Assembly: GCA_017516745.1 (NCBI GenBank)
Contig: JAFXBF010000006.1
Location: forward strand, 28,274 to 92,273
Reading direction: 5' to 3'
Source of the DNA: Clostridia bacterium
GTDB lineage: Bacteria; Bacillota; Clostridia; Oscillospirales; Acutalibacteraceae
Length of the DNA: 64,000 bases
The position numbers were made by a program, and so were the translations under genes. The notes under the pieces were generated by a model. The model had not been told where the DNA came from and made no database searches. It saw nothing but the letters and a program-made list of their open reading frames with translations. This document shows positions 1 through 64,000 of the stretch, piece by piece; positions within the stretch are counted from its first letter, which is position 1, and every line of letters begins with the position of its first letter.

Positions 1-1011
1 GAAACAACGGAAGAAGCTTCCGGTGCACAAATCGTTCTCAACGGCGAAGAAGAGGCGGTTGCAAACGAGTTCTTCTTTGTAACAGCTGTTCCCGGCCTTG
101 AGAGCACAGTCAAGGTTGACTGCAACTACAAGAACGCAGAGATTGTTGCAGGTCAGAGCCTTCAGCTTATGCTCAGCAACTTCAACATCAAGAACCTCAA
201 CTACTTCTGGACCGTTCTCGATGATACATCCACTCCCCTTGTTGACGAAAGAGACATTGTTACCGTTTCCAAGGACGGTAACGTAACAGTTCAGCCCAAC
301 AGCGCAACATTTAATAAGAACACAAACGTCAAGGTTCAGGCTGTTATGTACTACAACGGCGAGCCCTGGACAAAGACAGTTACAATCACCGCTGTTCCCG
401 CAAACGTATTCCTTAACCCCTACTTCGACACAACAGAAGACAACTGCCTGACCCTCGGTGAAGGTGCTTACAGATACATCACAGCAACCACAAACATGAA
501 GGACACCACGGTCACATGGACAACTGAAGATGCTGAAATCGCTACAGTTTCTGCAGGCGGTAAGGTTACAGGCGTAGGCGTTGGCAAGACTTACATCAAG
601 GCTTCCGTCAAGGTTGGCGAGGTCAACGTTTCCAGAAGAGTACTTGTTGATGTCAAGCTCAACCACGTTTCCGTTATGGGCATTACCTTTGACACACATT
701 CCGACAAAGTACGTGTAAACGACTACAAGGTTGTCAAGTACACATTTGAAACAGCTCCCGCTGACAAGAATCCCTCCAACAGCAAGGTAACATTCACCTC
801 CAGCGACCCTGCAATTGCAACAGTTGATGCAGACGGTAAGGTTACAGGCGTTTCCGTCGGTACAGCCACAATCACGGTTACTTCCGAAGACGGCAAGTAC
901 ACAGACACCTGCACATTCACTGTTCAGGAAGCTATCCCCAACTGGCTTATGGTTATCATTGCTCCCTTCAGAATCATCTACAATCTCATTATGATGATCC
1001 TCGGCAGATAA
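1..1011 (+). CDS. Bacterial Ig-like (Big2) repeat protein, 5' partial
   Basis: The reading frame is open from base 1, so the N-terminus lies outside the window; 336 residues are visible. Two Big2-type Ig-like repeats are recognisable by the recurring pattern of a threonine-rich strand, then D/E-x-E-I-A-T-V, then G-K-V-T-G-V-x-V-G, with the signature near window bases 525-585 and 795-870. Such repeats usually form rods or adhesive stalks on exported proteins. The chain ends in a hydrophobic, amphipathic tail (NWLMVIIAPFRIIYNLIMM) with no LPXTG motif, so any surface anchoring is by membrane association rather than sortase. A hairpin terminator follows. Family assignment is firm; the specific role is unknown. 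Confidence 0.85.
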   Translation, partial: ETTEEASGAQIVLNGEEEAVANEFFFVTAVPGLESTVKVDCNYKNAEIVAGQSLQLMLSNFNIKNLNYFWTVLDDTSTPLVDERDIVTVSKDGNVTVQPNSATFNKNTNVKVQAVMYYNGEPWTKTVTITAVPANVFLNPYFDTTEDNCLTLGEGAYRYITATTNMKDTTVTWTTEDAEIATVSAGGKVTGVGVGKTYIKASVKVGEVNVSRRVLVDVKLNHVSVMGITFDTHSDKVRVNDYKVVKYTFETAPADKNPSNSKVTFTSSDPAIATVDADGKVTGVSVGTATITVTSEDGKYTDTCTFTVQEAIPNWLMVIIAPFRIIYNLIMMILGR

Positions 1012-1032
1012 TTACAACAGATTAATTAACAT

Positions 1033-1066
1033 AAGCGGATTCACTTTCGGGTGAGTCCGCTTTTAC
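1033..1066 (+). terminator. Intrinsic terminator after the Big2 gene
   Basis: A 12-bp near-perfect stem, AAGCGGATTCAC with GTGAGTCCGCTT, has a short loop and is followed by TTTTACTTTT. It lies between two convergent genes and overlaps the end of yunB, so it can act in both directions. Confidence 0.8.
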
Positions 1067-1704
1067 TTTTGCGTTATACCTGCATACATTTCCGGCACCT
1101 TGCCGACTATTATCGTTTCGGCGACAAGTGTGGTATATGTATAGGCGGCGGTTACTGTTTCGCCCGGAAAAACTATCAGCATTGTTGCAGTTGTTTTCAG
1201 GAAAAGCTGATGTCGGGTCTGGTTTATGCCTGCATCATCAAAAGTGTCGAAAAAAGAAGTCTGTGCGCTGCCCGTAATGCTTATCACCGTGCTGATTTTC
1301 GGCCCTCTGCCGTTTAAAAGTGCAAGACCCGTGAGTGAGCCTATAGGTATACCCAGCTCCTTTGCGCTTAAGCCCGAAAGATTTTTGGCAACCGCAGAAT
1401 TTATTTTTGATTTGAGCAGATTAATCCGCATAGCATCGGTTTCAATTGAAACAATATTACCGTCGGCACTTCGCTTTATGCTGACAAGGCTGTTATAGCC
1501 CGTATCCGTATTCGTAAGGATGGATGGAATATCCGTGCCTGCCGCAACGGCGGCGTAGCTTTGCGCCTGCACGGTTGCCGTGCTTCTTATCATGGGTCTT
1601 AGTCTTGCATCAATCAGCAGAAACAAGGTAAGCGAAATCAGCAGCAGACACACCGCAATAAAAATGTATTTTTTTGCTTTTCCGTACGGCTTACGGTATT
1701 TCAA
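1063..1704 (-). CDS. yunB: Sporulation protein YunB
   Basis: The protein is 213 residues with one N-terminal membrane segment (IFIAVCLLLISLTLFLLI). The stretch around SIKRSADGNIVSIETD and the LSAKELGIPIGSLTG region match the YunB sporulation family, whose members are made in the mother cell under sigma E; the molecular function is not known. A GTG at 1713 overlaps the ribosome binding site GGGGGTGA, so I chose the TTG at 1704, which has normal spacing. The gene converges on the Big2 gene and supports assignment to an endospore former. Confidence 0.8.
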   Translation of the reverse strand: MKYRKPYGKAKKYIFIAVCLLLISLTLFLLIDARLRPMIRSTATVQAQSYAAVAAGTDIPSILTNTDTGYNSLVSIKRSADGNIVSIETDAMRINLLKSKINSAVAKNLSGLSAKELGIPIGSLTGLALLNGRGPKISTVISITGSAQTSFFDTFDDAGINQTRHQLFLKTTATMLIVFPGETVTAAYTYTTLVAETIIVGKVPEMYAGITQK

Positions 1705-1771
1705 TGTGCTCACCCCCGTATATTACCCATATATTATATGAATGTTAAATAAGGGAAGTGCATTTTTTCAC

Positions 1772-1800
1772 TTGACTAATGGACAAAAGCAATGTAAAAT
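1772..1800 (+). promoter_or_regulatory. Sigma-A-type promoter for the DUF1292 gene
   Basis: TTGACT, a 17-base spacer and TAAAAT lie 43 bases upstream of the start codon. Both hexamers are close to consensus. Confidence 0.6.
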
Positions 1801-1842
1801 GTCTATTGTAATAAAGAAAATAAAATTCAGGAGTAATAAACA

Positions 1843-2142
1843 ATGGATAAGGAATACAATCCCGATATCGTCAGCGTAGTTGACGAGGACGGCAAAGAAC
1901 ACATCTTTGAAGAGCTTGACAGAATTGAAACCGAAAAGGGCAAGTATGTTGCTCTTCTCCCCATCTACGACGATCCGCAGGAGCAGCTTGACGACAGCGG
2001 AGAGGTAATTATTCTCAAGGTCACCGAGGAAGACGGCGAAATCTACCTTGCCGCAATTGAGGACGATGACGAATTCAACGAGGTCGGCAACCTTTTCGAA
2101 GAAAGACTCGAAGACCTTTTCGAGCTTGAAGACGAAGAATAA
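1843..2142 (+). CDS. DUF1292 family protein (YrzB-like)
   Basis: This is a small, very acidic protein of 99 residues. It shows the DUF1292 pattern: an N-terminal V-D-E-D-G-K-E-x-x-F strand, a central KYVALLP strand, and EVIILKV followed by an acidic C-terminal helix. The family is widespread in Firmicutes and often sits near alaS/ruvX; its function is unknown. It has a good ribosome binding site (CAGGAG) and its own promoter. No neighbour explains its role here. Confidence 0.85.
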   Translation: MDKEYNPDIVSVVDEDGKEHIFEELDRIETEKGKYVALLPIYDDPQEQLDDSGEVIILKVTEEDGEIYLAAIEDDDEFNEVGNLFEERLEDLFELEDEE

Positions 2143-2155
2143 AAAATAATAATCA

Positions 2156-2340
2156 CCCTGCCTTGTGCGACAACTTTCGGCAATACTAACCCAACACTCT
2201 TTTTATAGGGATGCCTGCTCCGACAGCGGATTGCAGACCTCCCGCCTTTTCAGGCGGACGAAGGGAGCGTGAACCTGTTGGGAGGCGACCCACCTGCTTT
2301 TACACGCAGGTTAATATTAGCCTTGAGCGGCTTGGCGGGG
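2156..2340 (+). ncRNA. ssrS: Probable 6S RNA
   Basis: The 185-nt segment folds into one long rod. CCCTGCC at 2156-2162 closes on GGCGGGG at 2334-2340. GGCAATACTAAC at 2179-2190 pairs with GTTAATATTAGCC at 2310-2322 with one bulge and one mismatch. Further in, CTCCGACAG pairs with CTGTTGGGAG. The 3' side of the central bubble holds a small hairpin, CCCACCTGC with GCAGGTT, a feature I associate with 6S RNAs. 6S RNA mimics an open promoter and binds sigma-A RNA polymerase. There is no open frame and no SRP, RNase P or tmRNA signature. A covariance search would settle the identity. Confidence 0.7.
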
Positions 2341-2343
2341 TGA

Positions 2344-2425
2344 CCTAACGGATTTACGAGTATTTTAACGATGAGATGGCGGAAATCCTCCCCGCAAAAA
2401 ACGGGTTCGGATTATACTCGCCACC
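2344..2425. repeat. Half copy of the foldback element (family E)
   Basis: These 82 bases match 26920-27001 at 80 positions. Only one half of the element is present: one terminal arm (2405-2425) and the CTCG side of the core. Homology stops in the loop of the core hairpin, exactly where the 6S RNA sequence begins on the other side. Confidence 0.85.
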
Positions 2426-2441
2426 CTATGAGTGATTTTTT

Positions 2442-3113
2442 ATGAAAAAGATTATTGATTTTGATTTGTACGGTCTTCTTCCCGTCGAAGGAGGCTTTCT
2501 TTACATAAAGCCCGAGGTTTTGCCCGACGGCAACGTCAAGGGCAGTTTTTTAGGCTGCGAGGCGCAAAGCTGCCGCAGCGGACAGATTACCAAATGGGCA
2601 TATTTTGAAAGCAAGTTCGGCCCTGCATACAAGGCAATTGCAGGACAGGTTACTGACTATATTTCCTGCGAAACGGGCTTTCTTTCAAACAACCACACGG
2701 TTGTGCTCTACCCTGACGGCGACCTCGGCATATTCAACACCAAGGGTGCGGCAGTATGGACGGGTGAGCTCAAGTACAACGGCGCACCCGTAAGAGGTGT
2801 TGCGGTTGACGGCAAAAATTTCTGGAGCGTTGTGCCCGAGCTGAACGCAGTTATCTGCTACGCTACGGACGAAAAAAGAGTACAGATGAGAATAGGCGGC
2901 GGCAAATCCACAGCCTTCCTCAACCCTGTATCCATAGTCCGATACAACGATATGCTCTATGTCTGCAACGAGGGCTCCAACAAGGTAAGAACAATTTCGC
3001 TTGCCAACTATGCGGTGAACGATTACCTTGAATTTGACGAGCCCGTAAAAAAATATTTCCTCGCAGGCGGCAAGGAATTTGTACTGCTTGACTCGGGTCT
3101 TTACGAGCTTTAA
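2442..3113 (+). CDS. Hypothetical beta-propeller-like protein
   Basis: The protein has 223 residues and no signal peptide or membrane segment. I recognise no named family. Repeated short strands with motifs such as TVVLYPDGDLGIFN, GVAVDGKNFWSVVPE and SIVRYNDMLYVCNEGSNKVRTIS resemble blades of NHL/WD-like beta propellers, with about four blades visible. The start ATG follows the repeat element closely and has only a weak ribosome binding site. A terminator hairpin follows the stop. Function unknown. Confidence 0.6.
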   Translation: MKKIIDFDLYGLLPVEGGFLYIKPEVLPDGNVKGSFLGCEAQSCRSGQITKWAYFESKFGPAYKAIAGQVTDYISCETGFLSNNHTVVLYPDGDLGIFNTKGAAVWTGELKYNGAPVRGVAVDGKNFWSVVPELNAVICYATDEKRVQMRIGGGKSTAFLNPVSIVRYNDMLYVCNEGSNKVRTISLANYAVNDYLEFDEPVKKYFLAGGKEFVLLDSGLYEL

Positions 3114-3124
3114 AAAAATTAAAA

Positions 3125-3162
3125 ACCGCCGTTCACCTTTTAACGGTAAACGGCGTTGTTTT
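3125..3162. terminator. Bidirectional terminator between convergent genes
   Basis: A 13-bp stem, ACCGCCGTTcACC with GGTaAACGGCGTT, is followed by TGTTTT on the plus strand and by an A/T-rich flank on the other. It lies between convergent genes. Confidence 0.7.
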
Positions 3163-3169
3163 CGGATAT

Positions 3170-4378
3170 TTATATAGCGGCAAAAATTGCTTCAAAAAAT
3201 CTGATTATTGCCAAGAAGAAAGATACAATATAATCAAAGAAGTTCTTTTTGGGCTTTTCGGGCTCAACGGGTGCGGAAGCTGTCGTTTCTTCGGGAACGG
3301 TTGTTGTTTCGGGTGCACGTGTCGTTGTTTCTTCGGCAGCGGTTGTCGTTTCCTTTACGGTAGTTGTTTCACCCGGAATTTCGATTTCGGCAGGCAATGT
3401 TGTTGTTATCACAGAAGCAGTCGTTGTTTCAACGGGCTTCAAGCCGCCCGTGGTTGTTTCTTCGGGAACAACGGGTTTGGTGGTGCTTTCAGTTTCAGGC
3501 TTATACTTTTCATACATTGCCAGAGCATCTGCAAGCTCTCTTACAGCGAGGCGTCTGTAAACCGAAACCTGAATATCGGATGAATTTCGCTCAAAATGAT
3601 AAAGATATTTTCCGGTTACCGTTTCTGGGTCTATGCCGTATTTCAATGCAGAACTTCTTTCGATAGCTATAGAACTATCATATTGAGGAGTATTTGAGAG
3701 CTTGCTGCTTTCAGCATAAATTGCTCTTATCAGCACATCCTCGCTCTGACGATTGAAGCCACCAATGTTTTCAAAAGCATTGAACAGAGCCTTGCTGTTT
3801 ACACCGTGATGCACAGCTCGAGACCAGATAACATTTTTTAAAGCAATTGTGTAATCATCAATATCAAAACCCTTTATCTGTTCTTCAAGCTTCGACACCA
3901 TTACATCGTAATAGCACGCCTTCGTATAATTGTGCTGTAACACAAGAAAGCTCTGCGCATCTTCTTTGGCAACCGCCTTCCAGACAGCGTTGAAGTTTTC
4001 GCCGTATGTATTGTTATCAAGCGTAAAGGCATCAATAAGGCGCTGACCCGTGCGTGCACCCTCACCCGAAGATATACACCAGCGTGCAAACTCCATCGGT
4101 ACACCGTTGCGACTCGAAAACTGATACGCACCGTACGATACGCCACCTGTATCCTTACCCTCCGAAATGCTTGCAGGGTCGCCGTTTGATTCATACTTTG
4201 CAGACAGACTGCCGAGCAAAAAAGCTTCGTCATCGGCATTTGCGTAATCGGAATTGAGCATAATATAATATTCGCTTTCAAGTCCGTTAAGCACGAAATC
4301 CTGCTTTGCCTTTGCACTCACTGCAAAGCCGCCGACAACGGCAGCACTGAGCACAAGGCAGATTATTTTCTTTTTCAT
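3170..4378 (-). CDS. Exported lysozyme/chitosanase-like protein with Thr-rich stalk
   Basis: The protein has 402 residues. It starts with a signal peptide ending near VSAKA. Residues 50-290 resemble lysozyme-superfamily (GH46/transglycosylase-like) domains, with the motif YESNGDPASISEGKDTGGVSYGAYQ. A 90-residue linker of ETTT-type repeats follows, and then a C-terminal hydrophobic amphipathic tail (FFDYIVSFFLAIIRFFEAIF). A GTG nine bases upstream overlaps the ribosome binding site GAGGTGA, so I placed the start at the ATG at 4378. Cell-wall hydrolysis is an inference from the fold. It is divergent from the phosphoesterase gene and shares the peptide TTLPAEI with it. Confidence 0.6.
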   Translation of the reverse strand: MKKKIICLVLSAAVVGGFAVSAKAKQDFVLNGLESEYYIMLNSDYANADDEAFLLGSLSAKYESNGDPASISEGKDTGGVSYGAYQFSSRNGVPMEFARWCISSGEGARTGQRLIDAFTLDNNTYGENFNAVWKAVAKEDAQSFLVLQHNYTKACYYDVMVSKLEEQIKGFDIDDYTIALKNVIWSRAVHHGVNSKALFNAFENIGGFNRQSEDVLIRAIYAESSKLSNTPQYDSSIAIERSSALKYGIDPETVTGKYLYHFERNSSDIQVSVYRRLAVRELADALAMYEKYKPETESTTKPVVPEETTTGGLKPVETTTASVITTTLPAEIEIPGETTTVKETTTAAEETTTRAPETTTVPEETTASAPVEPEKPKKNFFDYIVSFFLAIIRFFEAIFAAI

Positions 4379-4471
4379 TAAACTCACCTCAACTTATATT
4401 TTAACTTATTTCACAACCTTTTGTCAATTATACCTTCAATGGTAAATATATAAAATGAAAGGAAACAGAAA

Positions 4472-5533
4472 ATGGAATCAATTATGCAGCTTATCGAAAA
4501 AATTATTGCGCTGTTTATGTCCTTCTTCGCAATGTTTTTCGGTACAACAACACCCGCAGGATATTCTCCGCTTGATGCAGAGAACATAAAGCTCAATGCG
4601 GCTGTCATTTCTGACACCCACATTGACAGCGCAACATATGAAAGGACGTCGCTTCTGCGCAAAGGCCTTGCAGATATCAATGCAAGCACCGCAGGCGTTG
4701 ACGTTCTTGCCGTTGTCGGCGACTGCACCGAAGGCGGCAAGTCTGACCAGTTCAGAATTTTCTTCAACCGCCTTTCCGCCTGCGACAGAGTAAGACTTAC
4801 CCTTGTTTCGCTCGGCAACCACGACTCGTGGCAGGACAACGCAGGCTTCCAGGCTTTCTTTGAGCAGTACGGTAAATTCCTCAAAAAAGTCGTAACAACA
4901 ACCTACCGCCACGAAACCGTAAAGGGCTACCACTTCTTCACCCTCGGCACAGAGGCAAAGCTGCAGGACGAAGCCTACCTCTCACAGACACAGCTTGACT
5001 GGTTTGACTCGGAGCTTTCGGGTCTTATCGGCACGGACAAGCCGATTTTCGTAATGCTTCACCAGCCCTTCAACGGCACAAACAGAGTTAACGAAGCATG
5101 GGCACTCGGTCAGCTCGGCCAGCAGTCCGACGCACTTATGGCTATCACCAAGAAGTACACCGACCGGGGCATGCTTATCGTATTCTTCTCGGGTCACCTT
5201 CACAGCGGTCTGGGCTACAGCGGCGTTACCAACGACGGCAACCTTTATTTTGTTGACTGCCCGAGCTTCGGCAAAGACCCCTCCAGAGGCGACATCATTG
5301 AAACAGGTACGGGCTATGTGCTTGAAGCATATATAGGCAGAATAGTTATCCGTGCAAGAAACTTTGTTTCGGGCATATTCTACGATAACTATACCTACAC
5401 AATCAAGACAAACGAGCAGACAGTCCCCGAAGAGCCCACAACGGATGAGCAGCCGACAGAACCTCCGACCGCTCCTCCCGAAACGGAAACAACAACCGTC
5501 CCGATGACAACCCTGCCTGCTGAAATAGGATAA
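4472..5533 (+). CDS. Membrane-anchored calcineurin-like metallophosphoesterase
   Basis: The protein has 353 residues. The binuclear-metal motifs occur in order: SDTHID (about residue 48), GDCTEGG (about 83), GNHD (about 113), a histidine in MLHQP, and SGHLHSG (about 235). An N-terminal hydrophobic helix (IIALFMSFFAMFFG) probably anchors it outside the membrane. The C-terminus is a Thr/Pro-rich tail ending TTLPAEIG. The substrate cannot be told from sequence. It is transcribed divergently from the Thr-rich lysozyme-like gene, and the similar tails suggest the two products act at the same cell-surface site. A terminator follows. Confidence 0.85.
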   Translation: MESIMQLIEKIIALFMSFFAMFFGTTTPAGYSPLDAENIKLNAAVISDTHIDSATYERTSLLRKGLADINASTAGVDVLAVVGDCTEGGKSDQFRIFFNRLSACDRVRLTLVSLGNHDSWQDNAGFQAFFEQYGKFLKKVVTTTYRHETVKGYHFFTLGTEAKLQDEAYLSQTQLDWFDSELSGLIGTDKPIFVMLHQPFNGTNRVNEAWALGQLGQQSDALMAITKKYTDRGMLIVFFSGHLHSGLGYSGVTNDGNLYFVDCPSFGKDPSRGDIIETGTGYVLEAYIGRIVIRARNFVSGIFYDNYTYTIKTNEQTVPEEPTTDEQPTEPPTAPPETETTTVPMTTLPAEIG

Positions 5534-5545
5534 ATTTCACATCAT

Positions 5546-5588
5546 AAAAAGGCTTGCAACGGTAAGATTACCATTGCAAGCCTTTGTT
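5546..5588. terminator. Bidirectional terminator
   Basis: AAAGGCTTGCAA pairs perfectly with TTGCAAGCCTTT across a 14-base loop. T-runs lie on both sides, between the convergent phosphoesterase and HepT genes. Confidence 0.85.
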
Positions 5589-5596
5589 TAATTCTG

Positions 5597-5920
5597 TTAC
5601 TGTATTGCTTCAAGCTGTACCTTAAGTTCAGCAAGGTCACCCGAAATAATCTCCCAGACAAGAACAAGATTTACGCCTTCGTAATCGTGAACTATTCTGT
5701 TGCGTAAACCTCGCATCTGATTCCACGGAACTGATTTGTTTCCTGATATAAAATCGGCATCCAGTTTATTGACCAGTTCTCCAAGCTGGCTCAAATTAAA
5801 AACACACGCTTCAACAAGCAAGGAATTTTCCTCAAAATCGGAATAACCGATACCGTCGCAGTAAGAAGATATCTTATCAATATAACCTATCATTTTTGAA
5901 ATTATTTTCTTATTCTTCAT
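5597..5920 (-). CDS. hepT: HepT-like (DUF86) RNase toxin
   Basis: This 107-residue all-helical protein carries the HEPN-type motif R-N-R-I-V-H-D-Y near residue 83, the R-x4-6-H pattern of the HepT RNase active site. HepT toxins cleave RNA and are silenced by their partner MntA, which AMPylates a tyrosine close to this motif; the Y of HDY fits that target. The start at 5920 overlaps the end of the nucleotidyltransferase gene by 11 bases, with AGGTG as ribosome binding site, so the pair is translationally coupled. Confidence 0.85.
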   Translation of the reverse strand: MKNKKIISKMIGYIDKISSYCDGIGYSDFEENSLLVEACVFNLSQLGELVNKLDADFISGNKSVPWNQMRGLRNRIVHDYEGVNLVLVWEIISGDLAELKVQLEAIQ

Positions 5921-6209
5921 ATATAACAACACCTGTTTTTTCAATTTCACGCTCTACAAGCGAACCGCTTTTTATGTGAGACACATCGAACAAATCGACC
6001 TCCATATTTACGGCTTGTTTGACATCTTCCAGAAGGCCTATGAAGCGAAGACCTTTGAGATTACTGTCAACAAGAATATCCAGATCACTTGAATTGGTGT
6101 TTGTTCCTTTGGCAACCGAGCCGAAAAGAACGGCACGGCTGACACCGTGTTGTCTGAATACAGGCGAAAGCACCTGAGCAACACTTCTGATATTTACTGC
6201 ATTTTCCAT
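5910..6209 (-). CDS. mntA: MntA-like nucleotidyltransferase antitoxin
   Basis: This 99-residue minimal nucleotidyltransferase has the signature G-S-V-A-K-G followed by S-D-L-D-I-L-V-D near residues 35-52, and a third acidic residue in VDLFDV. In the HepT/MntA system it inactivates the toxin by transferring AMP. The start at 6209 has a strong ribosome binding site (GGGAGG) seven bases upstream; a longer frame upstream lacks one. It is the first gene of the two-gene operon, the usual antitoxin-first order. Confidence 0.85.
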
Positions 6210-6349
6210 TCTTATCGCCTCCCGATTACTTTTTTCAATTAAATTATACACAAAAATTTCAGTTAAGTCAAATTAAAGTATTTTCAAAGCACAAAATATA
6301 TGATATAAACTATATTAAGATTATCTTTAACATAATCGGAGAAAACCTT

Positions 6350-8617
6350 ATGAAAAACAAATTCACCGTCGAAGGTATGATGTGTGCTGCCTGTTCTGCC
6401 GCAGTTGAAAGGGCTGTCGGTAAAATCGAGGGCGTTGAAAGCGCACAGGTCAACCTTCTTGCCAAGCTCCTTACAGTTGAATACGACGAAGGCTCGGTTA
6501 CACCCGAGAGCATCTGCGCCGCAGTAAAAAAGGCAGGCTTTTCCGCCGTTTTGCAGGAAGAGCCCAAGCCCGTTGAGATAAAAAGCGATGAAAACAAAAA
6601 TCCGCCGAGCTTACCCAAGCCCGAAGAAAAATTCACGCCCGTTAAGACAAGGCTAGCCGTTTCTGTGCCGCTGCTCGTTATATTAATGTATATAACAATG
6701 GGGCACATGGTCGGACTGCCCCTGCCCGATTTCCTTCACGGTGTCAACAACGGCGTTCAGTTTGCGTTTTTGCAGTTTCTGCTCACCCTGCCCGTTGTGT
6801 ATGTAAACCGCAAGTTTTTCTTCAACGGCTTCAGGTCGCTTCTGCACAAAGCGCCGAATATGGACACGCTTGTTGCAGTCGGCTCGGGTGCGGCACTCAT
6901 ATACGGCATAGCATCAATCTTTATGATTGGCTACGGTCTGGGAAACGCAAGACCCGACATAGCCGAAAAATATACTTCAAACCTCTATTTTGAATCCGCC
7001 TCAATGATACTCACCCTTGTTACCGTGGGCAAATTCCTTGAGGAGAGGTCAAAAAGCAAAACGAATTCAGCCGTTGCAAAGCTGATTGATTTATCGCCGA
7101 AAACAGCAACGGTTATAAGAAACGGTAAGGAAACAACGGTAAACGCCGAGGAAATTGTTGTTGGCGATGTAATTATAATCCGTCCGGGCGAAAAAATACC
7201 TGTTGACGGAATTATCACCGAGGGCGCATCAAGCGTTGACCAGTCCGCACTTACGGGCGAAAGTATGCCCGTTGAAAAGACTGTGGGCGACAGCGTTATG
7301 TCCGCCTCAATCAACCTTGAAGGCTCATTTACAATGAAGGCTTCAAAGGTCGGCAAAGAAACAACGCTTGCACAGATAATAAAACTCGTTGAAGAAGCAG
7401 GCGCAACAAAAGCACCTGTTGCAAGGCTTGCAGACAAGATTGCAGGCATTTTTGTGCCCGTGGTTATGAGCATTTCGTTTGTTACTTTTATTGCGTGGCT
7501 GGCAGCAGGTCAGACAGTTGAATTTGCGCTTTCCTGCGCAATATGCGTGCTTGTTATCTCCTGCCCGTGTGCACTCGGGCTTGCAACACCCGTTGCAATT
7601 ACAGTTTCCGCAGGCAGATGCGCATCCAACGGAATACTGATAAAATCCGCCGAAGCACTTGAAGCAATCTGCAAGGCAGACACGGTAATTCTGGACAAAA
7701 CAGGCACGGTGACAACAGGCAGACCTGCCGTTACGGATATCATCACCCTTGACATGGATAAAAACGAATTATTACAGCTTGCCGCATCACTTGAAAACAA
7801 GAGCGAGCACCTGCTTGCAAAGGCGATTTGCGAAAGCTATAAGGGCGAGCTCGTAAAGGTAAACAGCTTTACCTATATTCCGGGCAAGGGTGTTTCGGCA
7901 ATAATTAACGGTAAAAAAGCTCTCGGCGGAAATGCTTCGCTTATGTCGGAAAACGGCGTTGATATTTCGGCTTTCAAAGAGCAGACGGCTGTACTTTCCG
8001 CACAGGGCAAAACCGTAATGTATTTTGCGCAGGATAACAACGCAATCGGTATAATTGCCGTTGCGGATGAAATCAAGCCCTCAAGCGTTGAGGCTGTAAG
8101 AACGTTGATACAAAGCGGAAAAGAGGTTATCCTCCTTACGGGTGACAACCGCAACACCGCAGAAGTTATAGGCAGACAGCTCGGCGTTACAAAAGTTGTT
8201 GCAGAGGTTCTGCCTGCACAAAAGGCTGAACAGGTTGAAGCCGAGCAGAAAAAGGGTAAAAAAGTAATTATGGTTGGCGACGGAATTAACGATTCCCCTG
8301 CCCTTGCAAAAGCCGACATCGGCATTGCCATAGGCGGCGGTACGGACATTGCAATAGACTCCGCCGACGTTGTGCTTATGAAGAACGATTTGACCGATGT
8401 TGTAAAGGCAATCACCTTTTCACGCAAAACTCTGCGCAATATAAAGCAAAACCTTTTCTGGGCGTTTTTCTACAACGTTATAGGCATCCCCGTTGCGGCA
8501 GGCGTGCTGTTTTTGCCGTTTGGCATAACCCTCTCGCCGATGATAGGTGCAGCCGCAATGAGCCTGAGCTCACTTTTCGTCGTTACAAACGCATTAAGGT
8601 TATATAAGATGAAATAA
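6350..8617 (+). CDS. copA: Copper-translocating P-type ATPase
   Basis: The protein has 755 residues. An N-terminal HMA metal-binding domain carries MMCAAC (Cys12 and Cys15). The membrane CPC metal site is at 405-407, the phosphorylation motif DKTGT begins at Asp449, and GDGIND is at 643-648. Together these define a P1B-1 ATPase that exports Cu(I) across the cytoplasmic membrane. No copper chaperone or CsoR/CopY regulator gene lies next to it and no clear operator was seen, so its regulation is unresolved. A terminator hairpin follows directly. Confidence 0.95.
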
Positions 8618-8624
8618 TCTACTG

Positions 8625-8659
8625 ACACCGTTGATTTCAAAATTCAGCGGTGTTTTTGT
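8625..8659 (+). terminator. Intrinsic terminator after copA
   Basis: ACACCGTTGA pairs with TCAGCGGTGT across a nine-base loop and is followed by TTTTGTTTT. Confidence 0.8.
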
Positions 8660-8745
8660 TTTGACGGAATAATTTAGCAAATACTCTTGTTATTGTAATT
8701 AATATTTGTTATACTTATTGTAATTGTAAAATGGGGAGGAATGTT

Positions 8746-10071
8746 ATGCCCTCAAACGATACATTGGCTTTTTTGCCGGCAGCTGTAATTGTATTGCTTT
8801 CAGTTTTAATTGTTTTGCTTTCGGTTGCAACAGCTATGATTTATTCGTTAATTAAGAAAAGCAAAGCAAAAAACGATGACAGCGAAAAAATAGGCAGACT
8901 TATGGCGGATGAATTTGAAAGAAACCGCCGTGAGATGTCGGCAGGACAAAACGATATGCGTGCGCAGACGGCGCAGAGTCTCGGCGAAATGGCAAAAAAG
9001 CTTGACGAAATGACAAGGTCAAACTTTGAAAACCAGTCAAAGCTGACACAGACACTTAACGAGTCATTAAGCTCAATCCGACAGAATAACGTTGAACAGA
9101 ACGAAAGGCTGACACGGGGCGTTTCCGAGGCGATAGGCAGAATGCAGGAAAGCAACGAAAAGAAGCTTGACCAGATGAGGGAAACCGTTGACGAAAAGCT
9201 CAACGCAACCCTTGCGGCAAGGCTTGACAGCTCGTTCAAAACCGTTTCCGACCAGCTTGAAAACGTAAACAAATCGCTCGGCGAAATGAAGGAGCTTTCA
9301 AACGGCGTTACCGCAAACGTTTCAACGCTGAACAAGGTGCTCACAAATGTTAAAGCAAGGGGCACGTGGGCGGAGGTTTATCTTGAAAACATACTTGACC
9401 AGACGATACCCGGTATGTATGTCAAAAACTTCTCACCGGTTGAGGACAGCCGTGCGGTTGTCGAATTTGCGGTAAAGATTCCTTCGGGAGATTCTTCGGG
9501 CACGGTAACCTACCTGCCCATAGACTCAAAGTTCCCGATGGAGGACTATGTAAGGCTTTGCGAGGCCGCAGAAAATGCCGACCCGACTGCACTTGCTGCC
9601 GCAAGAAAGGCGCTCTTTGCACGAATCAAGGACGAGGCAAAGCAGATAAGCAAGTACATAGTTGTTCCCACCACCACACCCTATGCGATAATGTACCTTG
9701 CAACGGAAGGCTTATATGCAGAGGTTGCTGCCTCACCGGACGGCTTGCCCGAACAGCTGAGGAGCCGGTACAACATTATGGTTGCAGGCCCGACAACTAT
9801 TACCGCCCTGCTTTCCTCGCTTTCAATGGGCTTCAAGGCGGTTGCAATAAACGAAAAAGCTAACGAGGTGCGCAAAATGCTTGCCGTTGCCAAAACACAG
9901 TACGACAAATTCGGCGTTCTGCTTGACAAGGCACGCAGCAAGATTGACGATGCGGGCAAGGCACTCGATATGGCACAGGACAGAAACCGCATCATCCAGA
10001 AAAAACTCAAGGGCGTTGAAGCCGTTGACGATATTGAAAAATTAGAAGAAAAATTTTTTGAAGGAGAATAG
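8746..10071 (+). CDS. rmuC: DNA recombination protein RmuC
   Basis: The protein has 441 residues: one N-terminal membrane helix (residues 8-33), a long coiled coil to about residue 190, then the RmuC domain with the landmarks VKARGTWAEVYLENIL, YLPIDSKFPMEDYVRL and VAGPTTITALLSSLSMGFK. RmuC-family proteins limit inversions at short inverted repeats and are nuclease-like. An ATG at 8731 lies within the ribosome binding site GGGGAGG, so the ATG at 8746 is preferred. The stop is four bases from the GH3 start, indicating one transcript. Confidence 0.92.
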   Translation: MPSNDTLAFLPAAVIVLLSVLIVLLSVATAMIYSLIKKSKAKNDDSEKIGRLMADEFERNRREMSAGQNDMRAQTAQSLGEMAKKLDEMTRSNFENQSKLTQTLNESLSSIRQNNVEQNERLTRGVSEAIGRMQESNEKKLDQMRETVDEKLNATLAARLDSSFKTVSDQLENVNKSLGEMKELSNGVTANVSTLNKVLTNVKARGTWAEVYLENILDQTIPGMYVKNFSPVEDSRAVVEFAVKIPSGDSSGTVTYLPIDSKFPMEDYVRLCEAAENADPTALAAARKALFARIKDEAKQISKYIVVPTTTPYAIMYLATEGLYAEVAASPDGLPEQLRSRYNIMVAGPTTITALLSSLSMGFKAVAINEKANEVRKMLAVAKTQYDKFGVLLDKARSKIDDAGKALDMAQDRNRIIQKKLKGVEAVDDIEKLEEKFFEGE

Positions 10072-10074
10072 ATT

Positions 10075-12492
10075 ATGTCAAAGTACAGCGAACTTATTTC
10101 CAAGATGACCCTCGAAGAAAAGGCAGCCCTTTGCGACGGTGCGGATTTCTGGCACCTCAAGGGTATGGAAAAGTACGGCATCCCGTCAATTATGGTCTGC
10201 GACGGCCCTCACGGACTGCGCAAGAAGGACTACAGCAAGACGGGCGACAGCCTGAGCAACTCCGTTCCTGCAATCAGCTACCCCACAGCCGCTACAACAG
10301 CAGCTTCCTGGGACCCCGAGCTGCTCAACAGAATGGGTGTTGCGCTTGGCAAAAAATGCCTTAAGGAAGAGGTCGGCGTGCTTCTTGGCCCCGGTATCAA
10401 TATGAAGCGTTCCCCTCTTTGCGGCAGAAACTTTGAATACTTCTCCGAAGACCCGATTCTTGCCGGCGAGCTTGCAGCAGGCTTTATCAACGGCGTTCAG
10501 TCAATGGGTGTCGGCACATCACTCAAGCACTTTTGCGCAAACAGCCAGGAAACACGCAGAATGACCTGCGACAGCGTTGTTGACGAAAGAGCACTGCGTG
10601 AAATTTACCTCACCGCTTTTGAAATTGCCGTCAAGAAGGCACAGCCCTGGACGGTTATGAACTCCTACAACAAAATCAACGGCTTCCACGGCTCCGAAAA
10701 CAAGCACACACAGATTGAAATTCTCCGTGACGAATGGGGCTTTGAGGGCGCAGTAGTCAGCGACTGGGGTGCATGTAACGACAGAGTTCTCGGCCTCAAG
10801 AACGGTAACGACCTTGAAATGCCCTCCTCCGCCGGTGCAGGCGCAAAGAAGATTGTTGAAGCTGTCAAGAACGGCACACTCGATGAGGCAGTAGTAACAG
10901 AAAGAGCGCTCAACGTACTCAAGCTCATTGACAAGGCTGCCGCAGGCGCACAAAAGAATTATCCCTACAACGACCTTGACGACCAGGACTTTGCAAGAGA
11001 GATTGCCGCAAACTGTATGGTTCTTCTCAAGAACAACGGCGTTCTTCCCCTCAAAAAGGAGGGCAAGGTTGCAGTTATCGGTGAGCTTGCAAGAACACCC
11101 AGATATCAGGGCGCAGGCTCCTCACACATCAACCCCACAAAGCTCGACAACGCTCTTGAAGAGCTTAAAGCTGTCGGCTATGACGTTGAATTCGCACAAG
11201 GCTACGAGCTTTCAAAGAAGAAGGCAAAGAAGAACCCTGCTCTTGCCGAAGAGGCAGCACAGCTTGCCGCAAAGTGCGAAACAGTTGTTCTCTTTATCGG
11301 TCTTACAGACGAATACGAGGCAGAGGGCTACGACAGAACACATATGAATCTGCCCGAGGCACACGACAAGCTTGTCGAAGAAATCCTCAAGGTAAACAAG
11401 AACGTAATCGTTGTTATTGCAGGCGGCTCACCCGTTGAAATGCCTTGGAACGACGGCGTTGCAGCAGTTCTCAACTCCTACCTCGGCGGTCAGGCCGGCG
11501 CAGGCGCAGTTGCCGACATCATCAGCGGTAAGGTCAACCCCAGCGGTAAGCTGCCCGAAACATATCCGATGGTTTATTCGGACACACCTGCATACAATAA
11601 CTTCCCCGGCAACCCTGCAACGGTTGAATACCGTGAGAGCATCTACATCGGCTACAGATATTACGAGAAGGCCGCAAAGAATGTCCGCTATCCATTCGGC
11701 TTCGGTCTTTCCTACACAACCTTTGAATATTCCGACTTAAAGCTCGACAAAACAGCTATGAGTGAAAATGACAAGCTCAAGATAAGCTTCACGGTCAAGA
11801 ACACAGGCAATGTTGCAGGCTATGAAATTGCACAGCTCTATGTTGCCGACAAGGAAAGCACAATCTACAGACCTGTTAAGGAGCTCAAGGGCTTCAAGAA
11901 GGTATGGCTTGAGCCGGGCGAGAGCAAGGAAGTTGAAATCGAACTTTGCAAGCGTGCATTTGCTTTCTATAACGTAAACATCAACGACTGGTGCGTTGAA
12001 AGCGGCGAATTCGACATTCTCGTCGGCGCATCAAGTGCAGATATCAAGCTCACTGCAACAATAACTGTTGAGGGCACAACCGAAAACATTCCCGACTACT
12101 CTGCAGTTGCTCCCCTTTACTACACAGGCGATGTTCAGTCCGTTCCCGAGGAGCAGTTTGTTGCAGTTCTCGGCAGAGAGCTTCCCACTGCTAACTACAA
12201 CCCCGACAGAAAGCTCGGCATTCAGGACACATTTGAAAGCTGCAGCCACACAAAGAACGGTGCCCGTATGTATAAGCTTATGTCAACCGTTGTTCCTGCA
12301 GGCTTTGCACAGGCTATTGCACTCCAGACCCCGTTCCGTGATTTCATCAGCATGAGCGGCGGCGTATTCAGCGAAGAAATGGCAAACGGTCTTGTAAAGG
12401 CACTCAGCGGTGAAAAGGGCGGCATACGCATTATTCTCAAGGGCATTCCCGGCGCTATCAAGGGCGTAGGTCCCCTTCTCAAGCAGATATAA
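10075..12492 (+). CDS. GH3 family beta-glucosidase, cytoplasmic
   Basis: This 805-residue enzyme has the GH3 N-terminal barrel with nucleophile Asp230 in VVSDWGA, the alpha/beta sandwich domain (about 320-560) and a fibronectin-III-like domain (about 590-680). Further signatures are VCDGPHGLR and NSYNKINGFHGSENKH. There is no signal peptide, so it should hydrolyse imported oligosaccharides in the cytoplasm; the exact sugar is unknown. After the FnIII-like domain comes a roughly 100-residue C-terminal module containing ISMSGGVFSEEM, which resembles the end of the GH2 enzyme in this window. It is probably cotranscribed with rmuC. Confidence 0.92.
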   Translation: MSKYSELISKMTLEEKAALCDGADFWHLKGMEKYGIPSIMVCDGPHGLRKKDYSKTGDSLSNSVPAISYPTAATTAASWDPELLNRMGVALGKKCLKEEVGVLLGPGINMKRSPLCGRNFEYFSEDPILAGELAAGFINGVQSMGVGTSLKHFCANSQETRRMTCDSVVDERALREIYLTAFEIAVKKAQPWTVMNSYNKINGFHGSENKHTQIEILRDEWGFEGAVVSDWGACNDRVLGLKNGNDLEMPSSAGAGAKKIVEAVKNGTLDEAVVTERALNVLKLIDKAAAGAQKNYPYNDLDDQDFAREIAANCMVLLKNNGVLPLKKEGKVAVIGELARTPRYQGAGSSHINPTKLDNALEELKAVGYDVEFAQGYELSKKKAKKNPALAEEAAQLAAKCETVVLFIGLTDEYEAEGYDRTHMNLPEAHDKLVEEILKVNKNVIVVIAGGSPVEMPWNDGVAAVLNSYLGGQAGAGAVADIISGKVNPSGKLPETYPMVYSDTPAYNNFPGNPATVEYRESIYIGYRYYEKAAKNVRYPFGFGLSYTTFEYSDLKLDKTAMSENDKLKISFTVKNTGNVAGYEIAQLYVADKESTIYRPVKELKGFKKVWLEPGESKEVEIELCKRAFAFYNVNINDWCVESGEFDILVGASSADIKLTATITVEGTTENIPDYSAVAPLYYTGDVQSVPEEQFVAVLGRELPTANYNPDRKLGIQDTFESCSHTKNGARMYKLMSTVVPAGFAQAIALQTPFRDFISMSGGVFSEEMANGLVKALSGEKGGIRIILKGIPGAIKGVGPLLKQI

Positions 12493-12689
12493 AACACAAC
12501 ATATTGATACAAAATATTCAATTAAGCAAAATAACCCAAAAATTACCATTTTTTTAAATAATGTTCGGCGTATTATCAATTGCGGATTTGCTAAAAATAT
12601 TATATATTAGTATGTGTTAGAGAAGTATCCGCTTTTCGGAACAACAATTTTTAAGTTTTGAAAAGCATTATTGAAAGGAGTACCAACCA

Positions 12690-14471
12690 ATGAACTACAC
12701 AAACAATAAAAGCGTTCTCTCCTGGATTGAAGAAAAAGTAGAGCTTGTAAAGCCCGACAAAATTGTCTGGATTGACGGCTCTCAGGAGCAGATCGAAGCA
12801 CTCAGAGCAGAGGCTTGCTCCACAGGCGAAATGATCAAGCTCAACCAGGAGCTTCTTCCCGACTGCTACCTTCACCGCACCGCTGTAAACGACGTTGCAC
12901 GTGTTGAAGGCAGAACATTCATCTGCGCTCCCACAAAGGAGATGGCAGGCCCCACAAACAACTGGATGGATCCCGACGAAGCATACAAGATGCTTTACGA
13001 CATTGCAAAGGATGCCTACAAGGGCAGAACAATGTACGTTATCCCCTACTCCATGGGCCCCGTAGGCAGCCGTTTCTCCAAGATCGGTATTGAGCTTACA
13101 GACTCCATCTATGTTGTTCTCAACATGGTTATCATGACAAGAGTAGGCACAAAGGTTCTCGAGGCTCTCGGCGACAGCGAGGACTGGGTACGTGGTCTTC
13201 ACTGCAAGTGTACTATCGACGAAGAAAAGAGATATATCTGCCAGTTCCCGCAGGACAACACAATCATCTCCGTTAACTCCGGTTACGGCGGAAACGTTCT
13301 CCTCGGCAAGAAGTGCTTTGCACTCCGTATTGCTTCCTACCAGGGCTGGAAGGAAGGCTGGCAGGCTGAGCACATGCTCATCCTCGGCGTTGAAAAGCCC
13401 GACGGCGAAGTCAAGTATATCTGTGCCGCATTCCCCTCTGCCTGCGGCAAGACCAACCTTGCTATGCTCATTCCGCCCAAGTCCTATCTTGAAAAGGGCT
13501 ACAAGGTATGGTGCGTCGGCGACGACATCTCCTGGATCCGCAAGGGCGACGACGGCAGACTCTATGCTATCAACCCCGAAAACGGCTTCTTCGGCGTTGC
13601 TCCCGGCACAAACGAAAAGTCCAACCCCAACGCTCTTGCAGCTACAAAGAAGGGCACAATCTTCACCAACGTTGCTCACAACCTTGACGACAACACAGTT
13701 TGGTGGGAAGGTCTTGACAAGAATCCCCCCGCAAACGCAAAAGAGTGGAAGGGCGGCGAATGGAACGGCCAAACAAGCGAAGAGAAGGGTGCACACCCCA
13801 ACAGCCGTTTCACAGCTCCCGCTGTAAACTGCCCCTGCATCAGCCCCGAGTTTGAGAACCCCGCAGGTGTTCCCATCTCCGCTATCGTATTCGGCGGCAG
13901 ACGTGCTAAGCTCGCTCCCCTCGTATATCAGTCAAGAGACTGGAACCACGGTGTATTCGTAGGCTCAATCATGGCTTCCGAAACAACAGCAGCAGCTGCC
14001 GGTGCAGTAGGTGTTGTCCGCCGTGACCCCATGGCTATGCTTCCCTTCTGCGGTTACAATATGGGTGACTACTGGCAGCACTGGATCAACATCGGTGCAA
14101 CACTCGATGCTGACAAGGCTCCTAAGATCTTCAACGTCAACTGGTTCCGTAAGGACGACGAGGGTAACTTCATGTGGCCCGGCTTCGGTGACAACCTTCG
14201 TGTTCTTGAGTGGATTCTTGACCGTTGTGACGGCAAGGTAGATGCTGACGAGGTTGCTATCGGCTACGTTCCCAAGGCTGAGGACATCAACCTTGAAGGT
14301 ATCGAGGACGAGGTTTCCATTGATACTCTCAAGGCTATGCTCGACGTTGACAAGGAGCTCTGGACAGCAGAAACAGCAGGCATCGAAGAGTTCTACGCAA
14401 AGTTTGGCGACAAGCTTCCCAAGACTCTTGCTGACGAGCTTGCAACTCTCCGTGCAAACCTTAACAAGTAA
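12690..14471 (+). CDS. pckG: Phosphoenolpyruvate carboxykinase, GTP type
   Basis: The protein has 593 residues, the usual length for GTP-dependent PEP carboxykinase. The P-loop AFPSACGKTNLAM includes the active-site Cys252 typical of GTP enzymes. YVIPYSMGPVGSRFSKIGIEL and FGGRRAKLAPLVYQSRDW match family substrate and metal motifs. It interconverts oxaloacetate and PEP; in anaerobes it often runs toward oxaloacetate. It is a single-gene unit with a strong ribosome binding site (AAAGGAG) after a 197-base AT-rich leader, and a terminator follows. The smooth codon pattern suggests high expression. Confidence 0.96.
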   Translation: MNYTNNKSVLSWIEEKVELVKPDKIVWIDGSQEQIEALRAEACSTGEMIKLNQELLPDCYLHRTAVNDVARVEGRTFICAPTKEMAGPTNNWMDPDEAYKMLYDIAKDAYKGRTMYVIPYSMGPVGSRFSKIGIELTDSIYVVLNMVIMTRVGTKVLEALGDSEDWVRGLHCKCTIDEEKRYICQFPQDNTIISVNSGYGGNVLLGKKCFALRIASYQGWKEGWQAEHMLILGVEKPDGEVKYICAAFPSACGKTNLAMLIPPKSYLEKGYKVWCVGDDISWIRKGDDGRLYAINPENGFFGVAPGTNEKSNPNALAATKKGTIFTNVAHNLDDNTVWWEGLDKNPPANAKEWKGGEWNGQTSEEKGAHPNSRFTAPAVNCPCISPEFENPAGVPISAIVFGGRRAKLAPLVYQSRDWNHGVFVGSIMASETTAAAAGAVGVVRRDPMAMLPFCGYNMGDYWQHWINIGATLDADKAPKIFNVNWFRKDDEGNFMWPGFGDNLRVLEWILDRCDGKVDADEVAIGYVPKAEDINLEGIEDEVSIDTLKAMLDVDKELWTAETAGIEEFYAKFGDKLPKTLADELATLRANLNK

Positions 14472-14486
14472 GATATAAATTATTTA

Positions 14487-14517
14487 AACCGGTTGCCCGT
14501 GCGGCAGCCGGTTTTTT
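14487..14517 (+). terminator. Intrinsic terminator after pckG
   Basis: CCGGTTGCC pairs with GGCAGCCGG and is followed by six T residues. The remaining sequence up to 14650 shows only short low-complexity motifs. Confidence 0.85.
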
Positions 14518-14651
14518 AAATGTAAAAGTCAAAATGCAAAGTGCAAAATTGTGGGAGGGCTGGCGCCCTCACCCGAATTCAAATCAGATATTGCAATAGA
14601 TTTAAAACAATGATATTATAAAATACATAAAACAAAAGGCAGGTAAGGTTT

Positions 14652-15179
14652 ATGCAGAAATTTCTGATTGTTGTGGATATGCAGAACGATTTTATTGACG
14701 GTGCTCTCGGCACGGCTGAGGCTGTTGCAATTGTAGATAATGTCAAGGCAAAAATCGAGGGCTTTGACGGCAGGGTTATCTTTACCCGTGACACGCATTT
14801 TGCCGATTATCTGAGCACACAGGAGGGCAAAAATCTGCCCGTTGAGCACTGCATAAAAGGAACGGACGGCTGGCAGATAAGAAAAGAGCTTGATATTTTG
14901 AGAAAAACTGAAGCAATAGACAAGCCAACCTTCGGCTCAAGGGAGCTCGGCGAGAAGCTCTGCACCGAAAACGAAAAAGAGGAAATAGAAAGCATTACGA
15001 TTATCGGGCTTTGCACGGATATCTGCGTTATTTCAAACGCCCTGCTTATCAAAGCGTTTCTGCCCGAAACCAAGGTAAAGGTTGACGCCGCCTGCTGTGC
15101 AGGTGTCACGCCCGACAGCCACAAAACGGCACTCAACGCTATGAAGATGTGCCAGATTGAAATTGAAAACGAGGAATAA
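14652..15179 (+). CDS. Isochorismatase-family cysteine hydrolase (nicotinamidase-like)
   Basis: This 175-residue protein carries the catalytic triad of the family: Asp9 in VVDMQNDF, Lys91 in DKPTFGS and Cys125 in GLCTDICV. Nicotinamidases, which convert nicotinamide to nicotinate, fit this length and these motifs, including the metal-binding TRDTHF region. Substrate cannot be fixed by eye, so related amidases remain possible. The gene sits four bases upstream of sdaAB, implying a common transcript with serine dehydratase. Confidence 0.85.
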   Translation: MQKFLIVVDMQNDFIDGALGTAEAVAIVDNVKAKIEGFDGRVIFTRDTHFADYLSTQEGKNLPVEHCIKGTDGWQIRKELDILRKTEAIDKPTFGSRELGEKLCTENEKEEIESITIIGLCTDICVISNALLIKAFLPETKVKVDAACCAGVTPDSHKTALNAMKMCQIEIENEE

Positions 15180-15182
15180 AAA

Positions 15183-15854
15183 ATGGCTTTTATAAGTGTT
15201 TTTGATGTTATAGGCCCCAATATGGTCGGGCCTTCAAGCTCACACACGGCAGGTGCGGCGTCAATTGCCCTGCTTGCAGGAAAGATGATAGGCGAAAGAA
15301 TAACCAGAGTCACCTTCACGCTTTACGGCTCGTTTGCCAAGACCTACAAGGGTCACGGCACGGACAAGGCACTCGTGGGCGGCATACTCGGCTTTGAAAC
15401 GGACGATGTGAGAATCAGGGATTCTTTCAACATCGCCAAGGAAAACGGCCTTGAATTTGATTTTGTCTGCAACAACTCGGACGATGAGGACATACACCCC
15501 AACACGGTGGATATGGAAATAGTCGGTGAATCGGGCAGACAGTTGACCGTAAGAGGCGAATCACTCGGCGGCGGCAAGGTTATGCTCACCCGTATCAACG
15601 GCGTAAAGGTACAGTTTACGGGCGAATACCACGCACTTATCGTAATTCAGCGTGACAACCCCGGCGTTGTCGCAGGCATCACTTCGGTGCTCAGCAGTTG
15701 GGATGTAAACATAGCCTACCTTCGTGTTTTCCGTGAGGAAAAGGGCGGACTTGCCTACACAATAGTTGAGTCCGACGAGGAAATCAGCGAAAAGGCCGTA
15801 GAGGTAATCAAGAAGAATCCTGCAATTCAGGATATTATGCTTGTGCAGAGGTAA
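15183..15854 (+). CDS. sdaAB: L-serine dehydratase, beta subunit
   Basis: The protein has 223 residues. The N-terminal GPNMVGPSSSHTAGA motif is the hallmark of iron-sulfur L-serine dehydratases, and a C-terminal ACT domain (about 148-220, with VIQRDNPGVVAGITSVLS) probably senses an amino acid. Together with the alpha subunit it deaminates serine to pyruvate and ammonia. It lies six bases before sdaAA in an operon. Confidence 0.95.
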   Translation: MAFISVFDVIGPNMVGPSSSHTAGAASIALLAGKMIGERITRVTFTLYGSFAKTYKGHGTDKALVGGILGFETDDVRIRDSFNIAKENGLEFDFVCNNSDDEDIHPNTVDMEIVGESGRQLTVRGESLGGGKVMLTRINGVKVQFTGEYHALIVIQRDNPGVVAGITSVLSSWDVNIAYLRVFREEKGGLAYTIVESDEEISEKAVEVIKKNPAIQDIMLVQR

Positions 15855-15860
15855 ATAAAA

Positions 15861-16739
15861 ATGGATTTTCATACCGCAGAAGAACTCCTTGAGCTTTGCG
15901 CACAAGGAATGAGTATAGCAACGGTTATGCGTGAAAGAGAAGTTACGCAAGGCGAAACCGACAGTGTAACCGTTGAAGAAAGAATGAAAAAAGCGCTAAA
16001 CATTATGCGCAATTCAGCCCACACACCGCTGACAGAGGTTTTGCCATCAACAGGCGGACTTATAGGCGGCGAGGCAGAAAAGCTGAACAACAATATGCTT
16101 AACGGCAAGAATATATGCGGAAGTGTTATGTCAAAGGCGCTCATATATTCGCAGGCTGTACCCGAAATGAACGCTTCAATGGGCGTTATCGTTGCGGCAC
16201 CAACAGCAGGCTCTTCGGGTGTGCTTCCTGCCGTGCTGTTTGCACTTGAGGAAGAATTTAACCTTACAGAGAAACAACTGCTTGACGGTATGTTCACCGC
16301 AGGCGCAGTAGGTTATCTTTTAATGAAGCACGCCAGCGTTTCTGGCGCACAGGCAGGCTGTCAGGCAGAGGTAGGCTCGGCCTCGGCAATGGCTGCAGCC
16401 GCCGCAGCTGCAATGATGGGCGGCACGGCACAGCAGAGCTTTGATGCGGCGTCAATTGCGCTGAGCAATCTTCTCGGCCTTGTCTGCGACCCGATAGCAG
16501 GTCTTGTCGAAGCGCCCTGCCAGAGCAGAAACGCAATAGGTGCGGCAAACGCCCTCACCTGCGCAGAAATGGCGTTAAGCGGAATAAAGGCGGTTGTACC
16601 CTTCTCCGAAATGGCAGCGGCAATGCTGAGGGTCGGCACAAAGCTCCCGAATGAGCTGCGTGAAACCGCCCTGGGCGGCTGTGCAGTAACCCCTACGGGC
16701 TGTGCGCATAATTGCAGGATATTCGGCGGCTGTAATTAA
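15861..16739 (+). CDS. sdaAA: L-serine dehydratase, alpha subunit
   Basis: This 292-residue catalytic subunit has the conserved APTAGSSGVLPAV segment and GLVCDPIAGLVEAPC. The cysteines of the 4Fe-4S cluster are in GLVCDPIAG and in the C-terminal stretch GCAVTPTGCAHNCRIFGGCN. The enzyme is oxygen-labile, consistent with an anaerobe. It follows sdaAB by six bases. Confidence 0.95.
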   Translation: MDFHTAEELLELCAQGMSIATVMREREVTQGETDSVTVEERMKKALNIMRNSAHTPLTEVLPSTGGLIGGEAEKLNNNMLNGKNICGSVMSKALIYSQAVPEMNASMGVIVAAPTAGSSGVLPAVLFALEEEFNLTEKQLLDGMFTAGAVGYLLMKHASVSGAQAGCQAEVGSASAMAAAAAAAMMGGTAQQSFDAASIALSNLLGLVCDPIAGLVEAPCQSRNAIGAANALTCAEMALSGIKAVVPFSEMAAAMLRVGTKLPNELRETALGGCAVTPTGCAHNCRIFGGCN

Positions 16740-16764
16740 TAAAAATTCAAATTCGGAGAATAAA

Positions 16765-17634
16765 ATGCTTGATTTCATAACCAAAGAGCCCATAAACAAG
16801 GGTTGGTCGTGTGACAGGAAATACTGTGTAACCACTGCTGACGGAACTAAATGTCTTCTGCGTGTTACGCCTTTTGAAAAGAGTGCGAGCCGTGAAAATA
16901 TGTTCCGTATGCAGCAGGAGGTTGCAGAACTCGGTATACCTATGTGCAAGTCACTTGAAACGGGTGAATGTGACGAGGGTATTTACATATTGCAGACGTG
17001 GATTGACGGAGAAGATGCAGAAGAAGCTATACCAAAGTTTACAGAGCACGAGCAGTATTCACTCGGCCTTGAAGCAGGCAGAATTCTGAAGAAAATCCAC
17101 TCAATTTCTGCGCCCGAAAACCAGCAGGATTGGGAAACCCGTATCAACAATAAGGCTGATTCGAGAATAGAAAAGTATAACGAATGTCCGCTCAAATACG
17201 ATAACGGGACTGCTTTTATTGATTTCATCAACGCAAACAGATACCTGCTGAAAAACCGACCGCAGGTGTTTCAGCACGGGGATTATCATATCGGCAATAT
17301 GATGATTGAAAACGGAAAAATCGTGATTATAGACTTTGACCGTTACGATTTCGGCGACCCGTGGGAAGAATTCAAAAGCATCACCTGGTGCGCCAAGGCT
17401 TCTCCCCTTTTCGCTTCGGGCATGGTAAACGGATATTTTGACGGCGAAGTACCTATGGAATTCTGGAAACTCCTCGCATTTTATATCAGCCTCGGCACAA
17501 TAACATCTCTGCCGTGGGCAATTCCGTTTGGCGACGGTGAAGTCAGGACTATGAAAAACCTTGCAGGCGAAGTATTAAACTGGTACGACAATATGCAGAA
17601 CGTCGTTCCGAAATGGTACAGAGAATATGTTTAA
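16765..17634 (+). CDS. Aminoglycoside-phosphotransferase-like kinase
   Basis: This 289-residue protein belongs to the APH/choline-kinase fold. The catalytic loop is HGDYHIGNM with Asp173, and the metal-binding motif is IIDFDRYDFGDP with Asp190. These motifs transfer phosphate to small-molecule hydroxyls; the substrate is not predictable, and a resistance role should not be assumed. The start at 16765 has CGGAGAA upstream; a longer frame reaches into the end of sdaAA but has no ribosome binding site. The gene may be the last of the sda transcript. Confidence 0.82.
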   Translation: MLDFITKEPINKGWSCDRKYCVTTADGTKCLLRVTPFEKSASRENMFRMQQEVAELGIPMCKSLETGECDEGIYILQTWIDGEDAEEAIPKFTEHEQYSLGLEAGRILKKIHSISAPENQQDWETRINNKADSRIEKYNECPLKYDNGTAFIDFINANRYLLKNRPQVFQHGDYHIGNMMIENGKIVIIDFDRYDFGDPWEEFKSITWCAKASPLFASGMVNGYFDGEVPMEFWKLLAFYISLGTITSLPWAIPFGDGEVRTMKNLAGEVLNWYDNMQNVVPKWYREYV

Positions 17635-17675
17635 GTGCAGAATGCAGAGTTCAGAACGCAGAACAAAAGAGGGAT

Positions 17676-17740
17676 GTCATTCTGAGCGGAAACGAAGAAT
17701 CTTAAAGGCTAAAAAGATTCTTCACTGCGTTCAGAATGAC
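17676..17740. repeat. Dispersed palindromic repeat
   Basis: GTCATTCTGAGC at the left end pairs with GTTCAGAATGAC at the right end, and AAGAATCTT pairs with AAGATTCTT inside. This type of hairpin, with CTGCG beside the inner stem, is a common intergenic repeat in many bacterial genomes. The rest of 17635-17834 holds only short A/G-rich motifs. Confidence 0.7.
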
Positions 17741-17834
17741 ACGCCGTAAGGTTTGTGTTAAAATCGGAGCAAAGCGACCCTTAACTTTGCACTTTGCGTT
17801 CATTTCGATAAACTGCAATAAAAGGAATTTTATT

Positions 17835-18350
17835 ATGAACAAAAATTTTGCAGGAACAATAAACCAATTCGACGAAACATATACTGACCCGCCACCCAAG
17901 GTAAGGGAATCCGCAAGGGCGTTGGTAATAAGGGACGGTAAAATTCTGCTCACCTATGAAGCCAACATAAATAACTATATGTCCCCCGGCGGCGGTGTTG
18001 AGCAGGGTGAAACGCTGGAAGAGTGCTGTATCAGAGAGCTTCGTGAAGAAAGCGGCTATGAAGTAAAACCCGTTGAACGCTTTGTAACCGTCAATGAATT
18101 CAGCCTCGGCACGCTTTATATCAGCAACTATTTTCTCTGCGAGGTTACAGGTGAATGCGAGCAAAGCCTTACGCCGACAGAAATTGACCACGGTGTCTGC
18201 CCGAGATGGCTGCCGCTGAATGAGGCTATAGCAATTTTCAGCACCTATGCCGGCAAACCACCTGATAAAGCAAGCCTGTACCTGCGTGAGTATACGGTTT
18301 TGAACAGGTATTTAGAGAAAATCCGTCTTGACACCGCTATAACGGTGTGA
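17835..18350 (+). CDS. NUDIX hydrolase
   Basis: This 171-residue protein has a complete Nudix box, G-x5-E-x7-R-E-x2-E-E-x-G, seen as GGVEQGETLEECC followed by RELREESGYE near residues 54-76. Such enzymes hydrolyse nucleoside diphosphates linked to another moiety; the substrate is unknown. The start at 17835 has AAAGGAATT upstream. The last codons overlap the -35 element and a palindrome of the promoter for the downstream SCIFF peptide gene. Confidence 0.88.
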   Translation: MNKNFAGTINQFDETYTDPPPKVRESARALVIRDGKILLTYEANINNYMSPGGGVEQGETLEECCIRELREESGYEVKPVERFVTVNEFSLGTLYISNYFLCEVTGECEQSLTPTEIDHGVCPRWLPLNEAIAIFSTYAGKPPDKASLYLREYTVLNRYLEKIRLDTAITV

Positions 18351-18356
18351 TATACT
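18328..18356 (+). promoter_or_regulatory. SCIFF promoter with palindrome in its spacer
   Basis: TTGACA, a 17-base spacer and TATACT form a near-consensus promoter. The palindrome ACACCG-ctataa-CGGTGT (18331-18348) fills most of the spacer and has no T-run after it, so it could be an operator rather than a terminator. The -35 is inside the end of the NUDIX gene. Confidence 0.65.
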
Positions 18357-18411
18357 TTATTCATTAAATCAAGGGAAACCCTTTAAATTATTATGATTGG
18401 AGATACTCAAA

Positions 18412-18561
18412 ATGGAGAGAATCAAGACTATCGAAACAAAAGACCTTGTAAAGAGCTGCGAAAACGGCGGTTGCGGCGAGTGCCAGACTTCCTGCCAGTC
18501 CGCTTGCAAGACCTCCTGCGGTGTTGCTAACCAGCAGTGCGAAAACACAAACGAGAACTAA
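18412..18561 (+). CDS. SCIFF ranthipeptide precursor
   Basis: This 49-residue ribosomal peptide starts MERIKTIETKDLVK and carries cysteines at 16, 21, 24, 28, 32, 36 and 43, including the family core GECQTSCQSACKTSC. SCIFF peptides ('six cysteines in forty-five residues') are near-universal in Clostridia; a neighbouring radical SAM enzyme installs thioether links. The ribosome binding site is GGAGAT. Two oddities: Gly37 replaces the usual Thr in KTSC-T-V, the acceptor site in the characterised CteA peptide as I recall it, and Cys16 makes seven cysteines instead of six. The peptide's natural role is not established. Confidence 0.93.
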   Translation: MERIKTIETKDLVKSCENGGCGECQTSCQSACKTSCGVANQQCENTNEN

Positions 18562-18588
18562 TTACAGCAAATACAAAAATTGAGAAAA

Positions 18589-18622
18589 CAGGTAATACAG
18601 TTTTTGTATTACCTGCTTTTTT
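18589..18622 (+). terminator. Terminator/attenuator between peptide and maturase
   Basis: CAGGTAATAC pairs perfectly with GTATTACCTG and is followed by CTTTTTT. It lies 24 bases upstream of the maturase start, so only some transcripts should continue, giving far more peptide mRNA than enzyme mRNA. Confidence 0.85.
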
Positions 18623-18645
18623 ATAACTCCCAAGGAGAAAGACTA

Positions 18646-20007
18646 ATGGTACACCAGTATAAACTAAACGGCTACAACATTGTTCTCGACACGTGCAGCG
18701 GTGCCGTTCACGTTGTTGACGAGGTAGCTTACGATATAATTGCGCTTTACAAAGAAAAAAGTGCGGAAGAAATTGCGGATATTATCTGTGAAAAATACAG
18801 CGATGTAACACGTGAAGAATGTTTTGAATGTGTTGATGCTGTTGCTGCCCTTGAAAAGACAGGCAAGCTTTATACTCCCGACACCTATGCCGATATGGCG
18901 TTTGATTTCAAGAACAGAAACACGGTTATCAAGGCTATGTGCCTTCACGTTGCACACACCTGCAACCTCAACTGCGAATACTGCTTTGCAAGCCAGGGCA
19001 AATACCACGGTGACAGAGCGCTTATGAGCTTTGAGGTCGGCAAGCGTGCACTCGATTTCCTGATTGAGCATTCGGGCACACGCCACAACCTTGAGGTTGA
19101 CTTTTTCGGCGGTGAACCGCTGATGAACTGGGATGTTGTAAAGCAGCTTGTTGCCTACGCCCGTGAGCAGGAGAAAATCCACAACAAGAATTTCCGTTTT
19201 ACTCTCACCACAAACGGTATGCTCATTGATGATGAAGTAATCGAATTCAGCAACAAGGAAATGAGCAACGTTGTTTTAAGCCTTGACGGCAGAAAAGAAG
19301 TTCACGACCGCTTGCGCAAGGACTATCAGGGCAGAGGCAGCTACGACATAATTCTGCCCAAGTTCAAGGAGTTTGTTAAGCGCAGAGGCGACAAGAGCTA
19401 CTATATGCGAGGCACCTTCACCCACGCCAACACAGATTTCACAAACGATATTTTCCATATGGCAGATATGGGCTTTACGGAGCTTAGCATGGAGCCCGTT
19501 GTCTGTGCACCGACTGACCCGAGTGCACTCACCCAGGAGGATTTACCCGTACTGTTTGAGCAGTACGAAATTCTGGCTAAAGAGATGATTAAGCGCAAGA
19601 AGGAAGGCAGACCCTTCACCTTCTACCACTATATGCTCGACCTCAAGCACGGCCCTTGTATCTACAAGCGCATTTCGGGCTGCGGAAGCGGCACGGAATA
19701 TGTTGCCGTAACACCCACGGGCGATATTTACCCCTGCCACCAGTTTGTCGGCGACGAAAAATATCTGCTCGGCAACATTTACGACGGTATTACCAACACC
19801 GCCGTACAGAATGAATTCAAGCTCTGCAACGCTTATGCGAGAAAAGAGTGTGACGACTGCTGGGCAAAGCTTTACTGCTCGGGCGGCTGTGCGGCAAACT
19901 CCTACCACGCCTCGGGCAAAATTACAGGCATATACGAATACGGCTGTGAGCTTTTCAAAAAGCGTATAGAATGTGCCGTAATGCTACAGATTGCTGACGA
20001 AATCTGA
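18646..20007 (+). CDS. SCIFF radical SAM maturase
   Basis: This 453-residue enzyme has an N-terminal RiPP-recognition-like segment (about 1-90), the radical SAM cluster motif Cys106-x3-Cys110-x2-Cys113 in CNLNCEYC, the FFGGEPLMNW motif, and a cysteine-rich C-terminal SPASM domain (CGSGTEYVAVTPTGDIYPCH, CDDC, CSGGC) for auxiliary iron-sulfur clusters. Homologues such as CteB form thioether bonds in the SCIFF peptide. The start at 18646 has the ribosome binding site AAGGAGA; an upstream in-frame ATG lies within the terminator. It is adjacent to and cotranscribed by read-through with its substrate. Confidence 0.95.
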   Translation: MVHQYKLNGYNIVLDTCSGAVHVVDEVAYDIIALYKEKSAEEIADIICEKYSDVTREECFECVDAVAALEKTGKLYTPDTYADMAFDFKNRNTVIKAMCLHVAHTCNLNCEYCFASQGKYHGDRALMSFEVGKRALDFLIEHSGTRHNLEVDFFGGEPLMNWDVVKQLVAYAREQEKIHNKNFRFTLTTNGMLIDDEVIEFSNKEMSNVVLSLDGRKEVHDRLRKDYQGRGSYDIILPKFKEFVKRRGDKSYYMRGTFTHANTDFTNDIFHMADMGFTELSMEPVVCAPTDPSALTQEDLPVLFEQYEILAKEMIKRKKEGRPFTFYHYMLDLKHGPCIYKRISGCGSGTEYVAVTPTGDIYPCHQFVGDEKYLLGNIYDGITNTAVQNEFKLCNAYARKECDDCWAKLYCSGGCAANSYHASGKITGIYEYGCELFKKRIECAVMLQIADEI

Positions 20008-20024
20008 ATAAGGAAACATTAAAT

Positions 20025-21359
20025 ATGATAGGTACACCGATTGTTGATTTTGTAGAAAAATATGCAAAAGAAAACAAGGCCCGGTTTCATATGCCGGGCC
20101 ATAAAGGTGTGCCTTTTTTAGGCCTTGAGCCGCTTGATATCACCGAAATCGACGGTGCAGACGACCTTTACCATGCCGACGGAATAATACTGGAAAGCGA
20201 AAAAAATGCGTCATCTCTTTTCGGTACAAGCCGTACTGTTTACAGCACAGGCGGCTCAACGCAGAGCATTCAGGCTATGCTTTTCACCGCTTTCCAAAGA
20301 GCGGACAAAACCGAAAATCCGTTTATTCTTGCAGGCAGAAACGCACATAAAGCATTTATCTACGGCGTAGCCAAGCTCGGCGTTGACGTTGAATGGCTCT
20401 ACCCCGAAGAAAATAACGGTATATGCTCGTGCAGTATTACAGCACAAAAAATTGACGCAGTGCTTGCCTCGGCATCAAAAAAACCGTTTGCGGTTTATAT
20501 CACAATTCCCGATTACCTCGGGGGTATGGCGGATATCAAAGGTATATCCGAAGTATGCAGAAAGCACAAACTCCCCCTGCTTGTCGATAATGCTCACGGC
20601 GCATATCTGGCATTCTGCAAAGAAAATCTTCACCCGATTTCACTCGGTGCTGATATGTGCTGCGATTCTGCACACAAAACCCTGCCCGTGCTGACAGGCG
20701 GCAGCTATCTGCACTGCGCCAAGAGTGATATCTACGGCTTTGCCGACAAAATCAAGGCGGCAACCGCTCTTTTCGGCAGCACGAGCCCATCGTATCTCGT
20801 AATGCAGTCACTCGACCTTTGCAACAGATATATTGACGAAAAAATCAGGGAAGATATCGCCTTCGCTGAAGGCAAAGTAACCGAAATCAGAGAAGCAATG
20901 CAGGCAAAAGGCATTGACGAAATATCCTCCGAGCCTCTTAAAATCACTGCCCGTTACCCCGATGCAGCTTATTTCAGGGCTGTAGGCATAGAGCCCGAAT
21001 ATGCCGACGGTGAGTTTGTTTCGTTTATGGCATCCTCATTCAATTCAAACGAAGATTTTGAAAAGCTCATAGCAGCATTTGAGAATATTCCTTCTTACAA
21101 AGCAGGTGTAAAGCAAAGCCTCGGGTTTGTAAAACACGAAAGGGTTATGTCAATACGTGAGGCTATGTTTGCCGAAAGCGAAATGGTTGGTGTAGACGAG
21201 GCAATCGGAAAAATCTGCGCCGCACCTACGGTTTCCTGCCCCCCAGCAATTCCCATTGCAGTAAGCGGCGAAAAAATAACCCAAGAACACATCGCCATTT
21301 TTAAAGCATACTCAATAAACAGAATAGCTGTTGTGAAACATCAGGTAAAGGAGTGTTGA
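20025..21359 (+). CDS. PLP-dependent Orn/Lys/Arg decarboxylase family protein
   Basis: The protein has 444 residues. Lys218 in CDSAHKTLPVLTGG is the pyridoxal-phosphate lysine, and HMPGHKG near the N-terminus and STGGSTQSIQAML match the Orn/Lys/Arg decarboxylase family. At this length it resembles the short YaaO/SpeA type rather than the 700-residue inducible enzymes. The likely reaction is decarboxylation of arginine, lysine or ornithine to a polyamine precursor; which one is not determined. It begins 17 bases after the maturase stop and ends four bases before the glycosyltransferase start. Confidence 0.88.
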   Translation: MIGTPIVDFVEKYAKENKARFHMPGHKGVPFLGLEPLDITEIDGADDLYHADGIILESEKNASSLFGTSRTVYSTGGSTQSIQAMLFTAFQRADKTENPFILAGRNAHKAFIYGVAKLGVDVEWLYPEENNGICSCSITAQKIDAVLASASKKPFAVYITIPDYLGGMADIKGISEVCRKHKLPLLVDNAHGAYLAFCKENLHPISLGADMCCDSAHKTLPVLTGGSYLHCAKSDIYGFADKIKAATALFGSTSPSYLVMQSLDLCNRYIDEKIREDIAFAEGKVTEIREAMQAKGIDEISSEPLKITARYPDAAYFRAVGIEPEYADGEFVSFMASSFNSNEDFEKLIAAFENIPSYKAGVKQSLGFVKHERVMSIREAMFAESEMVGVDEAIGKICAAPTVSCPPAIPIAVSGEKITQEHIAIFKAYSINRIAVVKHQVKEC

Positions 21360-21363
21360 GTTT

Positions 21364-22356
21364 ATGTCTGTTCCGATAATATCAATAGTTGTTCCGGTTT
21401 ACAATACGGAAAAGTATCTCGACCAATGCCTTGAATCCTTATCCGCACAAACCGAAAGAAATCTTGAAATTATAGTTGTTGATGACGGTTCAACAGACGG
21501 TTCTGCTTTAATATGTGATAAATGGGCAGAAAAGGACAGCCGAATCCGCATTATTCATCAAAAAAACGGCGGTGTAGTTGCTGCCTGCCGCACAGGCTTT
21601 GATGCCGCAACGGGTTTATACTTCACAAAGGTTGACAGCGACGATTGGGTCGAAAAGGATTTTTGCGAAACTCTCGGAAATCTTGCAGCAAACAACAAGC
21701 TCGATATGATAATTTCGGGTTATATTTCCGAAAAATACGGCAAAGCATTTGTCACAAGATTCAAGAAAAACTGTGTTGATACAGGTTACAATCTTGTTGC
21801 CGAACACGGTCAGGTTCACACAAGTGCGGATATATGCTATTCAGTAAGAATGGCTTTCAGGACAGAATTTTTGCGTGATCACAAGCTTTTTTTTGGCGAG
21901 GGAATGAAAATCGGTGAGGATACGGTGCTGAATGTAACCGCTCTTGAAAAAGCTCAACGAGTTATGGCAATTGATTATGCCGGATATCATTACAGAGATA
22001 ACAATACCGACAGCGTTATGAGAAAGACATATAAAGAATCGCTGGAAAATGATCTGAGCAAGCAGTTTGGTATACGCAGTAAATGCTTCGCCGATATCCC
22101 GTCCTATTTATATGACCTTGCTGTATACTATTTCACCGCTTGGTTTTATGCAGCCATTAATAACTGTATGAATTCCCACAACGGTCTGAGATACCGTGAT
22201 ATCAGAAGAATACTGTATTCCGACTGGGTAATTTTCTGTTTTAGAAAACTGGGCTTCAAGCTTCCCTGCACAAACAGAAAAGAATATATCATGGCTTTGG
22301 TTGCCAAATTCCGACTTGCAACCGTTTATTATCTTTATCTGAAAATTAAAGGTTAA
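21364..22356 (+). CDS. Family 2 glycosyltransferase
   Basis: This 330-residue protein has a GT-A fold N-terminus: SIVVPVYNTEKYLDQCLESL, then VDDGSTDGS, and the metal-binding VDSDDW (D-x-D type) near residue 95. The C-terminal part is helical with no clear membrane segment. It would transfer a sugar to a surface glycan or lipid; donor and acceptor are unknown. It is the last gene of the transcript and a terminator follows. Confidence 0.9.
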   Translation: MSVPIISIVVPVYNTEKYLDQCLESLSAQTERNLEIIVVDDGSTDGSALICDKWAEKDSRIRIIHQKNGGVVAACRTGFDAATGLYFTKVDSDDWVEKDFCETLGNLAANNKLDMIISGYISEKYGKAFVTRFKKNCVDTGYNLVAEHGQVHTSADICYSVRMAFRTEFLRDHKLFFGEGMKIGEDTVLNVTALEKAQRVMAIDYAGYHYRDNNTDSVMRKTYKESLENDLSKQFGIRSKCFADIPSYLYDLAVYYFTAWFYAAINNCMNSHNGLRYRDIRRILYSDWVIFCFRKLGFKLPCTNRKEYIMALVAKFRLATVYYLYLKIKG

Positions 22357-22367
22357 CCATTTTCTTT

Positions 22368-22406
22368 GACAGTACAACTGCTCCTGTGTTTGTACTGTCT
22401 TTTTTA
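22368..22406. terminator. Bidirectional terminator
   Basis: GACAGTACAA pairs with TTGTACTGTC and TTTTTT follows. It separates the convergent glycosyltransferase and spoIID genes. Confidence 0.85.
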
Positions 22407-23405
22407 TATTTCTTCTATCTCCACACCGGTATAATAGTGCTTGATTATTTCTTCCCACGAGCTTCCCTGCCGTGCCATATAATCCGCACCGTACTGGCTT
22501 AAGCCCACACCGTGGCCGTAGCCTTCGGTGGTAAAATGAAAGCTGCCGTTTTTGTATTCATAGGTAAACACGGCGCTGCGCAGACCCGTTGCTTCACGGA
22601 AGCGGATACCCGTGTATTCTTTTGAGCCCACACTTATACCCGACACATAGCCCGATGAGGTTGTTCGTATTTCGCCTATCCAGTCCTGATCCTCTCCCGA
22701 AAGCTCACACTCTTCGAGGGTTGCAAGCATTTGTGACAGCTCATCCGCCTTGATTGCAACGGTTTTCGTACAGTCGGGTGAAAGTCTGTCGCCTGTACTT
22801 ACAACGCTTTGCAGATAGGCAACCTCACCGCCCCAGACGGTTTTTGCGCTGTTTGTTACACCGCTGTTTATTGCGTGAAAAGCCGCCATTATTGGCTTGC
22901 CCTCAAAGGTTATAACCTTGCCGCTTACAGATTTTATTGCTTCGGCCAGCTTTTTTTCGTAGGATTTTGTTTTGTCACCCCATTTTTCTTCTCTTTCTTC
23001 GGGGGTGAGATAGCCCTGATGAGTAGATGAATCGTCAGACAAATCTGCACCCTTAAGCGTCGCATCGGGCTTTTCGCTTTGCACGCCCCGTCTGTACAGC
23101 AGGTATGTGTAGGCCGTTGCCGCCTGTGCTTTGAGTGCTTCCTCATGGTAGGCTGCAGGCATTTCCGCCGCAAGCACACCGAGCAGGTATTCATTGAGTT
23201 CAACCTCAATAACCTTGTTTTCCTCTTTAAGCAACACCTTTACCCTGCCTGTGTCCTTATTGATTTTGTCGCTTTGCTTGTCAGCTTCGGATGTTGATTC
23301 TTTTGGAATTTCCGTACCGTGAGACCTTGTCCCTTTTAACGACAGCAGCGGCGTGAGCATAACGGTAAGCGCAATAAGAAAGGCAAGCAATTTGTAAAAT
23401 CCCAT
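22404..23405 (-). CDS. spoIID: Stage II sporulation protein D
   Basis: This 333-residue protein has an N-terminal membrane helix followed by the SpoIID domain: LKAQAATAYTYLLYRR, a catalytic-region glutamate in LAAEMPAAYHEEAL, and the C-terminal GYGHGVGLSQYGADYMA motif. SpoIID is a lytic transglycosylase that degrades septal peptidoglycan during engulfment, with SpoIIM and SpoIIP. It is a single gene divergent from citrate synthase, with a good ribosome binding site (AAGGAGA). Confidence 0.95.
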   Translation of the reverse strand: MGFYKLLAFLIALTVMLTPLLSLKGTRSHGTEIPKESTSEADKQSDKINKDTGRVKVLLKEENKVIEVELNEYLLGVLAAEMPAAYHEEALKAQAATAYTYLLYRRGVQSEKPDATLKGADLSDDSSTHQGYLTPEEREEKWGDKTKSYEKKLAEAIKSVSGKVITFEGKPIMAAFHAINSGVTNSAKTVWGGEVAYLQSVVSTGDRLSPDCTKTVAIKADELSQMLATLEECELSGEDQDWIGEIRTTSSGYVSGISVGSKEYTGIRFREATGLRSAVFTYEYKNGSFHFTTEGYGHGVGLSQYGADYMARQGSSWEEIIKHYYTGVEIEEI

Positions 23406-23453
23406 TTTTATTTCTCCTTATCTTTTATTTTTATTAAGCCTCAGCTTTATTCA

Positions 23454-23482
23454 TTGACTTTTAAAAAATTTTTATATATAAT
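23454..23482 (+). promoter_or_regulatory. Promoter for citrate synthase
   Basis: TTGACT, a 17-base A/T-only spacer and TATAAT lie 57 bases before the start codon. Confidence 0.65.
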
Positions 23483-23538
23483 ATAAATTCAAGTATTATG
23501 TATACCTGTTTGCAGGTGTTACCCAAGGAGAAAAGTTT

Positions 23539-24963
23539 ATGTCCAAGTATATGTCCCCCATTACGAGTGACTCCCTGATTAATCTATGCTCGGAAATCAG
23601 TATTAATGACAAGATTAATGTAGAGGATTACAACAGGTACAACGTCAAGCGTGGCCTTCGCAACAGCGACGGCACAGGCGTTATGGCGGGCTTAACAAGA
23701 ATATGCAGTGTTGACGGTTATTATATCCAGGACGGTGAGCGTGTGCCCCGACCAGGTATGCTCAAATTCCGTGGTCTTGATGTCAACGAGTTGGTCAAGG
23801 GCTTCCGTGAGGATGACCGCTTCGGTTTTGAAGAGGTTGCGTGGCTTCTCATCTGCGGTGCTCTGCCAACAAAGGATCAGCTTGAAAAATTCAGGAATGT
23901 TCTTGCGGAATGCCGTGAGCTGCCCGAAGATTTCATTGAAGATATGATAATGAAGGCACCGTCTGCCAACATTATGAACAAGATGTCACGCTCCGTGCTG
24001 GCTCTCTATTCTTACGACGATAATCCCGACGATATTTCGGTGGAAAATGTGCTCAGACAGTGTATTCAGCTCATTGCCCAGCTTCCCTCGGTTATGAGCT
24101 ACGCCTATCAGGTAAAGCGCCGTCACTTCTATAAGAAGAGTATGTACATTCATCAGCCCAAGCCCGAGCTTTGCACGGCGCAGTCCATACTCCGTGCAAT
24201 CCGTTCGGACAGAATGTTTACGGACGAAGAAGCAAAGCTTCTCGACCTGTGCCTTATTCTCCACTCCGAGCACGGCGGCGGTAACAACTCCACCTTTGCC
24301 ACCCGTGTTCTCACTTCTTCCGGCACAGACACCTATTCCGCAATTGCCGCAGGTATAGGCTCACTCAAGGGTCCCAGACACGGCGGTGCCAACATCAAGG
24401 TTCGTGAGATGACCACGCTTATGGCAGAGGAAATCTCCGACATTACTAACGAGGGTCAGGTTGCCGACTACCTTAAAAAGATAATCCACAAGCAGGCAGG
24501 CGACGGTTCAGGCCTTGTTTACGGCATGGGACACGCTATTTATACAATGTCCGACCCGAGAGCAGTTCTTCTCAAGGCTGCTGCAAAGGATTTTATCAAA
24601 ACCGAGGAATTTGCAAGAAGATTCGAGCAGCTTGAACTCATTGAAAAGCTCACGCCCGAAATTTTCCGAAAGGAAAAAGGCAATATGAAGCCCATCTGTG
24701 CAAACGTTGACCTTTATTCGGGTCTTATCTTTGATATGCTTGGCATACCCGAGGATTTGTTCACACCCATCTTCACCGTTTCCCGTATGGCAGGCTGGGC
24801 TGCACACAGGCTTGAAGAAATCAGCACAGGCGGCAGAATTATCCGCCCGGCATACAAGAACGTTTCTCTTCCCAACAAGTACATAACCCTTGCAGACCGC
24901 ACGGAAGAAAACGTTATGCATTCAGATATGTATATTCCAAGCGAAGAACGCTTTACATTTTAA
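23539..24963 (+). CDS. gltA: Citrate synthase
   Basis: The protein has 474 residues with citrate synthase signatures: LKFRGLDVNELVKGF, the active-site histidine in HSEHGGGNNSTF, a second in GMGHAIYTMSDPRA, and a C-terminal arginine/aspartate region. The N-terminal extension of about 60 residues matches the clostridial type. It condenses acetyl-CoA and oxaloacetate, probably for glutamate synthesis in an incomplete TCA cycle. It starts with an AAGGAG ribosome binding site and is followed 11 bases later by a membrane protein gene. Confidence 0.95.
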   Translation: MSKYMSPITSDSLINLCSEISINDKINVEDYNRYNVKRGLRNSDGTGVMAGLTRICSVDGYYIQDGERVPRPGMLKFRGLDVNELVKGFREDDRFGFEEVAWLLICGALPTKDQLEKFRNVLAECRELPEDFIEDMIMKAPSANIMNKMSRSVLALYSYDDNPDDISVENVLRQCIQLIAQLPSVMSYAYQVKRRHFYKKSMYIHQPKPELCTAQSILRAIRSDRMFTDEEAKLLDLCLILHSEHGGGNNSTFATRVLTSSGTDTYSAIAAGIGSLKGPRHGGANIKVREMTTLMAEEISDITNEGQVADYLKKIIHKQAGDGSGLVYGMGHAIYTMSDPRAVLLKAAAKDFIKTEEFARRFEQLELIEKLTPEIFRKEKGNMKPICANVDLYSGLIFDMLGIPEDLFTPIFTVSRMAGWAAHRLEEISTGGRIIRPAYKNVSLPNKYITLADRTEENVMHSDMYIPSEERFTF

Positions 24964-24974
24964 GAGGTGTAAAA

Positions 24975-25868
24975 ATGAAAAAGATTAAAGGAAGTTTATC
25001 AAAGCCCGAGCCGTTTGCAATTATTGCAGCCGCCGCAATCAGCCTTTGTGTGCTGCTGCCGCTTCGTGTTTATCAGGTAACACAGCTTATCGACCCCGAA
25101 ACCGGCTTTTTTACCGAAAACAATTTCACTGTGCCGCTGTTTTATATTCTCTGCGCAGTCGTTGTTGCAGGTGTTGCCGCATTCAGCTTTTTAAGTGAAA
25201 AGGCAGGCAGGACAAGAAACGTGGTTGGCCGCAGTATTCCCACAGGTGTTGCGGCAGGTCTGACAGCACTTGCGGTAATGTTTGATTCGGTTTACAGAGT
25301 TTACACATTCATCGAAATGAATGCCGCCTATGTCGAGTCCGTGGATTTTACCCGTATGCAGTACTTAAGCAAATCGGGCGCAACCGCTCTTTTGCTTCAG
25401 GCGGTTTTCGGTGTGCTGACCGCATTCTTCCTCTGGATTTACACCGTTTCCTGCTTCAGCAAAACAGCAAAGCTCAGCGGCTTCGCCGTTCTTTCCGTTG
25501 CCCCCGTTGCGTGGGCAATATGCAGAATTATTGTGCGTTTTGTGCGCAAAATAAGCTTTGTAAACATTTCCGACCTTCTGCTTGAACTGTTCATGCTCGT
25601 GTTCCTTATCACGTTCTTTATGGCCTTTGCTCAGATTGTAACCAAGGTAACACCCGAAGATGCTGCATGGAGACTTTACGGCTGCGGTGTTCCCGCTGCG
25701 CTTCTCGCCTTCCTTGTCAGCGTACCCCGACTTTTCCTTATTATAATCGGCCACTCCGACAGCCTTGTTGCAGACTACGGCTTCAACATCTGCGACCTTG
25801 CTCTGGCTGTATTCATTCCCCTCTTCCTTTACAATTCAGCCTGCGCAAAGAAGCAGGCAGACAAATAA
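24975..25868 (+). CDS. Hypothetical multi-pass membrane protein
   Basis: The protein has 297 residues with about seven hydrophobic helices, near residues 12-30, 52-75, 88-107, 130-155, 165-185, 200-220 and 235-260. No family motif is recognised and there is no ATPase or transporter signature. It starts 11 bases after citrate synthase, with AGAGGTG as ribosome binding site, and the next gene follows without a terminator, suggesting one operon. A link to citrate metabolism is not supported by its sequence. Confidence 0.75.
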   Translation: MKKIKGSLSKPEPFAIIAAAAISLCVLLPLRVYQVTQLIDPETGFFTENNFTVPLFYILCAVVVAGVAAFSFLSEKAGRTRNVVGRSIPTGVAAGLTALAVMFDSVYRVYTFIEMNAAYVESVDFTRMQYLSKSGATALLLQAVFGVLTAFFLWIYTVSCFSKTAKLSGFAVLSVAPVAWAICRIIVRFVRKISFVNISDLLLELFMLVFLITFFMAFAQIVTKVTPEDAAWRLYGCGVPAALLAFLVSVPRLFLIIIGHSDSLVADYGFNICDLALAVFIPLFLYNSACAKKQADK

Positions 25869-25889
25869 CCGACGAAAGGTCCGACCGAC

Positions 25890-26816
25890 TTGTTTGTTGA
25901 AAATTTACTCACAACCGCTCAGCAGGTACTTATTCTCTACATCTTAATAGCCGTCGGCTTTTTTGCCGACAAAGCAGGTCTTTACACGGAAAAAGCTTCA
26001 AAGCTCAACACAAACCTGCTGTTTTACATTGTCACTCCGCTTGTAATAGTCAACAGCTTTCTGACCATTGACAATTCACCCGAAAACCTTAAAAACTTCG
26101 GAATCGCCACACTGCTCGGCGCAGCAATTCAGCTTACGGGAATTGTAATCACATTGCCGTTTTTCCGCAAGGGCAGCAAAGACACTGCGGGAATTTACAA
26201 GTACGCTTCTATTTACGGCAACTGCGGTTATATGGCGCTGCCGCTTACCGCCGCCGTTCTCGGCCCTCAGGGTGTTTTCTACGGCTCCGCCGTAATTATG
26301 GTGTTTAACATTTTCTGCTTCACCCACGGCATATATATAATAGGAGCGCAGAACGGCAAATTCAATTTTAAGAAGCTTATCGTAAACCCCGGCTCGATAG
26401 GTGTTATTCTTGGTCTTCCGTTGTTTTTGCTGGGAGTTAAGCTTCCGGAATTTATTGCAACGCCCGTTTCGAGCCTCGCCTCGCTTAACACACCGCTGGC
26501 CATGCTTATTTTCGGCACATATATTGCCAACACAGACCTTAAAACACTGTTTAAGGACAAAAACATTTATCTTGTTTCGGCGCTCAAGCTGCTTGCCGTA
26601 CCGTTGGTTATAATAGCAGTCTGTAAAATTTTCAACGTTCCGCAGACGCTTGCCATGGCAATAGCAATTCCTGCCTCAGCACCCAGCGCAAACAACACGG
26701 TCATCCTGGCAGGCAAATACGACCTGAATACAGGCGTCGCTTCAAAGACCGTTGCACTCGTCAGCTTTTTCTCTGTGCTGACCATGCCCGTTATGATTGC
26801 GCTATCAGCATTATAG
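25890..26816 (+). CDS. AEC family (auxin efflux carrier-like) transporter
   Basis: This 308-residue protein has ten predicted membrane helices in the AEC arrangement: LILYILIAVGFFADKAG and YIVTPLVIVNSF in the first repeat, NCGYMALPLTAAVLG in the middle, and PSANNTVILAGKYD near the end. AEC members in bacteria often carry organic acids or amino acids. The only in-frame start is TTG at 25890, preceded by GAAAGG, since the frame upstream runs into the previous stop codon. A foldback element begins immediately after the stop. Confidence 0.9.
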   Translation: MFVENLLTTAQQVLILYILIAVGFFADKAGLYTEKASKLNTNLLFYIVTPLVIVNSFLTIDNSPENLKNFGIATLLGAAIQLTGIVITLPFFRKGSKDTAGIYKYASIYGNCGYMALPLTAAVLGPQGVFYGSAVIMVFNIFCFTHGIYIIGAQNGKFNFKKLIVNPGSIGVILGLPLFLLGVKLPEFIATPVSSLASLNTPLAMLIFGTYIANTDLKTLFKDKNIYLVSALKLLAVPLVIIAVCKIFNVPQTLAMAIAIPASAPSANNTVILAGKYDLNTGVASKTVALVSFFSVLTMPVMIALSAL

Positions 26817-27001
26817 GGTGGCGAGTATAATCCGAACTCGCCCAAAAGCGTGAATTTTGGGGTCGCAGATTTTTTGCGAAGCGGATTTTTGGCATATCAA
26901 GGCACAAAACGCAGTAAATCCTGACGGATTTACGAGTATTTTAACGATGAGATGGCGGAAATCCGCCCCGCAAAAAACGGGTTCGGATTATACTCGCCAC
27001 C
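26817..27001. mobile_element. Foldback element with 21-bp terminal inverted repeats (family E)
   Basis: The element is 185 bp with perfect 21-bp ends: GGTGGCGAGTATAATCCGAAC at 26817-26837 is the exact complement of 26981-27001. ATAG flanks both sides as a possible 4-bp target duplication. It has no open frame. On the minus strand its centre reads CTCG, then the hairpin TAAATCC-tgac loop-GGATTTA, then CTGCG and TTTT. The right half is 80/82 identical to 2344-2425. Confidence 0.85.
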
Positions 27002-27019
27002 ATAGGGAGGACTGATAAC

Positions 27020-27787
27020 ATGACAGAAAACAAAAAAAGAAAGGGTCAGAGCAAGCTCGCCTTCCCCCTCGGTTTAGCTATAATCATTCTTGCCGTTGTC
27101 GGCGTTATATTCTCCGTCGGCGCAGGAATTGACGGTATAAAGGATTTGACGGACAAATCCGAAAAGAAAATAGAATACGAAACAATGCTCATTCCCGTTG
27201 TTATGTACGACCCCGATATGTTTGACGACGTTTCCGCCGCCAACCTTGACCAGCTTACGGTCTGTGCCGTATGGGGAGTTATCAAGGATGAAAGCATCTA
27301 CCCCGGCAAATACGAAACGGACGACAGCGGTAACATTATGATACCTGCCGAAGAAGTCAACAAAAAGTTTGCCGAGCTTTTCGGCACGGATGTCATACCC
27401 ACTCACATCGGCGTAAAGGGTAATTTCGACGAATTCTCCTTCAACGAGCAGACGCAGTGCTACCTCGTAACCTCCGCAGGTACAATGCCGATATACACCC
27501 CCGATGTCAAAGACATTGAAAAAACCTCCAACACGGTTGTGCTCACAGTCGGCTACCTTTCCGCAGAAGCCTGGGCACAGGACAAGGCAGGTAACTTTGT
27601 CGAGCCCGAGCCGAGCAAATACGTAAAGGTTACGCTTCGAGAAAACGACAACGGTTACTACATAAGCGCAATTCAGGCAACAGACTCACCCGACAACGCT
27701 GACCCCGGCGTTACAATACTGCCGGCAACAACCGCACCCGTAACGCTCGAAAGCACAAGCGAAGCCGAAAGCGAAACGGAAGAATAA
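27020..27787 (+). CDS. Hypothetical membrane-anchored protein
   Basis: The protein has 255 residues: a basic N-terminus, one membrane helix (LAFPLGLAIIILAVVGVIFSV, residues 13-33) and an extracellular domain of about 170 residues with mixed alpha/beta character. It ends in a Thr/Ser/Glu-rich tail, TAPVTLESTSEAESETEE. No family is recognised. The ribosome binding site is GGGAGG. The tail resembles those of the exported proteins at 3170-5533. Confidence 0.7.
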   Translation: MTENKKRKGQSKLAFPLGLAIIILAVVGVIFSVGAGIDGIKDLTDKSEKKIEYETMLIPVVMYDPDMFDDVSAANLDQLTVCAVWGVIKDESIYPGKYETDDSGNIMIPAEEVNKKFAELFGTDVIPTHIGVKGNFDEFSFNEQTQCYLVTSAGTMPIYTPDVKDIEKTSNTVVLTVGYLSAEAWAQDKAGNFVEPEPSKYVKVTLRENDNGYYISAIQATDSPDNADPGVTILPATTAPVTLESTSEAESETEE

Positions 27788-27797
27788 CAAAAAAATT

Positions 27798-28101
27798 ACC
27801 GCTTACCCGATTTCGCCACCGAGTCGCAAGGAAGTATTTGTTTCTCGAGTAAAATTCCCTGTATCTTTGTCAAAAGCCTCGCAAGGCGCCAGCCTTGCTG
27901 CGTTTTTGGCTTTGATACAAGAAATTTTACACTCTTACGAAACTGCAAAGCACTTTAAAATGAAATTTTAAGATACAAGAAAAGGAAAATCCCACAGATA
28001 ATGCCGACGCATATCTGTGGGATTAGACGCATTATTGTGCTTAAAATTCACATTTTAAAGAAATACTGCCTTACGACTCGGTGGCGTTTCAGGTAAGCGG
28101 T
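27798..28101. repeat. Y-shaped nested inverted repeat (family E core)
   Basis: Most of this 332-base gene-free stretch is one large foldback structure. Outer arms at 27798-27839 and 28061-28101 pair (ACCGCTTACC and GCCACCGAGTCG with their complements). Inside are two side hairpins. The first, 27846-27934, holds CTCG, the stem CAAGG with CCTTG, then CTGCGTTTTT. The second, 27953-28060, closes with CTTTAAAATG/CATTTTAAAG and is tipped by ATCCCACAGATA/TATCTGTGGGAT. It has no open frame. Confidence 0.8.
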
Positions 28102-28119
28102 TTTAATTTATGTATTCAA

Positions 28120-28527
28120 TTACTTTTCAGCGTTGCCGAGATAGATATAACCCGTTGCCTTGGAATAGTCGAGGTTTGTGAAATCTTCATAAGAACCATC
28201 CTCAAAGACAAGGCGGATATCGTAGATATTCTCTTCCTTTTCAACATAGCTGAGCTCGAGAGCCTTGTTTGTATGGAAGAAGTCCTGAGAAAGTACGTTA
28301 TCTGACCACTCCTCCGTTCCACTGGGACGGACAAGCATTGAAACGGCATCCTTGCCCGTAACGTTGGCAACTACAACCTTTTTCTTTTCCAAGCCAACGT
28401 CTTCACCGTCTTCGATTGCAAGACTGTTTGATTCGTCATCCGAAACATCGTTACCTGTGCAAGCCGCAAATGAGAATACGCAGAGCAGAGCCAGAAGAAG
28501 TGCAAAAATCTTTTTTAAATTATTCAT
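28120..28527 (-). CDS. Small hypothetical lipoprotein
   Basis: The protein has 135 residues. A lipoprotein signal peptide ends in the lipobox FAAC with Cys23, so the mature protein should be lipid-anchored outside the membrane. The mature part has an acidic linker and about 80 residues of beta-rich sequence (VTGKDAVSMLVRPSGTEEW, DIRLVFEDGSYEDFTNLDY). No named family is recognised. It has an AAGGAGA ribosome binding site and is a single gene. Confidence 0.75.
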   Translation of the reverse strand: MNNLKKIFALLLALLCVFSFAACTGNDVSDDESNSLAIEDGEDVGLEKKKVVVANVTGKDAVSMLVRPSGTEEWSDNVLSQDFFHTNKALELSYVEKEENIYDIRLVFEDGSYEDFTNLDYSKATGYIYLGNAEK

Positions 28528-28564
28528 ATATATTCTCCTTAACCGAAATTATATATTGATTATA

Positions 28565-29302
28565 TTATAAAGCTATTGCCGTTTCAAGAGCAAGTTTCAT
28601 CATATCCGTAAACGAGGACTGTCTTTCCTCGGCAGAGGTTGCCTCGCCCGTGATAAGGTGGTCGGAAACCGTGAATATACCCAGTGCATTTTTGCCTGCA
28701 CGGGCAGCATTCATATAAAGCGCCGCACTTTCCATTTCAACGGCAAGCACACCCATTTTCGCCCAGAGTGCATTGCCTTTGAGTTCATCCGGCAGACAGC
28801 CGTCATCACCGTAGAAGGTGTCGGAAGAGAGGACGTTGCCGACCTTGTAATTCAGATTAAGCTCTTTAGCCTTATTCACACAGGCTTCGAGAAGCTTCCA
28901 GCTTGCAATCGGGGCGTAATCGCCCGGCAAGTGAAACTGCTTTACAAAATTGGAGTTTGTGCAGGCACCCATACCGATTACGACATCCCTGATTTTAACC
29001 TTTTCGCTCATACCGCCTGCGGTGCCTACACGGATAATGTTTTCAACGCCGAAGAAATTGAAAAGCTCGTAGGAATAAATACCTATGGAGGGTATGCCCA
29101 TACCGCTGCCCATAACGGATACTCTTTCACCCTTGTAAAGGCCTGTAAAGCCGAGCATATTGCGCACGGAATTCACCTGCACGGCTTCTTCTAAAAAGCT
29201 TTCCGCAATAAATTTTGCTCGCAGAGGGTCACCGGGCATAAGCACGGTTTTTGCAAAATCCTCGGGAGCTGCGTTTATATGCGGAGTAGGATAGTTTTCC
29301 AA
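28565..29302 (-). CDS. deoD: Purine nucleoside phosphorylase, DeoD type
   Basis: The protein has 245 residues, close to other DeoD enzymes. Signatures are [36 protein letters not shown], and [12 protein letters not shown], which includes the ribose-binding MES motif, followed by SDHLITGE with the catalytic aspartate. It phosphorolyses purine (deoxy)nucleosides. It follows deoC by 13 bases; together they route deoxyribose 1-phosphate (after a phosphomutase not seen here) into glycolysis. Confidence 0.95.
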
Positions 29303-29315
29303 TTAAATCACCTCA

Positions 29316-29984
29316 TCAATATCCGCCCGTAAAGTTTTCCTGCTTTACAAGCTTTACGATTGCGCTTGTGCCCAGTCTGTCAGCACCGAGCGCAATAAAG
29401 TCCTCGGCATCGGCTATTGAGCGTATTCCGCCTGCCGCCTTTATCTTCAGACCGTTTGAAACGTGCTTTGCAAAGAGGGCTATATCCTCCCTTGTTGCAC
29501 CGCCCGTAGAAAAGCCCGTAGATGTCTTAATATAGTCTGCACCCGATTGGCTTACAATTTCGCACATCCTGATTTTTTCTTCGTCGGTAAGCAGGCAGGT
29601 TTCAATAATAACCTTTAACACCCTGCCGTCACAGGCAGCTTTAATCTGCCTGATTTCGTCGAGCAGCTCATCATACTTTTTATCCTTCATCCAGCCGACG
29701 TTTATAACCATATCAATTTCGTCAGCGCCGTTTTTAACCGCATCGGCAGCCTCGGCAACCTTGACTGCGGTTGTTGAATAGCCCAAAGGAAAACCGATAA
29801 CCGTGCAGATTTTCACCCTGCCTTTTGCATATTCTGCCGCCTGCTTAACAAACGAAGCGGGAATACAGACACTCGCCGTAGAATACTCAATACCGTCATC
29901 ACATATAGCCTTAATCTGCTCCCACGTTGACTCCTGCTTTAAAAGCGTGTGGTCAACCTTTGAAAGTATGTCCTTTATCTCCAA
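29316..29984 (-). CDS. deoC: Deoxyribose-phosphate aldolase
   Basis: The protein has 222 residues. The Schiff-base lysine is in [14 protein letters not shown], and [11 protein letters not shown] and KVIIETCLL are conserved family segments. It cleaves deoxyribose 5-phosphate to glyceraldehyde 3-phosphate and acetaldehyde. A TTG at 29990 is too close to the ribosome binding site AAAGGCGGT (29992-30000), so I chose the TTG at 29984, seven bases from it. It is the first gene of the deoC-deoD operon, divergent from trpS. Confidence 0.93.
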
Positions 29985-30077
29985 AGACAAAACCGCCTTT
30001 CGTGTTTTATTGTATTATTATAATAACATTGTTTGGTTTTAAATGCAATAAATTGTTCGACGAACTGTAAAAAACTC

Positions 30078-30105
30078 TTGCAAACCGAAACTATTATGTT
30101 ATAAT
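30078..30105 (+). promoter_or_regulatory. Promoter for trpS
   Basis: TTGCAA, a 16-base spacer and TATAAT precede trpS. No T-box GGGTGGAACC motif occurs in this leader, unlike thrS, so tryptophan control by a T-box is not supported. Confidence 0.55.
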
Positions 30106-30152
30106 ATTTTACTGTATATTTTATTACATAAGATTAACGGAGAAATTACGAT

Positions 30153-31163
30153 ATGGAAAACCGGACACCCGAGCGCAAGAAGCGTGTACTCAGCCTTATT
30201 CAGCCCACAGCAGTACCGACAATCGGCAACTACTTTGGCGCACTTAAAAACTGGAAGGCTATGAGCGAGGATTACGACTGCCTTTTCGGCGTAGCCGACC
30301 TGCACGCAATCACCGTTCGTCAGGAGCCTGCAACGCTCAGGAAGCAATCAACGGAAATGTTTGCGCTTCTGCTTGCAAACGGCCTTGACCCCGAAAAGAG
30401 CATTGTATTTATGCAAAGCCACGTTCCGCAGCACTCACAGCTGGGCTGGCTTCTCAACTGCTATACCCAGTTCGGCGAGGCATCCCGAATGACCCAGTTC
30501 AAGGACAAGAGCCAGAAGCACGCTGACAATATAAACGTAGGTCTGTTCTCATATCCGACCCTTATGGCGGCTGATATTCTGCTTTACCAGGCAAACTTTG
30601 TACCCATAGGCGCAGACCAGAAGCAACACCTTGAGCTGACACGAAACATTGCCGACCGCTTCAACGGAATCTACGGCAATGTATTCACAATTCCCGAGCC
30701 GTTTATCGGCAAAAAGGGCGCAAAGATAACATCTCTGCAGGACCCGACAAGCAAGATGTCCAAGTCCGACCCCAACCCCAAGGCTTCTGTTTCCGTGCTT
30801 GACGAGCCGAATGTGATTATGAAAAAATTCAAGAGTGCGGTTACAGATTCAGAAGCCTGCGTACGCTATGCTGACGGCAAGGACGGCATAAACAACCTTA
30901 TGACCATCTACTCCTGCTGTACGGGCAAGAGTTTTGAAGAAATCGAAAAAGAGTTTGACGGCAAGGGCTACGGCGATTTCAAGGTTGCCGTTGCAGAGGC
31001 TGTCATAGAAGAGCTTCGTCCCATGCAGGAAAACTATAAGCACCTTATCACAGACACAGCATATCTCAACGAATGTATGGCAAAGGGCGCAGAAAGAGCC
31101 TCAAGGCTTGCACAGAGAACGCTCGATAAGTGCATGAAAAAAATAGGCTTCAAACAAATTTAA
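30153..31163 (+). CDS. trpS: Tryptophanyl-tRNA synthetase
   Basis: This 336-residue class I synthetase has the HIGH-equivalent TIGNYFGALKNW near residue 24 and the KMSKS loop at KMSKSDPN near residue 204. VPIGADQKQHLELTRNIA is the conserved tryptophan/ATP pocket. It charges tRNA-Trp. It is a monocistronic gene with CGGAG as ribosome binding site; rpsU follows from its own promoter. Confidence 0.96.
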   Translation: MENRTPERKKRVLSLIQPTAVPTIGNYFGALKNWKAMSEDYDCLFGVADLHAITVRQEPATLRKQSTEMFALLLANGLDPEKSIVFMQSHVPQHSQLGWLLNCYTQFGEASRMTQFKDKSQKHADNINVGLFSYPTLMAADILLYQANFVPIGADQKQHLELTRNIADRFNGIYGNVFTIPEPFIGKKGAKITSLQDPTSKMSKSDPNPKASVSVLDEPNVIMKKFKSAVTDSEACVRYADGKDGINNLMTIYSCCTGKSFEEIEKEFDGKGYGDFKVAVAEAVIEELRPMQENYKHLITDTAYLNECMAKGAERASRLAQRTLDKCMKKIGFKQI

Positions 31164-31171
31164 AAAACTTA

Positions 31172-31201
31172 TTGACAAGCAATATTCTCTTGTTGTATAA
31201 T
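31172..31201 (+). promoter_or_regulatory. Promoter and leader for rpsU
   Basis: TTGACA, an 18-base spacer and TATAAT precede a short leader in which AATTTGC pairs with GCAAATT (about 31219-31237), just before the GGAGGGAGGG ribosome binding site. Confidence 0.7.
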
Positions 31202-31258
31202 GTCTGCTATAGAATGAGAAATTTGCCCCTGCAAATTCGCGGAGGGAGGGAATAGACA

Positions 31259-31435
31259 ATGAGTAAAGTAGAAGTTAAAGAAAACGAATCCTTGGACAGC
31301 GCACTCAGAAGATTTAAGAGACAGACTTCCAGAGACGGTGTTATTCAGGAGGTTCGCAAAAGAGAACACTATGAAAAGCCTTCTGTAAAGAGAAAGAAGA
31401 AGTCAGAGGCTGCTCGTAAGCGCAAGTATAAGTAA
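31259..31435 (+). CDS. rpsU: 30S ribosomal protein S21
   Basis: This 58-residue, strongly basic protein begins [20 protein letters not shown] and continues with the S21 pattern [22 protein letters not shown] and a lysine-rich end. S21 joins the small subunit late and helps initiation. It has a very strong ribosome binding site and a strong terminator, and is followed by yqeG, as is common in Clostridia. Confidence 0.97.
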
Positions 31436-31443
31436 GAACCGAC

Positions 31444-31478
31444 AAGACGGGCATATTGTTTGCCCGTCTTATTTTTTA
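31444..31478 (+). terminator. Terminator after rpsU
   Basis: AAGACGGGCA pairs with TGCCCGTCTT across a short loop and is followed by ATTTTTT. Confidence 0.88.
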
Positions 31479-31495
31479 TCCGAGGAACAACAGAT

Positions 31496-32014
31496 ATGCT
31501 TGATGACCGCTATATGCCGCAATACCGCTTCAAAAGCGTGTGCGACATTACAACTCAGGATTTGAAAACTATGGGTGTTGACGGGCTTTTGCTCGACATT
31601 GACAACACACTCATTTACGATGAAACCCTGCGCCCCCTGCCGGGAGTAAAAGAATGGCTCAGATACATACATTCCGCAGGCATTAAAACTGCCATTGTTT
31701 CAAACGCAATCCCTCTTCGTGTTATTCCTGTTGCAAAAAAGCTGAACATCAGGTATTATATATACAGTGCAAAAAAGCCCCGACCCGACGGACTTTTTAA
31801 AGCGGCTCAAAAGCTCGGCTTGCCGATTGACCGCCTTGCAATGGTCGGCGACCAGCTTAAAACGGATATGCTTGCCGCAAACACCGCCGGTGCCGTTGCC
31901 GTATTTACGGACAGGGCACGGGACGAAAAAATATTCAAGTTCTATTTCAAGAAGGCAAGAGACGGCGAAAAAGAGCTTTTGCAGGAATTTGAACGCAGAA
32001 AAACGGAGAAATGA
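31496..32014 (+). CDS. yqeG: YqeG family HAD phosphatase
   Basis: The protein has 172 residues. HAD motif I is LLLDIDNTLI (nucleophile Asp near residue 35), motif II is TAIVSNA, the conserved lysine lies in AKKPRPDG, and motif III is MVGDQLKTDM. This is the HAD-IIIA YqeG family, related to mitochondrial PGP phosphatases, so phosphatidylglycerophosphate is a plausible substrate. The start at 31496 has CGAGGAAC upstream; an earlier in-frame start falls in the terminator stem. Its stop overlaps the start region of the peptidase gene. Confidence 0.88.
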   Translation: MLDDRYMPQYRFKSVCDITTQDLKTMGVDGLLLDIDNTLIYDETLRPLPGVKEWLRYIHSAGIKTAIVSNAIPLRVIPVAKKLNIRYYIYSAKKPRPDGLFKAAQKLGLPIDRLAMVGDQLKTDMLAANTAGAVAVFTDRARDEKIFKFYFKKARDGEKELLQEFERRKTEK

Positions 32015-32016
32015 AA

Positions 32017-33093
32017 ATGGAACTTCACGACCTTATAAAGATTTTACCCAAGGATATTGATGCGGGTATTATTTCCAGCCCCTCAAACATAAGATATTTT
32101 ACGGGCTTCAACACCGATTCGGGCTATATTGTTGTCAGCCGCAACGGCAGCGTTTTTATGACGGACAGCCGTTACATCGAAGCGGCACAGGCAAGCGTTG
32201 AATGCTGTGACGTTGTGCTTATGAAGGATTACAGGGAACAGATTCCGAAGTATCTCAAAAAATTCAACTGTTCAAGCGTTGCACTTGAAGCAGACCACGT
32301 CACAATAGCAGGTCTTCGTGAGTTCAACAGATTTTTCAAGCCCGACGGCTTCAAGGCTGTTTTTGACAGCCGCCTTGACAAAGCCTTGCGTTTCCTGCGC
32401 TGTGAAAAGAAGGCGGAAGAGGTCGAAAACATAAAGGCCGCCCAAGCTATTGCCGAGGCAGCCTACAACCACGTTATCAAATACATAAAGCCCGGCATGA
32501 CCGAAAAAGAGGTTGCACTGGCTATTGATTTCTATATGCTGCGCAACGGTGCAGAAGGCATAGCCTTTGACACAATAGTTGTCAGCGGCAAAAAGACCTC
32601 CCTGCCCCACGGTGTGCCCGACGACAAGGTTATCGAATTCGGCGATTTTGTCACAATGGATTTCGGCGCAAAGGTAAACGGCTATTGCAGCGATATGACC
32701 AGAACGGTTGCCGTAGGCGAGGTCAGCGATATGATGGCCGATGTTTACTCCATTGTTCTTGAAGCACAGGCAGCGGCAATCAAAACAGCGGCGGTAGGTA
32801 TTCCCGCCTCAACGGTGGATTTTGCCGCAAGAAGTATAATTGACAAATCCGGCTACGGCCACGCATTCGGTCACGCAACGGGTCACGGCGTAGGTATAGA
32901 TATTCACGAAGAACCCCGTGTTTCCGAAAAGAGCAACTATACCCTGCGTGCAGGCAATATAATCACCGCAGAACCCGGAATATATCTGCCCGACCAGTTC
33001 GGTGTCAGAATAGAAGATATGCTTCTCATAACCGAAAACGGCTGTGAAAACCTCACCAATACACCAAAGGAACTGACTGTTCTTAACAACTGA
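32017..33093 (+). CDS. Xaa-Pro aminopeptidase, M24B family
   Basis: The protein has 358 residues with a creatinase-like N-terminal domain (about 1-125) and a pita-bread catalytic domain. The five metal ligands are visible in order: two Asp in MDFGAKVNGYCSDMTRTV, His in GHATGHGVGIDIHE, Glu in TAEPGIYLP and Glu in RIEDM. It removes residues ahead of proline or acts as a prolidase. The ribosome binding site CGGAG favours the ATG at 32017 over the one at 32011. It is coupled to yqeG. Confidence 0.92.
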   Translation: MELHDLIKILPKDIDAGIISSPSNIRYFTGFNTDSGYIVVSRNGSVFMTDSRYIEAAQASVECCDVVLMKDYREQIPKYLKKFNCSSVALEADHVTIAGLREFNRFFKPDGFKAVFDSRLDKALRFLRCEKKAEEVENIKAAQAIAEAAYNHVIKYIKPGMTEKEVALAIDFYMLRNGAEGIAFDTIVVSGKKTSLPHGVPDDKVIEFGDFVTMDFGAKVNGYCSDMTRTVAVGEVSDMMADVYSIVLEAQAAAIKTAAVGIPASTVDFAARSIIDKSGYGHAFGHATGHGVGIDIHEEPRVSEKSNYTLRAGNIITAEPGIYLPDQFGVRIEDMLLITENGCENLTNTPKELTVLNN

Positions 33094-33127
33094 GAACTAC
33101 TCCAAAATATTTTTAGGATGTGAAGAG

Positions 33128-34036
33128 ATGGAAAACCAGAAAGCCAAGAAAGTTCTTGTTATAATCAATCCCTGTTCAGGCAGATACACACTCAAAAAAC
33201 AGCTCTGGCATATTGCCGATATGTTCACAAAGGCAGGCTTTGAAACCACCGTTTACACCACACAGAAGCGTGGCGACGCAACGGAATACGCAAAGCTCCT
33301 TGCCGACAAATTCGACCTTATTGTCTGCCGTGGCGGTGACGGCACATTCAACGAAACCGTAAACGGCGTTATTCAGTCGGGTATCGAAATACCGATTGGC
33401 TATATTCCCAGCGGCACGACTAACGATTTTGCCGCCAGCATAGGCGTACCCACAGACGCACAGAAGGCAATTGACCTCATCTGCGAGGTTGAGCCGAAAT
33501 TCCACGATATGGGTCAGATGAATAACGAGCGTTATTTCTGCTATACCGCTTCCTTCGGTATATTCACCAAAGCCTCATACTCCGTTTCCCAGTCGGCAAA
33601 AAATGTATTCGGCTATCCTGCTTACTTCCTTGCAGGTCTTAAAGAGCTCAAGGGCTTCAAGCCGTTTGCAATGAGAATTGAGTGTGATAACGTCGTTTAC
33701 GAGGGTGAATACGCCTTCGGCGCAATTTCGAGCTCACTTTCAATCGGTAACATCATCAAGTACAAGCGAGAGGACATAGGCTTTGACGACGGTCTGTTTG
33801 AGCTCAACCTTGCCAAAATGCCCCACGGCGCAAAAATGTGGACAGAAAAGGCCAAGGAAATCCTTTTGCAGCACACCTATGCCGACGATATGTTCACCCT
33901 CACCAAGGGTAGTCACTTTGTTGTAGAGTGTCTTGACTGCGAGCTTCCATGGACACTTGACGGCGAATACGGCGGAACATATAAAATTGCCGAATTCGAC
34001 TGCCGTAAGCACGCAGTAAAGGTTTACAGAAGTTAA
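33128..34036 (+). CDS. Diacylglycerol kinase-like lipid kinase (YegS/DgkB type)
   Basis: The protein has 302 residues. The nucleotide-binding motif CRGGDGTFNETVNG lies near residue 65, followed by the GYIPSGTTNDFA motif. N-terminal VLVIINPCSGR is the family start. It phosphorylates diacylglycerol or a related lipid at the inner membrane face, recycling diacylglycerol. It ends just before the small toxin locus at 34057. Confidence 0.9.
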   Translation: MENQKAKKVLVIINPCSGRYTLKKQLWHIADMFTKAGFETTVYTTQKRGDATEYAKLLADKFDLIVCRGGDGTFNETVNGVIQSGIEIPIGYIPSGTTNDFAASIGVPTDAQKAIDLICEVEPKFHDMGQMNNERYFCYTASFGIFTKASYSVSQSAKNVFGYPAYFLAGLKELKGFKPFAMRIECDNVVYEGEYAFGAISSSLSIGNIIKYKREDIGFDDGLFELNLAKMPHGAKMWTEKAKEILLQHTYADDMFTLTKGSHFVVECLDCELPWTLDGEYGGTYKIAEFDCRKHAVKVYRS

Positions 34037-34090
34037 GTTTTATGATAATAAAACTATTGACAACACAGGTAAAGCTGAATATAATAAAAG

Positions 34091-34185
34091 TGTAAGGTGT
34101 TGCCGATAGACGGTTACGCCCTCATTAATTGGAAATTAAAGATTTAACCGCCAACTTTTGCAGGGTCCGGCGGTTATTTCTTTTT
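34091..34185 (+). ncRNA. Putative antitoxin-like small RNA, locus A
   Basis: A perfect promoter (TTGACA at 34057, 17-base spacer, TATAAT at 34080) should start an RNA of about 95 nt. Its leader at 34090-34123 is identical to that at 48067-48100 except for one base. It folds by GTGTAA/TTACGC, then exposes GCCCTC. AACCGCC/GGCGGTT and a T-run form a terminator shared with the opposing toxin gene. It has no open frame of note. Confidence 0.65.
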
Positions 34186-34272
34186 ATGCTCAAGAATTGC
34201 AATAAACAACCCTACTATGCCGACAATTACGGCTGAAAACGCAAAAAGGCTTTCATATGTAACGTACTGCAT
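34174..34272 (-). CDS. Small hydrophobic toxin-like peptide, locus A
   Basis: This 32-residue peptide reads MQYVTYESLFAFSAVIVG, then a membrane helix to residue 28 and a basic end, EHKKK. The shape V-T-Y-E-x-L, one membrane span and terminal lysines matches small holin-like/TxpA-type toxins of type I systems. The ribosome binding site AGGAGGG fits the ATG at 34272 and pairs with CCCTC just upstream (CCCTC-tgaaag-GAGGG), so translation should be blocked in the free mRNA. It is transcribed toward the small RNA on the other strand, overlapping it at the shared terminator. Toxicity is inferred. Confidence 0.7.
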   Translation of the reverse strand: MQYVTYESLFAFSAVIVGIVGLFIAILEHKKK

Positions 34273-34341
34273 AAGCATCCCTCCTTTCAGAGGGCAAAGA
34301 GTGCAACCGCCTACCGTTGTAAGGCAACACCTTACCCGAGT

Positions 34342-34370
34342 ATATTAGCACAAATGTTCGTATAAGTCAA
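34342..34370 (-). promoter_or_regulatory. Promoter of the locus A peptide mRNA
   Basis: Reading the minus strand, TTGACT, a 17-base spacer and TAATAT are followed by a leader of about 65 nt that begins with GTAAGGTGTTGCC, the same sense sequence found at the start of the opposing RNA. Confidence 0.7.
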
Positions 34371-34449
34371 CATCATCTGCAAAAGAACTTAAACAAACTG
34401 CTTGACACGGCGAATTAAAAGTGATATATTGTTTTTATTATTTATATTA

Positions 34450-34712
34450 ATAACACGATGAAGCAGAATGTGTACAGCACAAGCTGTCTGCAGAGAGTCC
34501 GCCAAAAGCTGCAAGGCGGATATTCAGCCGTTGTACCGACCGCTGCCGAGTGCCTGCGAAGCCGTTGATTTTCGGATAAGCTGTGCCGTATGACTGCGTT
34601 AAGGTCGCTATGAGAGGCGTACTTTTTTTGTACGCAACACGGGTGGAACCGTGGAGTATTGTTTATTGTAATGCTTCACCCTGTATTTTTCGGGGTGGAG
34701 TATTTTTATTTT
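34450..34712 (+). promoter_or_regulatory. T-box riboswitch of thrS
   Basis: The leader contains the AGAGAG element with its GCTGCAA distal loop (about 34492-34518), the T-box sequence GGGTGGAACCG (34641-34651), and a terminator made of CTTCACCC and GGGGTGGAG followed by TATTTTTATTTT. Uncharged tRNA-Thr should favour the antiterminator. ACC triplets at 34535 and 34539 are candidate threonine specifiers, but I could not place the specifier loop with certainty. Confidence 0.93.
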
Positions 34713-34752
34713 CCGTTTAATTAAACTATTCTTCAGAAAGGATGATATAAAA

Positions 34753-36696
34753 GTGATTAACGTAACACTCAGAGACAATGTAGTTAAGGAGTACGAAAAC
34801 GGCACTACCGTTGCCGAAATTGCAAAAAGTCTCGGTATGGGTCTTTACAAGGCCGCCTGTGTTGCAAGGGTAAACGGCGAGGTCTGCGACCTTCGCACAG
34901 CACTTGACGCAGACGCTCAGGTTGAGATTCTCACCTTTGACGACGAGGAAGGCAAGAAGGCTTTCCGCCACACAGCTTCACACATTCTTGCACAGGCTGT
35001 CAAAAGGCTTTATCCGCAGGCAAAGCTTGCTATCGGCCCTGCTATAGATAACGGCTTCTATTACGATTTTGACTGCGATGTTTCCTTCACACCCGAGGTG
35101 CTTGAAAAAATTGAGGCCGAGATGAAGAAAATTGTCAAGGAAGGCATTGCACTTGAAAGATATGAGCTCTCCCCTGCCGATGCAATTGCAAAGATGGAGG
35201 AAAAGGGCGAAATCTACAAGGTTGAGCTTATCAAAGAGCACGCCGACAAGGGCGAGAATATCTCCTTCTTCAAGCAGGCTGAATTTGACGAGCTTTGCGC
35301 AGGCCCTCACATTCCCGACACCTCCCGTGTAAAGGCATTCAAGCTCACCTCCGCAACAGGTGCATACTGGAGAGGCGACTCCAAGAACAAGATGCTTCAG
35401 AGAATCTACGGCACAGCCTTCACAAAGCAGGCCGACCTTGAAGCTCACCTTGAAGCTATTGAAGAGGCAAAGAAGCGTGACCACAATAAGCTCGGCCGTG
35501 AGCTTGAGCTGTTCACAACTTCAGACGTTATAGGTCAGGGTCTGCCGATTCTTCTGCCCAAGGGTGCAAGAATCATTCAGCTGCTCCAGAGATTTGTTGA
35601 GGATGAGGAGCAGAAGAGAGGCTGGCTTCTCACAAAAACACCCTATATGGCAAAGAGCGACCTTTATAAAATTTCAGGTCACTGGGATCACTATCAGGAC
35701 GGTATGTTCGTTTTAGGCGATGAAGAAAAGGACGATGAGGTTTTTGCACTGCGTCCGATGACCTGTCCGTTCCAGTATCAGGCATATCTCAACAGAGCAC
35801 GCTCCTACCGTGATCTGCCCTTGAGATACAACGAAACCTCTACTCTTTTCAGAAACGAGGCTTCGGGCGAAATGCACGGCCTTATCCGTGTACGCCAGTT
35901 CACAATTTCAGAAGGCCACCTTATGTGCCTTCCCGAGCAGCTTGAGAGTGAATTCAAGGGCTGTCTTGAGCTTGCAATATATATGCTCAAAACTCTCGGC
36001 CTTTACGAGGATGTTTCCTACCGCTTCTCACAATGGGATCCCGACGACAAGGAGAAGTACATCGGTACTGTTGAGCAGTGGGATGAAGCACAGGGCATTA
36101 TGTCCAAAATCCTTGACAACCTTGAAATCCCCTACAAGGTCGGTATCGGTGAAGCCGCCTTCTACGGTCCGAAGCTTGACATTCAGATTAAGAACGTTCA
36201 CGGCAAGGAAGATACGCTCATCACAATCCAGATTGACCAGATGCTTGCCGAAAAGTTCGGTATGGAATACGTTGATGCAGACGGCACAAAGAAGAACCCC
36301 TACATCATCCACCGTACCTCAATCGGCTGCTACGAGCGTACACTCGCTCTTCTTATTGAAAAGTATGCAGGTGCCTTCCCCGTATGGCTTGCACCCGAGC
36401 AGGTAAGAATTGCTCCGATTGCCGACAGACACCACGAGGCCGCAAACGCTCTCGTTGAGAAGCTTGCCGCAGCAGGTCTTCGTGTAACGGCTGACTGCCG
36501 CAGCGAAAAGCTCGGCTACAAGCTGCGTGAAGCACAGCTTGAAAAGATTCCCTATATCCTCGTTATGGGTGATAAGGAAATCGAAGAAGGCACGGTCGGC
36601 GTACGCAAGAGAGGCGAAGGCGATATCGGCGCAATGAGCGTTGACGAATTCCTCGGCCTTGTGCTCAGACAGCAGGCAGAAAAGGTGATTTTCTGA
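34753..36696 (+). CDS. thrS: Threonyl-tRNA synthetase
   Basis: The protein has 647 residues: an N-terminal TGS domain (1-60), an editing domain with HTASHILAQAV and the zinc/editing residues in CAGPHIPDT, the class II core with motif 2 in FRNEASGEMHGLIRVRQFT and motif 3 in HRTSIGCYERTLALLIE, and an anticodon-binding domain from about 540. It charges tRNA-Thr and edits Ser-tRNA. The start is GTG with AAAGGATG upstream. It is controlled by the T-box leader and followed by dut after one base. Confidence 0.97.
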   Translation: MINVTLRDNVVKEYENGTTVAEIAKSLGMGLYKAACVARVNGEVCDLRTALDADAQVEILTFDDEEGKKAFRHTASHILAQAVKRLYPQAKLAIGPAIDNGFYYDFDCDVSFTPEVLEKIEAEMKKIVKEGIALERYELSPADAIAKMEEKGEIYKVELIKEHADKGENISFFKQAEFDELCAGPHIPDTSRVKAFKLTSATGAYWRGDSKNKMLQRIYGTAFTKQADLEAHLEAIEEAKKRDHNKLGRELELFTTSDVIGQGLPILLPKGARIIQLLQRFVEDEEQKRGWLLTKTPYMAKSDLYKISGHWDHYQDGMFVLGDEEKDDEVFALRPMTCPFQYQAYLNRARSYRDLPLRYNETSTLFRNEASGEMHGLIRVRQFTISEGHLMCLPEQLESEFKGCLELAIYMLKTLGLYEDVSYRFSQWDPDDKEKYIGTVEQWDEAQGIMSKILDNLEIPYKVGIGEAAFYGPKLDIQIKNVHGKEDTLITIQIDQMLAEKFGMEYVDADGTKKNPYIIHRTSIGCYERTLALLIEKYAGAFPVWLAPEQVRIAPIADRHHEAANALVEKLAAAGLRVTADCRSEKLGYKLREAQLEKIPYILVMGDKEIEEGTVGVRKRGEGDIGAMSVDEFLGLVLRQQAEKVIF

Positions 36697-36697
36697 T

Positions 36698-37144
36698 ATG
36701 ATAACCGAAATCAAATTTAAAAGACTGCGTGAAAACGCAAAAATTCCGCAGAGAGCAACAGCAGGCAGTGCAGGCCTTGATCTTTGCGCCTGCATTGATG
36801 AACCCGTAACACTCGATAAGGGCGGCCACGCCCTTATCCCGACGGGTCTTGCAATAGCGCTCGATGACCCGGGCTATGCGGCTATGATATTTGCAAGAAG
36901 CGGTCTTGCAATCAAGCACGGTCTTGCCCCTGCAAACTGTGTCGGCGTGGTTGACAGCGACTACAGAGGCGAAATCTGTGTGGGTCTTATCAACCAGTAC
37001 GAGGAGAGCTACACAATTCAGCCGGGTGAGAGAATTGCCCAGCTTGTCGTTATGCCCGTTTGCACCGCTCCCACCGTTGAAGTAACCGAAATTGACGAAA
37101 CCGAGAGAGGCGCAGGCGGCTTCGGCTCAACGGGTAAACAGTAA
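36698..37144 (+). CDS. dut: dUTP diphosphatase
   Basis: This 148-residue trimeric-type dUTPase has all five motifs: AGLDLCACID (1), ARSGLAIKHG (2), GVVDSDYRGEICVGLIN (3), PGERIAQLVV (4) and the C-terminal RGAGGFGSTG (5). It hydrolyses dUTP to dUMP, keeping uracil out of DNA. The start lies one base after the thrS stop, so the two genes are cotranscribed and dut falls under the thrS T-box. Confidence 0.96.
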   Translation: MITEIKFKRLRENAKIPQRATAGSAGLDLCACIDEPVTLDKGGHALIPTGLAIALDDPGYAAMIFARSGLAIKHGLAPANCVGVVDSDYRGEICVGLINQYEESYTIQPGERIAQLVVMPVCTAPTVEVTEIDETERGAGGFGSTGKQ

Positions 37145-37150
37145 TTTTTG

Positions 37151-37247
37151 TGTATTTATGCACAATATCTCAAAAAACCAGCAAAAACAATGCATATTTA
37201 TGCAATAAAACAGTTGATTTTCTGCATAAAGAGTGTATAATAATGCA
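37151..37247 (+). promoter_or_regulatory. ARG-box-like operators and promoter of the arg cluster
   Basis: Several T-G-x-A-T-A/T-rich-A-T-G-C-A palindromes occur: TGTATTTATGCA at 37151, the perfect TGCATATTTATGCA at 37191, and TGTATAATAATGCA at 37234, the last covering the -10 TATAAT at 37236 (-35 TTGATT at 37214, 16-base spacer). They resemble sites for the arginine repressor ArgR, so arginine should repress argG and possibly the genes after it. Confidence 0.7.
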
Positions 37248-37288
37248 CATCGACTGAATAAAAATAAAATTAGAAAGAGGCAATCAAA

Positions 37289-38518
37289 ATGAAAGAAATT
37301 AAGAAAGTTGTTCTTGCCTACTCAGGCGGTCTTGATACATCCATCATCATCCCCTGGCTCAAGGAAAACTACAACAACTGCGAAGTTATCGCAGTGTCAG
37401 GTGACGTCGGTCAGGGCACAGAGCTTGACGGTCTTGAGGAAAAGGCTATCAAGACAGGTGCTTCCAAGCTCTACATTGAAAACCTTCAGGACGAGTTTGT
37501 AAACGAGTACATCTTCCCCACACTCAAGGCAGGCGCTGTTTACGAGAAGGATTACCTGCTCGGCACATCCTTTGCACGTCCCGTTATCGCAAAGAGAATT
37601 GTTGAAATTGCCAAGGCCGAGGGCGCAGACGCTATCTGCCACGGCTGCACAGGTAAGGGTAACGACCAGGTACGTTTCGAGCTTGCCATCAAGGCATTTG
37701 CTCCCGAAATGCAGATTATCGCTCCCTGGAGAATCTGGGATATCAAGTCCCGTGAAGAGGAAATCGAGTACGCAGAAGCACGTAACATTCCCCTTAAGAT
37801 TAACCGTGAAACAAACTACTCCAAGGACAAGAACCTCTGGCACCTTTCACACGAAGGCCTTGACCTTGAAGACCCTGCAAACGAGCCGCAGTACCTCAAG
37901 GAAGGCTTCCTTGAAATGGGCGTTGCTCCCGAGGCTGCTCCCGACAAGCCTACATACATCACACTTTCCTTCGAGAAGGGCGTTCCCGTAGCGCTTGACG
38001 GCGTTAAGATGGGCGGCGTTGAGCTCATCACAAAGCTCAACGAAATCGGCGGTGCAAACGGTATCGGTATTGCTGACCTTGTTGAAAACAGACTTGTCGG
38101 TATGAAGTCCCGTGGCGTTTACGAAAACCCTGCAGGTGCTATCCTCTACAAGGCACATCAGGTGCTTGAAACAATCACACTTGACAGAGATACACAGCAC
38201 TACAAGGAGCAGGTTGCTCTCCGCTTTGCAGAGCTTGTTTACTTCGGCCAGTGGTACACTCCCCTTCGTGAGGCACTCAGCGCATTTGTTGACAAGACCC
38301 AGGAAACCGTTACGGGCGATGTTAAGCTCAAGCTCTACAAGGGCAATATGATTAACGCAGGCGTAACCTCTCCCTACACACTCTACAGCGAGGACTTCGC
38401 AACCTTCGATGCAGACGAGGTTTACGACCAGAAGGATTCCGCAGGCTTCATCAACCTCTTCGGTCTTCCCATCAAGGTACGTGCAATTCTCGAAGCAGAG
38501 CGCAACGCAGACAAATAA
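37289..38518 (+). CDS. argG: Argininosuccinate synthase
   Basis: The protein has 409 residues. The ATP pyrophosphatase P-loop AYSGGLDTS is at residues 9-17; [15 protein letters not shown] and the [17 protein letters not shown] segment are conserved. It condenses citrulline and aspartate with ATP. It starts the arginine cluster behind ARG-box-like sites and has GAAAGAGG as ribosome binding site. A 243-base gap with a foldback element separates it from argH. Confidence 0.97.
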
Positions 38519-38583
38519 TTAACATTAATTAAACATAATAACAAAAGGGCGGAGTTATCTCCGCCCGAATGTTGTTTAATACT

Positions 38584-38744
38584 GTAACCGCTGATTAAAC
38601 CGCAGTCACAATTCTCAGCGGCTACTTTTCCGTCAGAAACGCCAAAAATGCTCGTTAATACACAAAGTATTGCCTGCGCTTTTTGACCTTCCTGACAAAA
38701 AATTATCTCGCTGATAATCGCAACCCGATTTAACCAGCGGTTAC
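38584..38744. repeat. Foldback element in the argG-argH gap (family E)
   Basis: Outer arms GTAACCGCTGATTAAA (38584) and its complement with one mismatch (38729-38744) enclose an inner stem, GTCAG with CTGAC, extended by CAAAAA/TTTTTG. The core is CTCG at 38651, the stem AATAC/GTATT and CTGCG at 38674. The core is nearly identical to that at 44538-44565, but the outer arms differ. A weak hairpin (GGGCGGAG/CTCCGCCC, 38547-38566) precedes it. Confidence 0.8.
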
Positions 38745-38761
38745 CAAAAGGCAGGAATATT

Positions 38762-40078
38762 ATGAATACAAAACTCTGGGCAGGACGCTTTTCAAAGGAA
38801 GCAGACCAAAGAACAAACGATTTCAACTCATCCATAAAATTTGACAGCCGTATGTACCGTGAGGATATTGACGGCTCAATTGCCCATGCCGTTATGCTCG
38901 GCACACAGGGCATTATTCCCGTTGAGGACTGCGAAAAAATCATCAACGGCTTAAAGCAGATTAAAGAGGATATTACATCGGGCGCACTTCTTATCGACCC
39001 CGATGCGGAAGATATACATACCTTTATCGAGCAGACACTTACCGCACGCATAGGCGATGCAGGCAAAAGGCTGCACACAGGCAGAAGCCGCAACGACCAG
39101 GTTGCAACGGATATCCGTCTCACTCTCCGCAAGGAGTGTGAAGAGGTTATGGATATGCTCCGCCACCTGACAGATACCATTTTCAACAAAGCACACGAAA
39201 ACGAAAACACGATTATGCCGGGCTACACACACCTTCAGCGTGCCCAGCCCATAACTTTTTGTATGCAGCTTTCCGCATACGTGAGCATGCTCGAAAGAGA
39301 TATGGGCAGACTCAGCGATGCCAAGGCAAGAATGAACTATTCTCCGCTGGGCAGCGGTGCTTTAGCCGGCACAACCTACCCTATTAACAGAGCAATGACC
39401 GCAGAGCTTTTGGGCTTTGACGGCGTTGTAGAAAACACGCTTGACGGCGTTTCGGACAGAGATTTCTGCCTTGAAATTGCCTCCGCCCTTTCAATTCTTA
39501 TGGTACACCTTTCCCGTCTTTGCGAGGAGATTATTCTTTGGTGCAGCTGGGAATTCAAATTTGTTGAGCTTGACGATGCTTTTTCAACGGGCTCAAGCAT
39601 TATGCCGCAGAAGAAAAACCCCGACCTTGCCGAGCTTATCAGAGGCAAATCGGGCAGAGTATTCGGCGACCTTATGGCACTCCTCACCGCAATGAAGGGT
39701 CTTCCCCTTGCATACAACAAGGATATGCAGGAGGATAAGGAAGCTATTTTCGACGCAATTGACACGGTCAAGATGTGCATGACTGCACTCGACCCGATGA
39801 TTGACACAATGCGTGTTATCCCCGAAAATATGCGCCGTGCGGCAGCCGAAGGTTTTATCAACGCAACAGACTGCGCCGACTACCTTGTCGGCAAGGGTCT
39901 CCCCTTCCGTGACGCTTACAAGGCAACGGGTGAGCTTGTTGCACTTTGCATCAAAGAAAAGCTCACGCTTGAAACTCTTCCGCTTGATATGTACAAAAAC
40001 GTATGCGAGCTGTTTGACGAGGATGTTTACAAGGCAATCAACCTTGAAACTTGCGTAAAAAACAGAATTAAGAAATAA
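38762..40078 (+). CDS. argH: Argininosuccinate lyase
   Basis: The protein has 438 residues and belongs to the fumarase/aspartase superfamily. The signature GSSIMPQKKNPD lies near residue 280; SRNDQVATDIRL and PGYTHLQRAQP carry conserved substrate-binding and catalytic residues. It splits argininosuccinate into arginine and fumarate, the step after argG. The ribosome binding site is AAAGGCAGG. argC follows 21 bases later. Confidence 0.97.
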   Translation: MNTKLWAGRFSKEADQRTNDFNSSIKFDSRMYREDIDGSIAHAVMLGTQGIIPVEDCEKIINGLKQIKEDITSGALLIDPDAEDIHTFIEQTLTARIGDAGKRLHTGRSRNDQVATDIRLTLRKECEEVMDMLRHLTDTIFNKAHENENTIMPGYTHLQRAQPITFCMQLSAYVSMLERDMGRLSDAKARMNYSPLGSGALAGTTYPINRAMTAELLGFDGVVENTLDGVSDRDFCLEIASALSILMVHLSRLCEEIILWCSWEFKFVELDDAFSTGSSIMPQKKNPDLAELIRGKSGRVFGDLMALLTAMKGLPLAYNKDMQEDKEAIFDAIDTVKMCMTALDPMIDTMRVIPENMRRAAAEGFINATDCADYLVGKGLPFRDAYKATGELVALCIKEKLTLETLPLDMYKNVCELFDEDVYKAINLETCVKNRIKK

Positions 40079-40099
40079 GTAGTTAAGGAACTGATAGAT

Positions 40100-41137
40100 A
40101 TGAAAATAAAAGCAGCCGTTATCGGCGCAACGGGCTACGCAGGCGCAGAGCTTGTACGCCTTCTGCTTAAGCACCCGAATGTTGAGCTGACTGCCCTTTG
40201 CTCCAAGAGCTTTGAGGGTCAGAAGCTTTCCGACATATACCCCTCCTTCCTCGGACTTTGCGACAAGGTATGCATTAACCAGAGCGAAGCCGTAGATATG
40301 GCAGACGTTGTTTTCGCCTGCCTGCCCCACGGTCTTTCCGAGCCGCTTGCGGCAGAATGCCTTGAAAAGGGCAGAAAGTTCATTGACCTGGGCGCAGACT
40401 TCCGCCTTGAAAGCGAGGAGGAATACACCGAATGGTATCAGAAGCCGTTTGACAAGCCCGAAATCCACGAAAAGGCCGTTTACTGCATACCCGAGCTTTT
40501 CAGAGAAAAGGCAAAGGGTGTTGACATTATTGCAAACCCCGGCTGCTACCCCACCTCGGCAGCACTCGGTCTGAGCCCCGCAATTGAAAACGGTCTTGTT
40601 GAAACCGACAGCGTAATCATAGACTCGAAATCCGGTGTCACAGGTGCAGGCAGAGGTCTTTCGCAGACGACCCACTACCCCGACTGCAACGAGGCTTTCT
40701 CACCCTACAAGGTTGGTATGCACCGCCACACACCCGAAATTGAGCAGACTCTCTCCAAGGTCGGCGGCAAAAAAATCAACGTCACCTTTGTTCCCCACCT
40801 TCTGCCCGTCAACAGAGGCATTGTTTCCACAATGTATGTTAAGCTCAAGAACGGCGTAACCAAGGAACAGGTAAGAGAAGCCTACGAAAAGAAATACGCA
40901 GACGAGCAGTTTGTCCGTGTACTCAAGGACGGCCAGACAGCAAACCTGAGAAATGTCAAGTTCACAAATATGTGCGATATTTCACTGCACATTGATGCGA
41001 GAACAAACACTCTTATCGTTGTTTCAACAATTGACAATATGGTCAAGGGTGCGGCAGGTCAGGCAGTACAGAATATGAATCTGCTTTACTCCCTGCCCGA
41101 GGAAACGGGTCTTGACCTCATTCCCCCTGCATTTTAA
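40100..41137 (+). CDS. argC: N-acetyl-gamma-glutamyl-phosphate reductase
   Basis: The protein has 345 residues. The Rossmann motif GATGYAGAELVRLL begins at residue 9 and the catalytic cysteine is in IANPGCYPTSA (near residue 149). GMHRHTPEIEQ and FVPHLLPVNRG are conserved. It reduces N-acetylglutamyl phosphate to the semialdehyde using NADPH, the third step of ornithine synthesis. It lies in the run argH-argC-argJ-argB-argD with short gaps. Confidence 0.97.
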   Translation: MKIKAAVIGATGYAGAELVRLLLKHPNVELTALCSKSFEGQKLSDIYPSFLGLCDKVCINQSEAVDMADVVFACLPHGLSEPLAAECLEKGRKFIDLGADFRLESEEEYTEWYQKPFDKPEIHEKAVYCIPELFREKAKGVDIIANPGCYPTSAALGLSPAIENGLVETDSVIIDSKSGVTGAGRGLSQTTHYPDCNEAFSPYKVGMHRHTPEIEQTLSKVGGKKINVTFVPHLLPVNRGIVSTMYVKLKNGVTKEQVREAYEKKYADEQFVRVLKDGQTANLRNVKFTNMCDISLHIDARTNTLIVVSTIDNMVKGAAGQAVQNMNLLYSLPEETGLDLIPPAF

Positions 41138-41149
41138 GGAGAAATATAA

Positions 41150-42364
41150 ATGGAATTCATTAAAGGTACAGTTACCACACCGCTCGGCTTTGTTGCAAAC
41201 TCAGTCCACTGCGGTATCAGAAAAAACAAATCCAAGCACGACCTTGCGCTTGTTTACTGCGAAAAGCCCTGCACGGCTGCCGCAATGCACACAAGCAATC
41301 TCGTCAAGGGTGCCCCCAACAGAGTTACAGCAGCAAACCTTGAAAACGGCGTTGCACAGGCTATCATCTGCAACTCGGGTATAGCTAACACCTGCGCTGC
41401 AGACGGCATTGAAAAGGCAGAGGCTATGTGTGCCCTTGCAGCAAATGCACTCGGCATTGATGCAAAGGACGTTGTCGTTGCTTCAACGGGAGTTATCGGC
41501 CCGTCCATTAATATTGAGCCCATTGCAAGCCACATTGATGTGCTTAAAGATGGCTTAAGCCGTGACGGCGGCGAAAAGGCGGCCGTAGCAATTATGACCA
41601 CCGACACACACGAAAAGCAGGTTTGTGTCAAGTTTGAGCTTGACGGCAAACAATGCTACATAGGCGGTATGGCAAAAGGCAGCGGTATGATTATGCCCAA
41701 TATGGCAACAATGCTCTGCTTCCTTACAACCGATGCCGCAGTAAGCGCCGAAATGCTCAAAAAGGCTCTCAATGCAGTTGTATGCGACACCTTCAATATG
41801 GTGTCTGTCGACGGTGACACATCGACAAACGATATGTGTGCTATTCTCGCTTCGGGTCTTGCAGAAAACCGCGAAATCACCGCAGACGGCGCAGATTTTG
41901 ATACCTTCAAGGCTGCACTATTTGAGGCACTGCGTTACCTCTCCCGTGAAATTGCACGTGACGGCGAAGGCGCAACAAAGCTTGTTGAGGCTTTCGTACA
42001 CGGCGCAAAGGATGTTGCAACAGCAAAGACTGTAGCAAAGTCCGTTATCAACTCTTCCCTTCTCAAAGCCGCTATGTTCGGCGCAGACGCCAACTGGGGC
42101 AGAGTGCTTTGTGCTATAGGCTATTCGGGCGCTGAGCTTAACATCAACGGCGTTGACGTTGACTTTGTAAGCTGTAAAGGCAGAATCGCAGTATGCCGTG
42201 ACGGCGCAGGCATTGATTTTGACGAGGATATTGCAAAGACAATTCTTCTCGAAAACGAAATCACAATCGACATCGCTCTTTCCGACGGCGAGGCAGAGGC
42301 TACCGCATGGGGCTGTGACCTCACCTACGATTACGTAAAAATCAACGGCGACTACCGCTCATAA
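41150..42364 (+). CDS. argJ: Glutamate N-acetyltransferase / ornithine acetyltransferase
   Basis: This 404-residue proenzyme cleaves itself before the nucleophile threonine; the site lies in GMIMPNMATMLCFLTTDA, with the ATM-L motif near residue 186. The C-terminal half carries NSSLLKAAMFGADANWGR. It moves the acetyl group from N-acetylornithine to glutamate, so the cell can run the cyclic acetyl pathway without a separate argE; whether it also uses acetyl-CoA is not clear. It starts 12 bases after argC. Confidence 0.96.
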   Translation: MEFIKGTVTTPLGFVANSVHCGIRKNKSKHDLALVYCEKPCTAAAMHTSNLVKGAPNRVTAANLENGVAQAIICNSGIANTCAADGIEKAEAMCALAANALGIDAKDVVVASTGVIGPSINIEPIASHIDVLKDGLSRDGGEKAAVAIMTTDTHEKQVCVKFELDGKQCYIGGMAKGSGMIMPNMATMLCFLTTDAAVSAEMLKKALNAVVCDTFNMVSVDGDTSTNDMCAILASGLAENREITADGADFDTFKAALFEALRYLSREIARDGEGATKLVEAFVHGAKDVATAKTVAKSVINSSLLKAAMFGADANWGRVLCAIGYSGAELNINGVDVDFVSCKGRIAVCRDGAGIDFDEDIAKTILLENEITIDIALSDGEAEATAWGCDLTYDYVKINGDYRS

Positions 42365-42375
42365 GAGGTTCAATT

Positions 42376-43224
42376 ATGGAAATTTCAAATTTTGACCGTT
42401 CACAGATTCTGGTGCAGGCACTCCCCTACATTCAGAAATACTACAACAAGGTTATCGTTATCAAATACGGCGGCAACGCTATGATTAACGAGAATTTAAA
42501 GCAGGCTGTTATGGAGGACATTGTTCTCCTCTCACTTGTCGGCATCAAGGTGGTACTTGTCCACGGCGGCGGCCCCGAAATCAACGATATGCTTAAAAAA
42601 ATCAATAAAGAAAGCAAATTCGTTGACGGTCTTCGCTACACAGACGAGGAAACAATGGAGATTGTCCAGATGGTACTTGCAGGCAAGGTCAACAAGGACC
42701 TTGTAGCACTTCTCCAACAGAAGGGCGGCAAGGCAATCGGCCTTTGCGGTATGGACGGCGGTATGATTACCGCAGTAAAGCACCGTGAAAAGGATTTAGG
42801 CTTCGTCGGCGATATCACCGATATCAACATCCAGCCAGTGCTTGACGTGCTCAACAGCGGTTACATCCCCGTTATCTCCACCGTTGCAGGCGGAAGCCAC
42901 GCCTTCAACATCAACGCTGACCTTGCGGCAAGCCGTATTGCGGCTGTACTCGGCGCTGAAAACCTCATCCTAATGACCGATATTTCGGGTCTGCTCAAGG
43001 ACAAGGACGACGAAAGCACACTTATCAAGGAGCTCAATGTCAGCGAGGTGCCCGCACTCAAGATGCAGAACATCATCAAGGGCGGTATGATTCCCAAGGT
43101 TGACTGCTGTGTTGAAGCGGTACGCAGAGGTGTAAAGCACGCAATTATTATGGACGGCAGAATTGAACACTCCATACTCATCGAGCTGCTTACCAACGAA
43201 GGTATCGGCACAATGTTCAGATAA
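42376..43224 (+). CDS. argB: Acetylglutamate kinase
   Basis: The protein has 282 residues of the amino-acid kinase fold: IKYGGNAM (ATP site), VLVHGGGPEIN (substrate glycine loop) and NADLAASRIAAVLGAENLILMTD. It phosphorylates N-acetylglutamate. The N-terminal helix preceding KYGGNAM is the type found in hexameric, arginine-inhibited enzymes, so feedback control is plausible. It sits 11 bases after argJ. Confidence 0.96.
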   Translation: MEISNFDRSQILVQALPYIQKYYNKVIVIKYGGNAMINENLKQAVMEDIVLLSLVGIKVVLVHGGGPEINDMLKKINKESKFVDGLRYTDEETMEIVQMVLAGKVNKDLVALLQQKGGKAIGLCGMDGGMITAVKHREKDLGFVGDITDINIQPVLDVLNSGYIPVISTVAGGSHAFNINADLAASRIAAVLGAENLILMTDISGLLKDKDDESTLIKELNVSEVPALKMQNIIKGGMIPKVDCCVEAVRRGVKHAIIMDGRIEHSILIELLTNEGIGTMFR

Positions 43225-43253
43225 TGAACCATGTTACAAAAGAGGCAAATATT

Positions 43254-44429
43254 ATGAACTTTGAACAGATTAAAGAGATAAACAATTCCTCTGCAATGCC
43301 CACCTATGGCCGCTATGAGCTTGCAATAGCAAGCGGCAAGGGTGCAATTGCAAAGGATTTTGACGGTAAGGAATATATTGATTTTACATCGGGTATCGGT
43401 GTTAACTGCCTTGGCTACGCAGACGAGGGCTGGGCAAACGCCGTGAGTGCTCAGGCGCACACACTCAGCCACATCAGCAACCTCTACTACTGCGAGCCTA
43501 CAGCAAAGCTGACTTATGAACTCACCAAAGCAACAGGCTTTGACAAGGCTTTTCTCGGCAATTCGGGCGCAGAAGCAAACGAATGTGCAATCAAGTTAGC
43601 CCGTAAATACAGCTTCGACAAATACGGCGAGGGCAGATACGAAATTATCTCACTCAACAGCTCCTTCCACGGCAGAACGATGAACACACTCACCGCAACG
43701 GGTCAGGATGCGCTTCACCCTGCCTGCTTTGCCCCCTATCCGCAGGGCTTTGTTTACTGTGAAAAAGAGCTTGAAGCTGTTAAATCAGCAATAAACGAAA
43801 AAACCTGCGCCGTTATGATGGAAATGATCCAGGGTGAGGGCGGCGTTATTCCGCTTGATAAGGACTTTGTAAGCGCAGTTTGCGCTCTTGCAAAAGAAAA
43901 GGACATCCTCGTTATAATTGATGAAGTACAGACGGGTATCGGCAGAACAGGTACTCTGCTTGCATTCGAGAATTATGGCATAAAGCCCGACATCGTAACC
44001 CTTGCAAAGGGTCTGGGCGGCGGTCTTCCGATTGGTGCCTGCCTTTGCACAGAAGAGCTCGGTGCAACAATGGGTGCCGGCAGCCACGGCTCCACCTTCG
44101 GCGGCAACCCCATAGTCTGTGCCGGCGCAAGCTATGTACTCGCAAAAGTTAATGACCCCGATTTCCTTTCAAATGTCAAAGCTAACGGCGAATACATCCG
44201 TGAGAAGCTTTCCGCCTTCAAGAACGTAAAATCCATACGAGGTATGGGTATGATGATAGGTATTGAGGTTGAAGGCAAAACAGGCGCAGAGGTAGTCAAA
44301 AAGGCAATAGAAAACGGCGTTATCTGCCTGACGGCAAAAGCTCTCGTCCGCCTGCTTCCTCCGCTTAATATCACAAAAGAAGAAATCGACCTCGGCCTTG
44401 AAAGGCTTAAAGCAGTTATAGAAGAATAA
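43254..44429 (+). CDS. argD: Acetylornithine aminotransferase
   Basis: This 391-residue class III PLP aminotransferase has the Schiff-base lysine in VTLAKGLGGGLPIG, the cofactor aspartate in VIIDEVQTGIGRTG, and FLGNSGAEANECAIKLAR. It makes N-acetylornithine from the semialdehyde. A start overlapping the argB stop is possible, but the ribosome binding site AGAGGC favours the ATG at 43254. It is the last gene of the arg run, with a terminator after it; argF and carAB are not in the window. Confidence 0.95.
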   Translation: MNFEQIKEINNSSAMPTYGRYELAIASGKGAIAKDFDGKEYIDFTSGIGVNCLGYADEGWANAVSAQAHTLSHISNLYYCEPTAKLTYELTKATGFDKAFLGNSGAEANECAIKLARKYSFDKYGEGRYEIISLNSSFHGRTMNTLTATGQDALHPACFAPYPQGFVYCEKELEAVKSAINEKTCAVMMEMIQGEGGVIPLDKDFVSAVCALAKEKDILVIIDEVQTGIGRTGTLLAFENYGIKPDIVTLAKGLGGGLPIGACLCTEELGATMGAGSHGSTFGGNPIVCAGASYVLAKVNDPDFLSNVKANGEYIREKLSAFKNVKSIRGMGMMIGIEVEGKTGAEVVKKAIENGVICLTAKALVRLLPPLNITKEEIDLGLERLKAVIEE

Positions 44430-44435
44430 ACTAAT

Positions 44436-44465
44436 AAAGCGTATCGAATATGATACGCTTTTATT
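44436..44465 (+). terminator. Terminator after argD
   Basis: AAAGCGTATC pairs with GATACGCTTT, and TTAT follows. Confidence 0.75.
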
Positions 44466-44471
44466 CTAATA

Positions 44472-44632
44472 GGGCACCTCTGAAAACTCATCGCACAAAT
44501 CTTGCGTGCCCTTTTTACGTCAGATTGCCTCAAAATACTCGTTAATACACAAAGTATTGCCTGCGTTTTTTAGCCAATCTGACAGAAAAATTACTACACA
44601 ATCTTTGCACCCTGAGCTTTTCAGTGGTGCCC
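44472..44632. repeat. Foldback element upstream of malQ (family E)
   Basis: Outer arms GGGCACC-TCTGAAAA-CTC (44472) and GAGCTTTTCAGTGGTGCCC (44614-44632) pair with small gaps. An inner stem pairs GTCAGATTG (44519) with CAATCTGAC (44575-44583). The core is CTCG (44538), the stem AATAC/GTATT, CTGCG (44561) and TTTTTT. It ends 18 bases before malQ, so it may affect that gene's leader. Confidence 0.8.
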
Positions 44633-44650
44633 CCTACGGAGTGAATTTTT

Positions 44651-46096
44651 ATGAACAACAAAAAACGCAAGAGCGGTGTGCTTATGCACATTTCATCTCT
44701 GCCGGGCGACTATTCAACCGGCAGCTTCGGCAAGGAGGCAAAGGACTTTGTGGACTTTTTGTCCGCCTGCGGCTTTTCGATGTGGCAGGTGCTTCCCTTC
44801 TGCCTTGTGGACGAGTGCAACTCGCCCTACAAATCCTATTCAGCCTTTGGCGGCAACCCCTATTTTGTTGACCTGCCCACACTTTATGAACAGGGCTTGT
44901 TGACGAAAGAGGAGCTTGATTCCTGCCGCCAGCAGACACCGTACAGCTGTGAGTTTGTCCGCCTTTACCATACAAGAACAGCCGTGCTTATGAATGCGGC
45001 AAAAAGGGTTGACGAAAGCCTGAAAAAGAAGATTGCCGAATTCATTGACGGCAATGTTTATTTAAAGCAGTTCTGCGAATTTATGGCGCTCAAAAAGGCT
45101 AACAGCGAAAAGCCGTGGACAGAATGGGAAACTGAAGAATACGACCCCGATGTGCTTTTCCTGTGGCAGTTTATACAGTATGAGTTCTTCACGCAGTGGG
45201 CCGAAATAAAAAAATATGCCAATGAAAAAGGTATCAAAATAATCGGCGATATTCCGATTTACGTTTCGTTCGACTCCTGCGACGTATGGGCTAACAGGGA
45301 GCAGTTTTTGCTCGACAAGGACAACGTCCCCTCCTGCGTTGCGGGTGTACCGCCCGATTATTTTGCCGAGGAGGGTCAGCTTTGGGGTAACCCGATTTAT
45401 GACTGGGCAAAGATGGAGAAAGACAATTTCAAGTGGTGGCGAGCAAGGCTCAGCCACAACCTCAATATGTTTGACGCAGTGCGAATTGACCACTTCAGAG
45501 GCATTGAAAGCTACTGGAGCGTTGACGGCAAGGCGACCACAGCCAAAAACGGCAAATGGGTAAAGGGTCCTGGCGAAAGGTTCGTCGATATGGCAAAGGA
45601 AATCGCAGGCGAAAAGCTGATTATTGCCGAAGACCTCGGCGACATTACAAAGGAAGTTATCGACCTTGTGGAATACAGCGGTTTCCCCGGAATGAGAGTT
45701 TTCCAGTTCGGATTCTTAAGCGATAACGACAATCCTCACCAGCCGCACAATTACACCGACAACTGCATTGCATACACGGGCACACACGATAACAACACCC
45801 TGCTCGGTTATGTGTGGGAGCTCGGCGAAGAAACAAGAAAGGGTATGCTCGAATACTGCGGATATTATTCACCCGACTGGAATAACGGCTATTCCGCCAT
45901 TATCCGCACAATTTTTGCTTCTCACGCAGATACCGTTATTCTGCCCATACAGGATTTGCTCGGCTACGGCTCCGACACACGCCTTAATATTCCCGGTAAA
46001 GCGGACGGCAACTGGCAGTACAGAGTTACGCAAGAGCAGATAGCTTCAATTGATATCAACCGTTGGAAGAAACTTAATTACCTTTACAGAAGATAA
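44651..46096 (+). CDS. malQ: 4-alpha-glucanotransferase (GH77)
   Basis: This 481-residue amylomaltase has the GH77 motifs: HISSLPGDYSTGSFG at the start, nucleophile Asp in DAVRIDHFRGIESYW, acid/base Glu in IIAEDLGDIT, and TGTHDNNT as the third acidic site. It transfers alpha-1,4-glucan segments between maltooligosaccharides. There is no signal peptide, so it acts in the cytoplasm. The ribosome binding site is CGGAGTG. No maltose transporter or phosphorylase lies next to it. Confidence 0.95.
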   Translation: MNNKKRKSGVLMHISSLPGDYSTGSFGKEAKDFVDFLSACGFSMWQVLPFCLVDECNSPYKSYSAFGGNPYFVDLPTLYEQGLLTKEELDSCRQQTPYSCEFVRLYHTRTAVLMNAAKRVDESLKKKIAEFIDGNVYLKQFCEFMALKKANSEKPWTEWETEEYDPDVLFLWQFIQYEFFTQWAEIKKYANEKGIKIIGDIPIYVSFDSCDVWANREQFLLDKDNVPSCVAGVPPDYFAEEGQLWGNPIYDWAKMEKDNFKWWRARLSHNLNMFDAVRIDHFRGIESYWSVDGKATTAKNGKWVKGPGERFVDMAKEIAGEKLIIAEDLGDITKEVIDLVEYSGFPGMRVFQFGFLSDNDNPHQPHNYTDNCIAYTGTHDNNTLLGYVWELGEETRKGMLEYCGYYSPDWNNGYSAIIRTIFASHADTVILPIQDLLGYGSDTRLNIPGKADGNWQYRVTQEQIASIDINRWKKLNYLYRR

Positions 46097-46137
46097 TAAT
46101 TATGATACTATGAAGAAAAACCACGGAGGGGATAAAA

Positions 46138-48021
46138 ATGCTCGCATACATTAAAGGCTTTTTCTATTTTATTGAAGTACTGCTTCTGGTTATAGGCGTA
46201 ATTCCCGTCAGCACCGACAGTGTTGACTACGGCGGCGGTGAATACTCCGCACCCGAAATCAACACACCTATGTACATAGTTGAGGACGGCGAAACGGATT
46301 TCGTTATTGTTACCGCAGACGATGCTGATGCCTGCATTATGACTGCTGTTAAAGAATTACAGACCTATGTTGAAAAAATCAGCGGTGCTGAGCTTGAGCA
46401 TATCACCGAAAGCTCATACACCGAGGGAAAAGCTATCGTACTCGGTGAAACGGGGCTTGTTATAACCGATACAGACTGCTCCGAAATCGGTGAGGACGGC
46501 TTCCTGATTTATTCCGACGGTGACTATCTCCTCATAAACGGTGAGGACAGCCGTGGCACACTTTACGGCGTTTACACGCTGCTTGAAGAATACTTCGGCG
46601 TGCGCTGGTTTACGCCTACGCTTGAGCGTGTACCCGAAAGCGAGGATATCGTTGTTGATGCGGCGATTGACAGAATTGTTGAGCCCTCTTTTACCGTGCG
46701 CAGAAACGCCTGCCCCGGCACAAATCCTTCGCATTATGCAAGAAACAAAATCAACGTCACCTTCTGGGACGAAATGGAAAACCACGGCGGAGCAATGACC
46801 TTTGTGCTGTGGGACGTTACGCTTGACACGCTTGTACCCGATTCCCTGTTTGCAGAGCATCCGGAGTATTTTGCAATGAATCCTGACGGCACACGCACGA
46901 CAGACCATGTCTGCCTCTCCCACCCCGATGTGCTCCCCATTGCAATTGCTAACGGCAGGCAGGCAATACTTGACTGTCCCAGAGAAACCGCAAAATACAT
47001 ACACATCGGTCAGAAGGACAATTCAAATTACTGCCATTGCGAAGCCTGCGAAGCACTTTACGAAAAATACGGTGCAATCAGTGCACCAACCATTATTTTC
47101 ACAAACGCCTTTGCTGATGCGCTTGACGATGAATTCCCCGATATGACCTTCACCTTCTACGCCTACGGTGAAACCGACAGACCTCCGACTGACCTGTCGC
47201 TTCGCTGCAACAGCAATGTTGTGCCTGTGCTTTGCGGCATACACAGAGCCTGCCGCAGCCACCCGATTACGGAATGCGGCGCTATTGACGGCCAGGAAAA
47301 CTTCGACAACCTCTTTGTTGAGCAGGAGCCCTTTGTAGCCGAGGACCACGCTGTATGGACAAAGCTGGCAGACAGAACCTTTATTTATGATTACACCATA
47401 AACTTCCTCAACTCTGCACAGTTTTTTTCCAACCTTGAAACAATGCAGTCCACAATGGCATATATGCACGATATCGGCATAACTGGCTATGTCTACAACT
47501 GCGGCGACGGTCACAGCGCAGCCTTCAACGAGCTGAGAAACTATCTCCTCTGCAAGCTCCAGTGGGATGTCAACGCCGACGTAGTATACCACATGATGGA
47601 CTTTATGAACGAATACTACGGTGAGGAAGCAGCTCCCTTCATCAAGGAAATTCTTGACATTCAGGCAGCACAGACCGCCGCAACAGCCCATGCTTTTGAC
47701 TTTGACTGGCACTATCAGGCAGGCTTCTATCCGTTCTATAAAGTAATCGAGCTCGATAACCTCTGGAAAAAGGCACTTAACGCCGATATTACAGAGGAAC
47801 AGCGTTTCAATGTTGAGGTTGCCAACCTGAGCTGGGAATACTTCAAGGCCAACCAGTTTATCGGCAAATATTTCTTCCTCAACCCCGGCAGACTCAAGGC
47901 AAACGAAGCCCTTTACGACAATTTCAAAGCACACGGTGTTGACCGAGTTTCCTCCTTCGGAACTATTCCGGCAGATAAGAGCGAAATTGACTTTATGTTA
48001 AGACCGTTTAATTGGGGATGA
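46138..48021 (+). CDS. DUF4838 protein, glycoside-hydrolase-like, membrane-anchored
   Basis: The protein has 627 residues. An N-terminal hydrophobic helix (FFYFIEVLLLVIGVIPV) probably anchors it outside the cell. Residues 50-170 look like the alpha-glucuronidase-type N-terminal domain (AVKELQTYVEKISGAELEH, followed by DSRGTLYGVYTLLEEYFGVRW). The DUF4838 region follows, with IGQKDNSNYCHCEACEALYEKYG and FTFYAYGETDRPP. Members are thought to act on polysaccharides, but the reaction is not established. It lies downstream of malQ, with GGAGGGG as ribosome binding site. Confidence 0.8.
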   Translation: MLAYIKGFFYFIEVLLLVIGVIPVSTDSVDYGGGEYSAPEINTPMYIVEDGETDFVIVTADDADACIMTAVKELQTYVEKISGAELEHITESSYTEGKAIVLGETGLVITDTDCSEIGEDGFLIYSDGDYLLINGEDSRGTLYGVYTLLEEYFGVRWFTPTLERVPESEDIVVDAAIDRIVEPSFTVRRNACPGTNPSHYARNKINVTFWDEMENHGGAMTFVLWDVTLDTLVPDSLFAEHPEYFAMNPDGTRTTDHVCLSHPDVLPIAIANGRQAILDCPRETAKYIHIGQKDNSNYCHCEACEALYEKYGAISAPTIIFTNAFADALDDEFPDMTFTFYAYGETDRPPTDLSLRCNSNVVPVLCGIHRACRSHPITECGAIDGQENFDNLFVEQEPFVAEDHAVWTKLADRTFIYDYTINFLNSAQFFSNLETMQSTMAYMHDIGITGYVYNCGDGHSAAFNELRNYLLCKLQWDVNADVVYHMMDFMNEYYGEEAAPFIKEILDIQAAQTAATAHAFDFDWHYQAGFYPFYKVIELDNLWKKALNADITEEQRFNVEVANLSWEYFKANQFIGKYFFLNPGRLKANEALYDNFKAHGVDRVSSFGTIPADKSEIDFMLRPFNWG

Positions 48022-48067
48022 TTTCAAACGCTATTGACAAAACGGTAATTTTCCCATATAATAAGGG

Positions 48068-48165
48068 TGTAAGGCGTTGCCGATAGACGGTTACGCCCTC
48101 GAAGTAAAAACAATTATTAAAGAATAACCGCTACTTTTTGGACGAAGGGGCGGTTATTTCTTTTT
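48068..48165 (+). ncRNA. Putative antitoxin-like small RNA, locus B
   Basis: A consensus promoter (TTGACA at 48034, 17-base spacer, TATAAT at 48057) should start an RNA whose first 34 nt (48067-48100) match locus A except for one base. The middle diverges, and a terminator with ACCGC/GCGGT and TTTCTTTTTT is shared with the opposing gene. Confidence 0.65.
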
Positions 48166-48228
48166 TATTGTGTATATGTAGCCTGTAGCTAATACTAAAA
48201 TAATAGCAAGCATTACAAGATATTCCAT
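48154..48228 (-). CDS. Small hydrophobic toxin-like peptide, locus B
   Basis: This 24-residue peptide begins MEYLVMLAIILVLATGY and ends IYTIKKK: one membrane span with a basic tail. Its sequence is unrelated to the locus A peptide, yet the leader, promoter spacing and terminator are conserved. The ribosome binding site GGGGGTG pairs with an upstream CCCTC (CCCTC-gcaa-GGGGG); compared with locus A the pairing partner has changed by one base and still pairs. Both observations support a real, translation-controlled peptide gene. Toxicity is inferred from this likeness. Confidence 0.65.
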   Translation of the reverse strand: MEYLVMLAIILVLATGYIYTIKKK

Positions 48229-48299
48229 ACGCACTCACCCCCTTGCGAGGGCAAAGAGTGTAACCGCCTACCGTGTTATGACAACACCTTACGCAGAAT

Positions 48300-48328
48300 A
48301 CATTAGCACAAATGTTCTGTAAAGTCAA
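48300..48328 (-). promoter_or_regulatory. Promoter of the locus B peptide mRNA
   Basis: On the minus strand, TTGACT, a 17-base spacer and TAATGT precede a leader beginning GTAAGGTGTTG, matching locus A and the opposing RNA. Confidence 0.65.
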
Positions 48329-48332
48329 GTAG

Positions 48333-48465
48333 GGGCAATTCATGAATTGCCCGCCGTAAAAGCGATATGATGGTAAAATTTCGGGCGATTCGTGAATCGC
48401 CCCTACGGGATAATATAATTAATACTGATATATTAGCAACACGGACGACCAAAGGTCGCCCCTAC
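48333..48465. repeat. Three short palindromes of the GCCCCTAC type
   Basis: GGGCAATTCATGAATTGCCC (48333-48352) is a perfect palindrome. GGGCGATTCGTGAATCGCCC followed by CTAC (48383-48406) and GGACGACC-aaa-GGTCGCCCCTAC (48443-48465) are related. They have no T-runs or open frames and look like dispersed intergenic repeats. Confidence 0.7.
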
Positions 48466-48490
48466 AAACTGCAATTTGTGCAACCGACAA

Positions 48491-48527
48491 AAAGCAGGCA
48501 CTCACCGTTTCGGTGAGTGCCTGCTTT
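48491..48527. terminator. Terminator of the GH92 gene
   Basis: A 16-bp perfect stem, AAAGCAGGCACTCACC with GGTGAGTGCCTGCTTT, is flanked by A/T-rich sequence. It ends the minus-strand GH92 transcript. Confidence 0.85.
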
Positions 48528-48548
48528 AAATATTATAATGTTATTATA

Positions 48549-50804
48549 TTATGCTGTTTTGCTCATTTCAAACACGAGTTCGCCGCCTGCCATCAACTGT
48601 TCGTGTGTTACGTAAACGCCGTCGAGCTTTACACCGTTAAGCGTTATGCTCTTGACATATACGTTTTTATCGCCCTGATTGTTTGCGGTAATTTTAAGGG
48701 TATTACCGTTTGAAAGAGTAACCGTTGCGCTGTCAACGCAGGGTGAGCCTATCCAGTACTGGTCTGTACCTGCAAGAGGATAGAAGCCGAGGGACGAGAA
48801 CACGTACCATGCGCTCAATGCGCCGCCGTCATCGTTACCGTCAAGACCGTTTATATCGGTGCTGAAGCGCTCGTCAAGTGTCCAGCGCACCCATTTCTGT
48901 GTAAGGTCGGGTCTGCCTGCATTGGCGAAAAGATAAGCTGTGTGCAGGTCGTGCTCGTTGCCAATCCAGTAGCCTGCGCCGGGGTCAATTCCGCCACGTG
49001 AGGGAGAGGCGGCCTTCATAAATTTATCGAGCTCGTCAACGAAGTATTCCTTTGAGCCGAAAAGCTCAATCATACCGTCGATATCCTGAAGTGCATTCCA
49101 GCGCCACTGCTTTGCACTGCCCTCGGAATAGCAATCAGCGAACTTCTTGATAAGCACCATATCGTAGAAGTAAGTTATATTGGGGTTGAAGTTCCAGACG
49201 AATTTACCGTCTGAATTTCGTGCGTGGAAATACTTGGTTTCGGGATTGAAGAGGTTTTTGTAGTACATTGCTTTTTCGCCGTACTTTTCTGCGTCCTCTT
49301 CATTGCCGAGCAGCGTTGCAAGCTTTGCAAGAGCTGCATCCTGCCATGCATACTCCAGAGTATGGCTTACGGATTCCTCGTTTCCTGCGAGATCCTGCGG
49401 AATATAACCGTATTCGTTGTAAACCTCAACGCAGTCTCTGCCATCCCTGTTGACACGGTTGTCGGAAGTGTTCTTCATAGCGTTGTAAAGCGTTTCAACG
49501 TCGTAATCCCTGAAGCCCTTGATATAGCTTTCCGTAATCATAATGTTTGCGGGGTCGCCGAACATTGAGCCCGTGTAGCCTGCGCCCTGCGGCCATCTGG
49601 GAACAACATTTACTCCGCCCTGCTTTGTCATTTCAACAAGGCTCTTAAGGCAGTCCTCCTGCACATCGTGAGCAATGAGTGTGTAAAGCGGATGTGTTGA
49701 ACGCACTGTATCCCACAGCGACATATCCGAGCGGTATGTATAACCCTCTGCAACGTGGGGTTTCTTATCAAAGCCGAGGTATTCGCCGTTGACATCGGTG
49801 AAGTTGCTGGGCATAGTCATTGAGTGGTAAAGCGCTGTATAGAATACCGTTTTTGTTTCGTCATCAGCCTGAATATCAGCTACCGAAAGGCGCTCTTCCC
49901 AGAGTGCAACTGCTTCTTTTCTGACAGCCTCAAAGTTCTTGTCCTTTGTTTCTGCGTCAAGGTTGAGAATTGCGTTTTCTGCGCTTACAAAGCTGACTGC
50001 CAGCTTAAGCTCAACGCTTTCGCCCTCGATTGAGCCGAAATTGACGTCAACACCGAGGTTGTTCTCGTCACCCGTTACGGTAAGAGACTTGATTTCCTTA
50101 TCGAATTTTGCGGCGAAGTATGTCGGCAGACCGTCGTATCTGCCTGCAAAGGCACCGGGAAGCAGACAGTAGCCTGTAACAAGACCTGTTTCCTCGTCAT
50201 ACTTTGCGGTGGCGTTTGATGCCGTTCTGTTTGCCGTTGCACTTGTAACATCGATATAAAGACGTGCATCATCGCTGTCAAGGAAGGTGTAGCGGTGAAC
50301 GCCTGTATGTACGCTTGCCGTCATTTCAGCAAGGCAGGCAGCGCCGGGCAGATAAACCGAATAGTAACCTGCGGATGCGGTTTCGTTCTTGTGCGAATAG
50401 GGCATTGTGCCGGGCTTATTAGTGCCCGTTACGGGAGTGACACGGAACATACTGTAATCCTCCGCACCCGTACCCGAAAGGCGTGAATGGCTGAAGCCCT
50501 TGATATGGCCGTGCTCGTAGTAATAGCCCGATGTATTTGTTTTGAAACCGTAGCCTCCGCCTACAAAACAGGTGTCGGGGCCGAGTCTTACCAGACCGAA
50601 CGGAGTTGTTGCTGCAGGGCTCAACATACCGCAGGTCCACGGAATACCACCCGTGCCGATAAACGGGTCAACATACTTTGTATACTTGCCCGTTTCAACC
50701 TCGGGCATATCAACCGTTTTGAGGCTGACACCGCCGACAAGACACGAAAAAAGAGTTTCTACCGTAACAAAAGCCGATACAAGAATTCTGATAAAGTTCA
50801 TCAT
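48549..50804 (-). CDS. GH92 family alpha-mannosidase
   Basis: The protein has 751 residues. A hydrophobic N-terminal segment (residues 3-25) suggests export with membrane anchoring. The GH92 N-terminal sandwich starts YVDPFIGTGGIPWTCGMLSPAATTPFGLVRLGPDT; the (alpha/alpha)6 domain has WDTVRSTHPLY, WQDAALAKLA and the C-terminal GNDDGGALSAWYVFSSLGFYPLAGTDQYWIGSP. GH92 enzymes are calcium-dependent exo-mannosidases acting on alpha-1,2 to alpha-1,6 links of N-glycans or yeast mannan. The neighbours are GH2, a lipoprotein and the DUF4838 protein. Confidence 0.93.
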   Translation of the reverse strand: MMNFIRILVSAFVTVETLFSCLVGGVSLKTVDMPEVETGKYTKYVDPFIGTGGIPWTCGMLSPAATTPFGLVRLGPDTCFVGGGYGFKTNTSGYYYEHGHIKGFSHSRLSGTGAEDYSMFRVTPVTGTNKPGTMPYSHKNETASAGYYSVYLPGAACLAEMTASVHTGVHRYTFLDSDDARLYIDVTSATANRTASNATAKYDEETGLVTGYCLLPGAFAGRYDGLPTYFAAKFDKEIKSLTVTGDENNLGVDVNFGSIEGESVELKLAVSFVSAENAILNLDAETKDKNFEAVRKEAVALWEERLSVADIQADDETKTVFYTALYHSMTMPSNFTDVNGEYLGFDKKPHVAEGYTYRSDMSLWDTVRSTHPLYTLIAHDVQEDCLKSLVEMTKQGGVNVVPRWPQGAGYTGSMFGDPANIMITESYIKGFRDYDVETLYNAMKNTSDNRVNRDGRDCVEVYNEYGYIPQDLAGNEESVSHTLEYAWQDAALAKLATLLGNEEDAEKYGEKAMYYKNLFNPETKYFHARNSDGKFVWNFNPNITYFYDMVLIKKFADCYSEGSAKQWRWNALQDIDGMIELFGSKEYFVDELDKFMKAASPSRGGIDPGAGYWIGNEHDLHTAYLFANAGRPDLTQKWVRWTLDERFSTDINGLDGNDDGGALSAWYVFSSLGFYPLAGTDQYWIGSPCVDSATVTLSNGNTLKITANNQGDKNVYVKSITLNGVKLDGVYVTHEQLMAGGELVFEMSKTA

Positions 50805-50831
50805 ACAGAGCGTTCTCCTATCTTTAAAATT

Positions 50832-51710
50832 TTAATAAGTGATAGTATAGTCTTTTTCAAATGTGAAGCCCATTGTACCGCTGTGAGTACCGAAAAGGTT
50901 CACACGCATAATCAGCATAAGAGGTGTTGTGTAGTTGGTGTGGATTACATTGCCCGTAGCCTTGTCGATTGTCGCCTTTACGACGCAGCTATAATACTGC
51001 GTTGAAAACTCCTCGACAAACGGTGCCTTTTCGGAAACCTCGTGGGTTTCGATAACATCACATACTGCGCCGACACCGACACCGGCTGTAGGATTCTTAT
51101 GATCCTTGAGCTTAAGTGTGATTTCGTATGTATCACCCTTATCGTCACAGACAGCCGAAGTTACCCATTCGGGTTTAAGCTTGCTGGCGTAATTCTGCTC
51201 GGGCACGATATATTCGGCAACAATCTCTTCACGTGTTGCCCATACTGTGGGCTTGGTATCGTCACCCATAACCTTCGGTATCATATTCTCGGCAAAGCTC
51301 TCAAGTGCACCCGGAATTTCGGTTTTATCGTTGTTGACGGTACGCTTTTCATAGTTTTTGACTACCTTGGCTGCGTTCTTTTTGATTTTGTTTGCCGCCG
51401 TGTTGAAAAGCTCAACAATCTCTTCCTTGGTCTGCGGTACAGCCTCGGTTGCCTCTTCGGTTGAGGCCTCTTCGGTTGAAACCTCATCCGTCACAGCTTC
51501 TTTAACCTTTTCGCTTTTCTCAACCGTTGAAGGCTCTGCCGTTACCGCAGCATCAGCCTGCCCGGCAAATTCCGAGCTTTGCGATTCGGCAGTGGATGTA
51601 TCGGGCTGATTTTTTTCAGGCTCTTTACCGCAGCCCGAAGCCATAAGAAGTGATAAAACAAGTGCGATTGAAAGAAAGGCTGTTAAAATTGATTTCCTGC
51701 CAAAATTCAT
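50832..51710 (-). CDS. Hypothetical lipoprotein
   Basis: The protein has 292 residues. The signal peptide ends in the lipobox MASGC (Cys27). A Glu/Thr-rich spacer with a VSTEEASTEEA repeat (about 60-90) leads to a C-terminal beta-rich domain (about 150-290). No family is recognised. It sits between the GH92 and GH2 genes on the same strand with short gaps, so it may be cotranscribed, but nothing in the sequence shows sugar binding. Confidence 0.72.
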   Translation of the reverse strand: MNFGRKSILTAFLSIALVLSLLMASGCGKEPEKNQPDTSTAESQSSEFAGQADAAVTAEPSTVEKSEKVKEAVTDEVSTEEASTEEATEAVPQTKEEIVELFNTAANKIKKNAAKVVKNYEKRTVNNDKTEIPGALESFAENMIPKVMGDDTKPTVWATREEIVAEYIVPEQNYASKLKPEWVTSAVCDDKGDTYEITLKLKDHKNPTAGVGVGAVCDVIETHEVSEKAPFVEEFSTQYYSCVVKATIDKATGNVIHTNYTTPLMLIMRVNLFGTHSGTMGFTFEKDYTITY

Positions 51711-51728
51711 ACGGTAGTCTCCTTTAAC

Positions 51729-54002
51729 TTATTTCTTGGGCTTCTTCACCTTGTTGAGCATTGTGTTGATTTCAAGAATCTGATCCTTTGTGAACTTACC
51801 GCCAAGCATTGAGAAAATACGCTTGACGGTGAAGCCCTTTGCCATACCGTACACGTTCTTAATCATACCCATATCGAGCTTGAAGCCTGCAACCTCAAAG
51901 CCTGCAACCTCGCCCTTGCCCTTTTCCTTGCCGGCTGACATTGCGTTCTTAATCTTGAGCAGGATTTTAACCATTGCAATTTTTCCGCCGAGGCTCGACA
52001 TAATATCGCCTATGGTGTCGTTAATGGAATATCTGCCGTCGGGCATAGTGATATCAAACCAGTTGATAACCTCGCCCTCTTCTTTCATAATATAGGCTTC
52101 GTTGGGTTTATCAACCTTGCGGATTGTCGCTGTATCCTCAAGCTCGCCTGCCTTGACGGTAAGAGTTGTTTCGCCGACATTTTTAACATTGAAGTAGAAG
52201 AAGGGATACTTGCCCTTTTTCTGCTTGCCGACGCTTTCACCGTTTGCAAAAAGCTCAACCTCGTCAAGGTTAGAATAAACCGTGACTCTTGTAACATCCT
52301 CTACCCTGTCGACATATCTCTTGGAGCAAAGGTGAAGCACGGGTTTATCACTCAACCAAGCCTGATAAGCATAGAAGGAGTCCTTCTTGTACTTTCTGTC
52401 GAAGGTAACAAGGCCCTTGTGGTTCATACCGTTTTCTCCGCCCTCGGCTCTTGCATCTGCGGCAAAGTCAAACATATTCCACACGTGAGTTGCCCAGAGA
52501 TAGGGTCTTTCGGCAATCTGCTTGATTAACTCCTCGTGGTAGTAGGCCTGATATTCCTCGGTATAATCACCCTGTGCAGGTGTTGATGTGTGCCAGTCAA
52601 GAGCCTCACAGCCGTATTCGCTGATACCGATGGGCTTGTTTGGGTACTTCTTGTGGAATTCGTCAAACCACGGGCCGTTCATATCCGTTGTGCCGCCGTA
52701 CCAGCCGAAATAGTGGTTGTAGGAAAGCACATCGCTGATATGGACATACTCCGCATCAATGGAGCACATTGAAACGGAAGCAATTGTTGTAAGACGGGTC
52801 TTATCCATTTCGTGGCAAAGCTCGTTGAGCTTTTTGTGGTTGCGGATAAGGTCAGGGTCGTTTGCACCTGCAATGGTAATCTCGTTTGAAAGACCCCATA
52901 CGACGATTGACGGGTGGTTGTAATTCTGTGAAACGAGCTCCTTCATCTGGGAAACGGTGTTGTCGTAGCCCTTGGGCATATGCTTGGAGATATAGGGAAT
53001 TTCAGCCCAGAGTACAAGGCCTGCCTCGTCGCAAAGGTCGTAGAAAACCTGTGAGTGCTGGTAGTGAGCAAGGCGGATTGTGTTAGCGCCCATTTCAAGA
53101 ATGAGGTCAAGATCCTCCTTGTGGTGCTCGGGAAGAAGAGCATTGCCGATACCGGGTCTGTCCTGATGGCGTGATACGCCACGAAGGGGATATTCCCTGC
53201 CGTTTAGGATGAAGCCCTTTTCGGGGTCAATTTTAAATGTACGGCAGCCGAAGCGTGTCGAAACCTCGTCAACCTCTTCGCCCTTGTAAACAAGAGTAGC
53301 CTTTGCTGTGTAGAGGTAGGGGTCCTTCAGACCGTCCCAGAGGTGAACGTTTTCTATAGTGATTTTAACTTCGTCGTCTTCCTCTCCGACAGCAGAAGCG
53401 ATAACCTCACCGTCTGCGTAAATTTCGTATTTAACGGTGCAGTCATCATCGTCATTGATAAATGTCTTTATCTCGACAACTGCGTCCTTACCCTTGATTT
53501 CGGGCGTTACCATAATTGCGGGCGAGCCGTAATAATCAAGGTCAAAGTGCTTTTCGCCCACACCGATAACCTTTACGTCACGGTAAATGCCGCCGTAGAA
53601 GGTGAAGTCCGCATTCTGCGGATAAACCCTGTCGTTGGAGGAGTTGTCAACCGCAACGGCAAGGGTATTCTCGTCCTTTATATCCTCAATTTTAACACGG
53701 AAGGTTGAATAGCCGCCATCGTGCTTTGTGATGCTTTTACCGTTCCAGAAAACCTCGCAGGAGGAGTTTACACCGTCAAACTGGAGGTACTTTACCTCAC
53801 CTGCAGGGAGTTCGTCCGCCTTTAAGGATTTTGCAAAGAAGCAGGTGCCTCTGTAGTAGTCGTTGCCGCCGTCCTGTCCGTCCTCACCGTTCCAGGTGTA
53901 GGGCAGGTTGATTTCCTGCCAGCCCGTGGGCAAAGAAGCCGGTGCAGATTTGGCTTCCTTGGAAAAAAGCCAATTACTGTTAATTACATCAATATTTCTC
54001 AT
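51729..54002 (-). CDS. GH2 family glycosidase (beta-galactosidase/glucuronidase-like)
   Basis: The protein has 757 residues: an N-terminal jelly-roll domain (1-165) with LPYTWNGEDGQDGGNDYYRG, an Ig-like domain, then the barrel with acid/base Glu in WGLSNEITIAG and nucleophile Glu in GISEYGCEA. The usual RGVSRHQDRPG motif is present. There is no signal peptide, so it is cytoplasmic. Beta-galactosidase, beta-glucuronidase or beta-mannosidase activity cannot be separated by eye. About 115 residues at the C-terminus (after TIRKVDKPNEAY) form an unusual extension containing IFSMLGGKFTKDQ, similar to the GH3 tail at 12.3 kb. Confidence 0.9.
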   Translation of the reverse strand: MRNIDVINSNWLFSKEAKSAPASLPTGWQEINLPYTWNGEDGQDGGNDYYRGTCFFAKSLKADELPAGEVKYLQFDGVNSSCEVFWNGKSITKHDGGYSTFRVKIEDIKDENTLAVAVDNSSNDRVYPQNADFTFYGGIYRDVKVIGVGEKHFDLDYYGSPAIMVTPEIKGKDAVVEIKTFINDDDDCTVKYEIYADGEVIASAVGEEDDEVKITIENVHLWDGLKDPYLYTAKATLVYKGEEVDEVSTRFGCRTFKIDPEKGFILNGREYPLRGVSRHQDRPGIGNALLPEHHKEDLDLILEMGANTIRLAHYQHSQVFYDLCDEAGLVLWAEIPYISKHMPKGYDNTVSQMKELVSQNYNHPSIVVWGLSNEITIAGANDPDLIRNHKKLNELCHEMDKTRLTTIASVSMCSIDAEYVHISDVLSYNHYFGWYGGTTDMNGPWFDEFHKKYPNKPIGISEYGCEALDWHTSTPAQGDYTEEYQAYYHEELIKQIAERPYLWATHVWNMFDFAADARAEGGENGMNHKGLVTFDRKYKKDSFYAYQAWLSDKPVLHLCSKRYVDRVEDVTRVTVYSNLDEVELFANGESVGKQKKGKYPFFYFNVKNVGETTLTVKAGELEDTATIRKVDKPNEAYIMKEEGEVINWFDITMPDGRYSINDTIGDIMSSLGGKIAMVKILLKIKNAMSAGKEKGKGEVAGFEVAGFKLDMGMIKNVYGMAKGFTVKRIFSMLGGKFTKDQILEINTMLNKVKKPKK

Positions 54003-54115
54003 ACTAACCTCCGTGCACTTATATTAATCTGTTTTTATTATATATTAAATAAGAAAAATGTCAATCTGCACTTTTTATGATCAGAAAATATTATACTTTT
54101 TTGCCAAAATGGAAA

Positions 54116-54144
54116 TTGACACAAAGGTGCCTATATGATATACT
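54116..54144 (+). promoter_or_regulatory. Promoter of the secreted permuted-NlpC-like gene
   Basis: TTGACA, a 17-base spacer and TATACT lie 29 bases before the start codon. Confidence 0.7.
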
Positions 54145-54173
54145 GGTTAAAAATACGAAGGAGAAAAAAGAAT

Positions 54174-54836
54174 ATGAAAAACTTCAAAAGAATTATTGCT
54201 CTTTTAATCGCTGTTCTCACCGTTGTCGGCGTGTTTGTTATTCCCGCAACCGTCAGCGCAGAGGAAGTTGATGAAACTCAAGAGCCTATAGTTGCAAGAA
54301 TGTACCTCGGCCACAAGCCGAGAAACTACAATATGTCCGGCCACACCTGGATTTATATTGAAAACCTCACCAACCACGACATTCAGGTTGGCGCTTACAC
54401 CGTAAAGAAGGGCAGCGGTGTTTCCACCGGTACATACGGTACCCAGATTAATGACGGCAAGGGTCTTTACTACAACGTTGAAGCATGGCGCTACAAGAAT
54501 TCCGACCCCGAAAGCTACTATTACCTGTACAAGGATCTTACACAGGCTCAGCTCGAAAAGGTCAGCAGCAGAATTCTTATGGCAGGCACATGGTCTTACA
54601 TTCTCAACTGCGGCTACTACGCACTCGGCATTTGGAACTGCGTTCCCGGTAAAACAATTATGTTCCTGGTCTGGCCCTTCCTCACACAGGTTCAGATGCT
54701 CACAGACCCCAACTGCAGCACAGGCTTCCCGATGATCAAGCCCAAGAAGAGCGACTGCTTCAAGATGATCGGCACAGGCAACCAGGCTTACCTCATAGAG
54801 GTTGACCCCACAAACCCGAAGGACATCAAGGAATAA
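54174..54836 (+). CDS. Secreted protein, possible permuted NlpC/P60-like hydrolase
   Basis: The protein has 220 residues with a clear signal peptide cut near VSA-EE (residue 26). In the mature part, SGHTWIYIENLTNH places a histidine before ILNCGYYALGIWN, which holds a cysteine after Asn. This His-then-Cys order and the N-C-x4-A-x3-W-N pattern resemble circularly permuted NlpC/P60 (YiiX/LRAT-type) hydrolases. The assignment is a guess from motifs; a cell-wall or lipid substrate would fit. It has its own consensus promoter and terminator, and is divergent from GH2. Confidence 0.55.
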   Translation: MKNFKRIIALLIAVLTVVGVFVIPATVSAEEVDETQEPIVARMYLGHKPRNYNMSGHTWIYIENLTNHDIQVGAYTVKKGSGVSTGTYGTQINDGKGLYYNVEAWRYKNSDPESYYYLYKDLTQAQLEKVSSRILMAGTWSYILNCGYYALGIWNCVPGKTIMFLVWPFLTQVQMLTDPNCSTGFPMIKPKKSDCFKMIGTGNQAYLIEVDPTNPKDIKE

Positions 54837-54842
54837 AACACC

Positions 54843-54879
54843 GCAACCGCTTACAGTTGATGTAAGCGGTTGCTTTTTC
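54843..54879 (+). terminator. Strong intrinsic terminator
   Basis: GCAACCGCTTACA pairs perfectly with TGTAAGCGGTTGC across five bases, then TTTTT. Confidence 0.9.
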
Positions 54880-54927
54880 TATACTTTTCGAAACAACAAT
54901 TGAATTTGCTGTTTCAAAATGTATATA

Positions 54928-55839
54928 TTACGGCAGCACATTGCCTGCCGCCCTGTAAATTTCGTACCATTCCTCACGGGTAAGCTTCACTTCACTTGCC
55001 TTAAAACAGTCTGCAAGACGTGTGAGGTTTGTCGTACCCGTAACGGGTTGCATTTTTGCAGGGTGACGGAGTATCCACGCAAACGCAACAGTTGTTTTGG
55101 AAACGCCGTATTTATTGCCGATAGTTTCAAGCACACAGTTAAGTTCGGGGAACTTCTCGTTATCAATAAAGCAACCCTCAAAAAATCCGTACTGCATAGG
55201 CGACCACGGCTGAATTGTGATTTTGTTCAGGCGGCAGTAATCGAGCACACCGCCGTCACGGTTGACAGCCGATTCGTTATACATATTTACATTTATGCCC
55301 GACTGAATCATAGATGAGTGCATAACCGAAAACTGAAGCTGGTTTGCGCAAAGCGGCATATCAAGGGAATTGAGCAAAAGCTGCATCTGATAAGGATTCT
55401 GGTTTGATACACCGAAATGGCGCACCTTGCCCGAAGCTTTGAGGTAATCAAACGCCTTGGCAACCTCATCGGGCTCCATAAGCGCATCGGGGCGGTGAAG
55501 CAGAAGCACGTCCACATACTCCGTGCCGAGCCTTTTAAGGCTTCCGTCAACTGAATTTACAATATGCTCGTAAGAAAAATCGAACATACCCTTCCTGATT
55601 CCGCATTTGGTCTGAATCATAATTTTCTCACGCATAGACGGTGTAAGCACCTTGCCGAAAACTTCTTCGCTTTTGCCGCCGCCGTAAATATCGGCGTGGT
55701 CAAAAAAGCAGGCACCGTTTTGGAGTGCGGTATCAATAAAAGCGGATACCTGTTTTTCATTCATATCGCTTATGCGCATACAGCCTACCGCAATGGTGGG
55801 CACCTGTATACCGCTTTTGCCAAAGTCTATCTTGTACAT
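54928..55839 (-). CDS. Aldo/keto reductase
   Basis: The protein has 303 residues. The catalytic tetrad is visible: Asp in FFDHADIYGGGKSEEVFG with Tyr five residues on, Lys in MIQTKCGIR, and His in VLLLHRPD. GVSNQNPYQMQLL and a C-terminal NADP-loop segment (PVTGTTNLTRLADC) match the YdhF-like branch. It should reduce an aldehyde or ketone with NADPH; the substrate is unknown. It is a single gene convergent with the secreted hydrolase-like gene. Confidence 0.92.
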   Translation of the reverse strand: MYKIDFGKSGIQVPTIAVGCMRISDMNEKQVSAFIDTALQNGACFFDHADIYGGGKSEEVFGKVLTPSMREKIMIQTKCGIRKGMFDFSYEHIVNSVDGSLKRLGTEYVDVLLLHRPDALMEPDEVAKAFDYLKASGKVRHFGVSNQNPYQMQLLLNSLDMPLCANQLQFSVMHSSMIQSGINVNMYNESAVNRDGGVLDYCRLNKITIQPWSPMQYGFFEGCFIDNEKFPELNCVLETIGNKYGVSKTTVAFAWILRHPAKMQPVTGTTNLTRLADCFKASEVKLTREEWYEIYRAAGNVLP

Positions 55840-55977
55840 AAAATCAGTCCTTTTATTTTTATAAGTCTATATTAGCAAAAAATGCCCCCGATTGCAACAC
55901 CGTTCCACGAAGCGTAGGTTGCACACGGACTCATCTGCAATTATAATGTATTCATAAAAATTCAAGGAGAAAAAACA

Positions 55978-56562
55978 ATGAACACATATATAACAGGCGC
56001 AACGATAAAACGCCTGCGTGAAGAAAAAGTGCTTACACAGACACAGCTTGCAGAAATAATCGGTGTCAGCAGTAAGGCGGTTTCAAAATGGGAAACAGCA
56101 AAGGGGCTACCCGATATAACGCTGATTGAGCCGCTTTCAAAAGCACTCGGTGTTTCGGTAATGGAGCTTATGTCGGGTGACACGGTTATCAACAAAAATG
56201 TTTCGTCAAACATTCTGCGCTCAAAATTCTATGTCTGTCCCGTCTGCGGCAATATAATCCGCACAACGGGCGATGCGGTAATAAGCTGCTGCGGCATTAC
56301 CCTGCCAACACTTGAAGCCGAGGAAGCAGACGAAGCGCACGAAATCAAAATCGAAAAGGTTGAGGACGAATATTTTGTAACGGTAAAACACGAAATGACC
56401 AAAACGCACTTCATTTCGTTTATTGCCCACCTCACCTCGGACAAGGTGCATTTCGTAAAATTCTACCCCGAGGGCAATGCCGAAACACGCCTTCAGCTTC
56501 GTGGCAAGGGATATTTATATATTTATTGCAACAAACACGGACTGATGCAGCAGAGGGTTTGA
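55978..56562 (+). CDS. XRE regulator fused to a desulfoferrodoxin-like domain
   Basis: The protein has 194 residues. Residues 7-60 are an XRE helix-turn-helix (LRE, then EIIGVSSKAVSKWETAKGLPD). Residues 83-105 hold a rubredoxin-like knot (CPVCGN, then CCG), and the rest resembles superoxide reductase: HEMTKTHFISFI supplies two histidines and YCNKHGLM supplies the Cys and His of the iron site. Desulfoferrodoxins use these ligands to reduce superoxide. The fusion suggests a regulator that senses oxygen species or iron. The domains are recognisable; the sensing role is inferred. Confidence 0.78.
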   Translation: MNTYITGATIKRLREEKVLTQTQLAEIIGVSSKAVSKWETAKGLPDITLIEPLSKALGVSVMELMSGDTVINKNVSSNILRSKFYVCPVCGNIIRTTGDAVISCCGITLPTLEAEEADEAHEIKIEKVEDEYFVTVKHEMTKTHFISFIAHLTSDKVHFVKFYPEGNAETRLQLRGKGYLYIYCNKHGLMQQRV

Positions 56563-56610
56563 CAATAAATCCGTTTGCGTGCTATACTGCCCTTGAACGG
56601 AGGTATGAAT

Positions 56611-57744
56611 ATGAGTAAATACGATATAGCAGCATTTATCTGGCCGTCATACACGGGTGATGAGCCCCGCACACGCATTTTCTGGCCCGAGGGCTACGGC
56701 GAATGGCAGACGGTCAAGGCTATGACCGACAAGGGCTACAAGGGCTGCCGCTGGCCGAGAATACCGACCTGGGGCTATGTAAACGAAGCCGACAGCCGTG
56801 TAATGGAAATGCAGATTGACTGCGCCGTGAATTACGGCGTGAACGTGTTTATTTACGACTGGTATTGGTACGATAACCGTCCGTTTCTTGAAAACTGCCT
56901 GAACGACGGCTTCCTCAAGGCACGCAACAACACGGATATGAAATTTATGCTCATGTGGGCAAACCACGATGCCACCCACCTCTGGGACAAGCGCAATTCC
57001 GACCGTGACCTTTCCACCGTTATCTGGAGCGGTGTCGTAACACCCGAAATCTTTTCCGACATCTGCGACAGGACGATTGAAAAATATTTCCGCCGTGAAA
57101 ACTACTATATGATTGACGGCTGCCCTGTTTATATGATTTTTGAGCCCGATAATTTTCTGCGTTCCTTCGGCACAAGTCAGGAATGCAAAAAAGGCATTGA
57201 AGAATTCCGCAGAAAGACGGTTGAAGCAGGCTTTAAAGGGCTTCATTTACAATTTGTCCATTGGGGCAACAGAGTTTATAACTGGCTGAGCGATGAAGAC
57301 GACTGCAAGGGCTGTACAGCTTATGACCTTTACAGATATCTCGGTATAGATTCAGTCACAAGCTACAACTGGGGCTGCTCTGTACACTTTGACGGTGATT
57401 ACAAAGACCTCACCGAAAAATACGCCCAAAAGCTTGAAGAAGCAACAGAAAAGCTTGATATTCCTTTCTATCCCAACATTTCCGTAGGCTGGGACAACAA
57501 TGTCCGCTTCCATAATTTCATCCCCGGCGTTGTTGAAAACAACACACCTGAGAATTTCAAAGCCGCCTGTGAAAAGGTGAAAGCCTTTACAGACAATTCA
57601 CTGAACAACGGTATTATGAAGGCTCCGTTCATCACCGTAAACAGCTGGAATGAATGGACAGAAACCAGCTACCTCCAACCCGACGACCTCTACGGCTACG
57701 GCTACCTCGAAGCAATTAAAGAAATTTTTAATAATGATTTATAG
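56611..57744 (+). CDS. GH99-like/WbsX-type domain protein
   Basis: The protein has 377 residues, cytoplasmic by sequence. It matches the WbsX/GH99-like family by AAFIWPSYTGDEPRTRIFWPEGYGEW near the start, VNVFIYDWYWYDNRPFLENCL and the C-terminal FITVNSWNEWTETSYLQPD, where the tryptophans and glutamate are conserved. Members occur in glycan loci; some relatives hydrolyse mannosidic links from the endo side, so mannan use is an inference. The ATG at 56605 is too close to the ribosome binding site CGGAGG, so 56611 was chosen. Confidence 0.82.
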   Translation: MSKYDIAAFIWPSYTGDEPRTRIFWPEGYGEWQTVKAMTDKGYKGCRWPRIPTWGYVNEADSRVMEMQIDCAVNYGVNVFIYDWYWYDNRPFLENCLNDGFLKARNNTDMKFMLMWANHDATHLWDKRNSDRDLSTVIWSGVVTPEIFSDICDRTIEKYFRRENYYMIDGCPVYMIFEPDNFLRSFGTSQECKKGIEEFRRKTVEAGFKGLHLQFVHWGNRVYNWLSDEDDCKGCTAYDLYRYLGIDSVTSYNWGCSVHFDGDYKDLTEKYAQKLEEATEKLDIPFYPNISVGWDNNVRFHNFIPGVVENNTPENFKAACEKVKAFTDNSLNNGIMKAPFITVNSWNEWTETSYLQPDDLYGYGYLEAIKEIFNNDL

Positions 57745-57778
57745 AACACAAAGTAGAGTTCACACCAAGGAGTATCTT

Positions 57779-58090
57779 ATGAAACTATTTCAACTTAATT
57801 GCCAAAATTGCAACGGAAGTCTTGAAATTGATTTTGATAACTTGATTGCATATTGTCCTTATTGCGGACAAAAACTTCTATTTGATATTGATCAAATGAA
57901 ATCTATTATTACTGAAATAGAGAAAACCAAAAGGTCACAAGAACAAACCAAGAGAGAACAAGAAAAAACCGAACGCTTGAAATTAGAACAAGACTTTAAT
58001 AAATATGAAATAAAAACTACTGTTAAAATTGCCTTTGGTTGCTTTGGACTTGTTGCTCTCCTGTTTCTGTTGTTAGAATTATTGTTATAA
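57779..58090 (+). CDS. Small zinc-ribbon, coiled-coil membrane protein
   Basis: The protein has 103 residues. An N-terminal zinc ribbon is formed by C-Q-N-C (residues 8-11) and C-P-Y-C (26-29). A charged coiled coil (about 45-75, rich in K, E, Q and R) follows, then one membrane helix at the C-terminus. Function unknown. The ribosome binding site AAGGAG fixes the start. The gene and the next one are clearly richer in AT than the glycan block before them. Confidence 0.7.
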   Translation: MKLFQLNCQNCNGSLEIDFDNLIAYCPYCGQKLLFDIDQMKSIITEIEKTKRSQEQTKREQEKTERLKLEQDFNKYEIKTTVKIAFGCFGLVALLFLLLELLL

Positions 58091-58230
58091 AGCAAAAACA
58101 ACACTTTAACCATCTATTTATTAATTACAGAAACCTCGTTTGCCAAAAAGTTTTGCAAACGAGGTTTTAAATTTATATATATAACTAACTTATAATTGTA
58201 CAATTATAATATATCGTTATATTATCAATC

Positions 58231-59799
58231 TTATTGTAAGTTTATTCCAAATTCATATTCAACATATTTTTCATCTTGTATATTTAAATACATTGTCCAA
58301 GCAACATCATCTTTAGATACATTGAAATTATGTTCATAAAGATAAAACCCTTCATATGGCTCTCGAACACTTGTATCAGTAACACTTATCGTATATCCCA
58401 AACTTTCAAGATAATCAAGATATTCCGCCACGCCGTCTGTAACAGTAATTGATTTCCATGTTTTTAATGTTGGTTTGTTAGATACGCCATCAACATTAAC
58501 ATAAAATACCGTTGTCTTACCTGTAGAATCAAAATCATTACCCAACTTACTGTCTTCAGGTGGTAAAAGAATCTGTATATTATTTTGCTCAATCTGCCAA
58601 TAGTATATTATTATCTTGTCATCAACTTTAAATTCATCACCCTTTTTAAAGGAGTCGTTATTGATAGAAACAGATGTCACCTGCTTGTTAATATTGCTGT
58701 TATCTGATGTTTTAATAGGACAAATTTCAATATTAATAAATCCTTTTTCTTTAAACGCTTTTTCTACATCATAACAATTTTCACCTACATATTCTGATGA
58801 ATCATTTGTCATTCGTATTTTTTGATCATTAATAAAAGTTGTTATTTCATGACTTATTACTGTATTTCCTTTAACAGTCTCTATATCTATATTTGAGCTG
58901 TAACAATAAATTTGAAACGCAAAGTCTTCATTTTTACTAACATCAATTTTTACTTGTCCGTAAACCTCGGAATCTTCTGCATTTACAAAATCAACAGTAT
59001 GAGTACCCTTTGTCAAATTTAACGTATATGTTTCTGTTAAACCGTTTCCAACTGTTCCCTCAAAATTATCGTCCACATATATATCAACATCATATGTACT
59101 GAAAATCAAGTTTTTAACTCGTTCAACCCTCAAATTTATTTCATATTCCGGCTCTTGAATAGTAATACTTACAACATTATTTCCTACATATTCAGCGGTC
59201 AGTCTATAACCGTCTACATTTTGTGAAGTAAAAGTTTTATCATAGCTATTGATATTTTTGTCAAAACCATTTTGGATGCAAAGATTTACATATTGCTGAT
59301 ATTTCTCTGTTGTCATTTCTGCAACATATACTTTTGTTGCCTTTTCGTTATTTTCTTCGACTTTACCTGTATCTGATTGAGGAACGGGAAGCAGTTTCAA
59401 CGCATCAATAGCAGACCAATCCAACACATCATATTTTTCAGGTGCGTCCAATTGGATTTGCATTTGTTTATCGTCTTCATAATAATAAAGCGAAAGTTTG
59501 AAACCTGCGCTATTATAAGCATCGAAAGCGTTTTCTTTATGGCTGGGCTCAATTGTAAAACCGTTCGATTTGCATAAATCTATGTAATTAACAAACTCTT
59601 TTGAACTAATCTTGTGTATGTCTATATAAAGAGATTCTTCTGAATTATCGTAAATTTCGCATAATAATGACTGCGGCTTAGGTAAAACACTACCAAGATA
59701 AATATCTTCCCAAGCTATCTTTTCTGCATTTGAACTACAACCTGCCAAACATAAAATTGCAACCAACATAATCGTAATAAGAGCAGTTATCTTTTTCAT
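58231..59799 (-). CDS. Large lipoprotein with two DUF6591-like repeats
   Basis: The protein has 522 residues. The lipobox is LAGC (Cys near 20). Two similar modules of about 85 residues (about 40-125 and 133-215) share LLPVPQS-type starts, Y-V-N-L-C-I-Q-N-G-F and a GYRL/GFKL ending, the pattern I associate with DUF6591. Next come a carbohydrate-binding-like beta domain and a PASTA-like segment (YDVEKAFKEKGFINIEI). The ATG at 59799 is preferred because the ribosome binding site GGAGGT abuts an earlier ATG. Function unknown; a surface protein. Confidence 0.72.
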   Translation of the reverse strand: MKKITALITIMLVAILCLAGCSSNAEKIAWEDIYLGSVLPKPQSLLCEIYDNSEESLYIDIHKISSKEFVNYIDLCKSNGFTIEPSHKENAFDAYNSAGFKLSLYYYEDDKQMQIQLDAPEKYDVLDWSAIDALKLLPVPQSDTGKVEENNEKATKVYVAEMTTEKYQQYVNLCIQNGFDKNINSYDKTFTSQNVDGYRLTAEYVGNNVVSITIQEPEYEINLRVERVKNLIFSTYDVDIYVDDNFEGTVGNGLTETYTLNLTKGTHTVDFVNAEDSEVYGQVKIDVSKNEDFAFQIYCYSSNIDIETVKGNTVISHEITTFINDQKIRMTNDSSEYVGENCYDVEKAFKEKGFINIEICPIKTSDNSNINKQVTSVSINNDSFKKGDEFKVDDKIIIYYWQIEQNNIQILLPPEDSKLGNDFDSTGKTTVFYVNVDGVSNKPTLKTWKSITVTDGVAEYLDYLESLGYTISVTDTSVREPYEGFYLYEHNFNVSKDDVAWTMYLNIQDEKYVEYEFGINLQ

Positions 59800-59871
59800 A
59801 GCCATACCTCCACTAAAACTATATTTTTATAATAGCAAAATACAGATGTAATTGCAATATCCGATTTAAAA

Positions 59872-59908
59872 CGAAACTCCGCCTGCCGATTGCTCGGTAA
59901 GCGGAGTT
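59872..59908. repeat. 37-bp palindromic repeat, copy 1 (upstream of fic)
   Basis: ACGAAACTCCGC begins a hairpin with the loop centre CCGATTGCTCGG and closing GCGGAGTT. It lies between two divergent gene starts, so it cannot be needed as a terminator there. It is identical over 37 bases to 61165-61201. Confidence 0.85.
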
Positions 59909-60003
59909 GTATTTATTTTAACGCTTGACTAAATGTATATTTTGTGATATATTGATACAAACTGATACTAATTAATATCAACTTGTTGATAACGAGGTTT
60001 ATT

Positions 60004-61158
60004 ATGGATATAAAACTTTTTTCAACTATGCTTAAAGACAGGCATTTTTGCAATTTAGAAAAGATGAAGCACAAATACAGTGCTGATTTCAACGAGTTTC
60101 TGCAGGTGCTTGCCGAAATGTATTACAAACCCATTCCCCTTTCGGATTTCGACGGAAACGATTTGTGCTTTATCGAAAACCACGCACTGGTAAATCAAAG
60201 CACGGTAAAACTGCTTTTGAAAAGCCGGAACAACTATTACGGAATAAAGGCGGCTGAGGACGAAATCGTTTCAACTTCGGCTATAGAAAATATTGATTTC
60301 AGCCGTGACAGCGTGCGTAATATCCTCAAGGGCTACGCACCCAAAGACGAACAGGAAAGCAGAATTCTCGGAATAAAAAAAGGGCTTGAATTTGTTGCGG
60401 ACACTTCAAACAAAATAACCGAATACAATCTGCACAAGCTCTATATGATGACTGTAGGCGATTTTCTTGAAGGTGACAGCAAGCTGAATGACGGCGAATT
60501 TTACCGCCACGATACGGTTTATGTTGTCGGCAACGGCGTTGAACATTCGGGCGTTGACCACAAAAAAGTTCCATTATTAATGAAAGCGCTGATTGATTTT
60601 GCAAACATGGATGACGGTATAAACGACCTTGTGAAAGCAGCGATTATTCACTTTTATTTAGCCTTCATCCACCCGTATTTTGACGGAAACGGCAGAACAG
60701 CAAGGCTCGTGCACCTGTGGTTTCTGATTCAGAGAGGGTATCAATCGGCTTTGTTTATTCCGTTCTCCGGTCTTATTGAAAAAAGCCGCAAGGCATATTA
60801 CGATGCATTCACACTAATTGAAGAAAACAGGAAAATAAGCCAAAGAATTGACGTAACGCCATTTGTGCTTTACTTCATTGAAAACGTTTACAACAAAATG
60901 TCTGTTTCAGACCAAAGCGCCCTTTCACGCTGCAGCGAAGCCGTAAAATCGGGCGAGCTTACGAAAAAAGAAACCGAACTGCTGCAATATGTAATTTCCT
61001 GCTACGGTACGGATGAGTTTTCAACCAAACAGCTTGAAAAGGATTTCGGTAACGCTGCCTATGCAACAATCCGCAGCTTTGTGCTTAAGCTCGAAAAGCT
61101 CGGTCTGCTCACAGCCGTCAGATACGGCACAAGAACAAAATACAAAATCACACAATAA
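60004..61158 (+). CDS. Fic family AMP-transferase, class II
   Basis: The protein has 384 residues. The Fic active site HPYFDGNGRTAR spans His223 to Arg234, complete in all key residues. An inhibitory helix motif T-S-A-I-E-N (91-96; pattern S/T-x3-E-G/N) lies N-terminal to the core, so activity should be self-restrained (class II). The C-terminal 80 residues form a winged-helix-like domain (FSTKQLEKDFGNAAYATIRSFVLKLEKLGLL). Targets are unknown. Identical palindromes flank the gene at both ends. Confidence 0.9.
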   Translation: MDIKLFSTMLKDRHFCNLEKMKHKYSADFNEFLQVLAEMYYKPIPLSDFDGNDLCFIENHALVNQSTVKLLLKSRNNYYGIKAAEDEIVSTSAIENIDFSRDSVRNILKGYAPKDEQESRILGIKKGLEFVADTSNKITEYNLHKLYMMTVGDFLEGDSKLNDGEFYRHDTVYVVGNGVEHSGVDHKKVPLLMKALIDFANMDDGINDLVKAAIIHFYLAFIHPYFDGNGRTARLVHLWFLIQRGYQSALFIPFSGLIEKSRKAYYDAFTLIEENRKISQRIDVTPFVLYFIENVYNKMSVSDQSALSRCSEAVKSGELTKKETELLQYVISCYGTDEFSTKQLEKDFGNAAYATIRSFVLKLEKLGLLTAVRYGTRTKYKITQ

Positions 61159-61164
61159 AAACAA

Positions 61165-61201
61165 CGAAACTCCGCCTGCCGATTGCTCGGTAAGCGGAGT
61201 T
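61165..61201. repeat. 37-bp palindromic repeat, copy 2 (downstream of fic)
   Basis: This is the same sequence and orientation as copy 1, directly after the fic stop. A T-rich stretch follows, so this copy could also terminate transcription. Confidence 0.85.
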
Positions 61202-61250
61202 CGCTTTGCTTTTTATTTACTTCGGGTTTTTACTCCGATTCCTTTTTGCT

Positions 61251-61484
61251 TTAAGTACACGCCTTTATCAGACCGATTGCACCTGCGATAAGTGCCACGG
61301 GCAAAAGCAGCAGTAAGCCGCCTGCGAAAATGAGCAGCAGGATAAACACAGGCACCGCAAGCACCAGAAGGCATATTGCGGCAATTTTAGCCGCACCCCA
61401 TGTCAGCTTAAGCGCCAGCTTAAACGCCAAGGCAAAAAGAAAAATTGCAACCACAGTAAAAACTATTTCAAACAATATAATCAC
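61251..61484 (-). CDS. Small hydrophobic membrane protein
   Basis: The protein has 77 residues with two long hydrophobic helices (about 2-25 and 35-72, the second long enough to span twice) and almost no charged residues. No family is recognised. The ribosome binding site AAGGAGTG supports translation. It could be a membrane-stress or phage-type protein, but nothing in the sequence shows this. Confidence 0.6.
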   Translation of the reverse strand: MIILFEIVFTVVAIFLFALAFKLALKLTWGAAKIAAICLLVLAVPVFILLLIFAGGLLLLLPVALIAGAIGLIKACT

Positions 61485-61584
61485 TCCTTCGTGTTTCCTT
61501 TGATTATATTATAGTCGTTAACCCATAATAACGCCACAGCACTTTGTGCAAAAAACGTCCCTACATTTTTGCACTTTCTGCAAA

Positions 61585-62085
61585 TTATTCGCCTTTTATT
61601 TCTTTATATTTTTCCATATTGATTTTCTTGTCTGCCAGCATTTGCTCTACCCACAGCTGCAAGGTTTCGACGGTAATCGAAATGCGTTCAAGCTCATTTT
61701 GCATGTAAATGAAATCCTTTATTTCATCATCGTCAATTGCACCGTCGGCAGTAATTTCAATTAATCGCTCCTGGCTTTTCTTCATCGAATTGAGTGACGA
61801 AAGCATTTCGAGCACAATCTGTGCAAGGTCCTTCACCTTGATTTCGGGCACATATTTATGACCTATGGGACACTCCTTGGCGCAGTAATGGTTGCACAAG
61901 GTTGGCTCACCGTAAATGCGGCTGAGTAGCATTACCTCATCAGGCGTTATCGGAAATTTGCCGTTTTCAATTCTTTCAAGCCTTTCGGGCTGAATCTGAC
62001 TGTCCAGCTCCGAAGCCCTGTCGCAGACATCGTCCCTTGTCAGGTCGTGCTTTTTTCGGGTTTCTTTATATATTGTATCTACCAT
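61585..62085 (-). CDS. XRE-like DNA-binding protein with cysteine cluster
   Basis: The protein has 166 residues. Residues 5-60 form a helix-turn-helix of the XRE type (LTRDDVCDRASEL, then RLERIENGKFPITPDEVMLLSRIYG). A cysteine group CNHYCAKECPIGH (about 64-76) may bind zinc or iron, and a helical C-terminus (about 85-160) could dimerise. The ribosome binding site is AAGGAGA. No target operator was seen. It is a single gene, adjacent to the third palindrome copy. Confidence 0.75.
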   Translation of the reverse strand: MVDTIYKETRKKHDLTRDDVCDRASELDSQIQPERLERIENGKFPITPDEVMLLSRIYGEPTLCNHYCAKECPIGHKYVPEIKVKDLAQIVLEMLSSLNSMKKSQERLIEITADGAIDDDEIKDFIYMQNELERISITVETLQLWVEQMLADKKINMEKYKEIKGE

Positions 62086-62165
62086 ATCTATTCTCCTTAT
62101 GAATAGGGTGCACTATGTTTTTAGTATATCATATGTAAACAGATAAATAAACCCCTAACCACAAA

Positions 62166-62199
62166 AACTCCGCTTACCGATTGCTCGGTAAACGGAGTT
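62166..62199. repeat. Palindromic repeat, copy 3
   Basis: AACTCCGCTTACC-GATTGCTC-GGTAAACGGAGTT is related to copies 1 and 2, with changes on each side of the stem and the same CCGATTGCTCGG centre. Confidence 0.8.
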
Positions 62200-62222
62200 C
62201 ATTTTAAATATAGAGTTTTACT

Positions 62223-62321
62223 TCAATATCGTGCCAGCATTCGATATTTTGGAGCCAATACTTCATGGTATTGACATCTCCAGCTTGTATGGTCTAAACT
62301 ATTTATGTCTTTTTCTTTCAC
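62223..62321 (-). pseudogene. IS200-type transposase TnpA, N-terminal remnant
   Basis: A GTG start at 62321 with a perfect AAGGAGG ribosome binding site opens a 32-codon frame that starts VKEKDINSLDHTSWRCQYHE and continues VLAPKYRMLARY before a stop. The beginning matches the conserved start of IS200/IS605 TnpA (DINSLSHT-W-C-Y-H-x-V-F-APKYRR); the catalytic HUH and tyrosine parts are gone. The small hairpin GTGGT/ACCAC at about 62350-62366 could be the element's subterminal hairpin. Confidence 0.75.
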
Positions 62322-62387
62322 GATCAAGACCTCCTTGTTATTTTAGTTGTGTGGTCGGCAAACCACTTCTAATATATCAAAGAAGAT

Positions 62388-62732
62388 TTGCAGGTGGCAC
62401 AGGATTTGCTGGACACACTTATTGCCCACAAAGATGGCTGTGTAGGTATGGCTGCAAATATGATCGGTGTGTGCAAACGCATCATTGCTTTTGACAATGA
62501 CGGCACATATATGGTTATGTTCAATCCCGAAATTATAAAAAAATCGGGTCCCTACGATACAGAAGAAGGCTGTCTTTCTCTGCTCGGCGGTCCCCGAAAG
62601 TGTAAGCGTTATCAGACTGTAAAAGTGCAATGGCAGACGGCTGATTTTCAGATCCGCATCAAAACTTTCTCGGATTTCGCTGCACAGATAATTCAGCACG
62701 AGGTTGACCATTGTAATGGGGTGTTGATATGA
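62388..62732 (+). pseudogene. Peptide deformylase-like gene, 5' truncated
   Basis: The frame has deformylase motifs: GCVGMAANMIG (G-x-G-x-A-A), EGCLSLLGG with the metal cysteine, and QHEVDHCNGVLI with HExxH. The frame extends only to a stop codon at 62370, so the usual first 20 or so residues before KEDLQVAQDLL are missing and replaced by the IS200 remnant. A TTG at 62388 could be used, but its ribosome binding site is poor. It is either a broken gene or a shortened one. Its stop overlaps the next ATG. Confidence 0.75.
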
Positions 62733-62977
62733 TTACCGATAACGAATTTGTTAAAAATTTAAATACAGAACTTGGCGAAAAAACATTTGATAGGAATAGC
62801 GTGTACTGTCTGTTTGAATCGTACGTGAAAAATAAAGAAGCCTTAAAAAAAGCTGTTGACTGGGGAATATTTCATTATGAGTATGTTCAGTTTTCCAAAT
62901 TTATGAAGGGTACATTGTTCGAGAACGGAATTTCCCTCATATCCGTGGTCAATACCGAGAATAAGAGAGTCATTTGA
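62729..62977 (+). CDS. Small hypothetical protein coupled to the deformylase-like gene
   Basis: The protein has 82 residues, starting at an ATG that overlaps the previous stop (ATGA). There is no signal or membrane segment and no known family. The last roughly 13 codons overlap, on the opposite strand, the start of a ParM-like fragment, so the original C-terminus may have been replaced. Treat as uncertain. Confidence 0.5.
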   Translation: MITDNEFVKNLNTELGEKTFDRNSVYCLFESYVKNKEALKKAVDWGIFHYEYVQFSKFMKGTLFENGISLISVVNTENKRVI

Positions 62978-62986
62978 AGTTTGCAT
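62939..62986 (-). pseudogene. ParM-like actin ATPase, N-terminal fragment
   Basis: An ATG at 62986 with the ribosome binding site AAAGGAGTG opens MQTSNDSLILGIDHGY, which matches the phosphate-1 start of plasmid-type ParM/StbA proteins (LILGIDHGYGNIKT). After GIDHGY the similarity ends at once and the frame runs on antisense into the small gene. It is a fragment of a plasmid or integrative-element partition gene. Confidence 0.6.
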
Positions 62987-63274
62987 AATTTTCACTCCTT
63001 TTTTGATAATGATTTTGCCCTCCAACCATATACGACACAAGAAAGCCGAAATGTTCCAAAGGTTGGAGAAAAATTTTATAATAAATCCAAGTTGGCGGTA
63101 CAAAAAGAAAATGCCCCGCACGAAGCGGTGCAAATAAAAGCGGTCTGTTTATTTCCATATGTGCAGAGTAATCAGTACCTTTGTATATGAACGGAATAAA
63201 AAACACGGTGGAATTTTTCTTTTTACTGTGGTATGATTAGAGCGACAAATAAGAATTTACAAGTGAGTGTAAAA

Positions 63275-64000
63275 ATGAAGTATATAGAATATGGAAAGCA
63301 TTGTCTTGATACAATTATTCTTCTACACGGCGGTGGGTTGTCGTGGTGGAATTATGAGGATGTAGCAAATGCGCTTCAAAATGATTATCATATCATTTTA
63401 CCTATACTGAACGGTCACGCCGAAAGCGACAAAGCTTTTACAACAATAGAGAATAATGCCAAGGAGATTATTGAATATATCGATGCGCACTGTGGCGGTT
63501 CGGTTTTGATGATTGGCGGTTTATCTTTGGGTGGGCAGATTCTGTTAGAAATCTTATCCCAACGGAAAGATATCTGCCAATATGCCGTCGTTGAAAGTAC
63601 TCTTGTTAGACCATCAAAACTAACGTATTATATGATAAAACCGGCATTTGGCAGCTGTTATGGCTTGATTAAACATAAATGGTTTTCTGCGCTTCAATTC
63701 AAATCGTTAAAAATAAAAGCGAATTTGTTTGAGCATTATTTTAGGGATACTTGTGCGATTTCAAAAAAAGATATGATTGCGTTTTTGCAAGCCAACTCAT
63801 TGTATTCCCTAAAAGAATCAATAAAGGAATGTACCGCAAAAGTACATATATATATCGGTGAAAAGGAAAATAGTTCTATAAGAAAATCAGCCGTGGATAT
63901 TCACAACGCCTTGCCAAAAAGTACACTACAAGTTTTGCCAAAATTGTATCACGGCGAATTTTCCATAAACCACGGCAACGATTATGCTCAAAAAATAAGA
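63275..64000 (+). CDS. Alpha/beta hydrolase, 3' partial
   Basis: The frame is open to the window end (242 residues). The oxyanion-hole region is LLHGGGLSWWNYEDV, the nucleophile elbow is GGLSLGGQ with Ser near residue 89, and LYHGEFSINH near the end supplies a candidate catalytic histidine. It is of the serine hydrolase fold; the substrate is unknown. It is AT-rich like the surrounding accessory DNA. No strong ribosome binding site precedes the ATG (AAGTGAGTGTAAAA only). Confidence 0.8.
   Translation, partial: MKYIEYGKHCLDTIILLHGGGLSWWNYEDVANALQNDYHIILPILNGHAESDKAFTTIENNAKEIIEYIDAHCGGSVLMIGGLSLGGQILLEILSQRKDICQYAVVESTLVRPSKLTYYMIKPAFGSCYGLIKHKWFSALQFKSLKIKANLFEHYFRDTCAISKKDMIAFLQANSLYSLKESIKECTAKVHIYIGEKENSSIRKSAVDIHNALPKSTLQVLPKLYHGEFSINHGNDYAQKIR

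What the first reader, a model, noticed from the sequence alone, without database searches (positions are those of the whole stretch)
34057..34370. Locus A: convergent RNAs with the same leader, encoding a hidden 32-residue membrane peptide
Seen: two consensus promoters face each other 314 bp apart. Both RNAs begin with GTAAGGTGTTGCC and later share GCCCTC, because the DNA between them is an imperfect inverted repeat; they meet at a shared terminator. The minus-strand RNA encodes a 32-residue peptide with one membrane span and its ribosome binding site sits in a CCCTC/GAGGG hairpin. Known: type I toxins of the TxpA/holin-like kind have this size and shape, and TxpA/RatA RNAs overlap at 3' ends. 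Inference: the plus RNA is the antitoxin. Unlike pAD1 par, whose direct repeats yield complementary RNAs, an inverted repeat gives same-sense leaders, so the plus RNA may copy the mRNA's own anti-ribosome-binding-site segment and act in trans. That architecture seems undescribed to me.
Basis: partly seen in the sequence, partly recalled or inferred. Interest (0 to 1): 0.75.

Follow-up and report, generated by a model that had tools for sequence, protein, structure and literature searches.

The report
Gut Clostridia mirror-leader toxin-antitoxin modules
A tiny membrane peptide gene and a facing small RNA look like a toxin-antitoxin unit repeated many times in gut bacteria, and the two RNAs start alike probably because the toxin message can fold back on its own tail, which the small RNA can capture.

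Summary
Locus A (34057-34370) has facing promoters, two RNAs with the same 13-nt start, a shared terminator and a 32-residue one-span peptide. It is one of 12 such loci in this genome. On reading, about 30 of 300 genomes of the family carry the layout (36 matched the model), and at least 113 stretches of named genomes, mostly Clostridia, match its plus-RNA pattern. It looks like a type I toxin-antitoxin module: in 17 genomes 55 of 58 toxin leaders have the plus RNA and the other three have broken toxins, while 11 of 76 plus RNAs persist without a toxin. The repeat is kept while its sequence changes. Arm differences mostly stay G-U compatible on the toxin strand (37:3, then 40:4), pointing to pairing of the toxin mRNA's 5' leader with its own read-through 3' tail. 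In folding calculations this tail makes the ribosome site easier to open (7.8 versus 11.2 kcal/mol with shuffled tails); holding it as if bound by the plus RNA cancels this. Transcription, toxicity and read-through are not shown. A new regulatory variant of a known kind.

The parts
34057..34085 (+). promoter of the plus (antitoxin) RNA, TTGACA-17-TATAAT
   Evidence: 12 of 12 consensus; both hexamers invariant in the 13 own-genome copies aligned
34092..34187 (+). plus RNA: hairpin leader, spacer, terminator; predicted antitoxin
   Evidence: fold z -2.88; consensus hairpin from 13 copies; U-tract of 6 or more T in 9 in 138 of 140 loci
34092..34104 (+). repeat arm a of the plus leader, GTAAGGTGTTGCC
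   Evidence: 13 of 13 complementary to 34323-34335
34105..34123 (+). conserved core GATAGACGGT and arm b TACGCCCTC of the plus leader
34146..34175 (.). shared bidirectional terminator stem-loop
34174..34272 (-). toxin ORF, 32 aa, one predicted membrane span, lysine tail
   Evidence: Hol_Tox E 0.0027; family pN/pS 0.32, crude count
34279..34294 (-). hairpin CCCTC/GAGGG holding the ribosome-binding site
   Evidence: sequence; fold; ribosome site predicted mostly paired in 66 loci
34306..34317 (-). conserved core ACGGTAGGCGGT of the toxin mRNA leader
34323..34335 (-). repeat arm a of the toxin mRNA leader, GTAAGGTGTTGCC
34342..34370 (-). promoter of the toxin mRNA, TTGACT-17-TAATAT
   Evidence: 9 of 12 consensus with TG before the second hexamer
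34092..34123 (-). proposed 3' tail of read-through toxin RNA (complement of the plus leader) that pairs with the 5' leader
   Evidence: inferred from covariation and strand asymmetry and folding; no transcript shown
48034..48062 (+). locus B: plus RNA promoter
48069..48165 (+). locus B: plus RNA
   Evidence: fold z -4.36
48154..48228 (-). locus B: toxin ORF, 24 aa
48280..48292 (-). locus B: arm a of the toxin mRNA leader, GTAAGGTGTTGTC
48300..48328 (-). locus B: toxin mRNA promoter TTGACT-17-TAATGT
   Evidence: read

Best explanation
Locus A is a type I toxin-antitoxin module of a family common in gut and rumen Clostridia. The minus-strand mRNA makes a small membrane toxin; its ribosome site is closed by a local hairpin. 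The often weak toxin-direction terminator lets some transcripts read through into the complement of the plus leader. This 3' tail pairs with the mRNA's 5' leader and competes for the anti-ribosome-site segment, making the ribosome site easier to open. The plus RNA, from a better promoter, is the antitoxin: it is antisense to the shared terminator and to that tail, first meeting the mRNA at the terminator loop, then taking the tail away so that the leader closes the ribosome site again, probably with RNase III cleavage of the duplex. The two RNAs start alike because the antitoxin must match the leader it displaces. Shown here: layout, conservation, covariation, strand asymmetry, asymmetric loss, folding energies. 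Inferred: transcription, toxicity, read-through, order of events. Module claim about 0.9; specific tail-capture mechanism about 0.45.
For: Module: 12 loci in the assembly; 126 distinct peptides of 21-37 aa, all with a hydrophobic stretch, 122 with at least two K/R in the last four (after four chance ORFs were dropped by eye); pN/pS 0.32 over 142 pairs, crude count. Loss asymmetry in 17 genomes: of 63 exact toxin-leader cores 5 look by eye like chance in coding DNA, 55 of the other 58 have the plus RNA, and the 3 without it have broken toxins; 11 of 76 plus RNAs keep promoter and terminator with neither toxin leader nor ORF. Repeat pairing: arm a matches its own partner far better than permuted partners (19.1 versus 11.5, highest of 5000 permutations 13.2, 68 combinations; again 17.3 versus 10.4, highest 11.7, 78 further combinations). 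Arm differences: 37 G-U compatible on the toxin strand, 3 opposite, 8 transversions; 40, 4, 6 in the second set. Positions unpaired in the plus hairpin are still identical in 239 of 250. The arm duplex is stronger on the toxin strand in 139 of 140. Ribosome-site opening energy: native tail 7.8, shuffled 11.2, foreign 9.4, no tail 11.0 kcal/mol (134 loci); with everything downstream of the stop held unpaired 11.0. U-turn motif in the plus terminator loop 95 of 140, expected fraction 0.42.
Against: No RNA data. The read-through transcript is not shown, and 61 of 140 toxin-direction terminators have a good U-tract. Mean unpaired probability of the ribosome site changes little (0.217 versus 0.184). 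A foreign tail also helps in part (9.4; native easier than foreign in 90, harder in 28 of 134). Folding of single RNAs ignores ribosomes and co-transcriptional order. The two nearly constant G/A core differences count as few events but favour the toxin strand in every duplex comparison. Loci are related, so counts are not independent; by unique context 28 to 3 and 29 to 4. The 17 genomes of the loss test were picked because they had plus-RNA hits, and only exact toxin cores were counted; genomes without plus RNA were not searched for toxins.
Confidence: 0.5

Rival explanations
1. One reading: the plus RNA carries a copy of the mRNA's own anti-ribosome-site segment and blocks the ribosome site in trans.
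For: Plus segment b pairs with the ribosome site at -7 kcal/mol or better in 61 of 68 loci; mean -10.9 against -5.9 for the plus-RNA spacer; only 0.0012 of permutations do as well as the cognate pairing.
Against: The cognate gain is small (-10.9 versus -10.2 permuted; reversed-letter control -10.0). It does not explain conservation of arm a or the G-U strand asymmetry. In some two-hairpin leaders b is not the segment facing the ribosome site (read).
Confidence: 0.15
2. Plain 3'-overlap antitoxin as in txpA/RatA: the RNAs pair at the terminator and RNase III removes the mRNA; the read-through fold-back is a hok/aapA-like safety lock that keeps full-length mRNA silent until its 3' end is trimmed.
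For: Convergent RNAs with a shared terminator; the leader pairs with the 3' tail in predicted read-through RNA (mean 0.63 per base, 66 loci); the ribosome site is mostly paired with and without the tail (unpaired 0.216 and 0.178).
Against: The tail lowers rather than raises the cost of opening the ribosome site, opposite to a lock.
Confidence: 0.25
3. The repeat is kept by DNA-level homogenisation (template switching between inverted copies) or as ends of a mobile element, with no RNA function.
For: Loci are dispersed; the same intergenic site is empty in relatives G001, G005 and G007.
Against: Predicts no strand bias, yet 37:3 and 40:4. Arms begin at the predicted transcription starts, and both promoters lie outside the repeat but belong to the conserved unit.
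Confidence: 0.05

Closest known systems
bsrG/SR4 of Bacillus subtilis
   Same: Small membrane toxin; antitoxin pairs at the mRNA 3' end and at the 3' part of an mRNA helix, and tightens ribosome-site occlusion (passages of PMC7430163)
   Different: No inverted-repeat mirror leader is mentioned in the passages read; sequence relation of the RNAs not tested
txpA/RatA of Bacillus subtilis
   Same: 3'-overlapping RNAs; ribosome site held in a short helix (PMC7430163 passages)
   Different: RatA binding leaves the ribosome-site structure unchanged in those passages; TxpA is 59 aa
par pAD1 (Fst, RNA I/RNA II)
   Same: Convergent promoters, shared bidirectional terminator, 33-residue toxin, occluded ribosome site (PMC7472228 passages)
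   Different: Direct repeats there make the 5' regions complementary; here an inverted repeat makes them alike
aapA/IsoA of Helicobacter pylori and hok
   Same: Long-range 5'-3' pairing of a toxin mRNA and, for aapA, local hairpins on the ribosome site (PMC6733600 passages)
   Different: There the fold-back is a lock removed by 3' trimming; here the antitoxin is antisense to the 3' arm itself and folding suggests the tail opens the ribosome site

Membership tests
Type I toxin-antitoxin | small hydrophobic toxin peptide | tested here: met
   126 of 126 distinct peptides hydrophobic, 21-37 aa, after four chance ORFs were dropped by eye
Type I toxin-antitoxin | antisense RNA overlapping the toxin mRNA | tested here: inconclusive
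   met by sequence: facing promoters and a shared terminator; transcription not tested
Type I toxin-antitoxin | toxin not kept without antitoxin | tested here: met
   3 of 58 leaders lack the plus RNA and all 3 have broken toxins; 17 genomes picked for having plus-RNA hits, exact cores only
Type I toxin-antitoxin | toxicity relieved by the RNA | not testable with these tools
   needs expression experiments
Pfam Hol_Tox (PF16935) | score above the curated cut-off | tested here: not met
   locus A peptide 18 bits against 23.3; 9 of 48 relatives match at E up to 0.05, best 1.1e-7, scores against the cut-off not shown for them
par/Fst | convergent promoters and bidirectional terminator | tested here: met
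   by sequence only
par/Fst | direct repeats giving complementary 5' regions | tested here: not met
   the arms are an inverted repeat
txpA/RatA and bsrG/SR4 kind | antitoxin pairs with the mRNA 3' end | tested here: inconclusive
   complementary by sequence at the shared terminator; pairing not tested
hok/aapA kind | 5'-3' long-range pairing of the toxin RNA | tested here: inconclusive
   predicted and covariation-supported for read-through RNA; read-through not shown
Rfam families | match to a known RNA family | tested here: not met
   locus A: no match at gathering; at E up to 5 one animal microRNA family far below its cut-off

The most novel reading that the evidence does not exclude
The antitoxin RNA is a molecular copy of the toxin mRNA's own leader. 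The mRNA carries a 3' tail that opens its ribosome site by pairing with that leader, and the antitoxin works as a decoy leader that captures the tail. One inverted repeat thus encodes switch, activator and antitoxin, and leader and antitoxin must evolve together in the same sense.
Probability: 0.4. Interest if true: 0.8.

Novelty: new variant of a known kind. Interest (0 to 1): 0.62.

Why it matters
These units are numerous in gut and rumen Clostridia (12 in this genome alone). Locus A has no Rfam match and no Pfam or NCBIfam hit above cut-off. If tail capture is right it is a compact RNA switch in which sense-like rather than complementary leaders give specificity. The family offers many natural variants to test it. 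They also show how very different toxin peptides share one control cassette.

Tried and rejected
Rejected: trans leader-to-leader pairing (no cognate excess). Anti-ribosome-site copy as main driver of conservation (small cognate effect). Repeat as a by-product of the leader hairpins (positions unpaired in the plus hairpin are equally matched). Transposon-end or homogenisation reading (strand bias; promoters lie outside the repeat). A third factor binding both leaders is unlikely because arms differ between loci of one genome and the bias is strand-specific.

Led nowhere: NCBIfam on the locus A peptide (none); Rfam; a search for ComI and pBS32 papers. PHROGs and PADLOC were not searched, no structure was predicted. 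No search listing named the mirror-leader layout: which cover open-licence PMC papers only, so absence from print is not established.

Row losses: one search gave 88 candidates, 75 with an ORF; 74 kept, 68 unique. In the second set 132 matches gave 126 non-redundant, 92 with the toxin core, 86 with an ORF, 78 further combinations, 4 of these without an alignable arm; it may hold genomes also present in the first set, only new leader combinations were counted. Four chance ORFs were dropped by eye before the peptide counts. Difference counts use only loci whose arms align (140 of 146); permutation tests use all. 66 of 68 loci were folded and 134. Only 48 of the 78 representative peptides were given; besides Hol_Tox, PepG1 and ComI those scans also list unrelated families with one or two members each, so weak hits of such peptides mean little. 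Of the 36 family genomes matched, six (G016, G033, G072, G105, G267, G290) show no recognisable unit on reading.

Full report
What is there. Locus A lies between a diacylglycerol-kinase-like gene (33128-34036) and the thrS leader (names recalled from sequence). A perfect promoter on the plus strand and a fair one on the minus strand face each other 314 bp apart. Both predicted RNAs start with GTAAGGTGTTGCC, share a terminator, and the minus RNA encodes a 32-residue peptide behind a ribosome site held in a CCCTC/GAGGG hairpin. Locus B at 48034-48328 repeats the layout with another peptide.

How many. The assembly (2.89 Mb, 28 contigs) holds 12 loci with a toxin, one of them with its toxin leader split by an insert, and one orphan plus RNA. 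Three peptide types share the same control cassette. A covariance model of the plus promoter and leader finds matches in 8 of 11 genomes of the genus at E up to 0.01 and 36 of 300 of the family at E up to 0.001. On reading, six of the 36 show no unit, so about 30 of 300 are real. Of the 126 non-redundant matches from both collections, 92 have the toxin core on the other strand. No Rfam family matches locus A.

Anatomy of the family. In toxin sense each unit reads: promoter, arm a, core ACGGTAGGCGGT, arm b, ribosome site, peptide, terminator CCGCC...GGCGG, then the complements of plus b, core GATAGACGGT and plus a, then the plus promoter. Arms differ widely between loci but match within a locus. 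The plus leader folds into a hairpin. The plus terminator has a strong U-tract in 138 of 140 loci, the toxin direction in 61 of 140; the plus tract partly follows from the lysine codons of the toxin.

It looks like a toxin-antitoxin unit. Peptides are 21-37 residues, hydrophobic in 126 of 126, with at least two K/R in the last four residues in 122 (four chance ORFs removed by eye). The ORF is under purifying selection, pN/pS 0.32 over 142 pairs by a crude count. Hol_Tox matches 9 of 48 diverse members at E up to 0.05 (best 1.1e-7), PepG1 7 of 48 (best 5.7e-4) and ComI 4 of 48 (best 1.1e-6). Other families also appear with one or two members. Locus A itself is below the Hol_Tox cut-off. In 17 genomes, picked because they had plus-RNA hits, 63 exact toxin-leader cores were found. 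53 have a plus RNA by coordinates, 2 more on reading, 5 look like unrelated coding DNA, and 3 lack the plus RNA and have truncated toxins. The reverse loss is common: 11 of 76 plus RNAs have promoter, leader and terminator but neither toxin leader nor ORF by automatic criteria. This fits a plus RNA that the cell cannot lose before the toxin.

Why the two leaders are alike. Arm a of the plus RNA aligns with its own mRNA at a mean score of 19.1, against 11.5 for permuted partners (highest of 5000, 13.2; 68 combinations). A second set selected without using arm a gives 17.3 against 10.4 (highest 11.7; 78 combinations). Where the two arms differ, the mRNA has G for A or T for C 37 times, the opposite 3 times, and transversions 8 times, then 40, 4 and 6. 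By unique context the ratios are 28:3 and 29:4. These changes keep G-U pairs between the toxin mRNA's leader and the complement of the plus leader on the same strand, and would be A-C mismatches on the other strand. The arm duplex is stronger on the toxin strand in 139 of 140 loci (-45.2 against -34.8 kcal/mol); the two nearly constant core differences add to this. Positions unpaired in the plus hairpin are identical in 239 of 250 cases, so the match is not a side effect of hairpins. The simplest reading is selection for pairing inside toxin-strand RNA that reads through the terminator.

What the pairing would do. In predicted read-through RNA the leader pairs with the 3' tail at 0.63 per base (66 loci). 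Opening the ribosome site costs 7.8 kcal/mol with the native tail, 11.2 with a shuffled one, 9.4 with a foreign one and 11.0 with none (134 loci). With everything downstream of the stop held unpaired, as if bound by the plus RNA, it costs 11.0, harder in 117 and easier in 10 of 134. Mean unpaired probability moves little (0.217 to 0.184), so the effect is on ease of opening, not on the ground state. This resembles SR4 acting on bsrG (PMC7430163 passages) and differs in direction from the hok/aapA lock (PMC6733600 passages). The plus terminator loop has a U-turn motif in 95 of 140 loci (expected fraction 0.42); the mRNA loop has no clear excess (50 of 140, expected 0.34).

The plus segment suits ribosome sites in general (-10.9 against -5.9 for the plus-RNA spacer) but its own only slightly better than others (permuted -10.2; reversed control -10.0), and leader-to-leader binding shows no cognate excess. 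It may contribute but does not explain the repeat.

Limits. All evidence is from sequence and folding. Transcription, toxicity, read-through and antitoxin action are not shown. Loci share ancestry, so counts overstate independence. The loss test used selected genomes.

Noticed in passing
G000:C11:127510-127592 (L012, L040): Orphan plus RNA with intact promoter, leader and terminator but no toxin; similar orphans in several relatives. They may still act on copies with the same leader.
   Followed up: partly
G000:C5:19401-19919 (L017, L034) and L297: Insert of about 280 bp with inverted-repeat ends inside the toxin leader; a different insert of the same kind sits in the toxin leader of another genome.
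   Followed up: partly
window 34060-34385 against L284, L285, L286: Relatives G001, G005 and G007 lack the element: the kinase-like gene is followed directly by the thrS leader. G002 and G006 have another gene there; five of the 11 genomes were not resolved.
   Followed up: partly
window 34440-34740: thrS leader looks like a T-box (recalled motif) but Rfam at gathering threshold reports none there.
   Followed up: no
window 48325-48460: Palindromic repeats GGGCAATTCATGAATTGCCC and GGGCGATTCGTGAATCGCCC next to locus B.
   Followed up: no
L077, L084, L090, L094, L107, L108, L121, L124, L136, L152: Tandem copies of the plus-RNA match, about 340-410 bp apart in the same orientation, in several relatives.
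   Followed up: no
window 2152-2345: 6S RNA on the plus strand, 76.8 bits.
   Followed up: no
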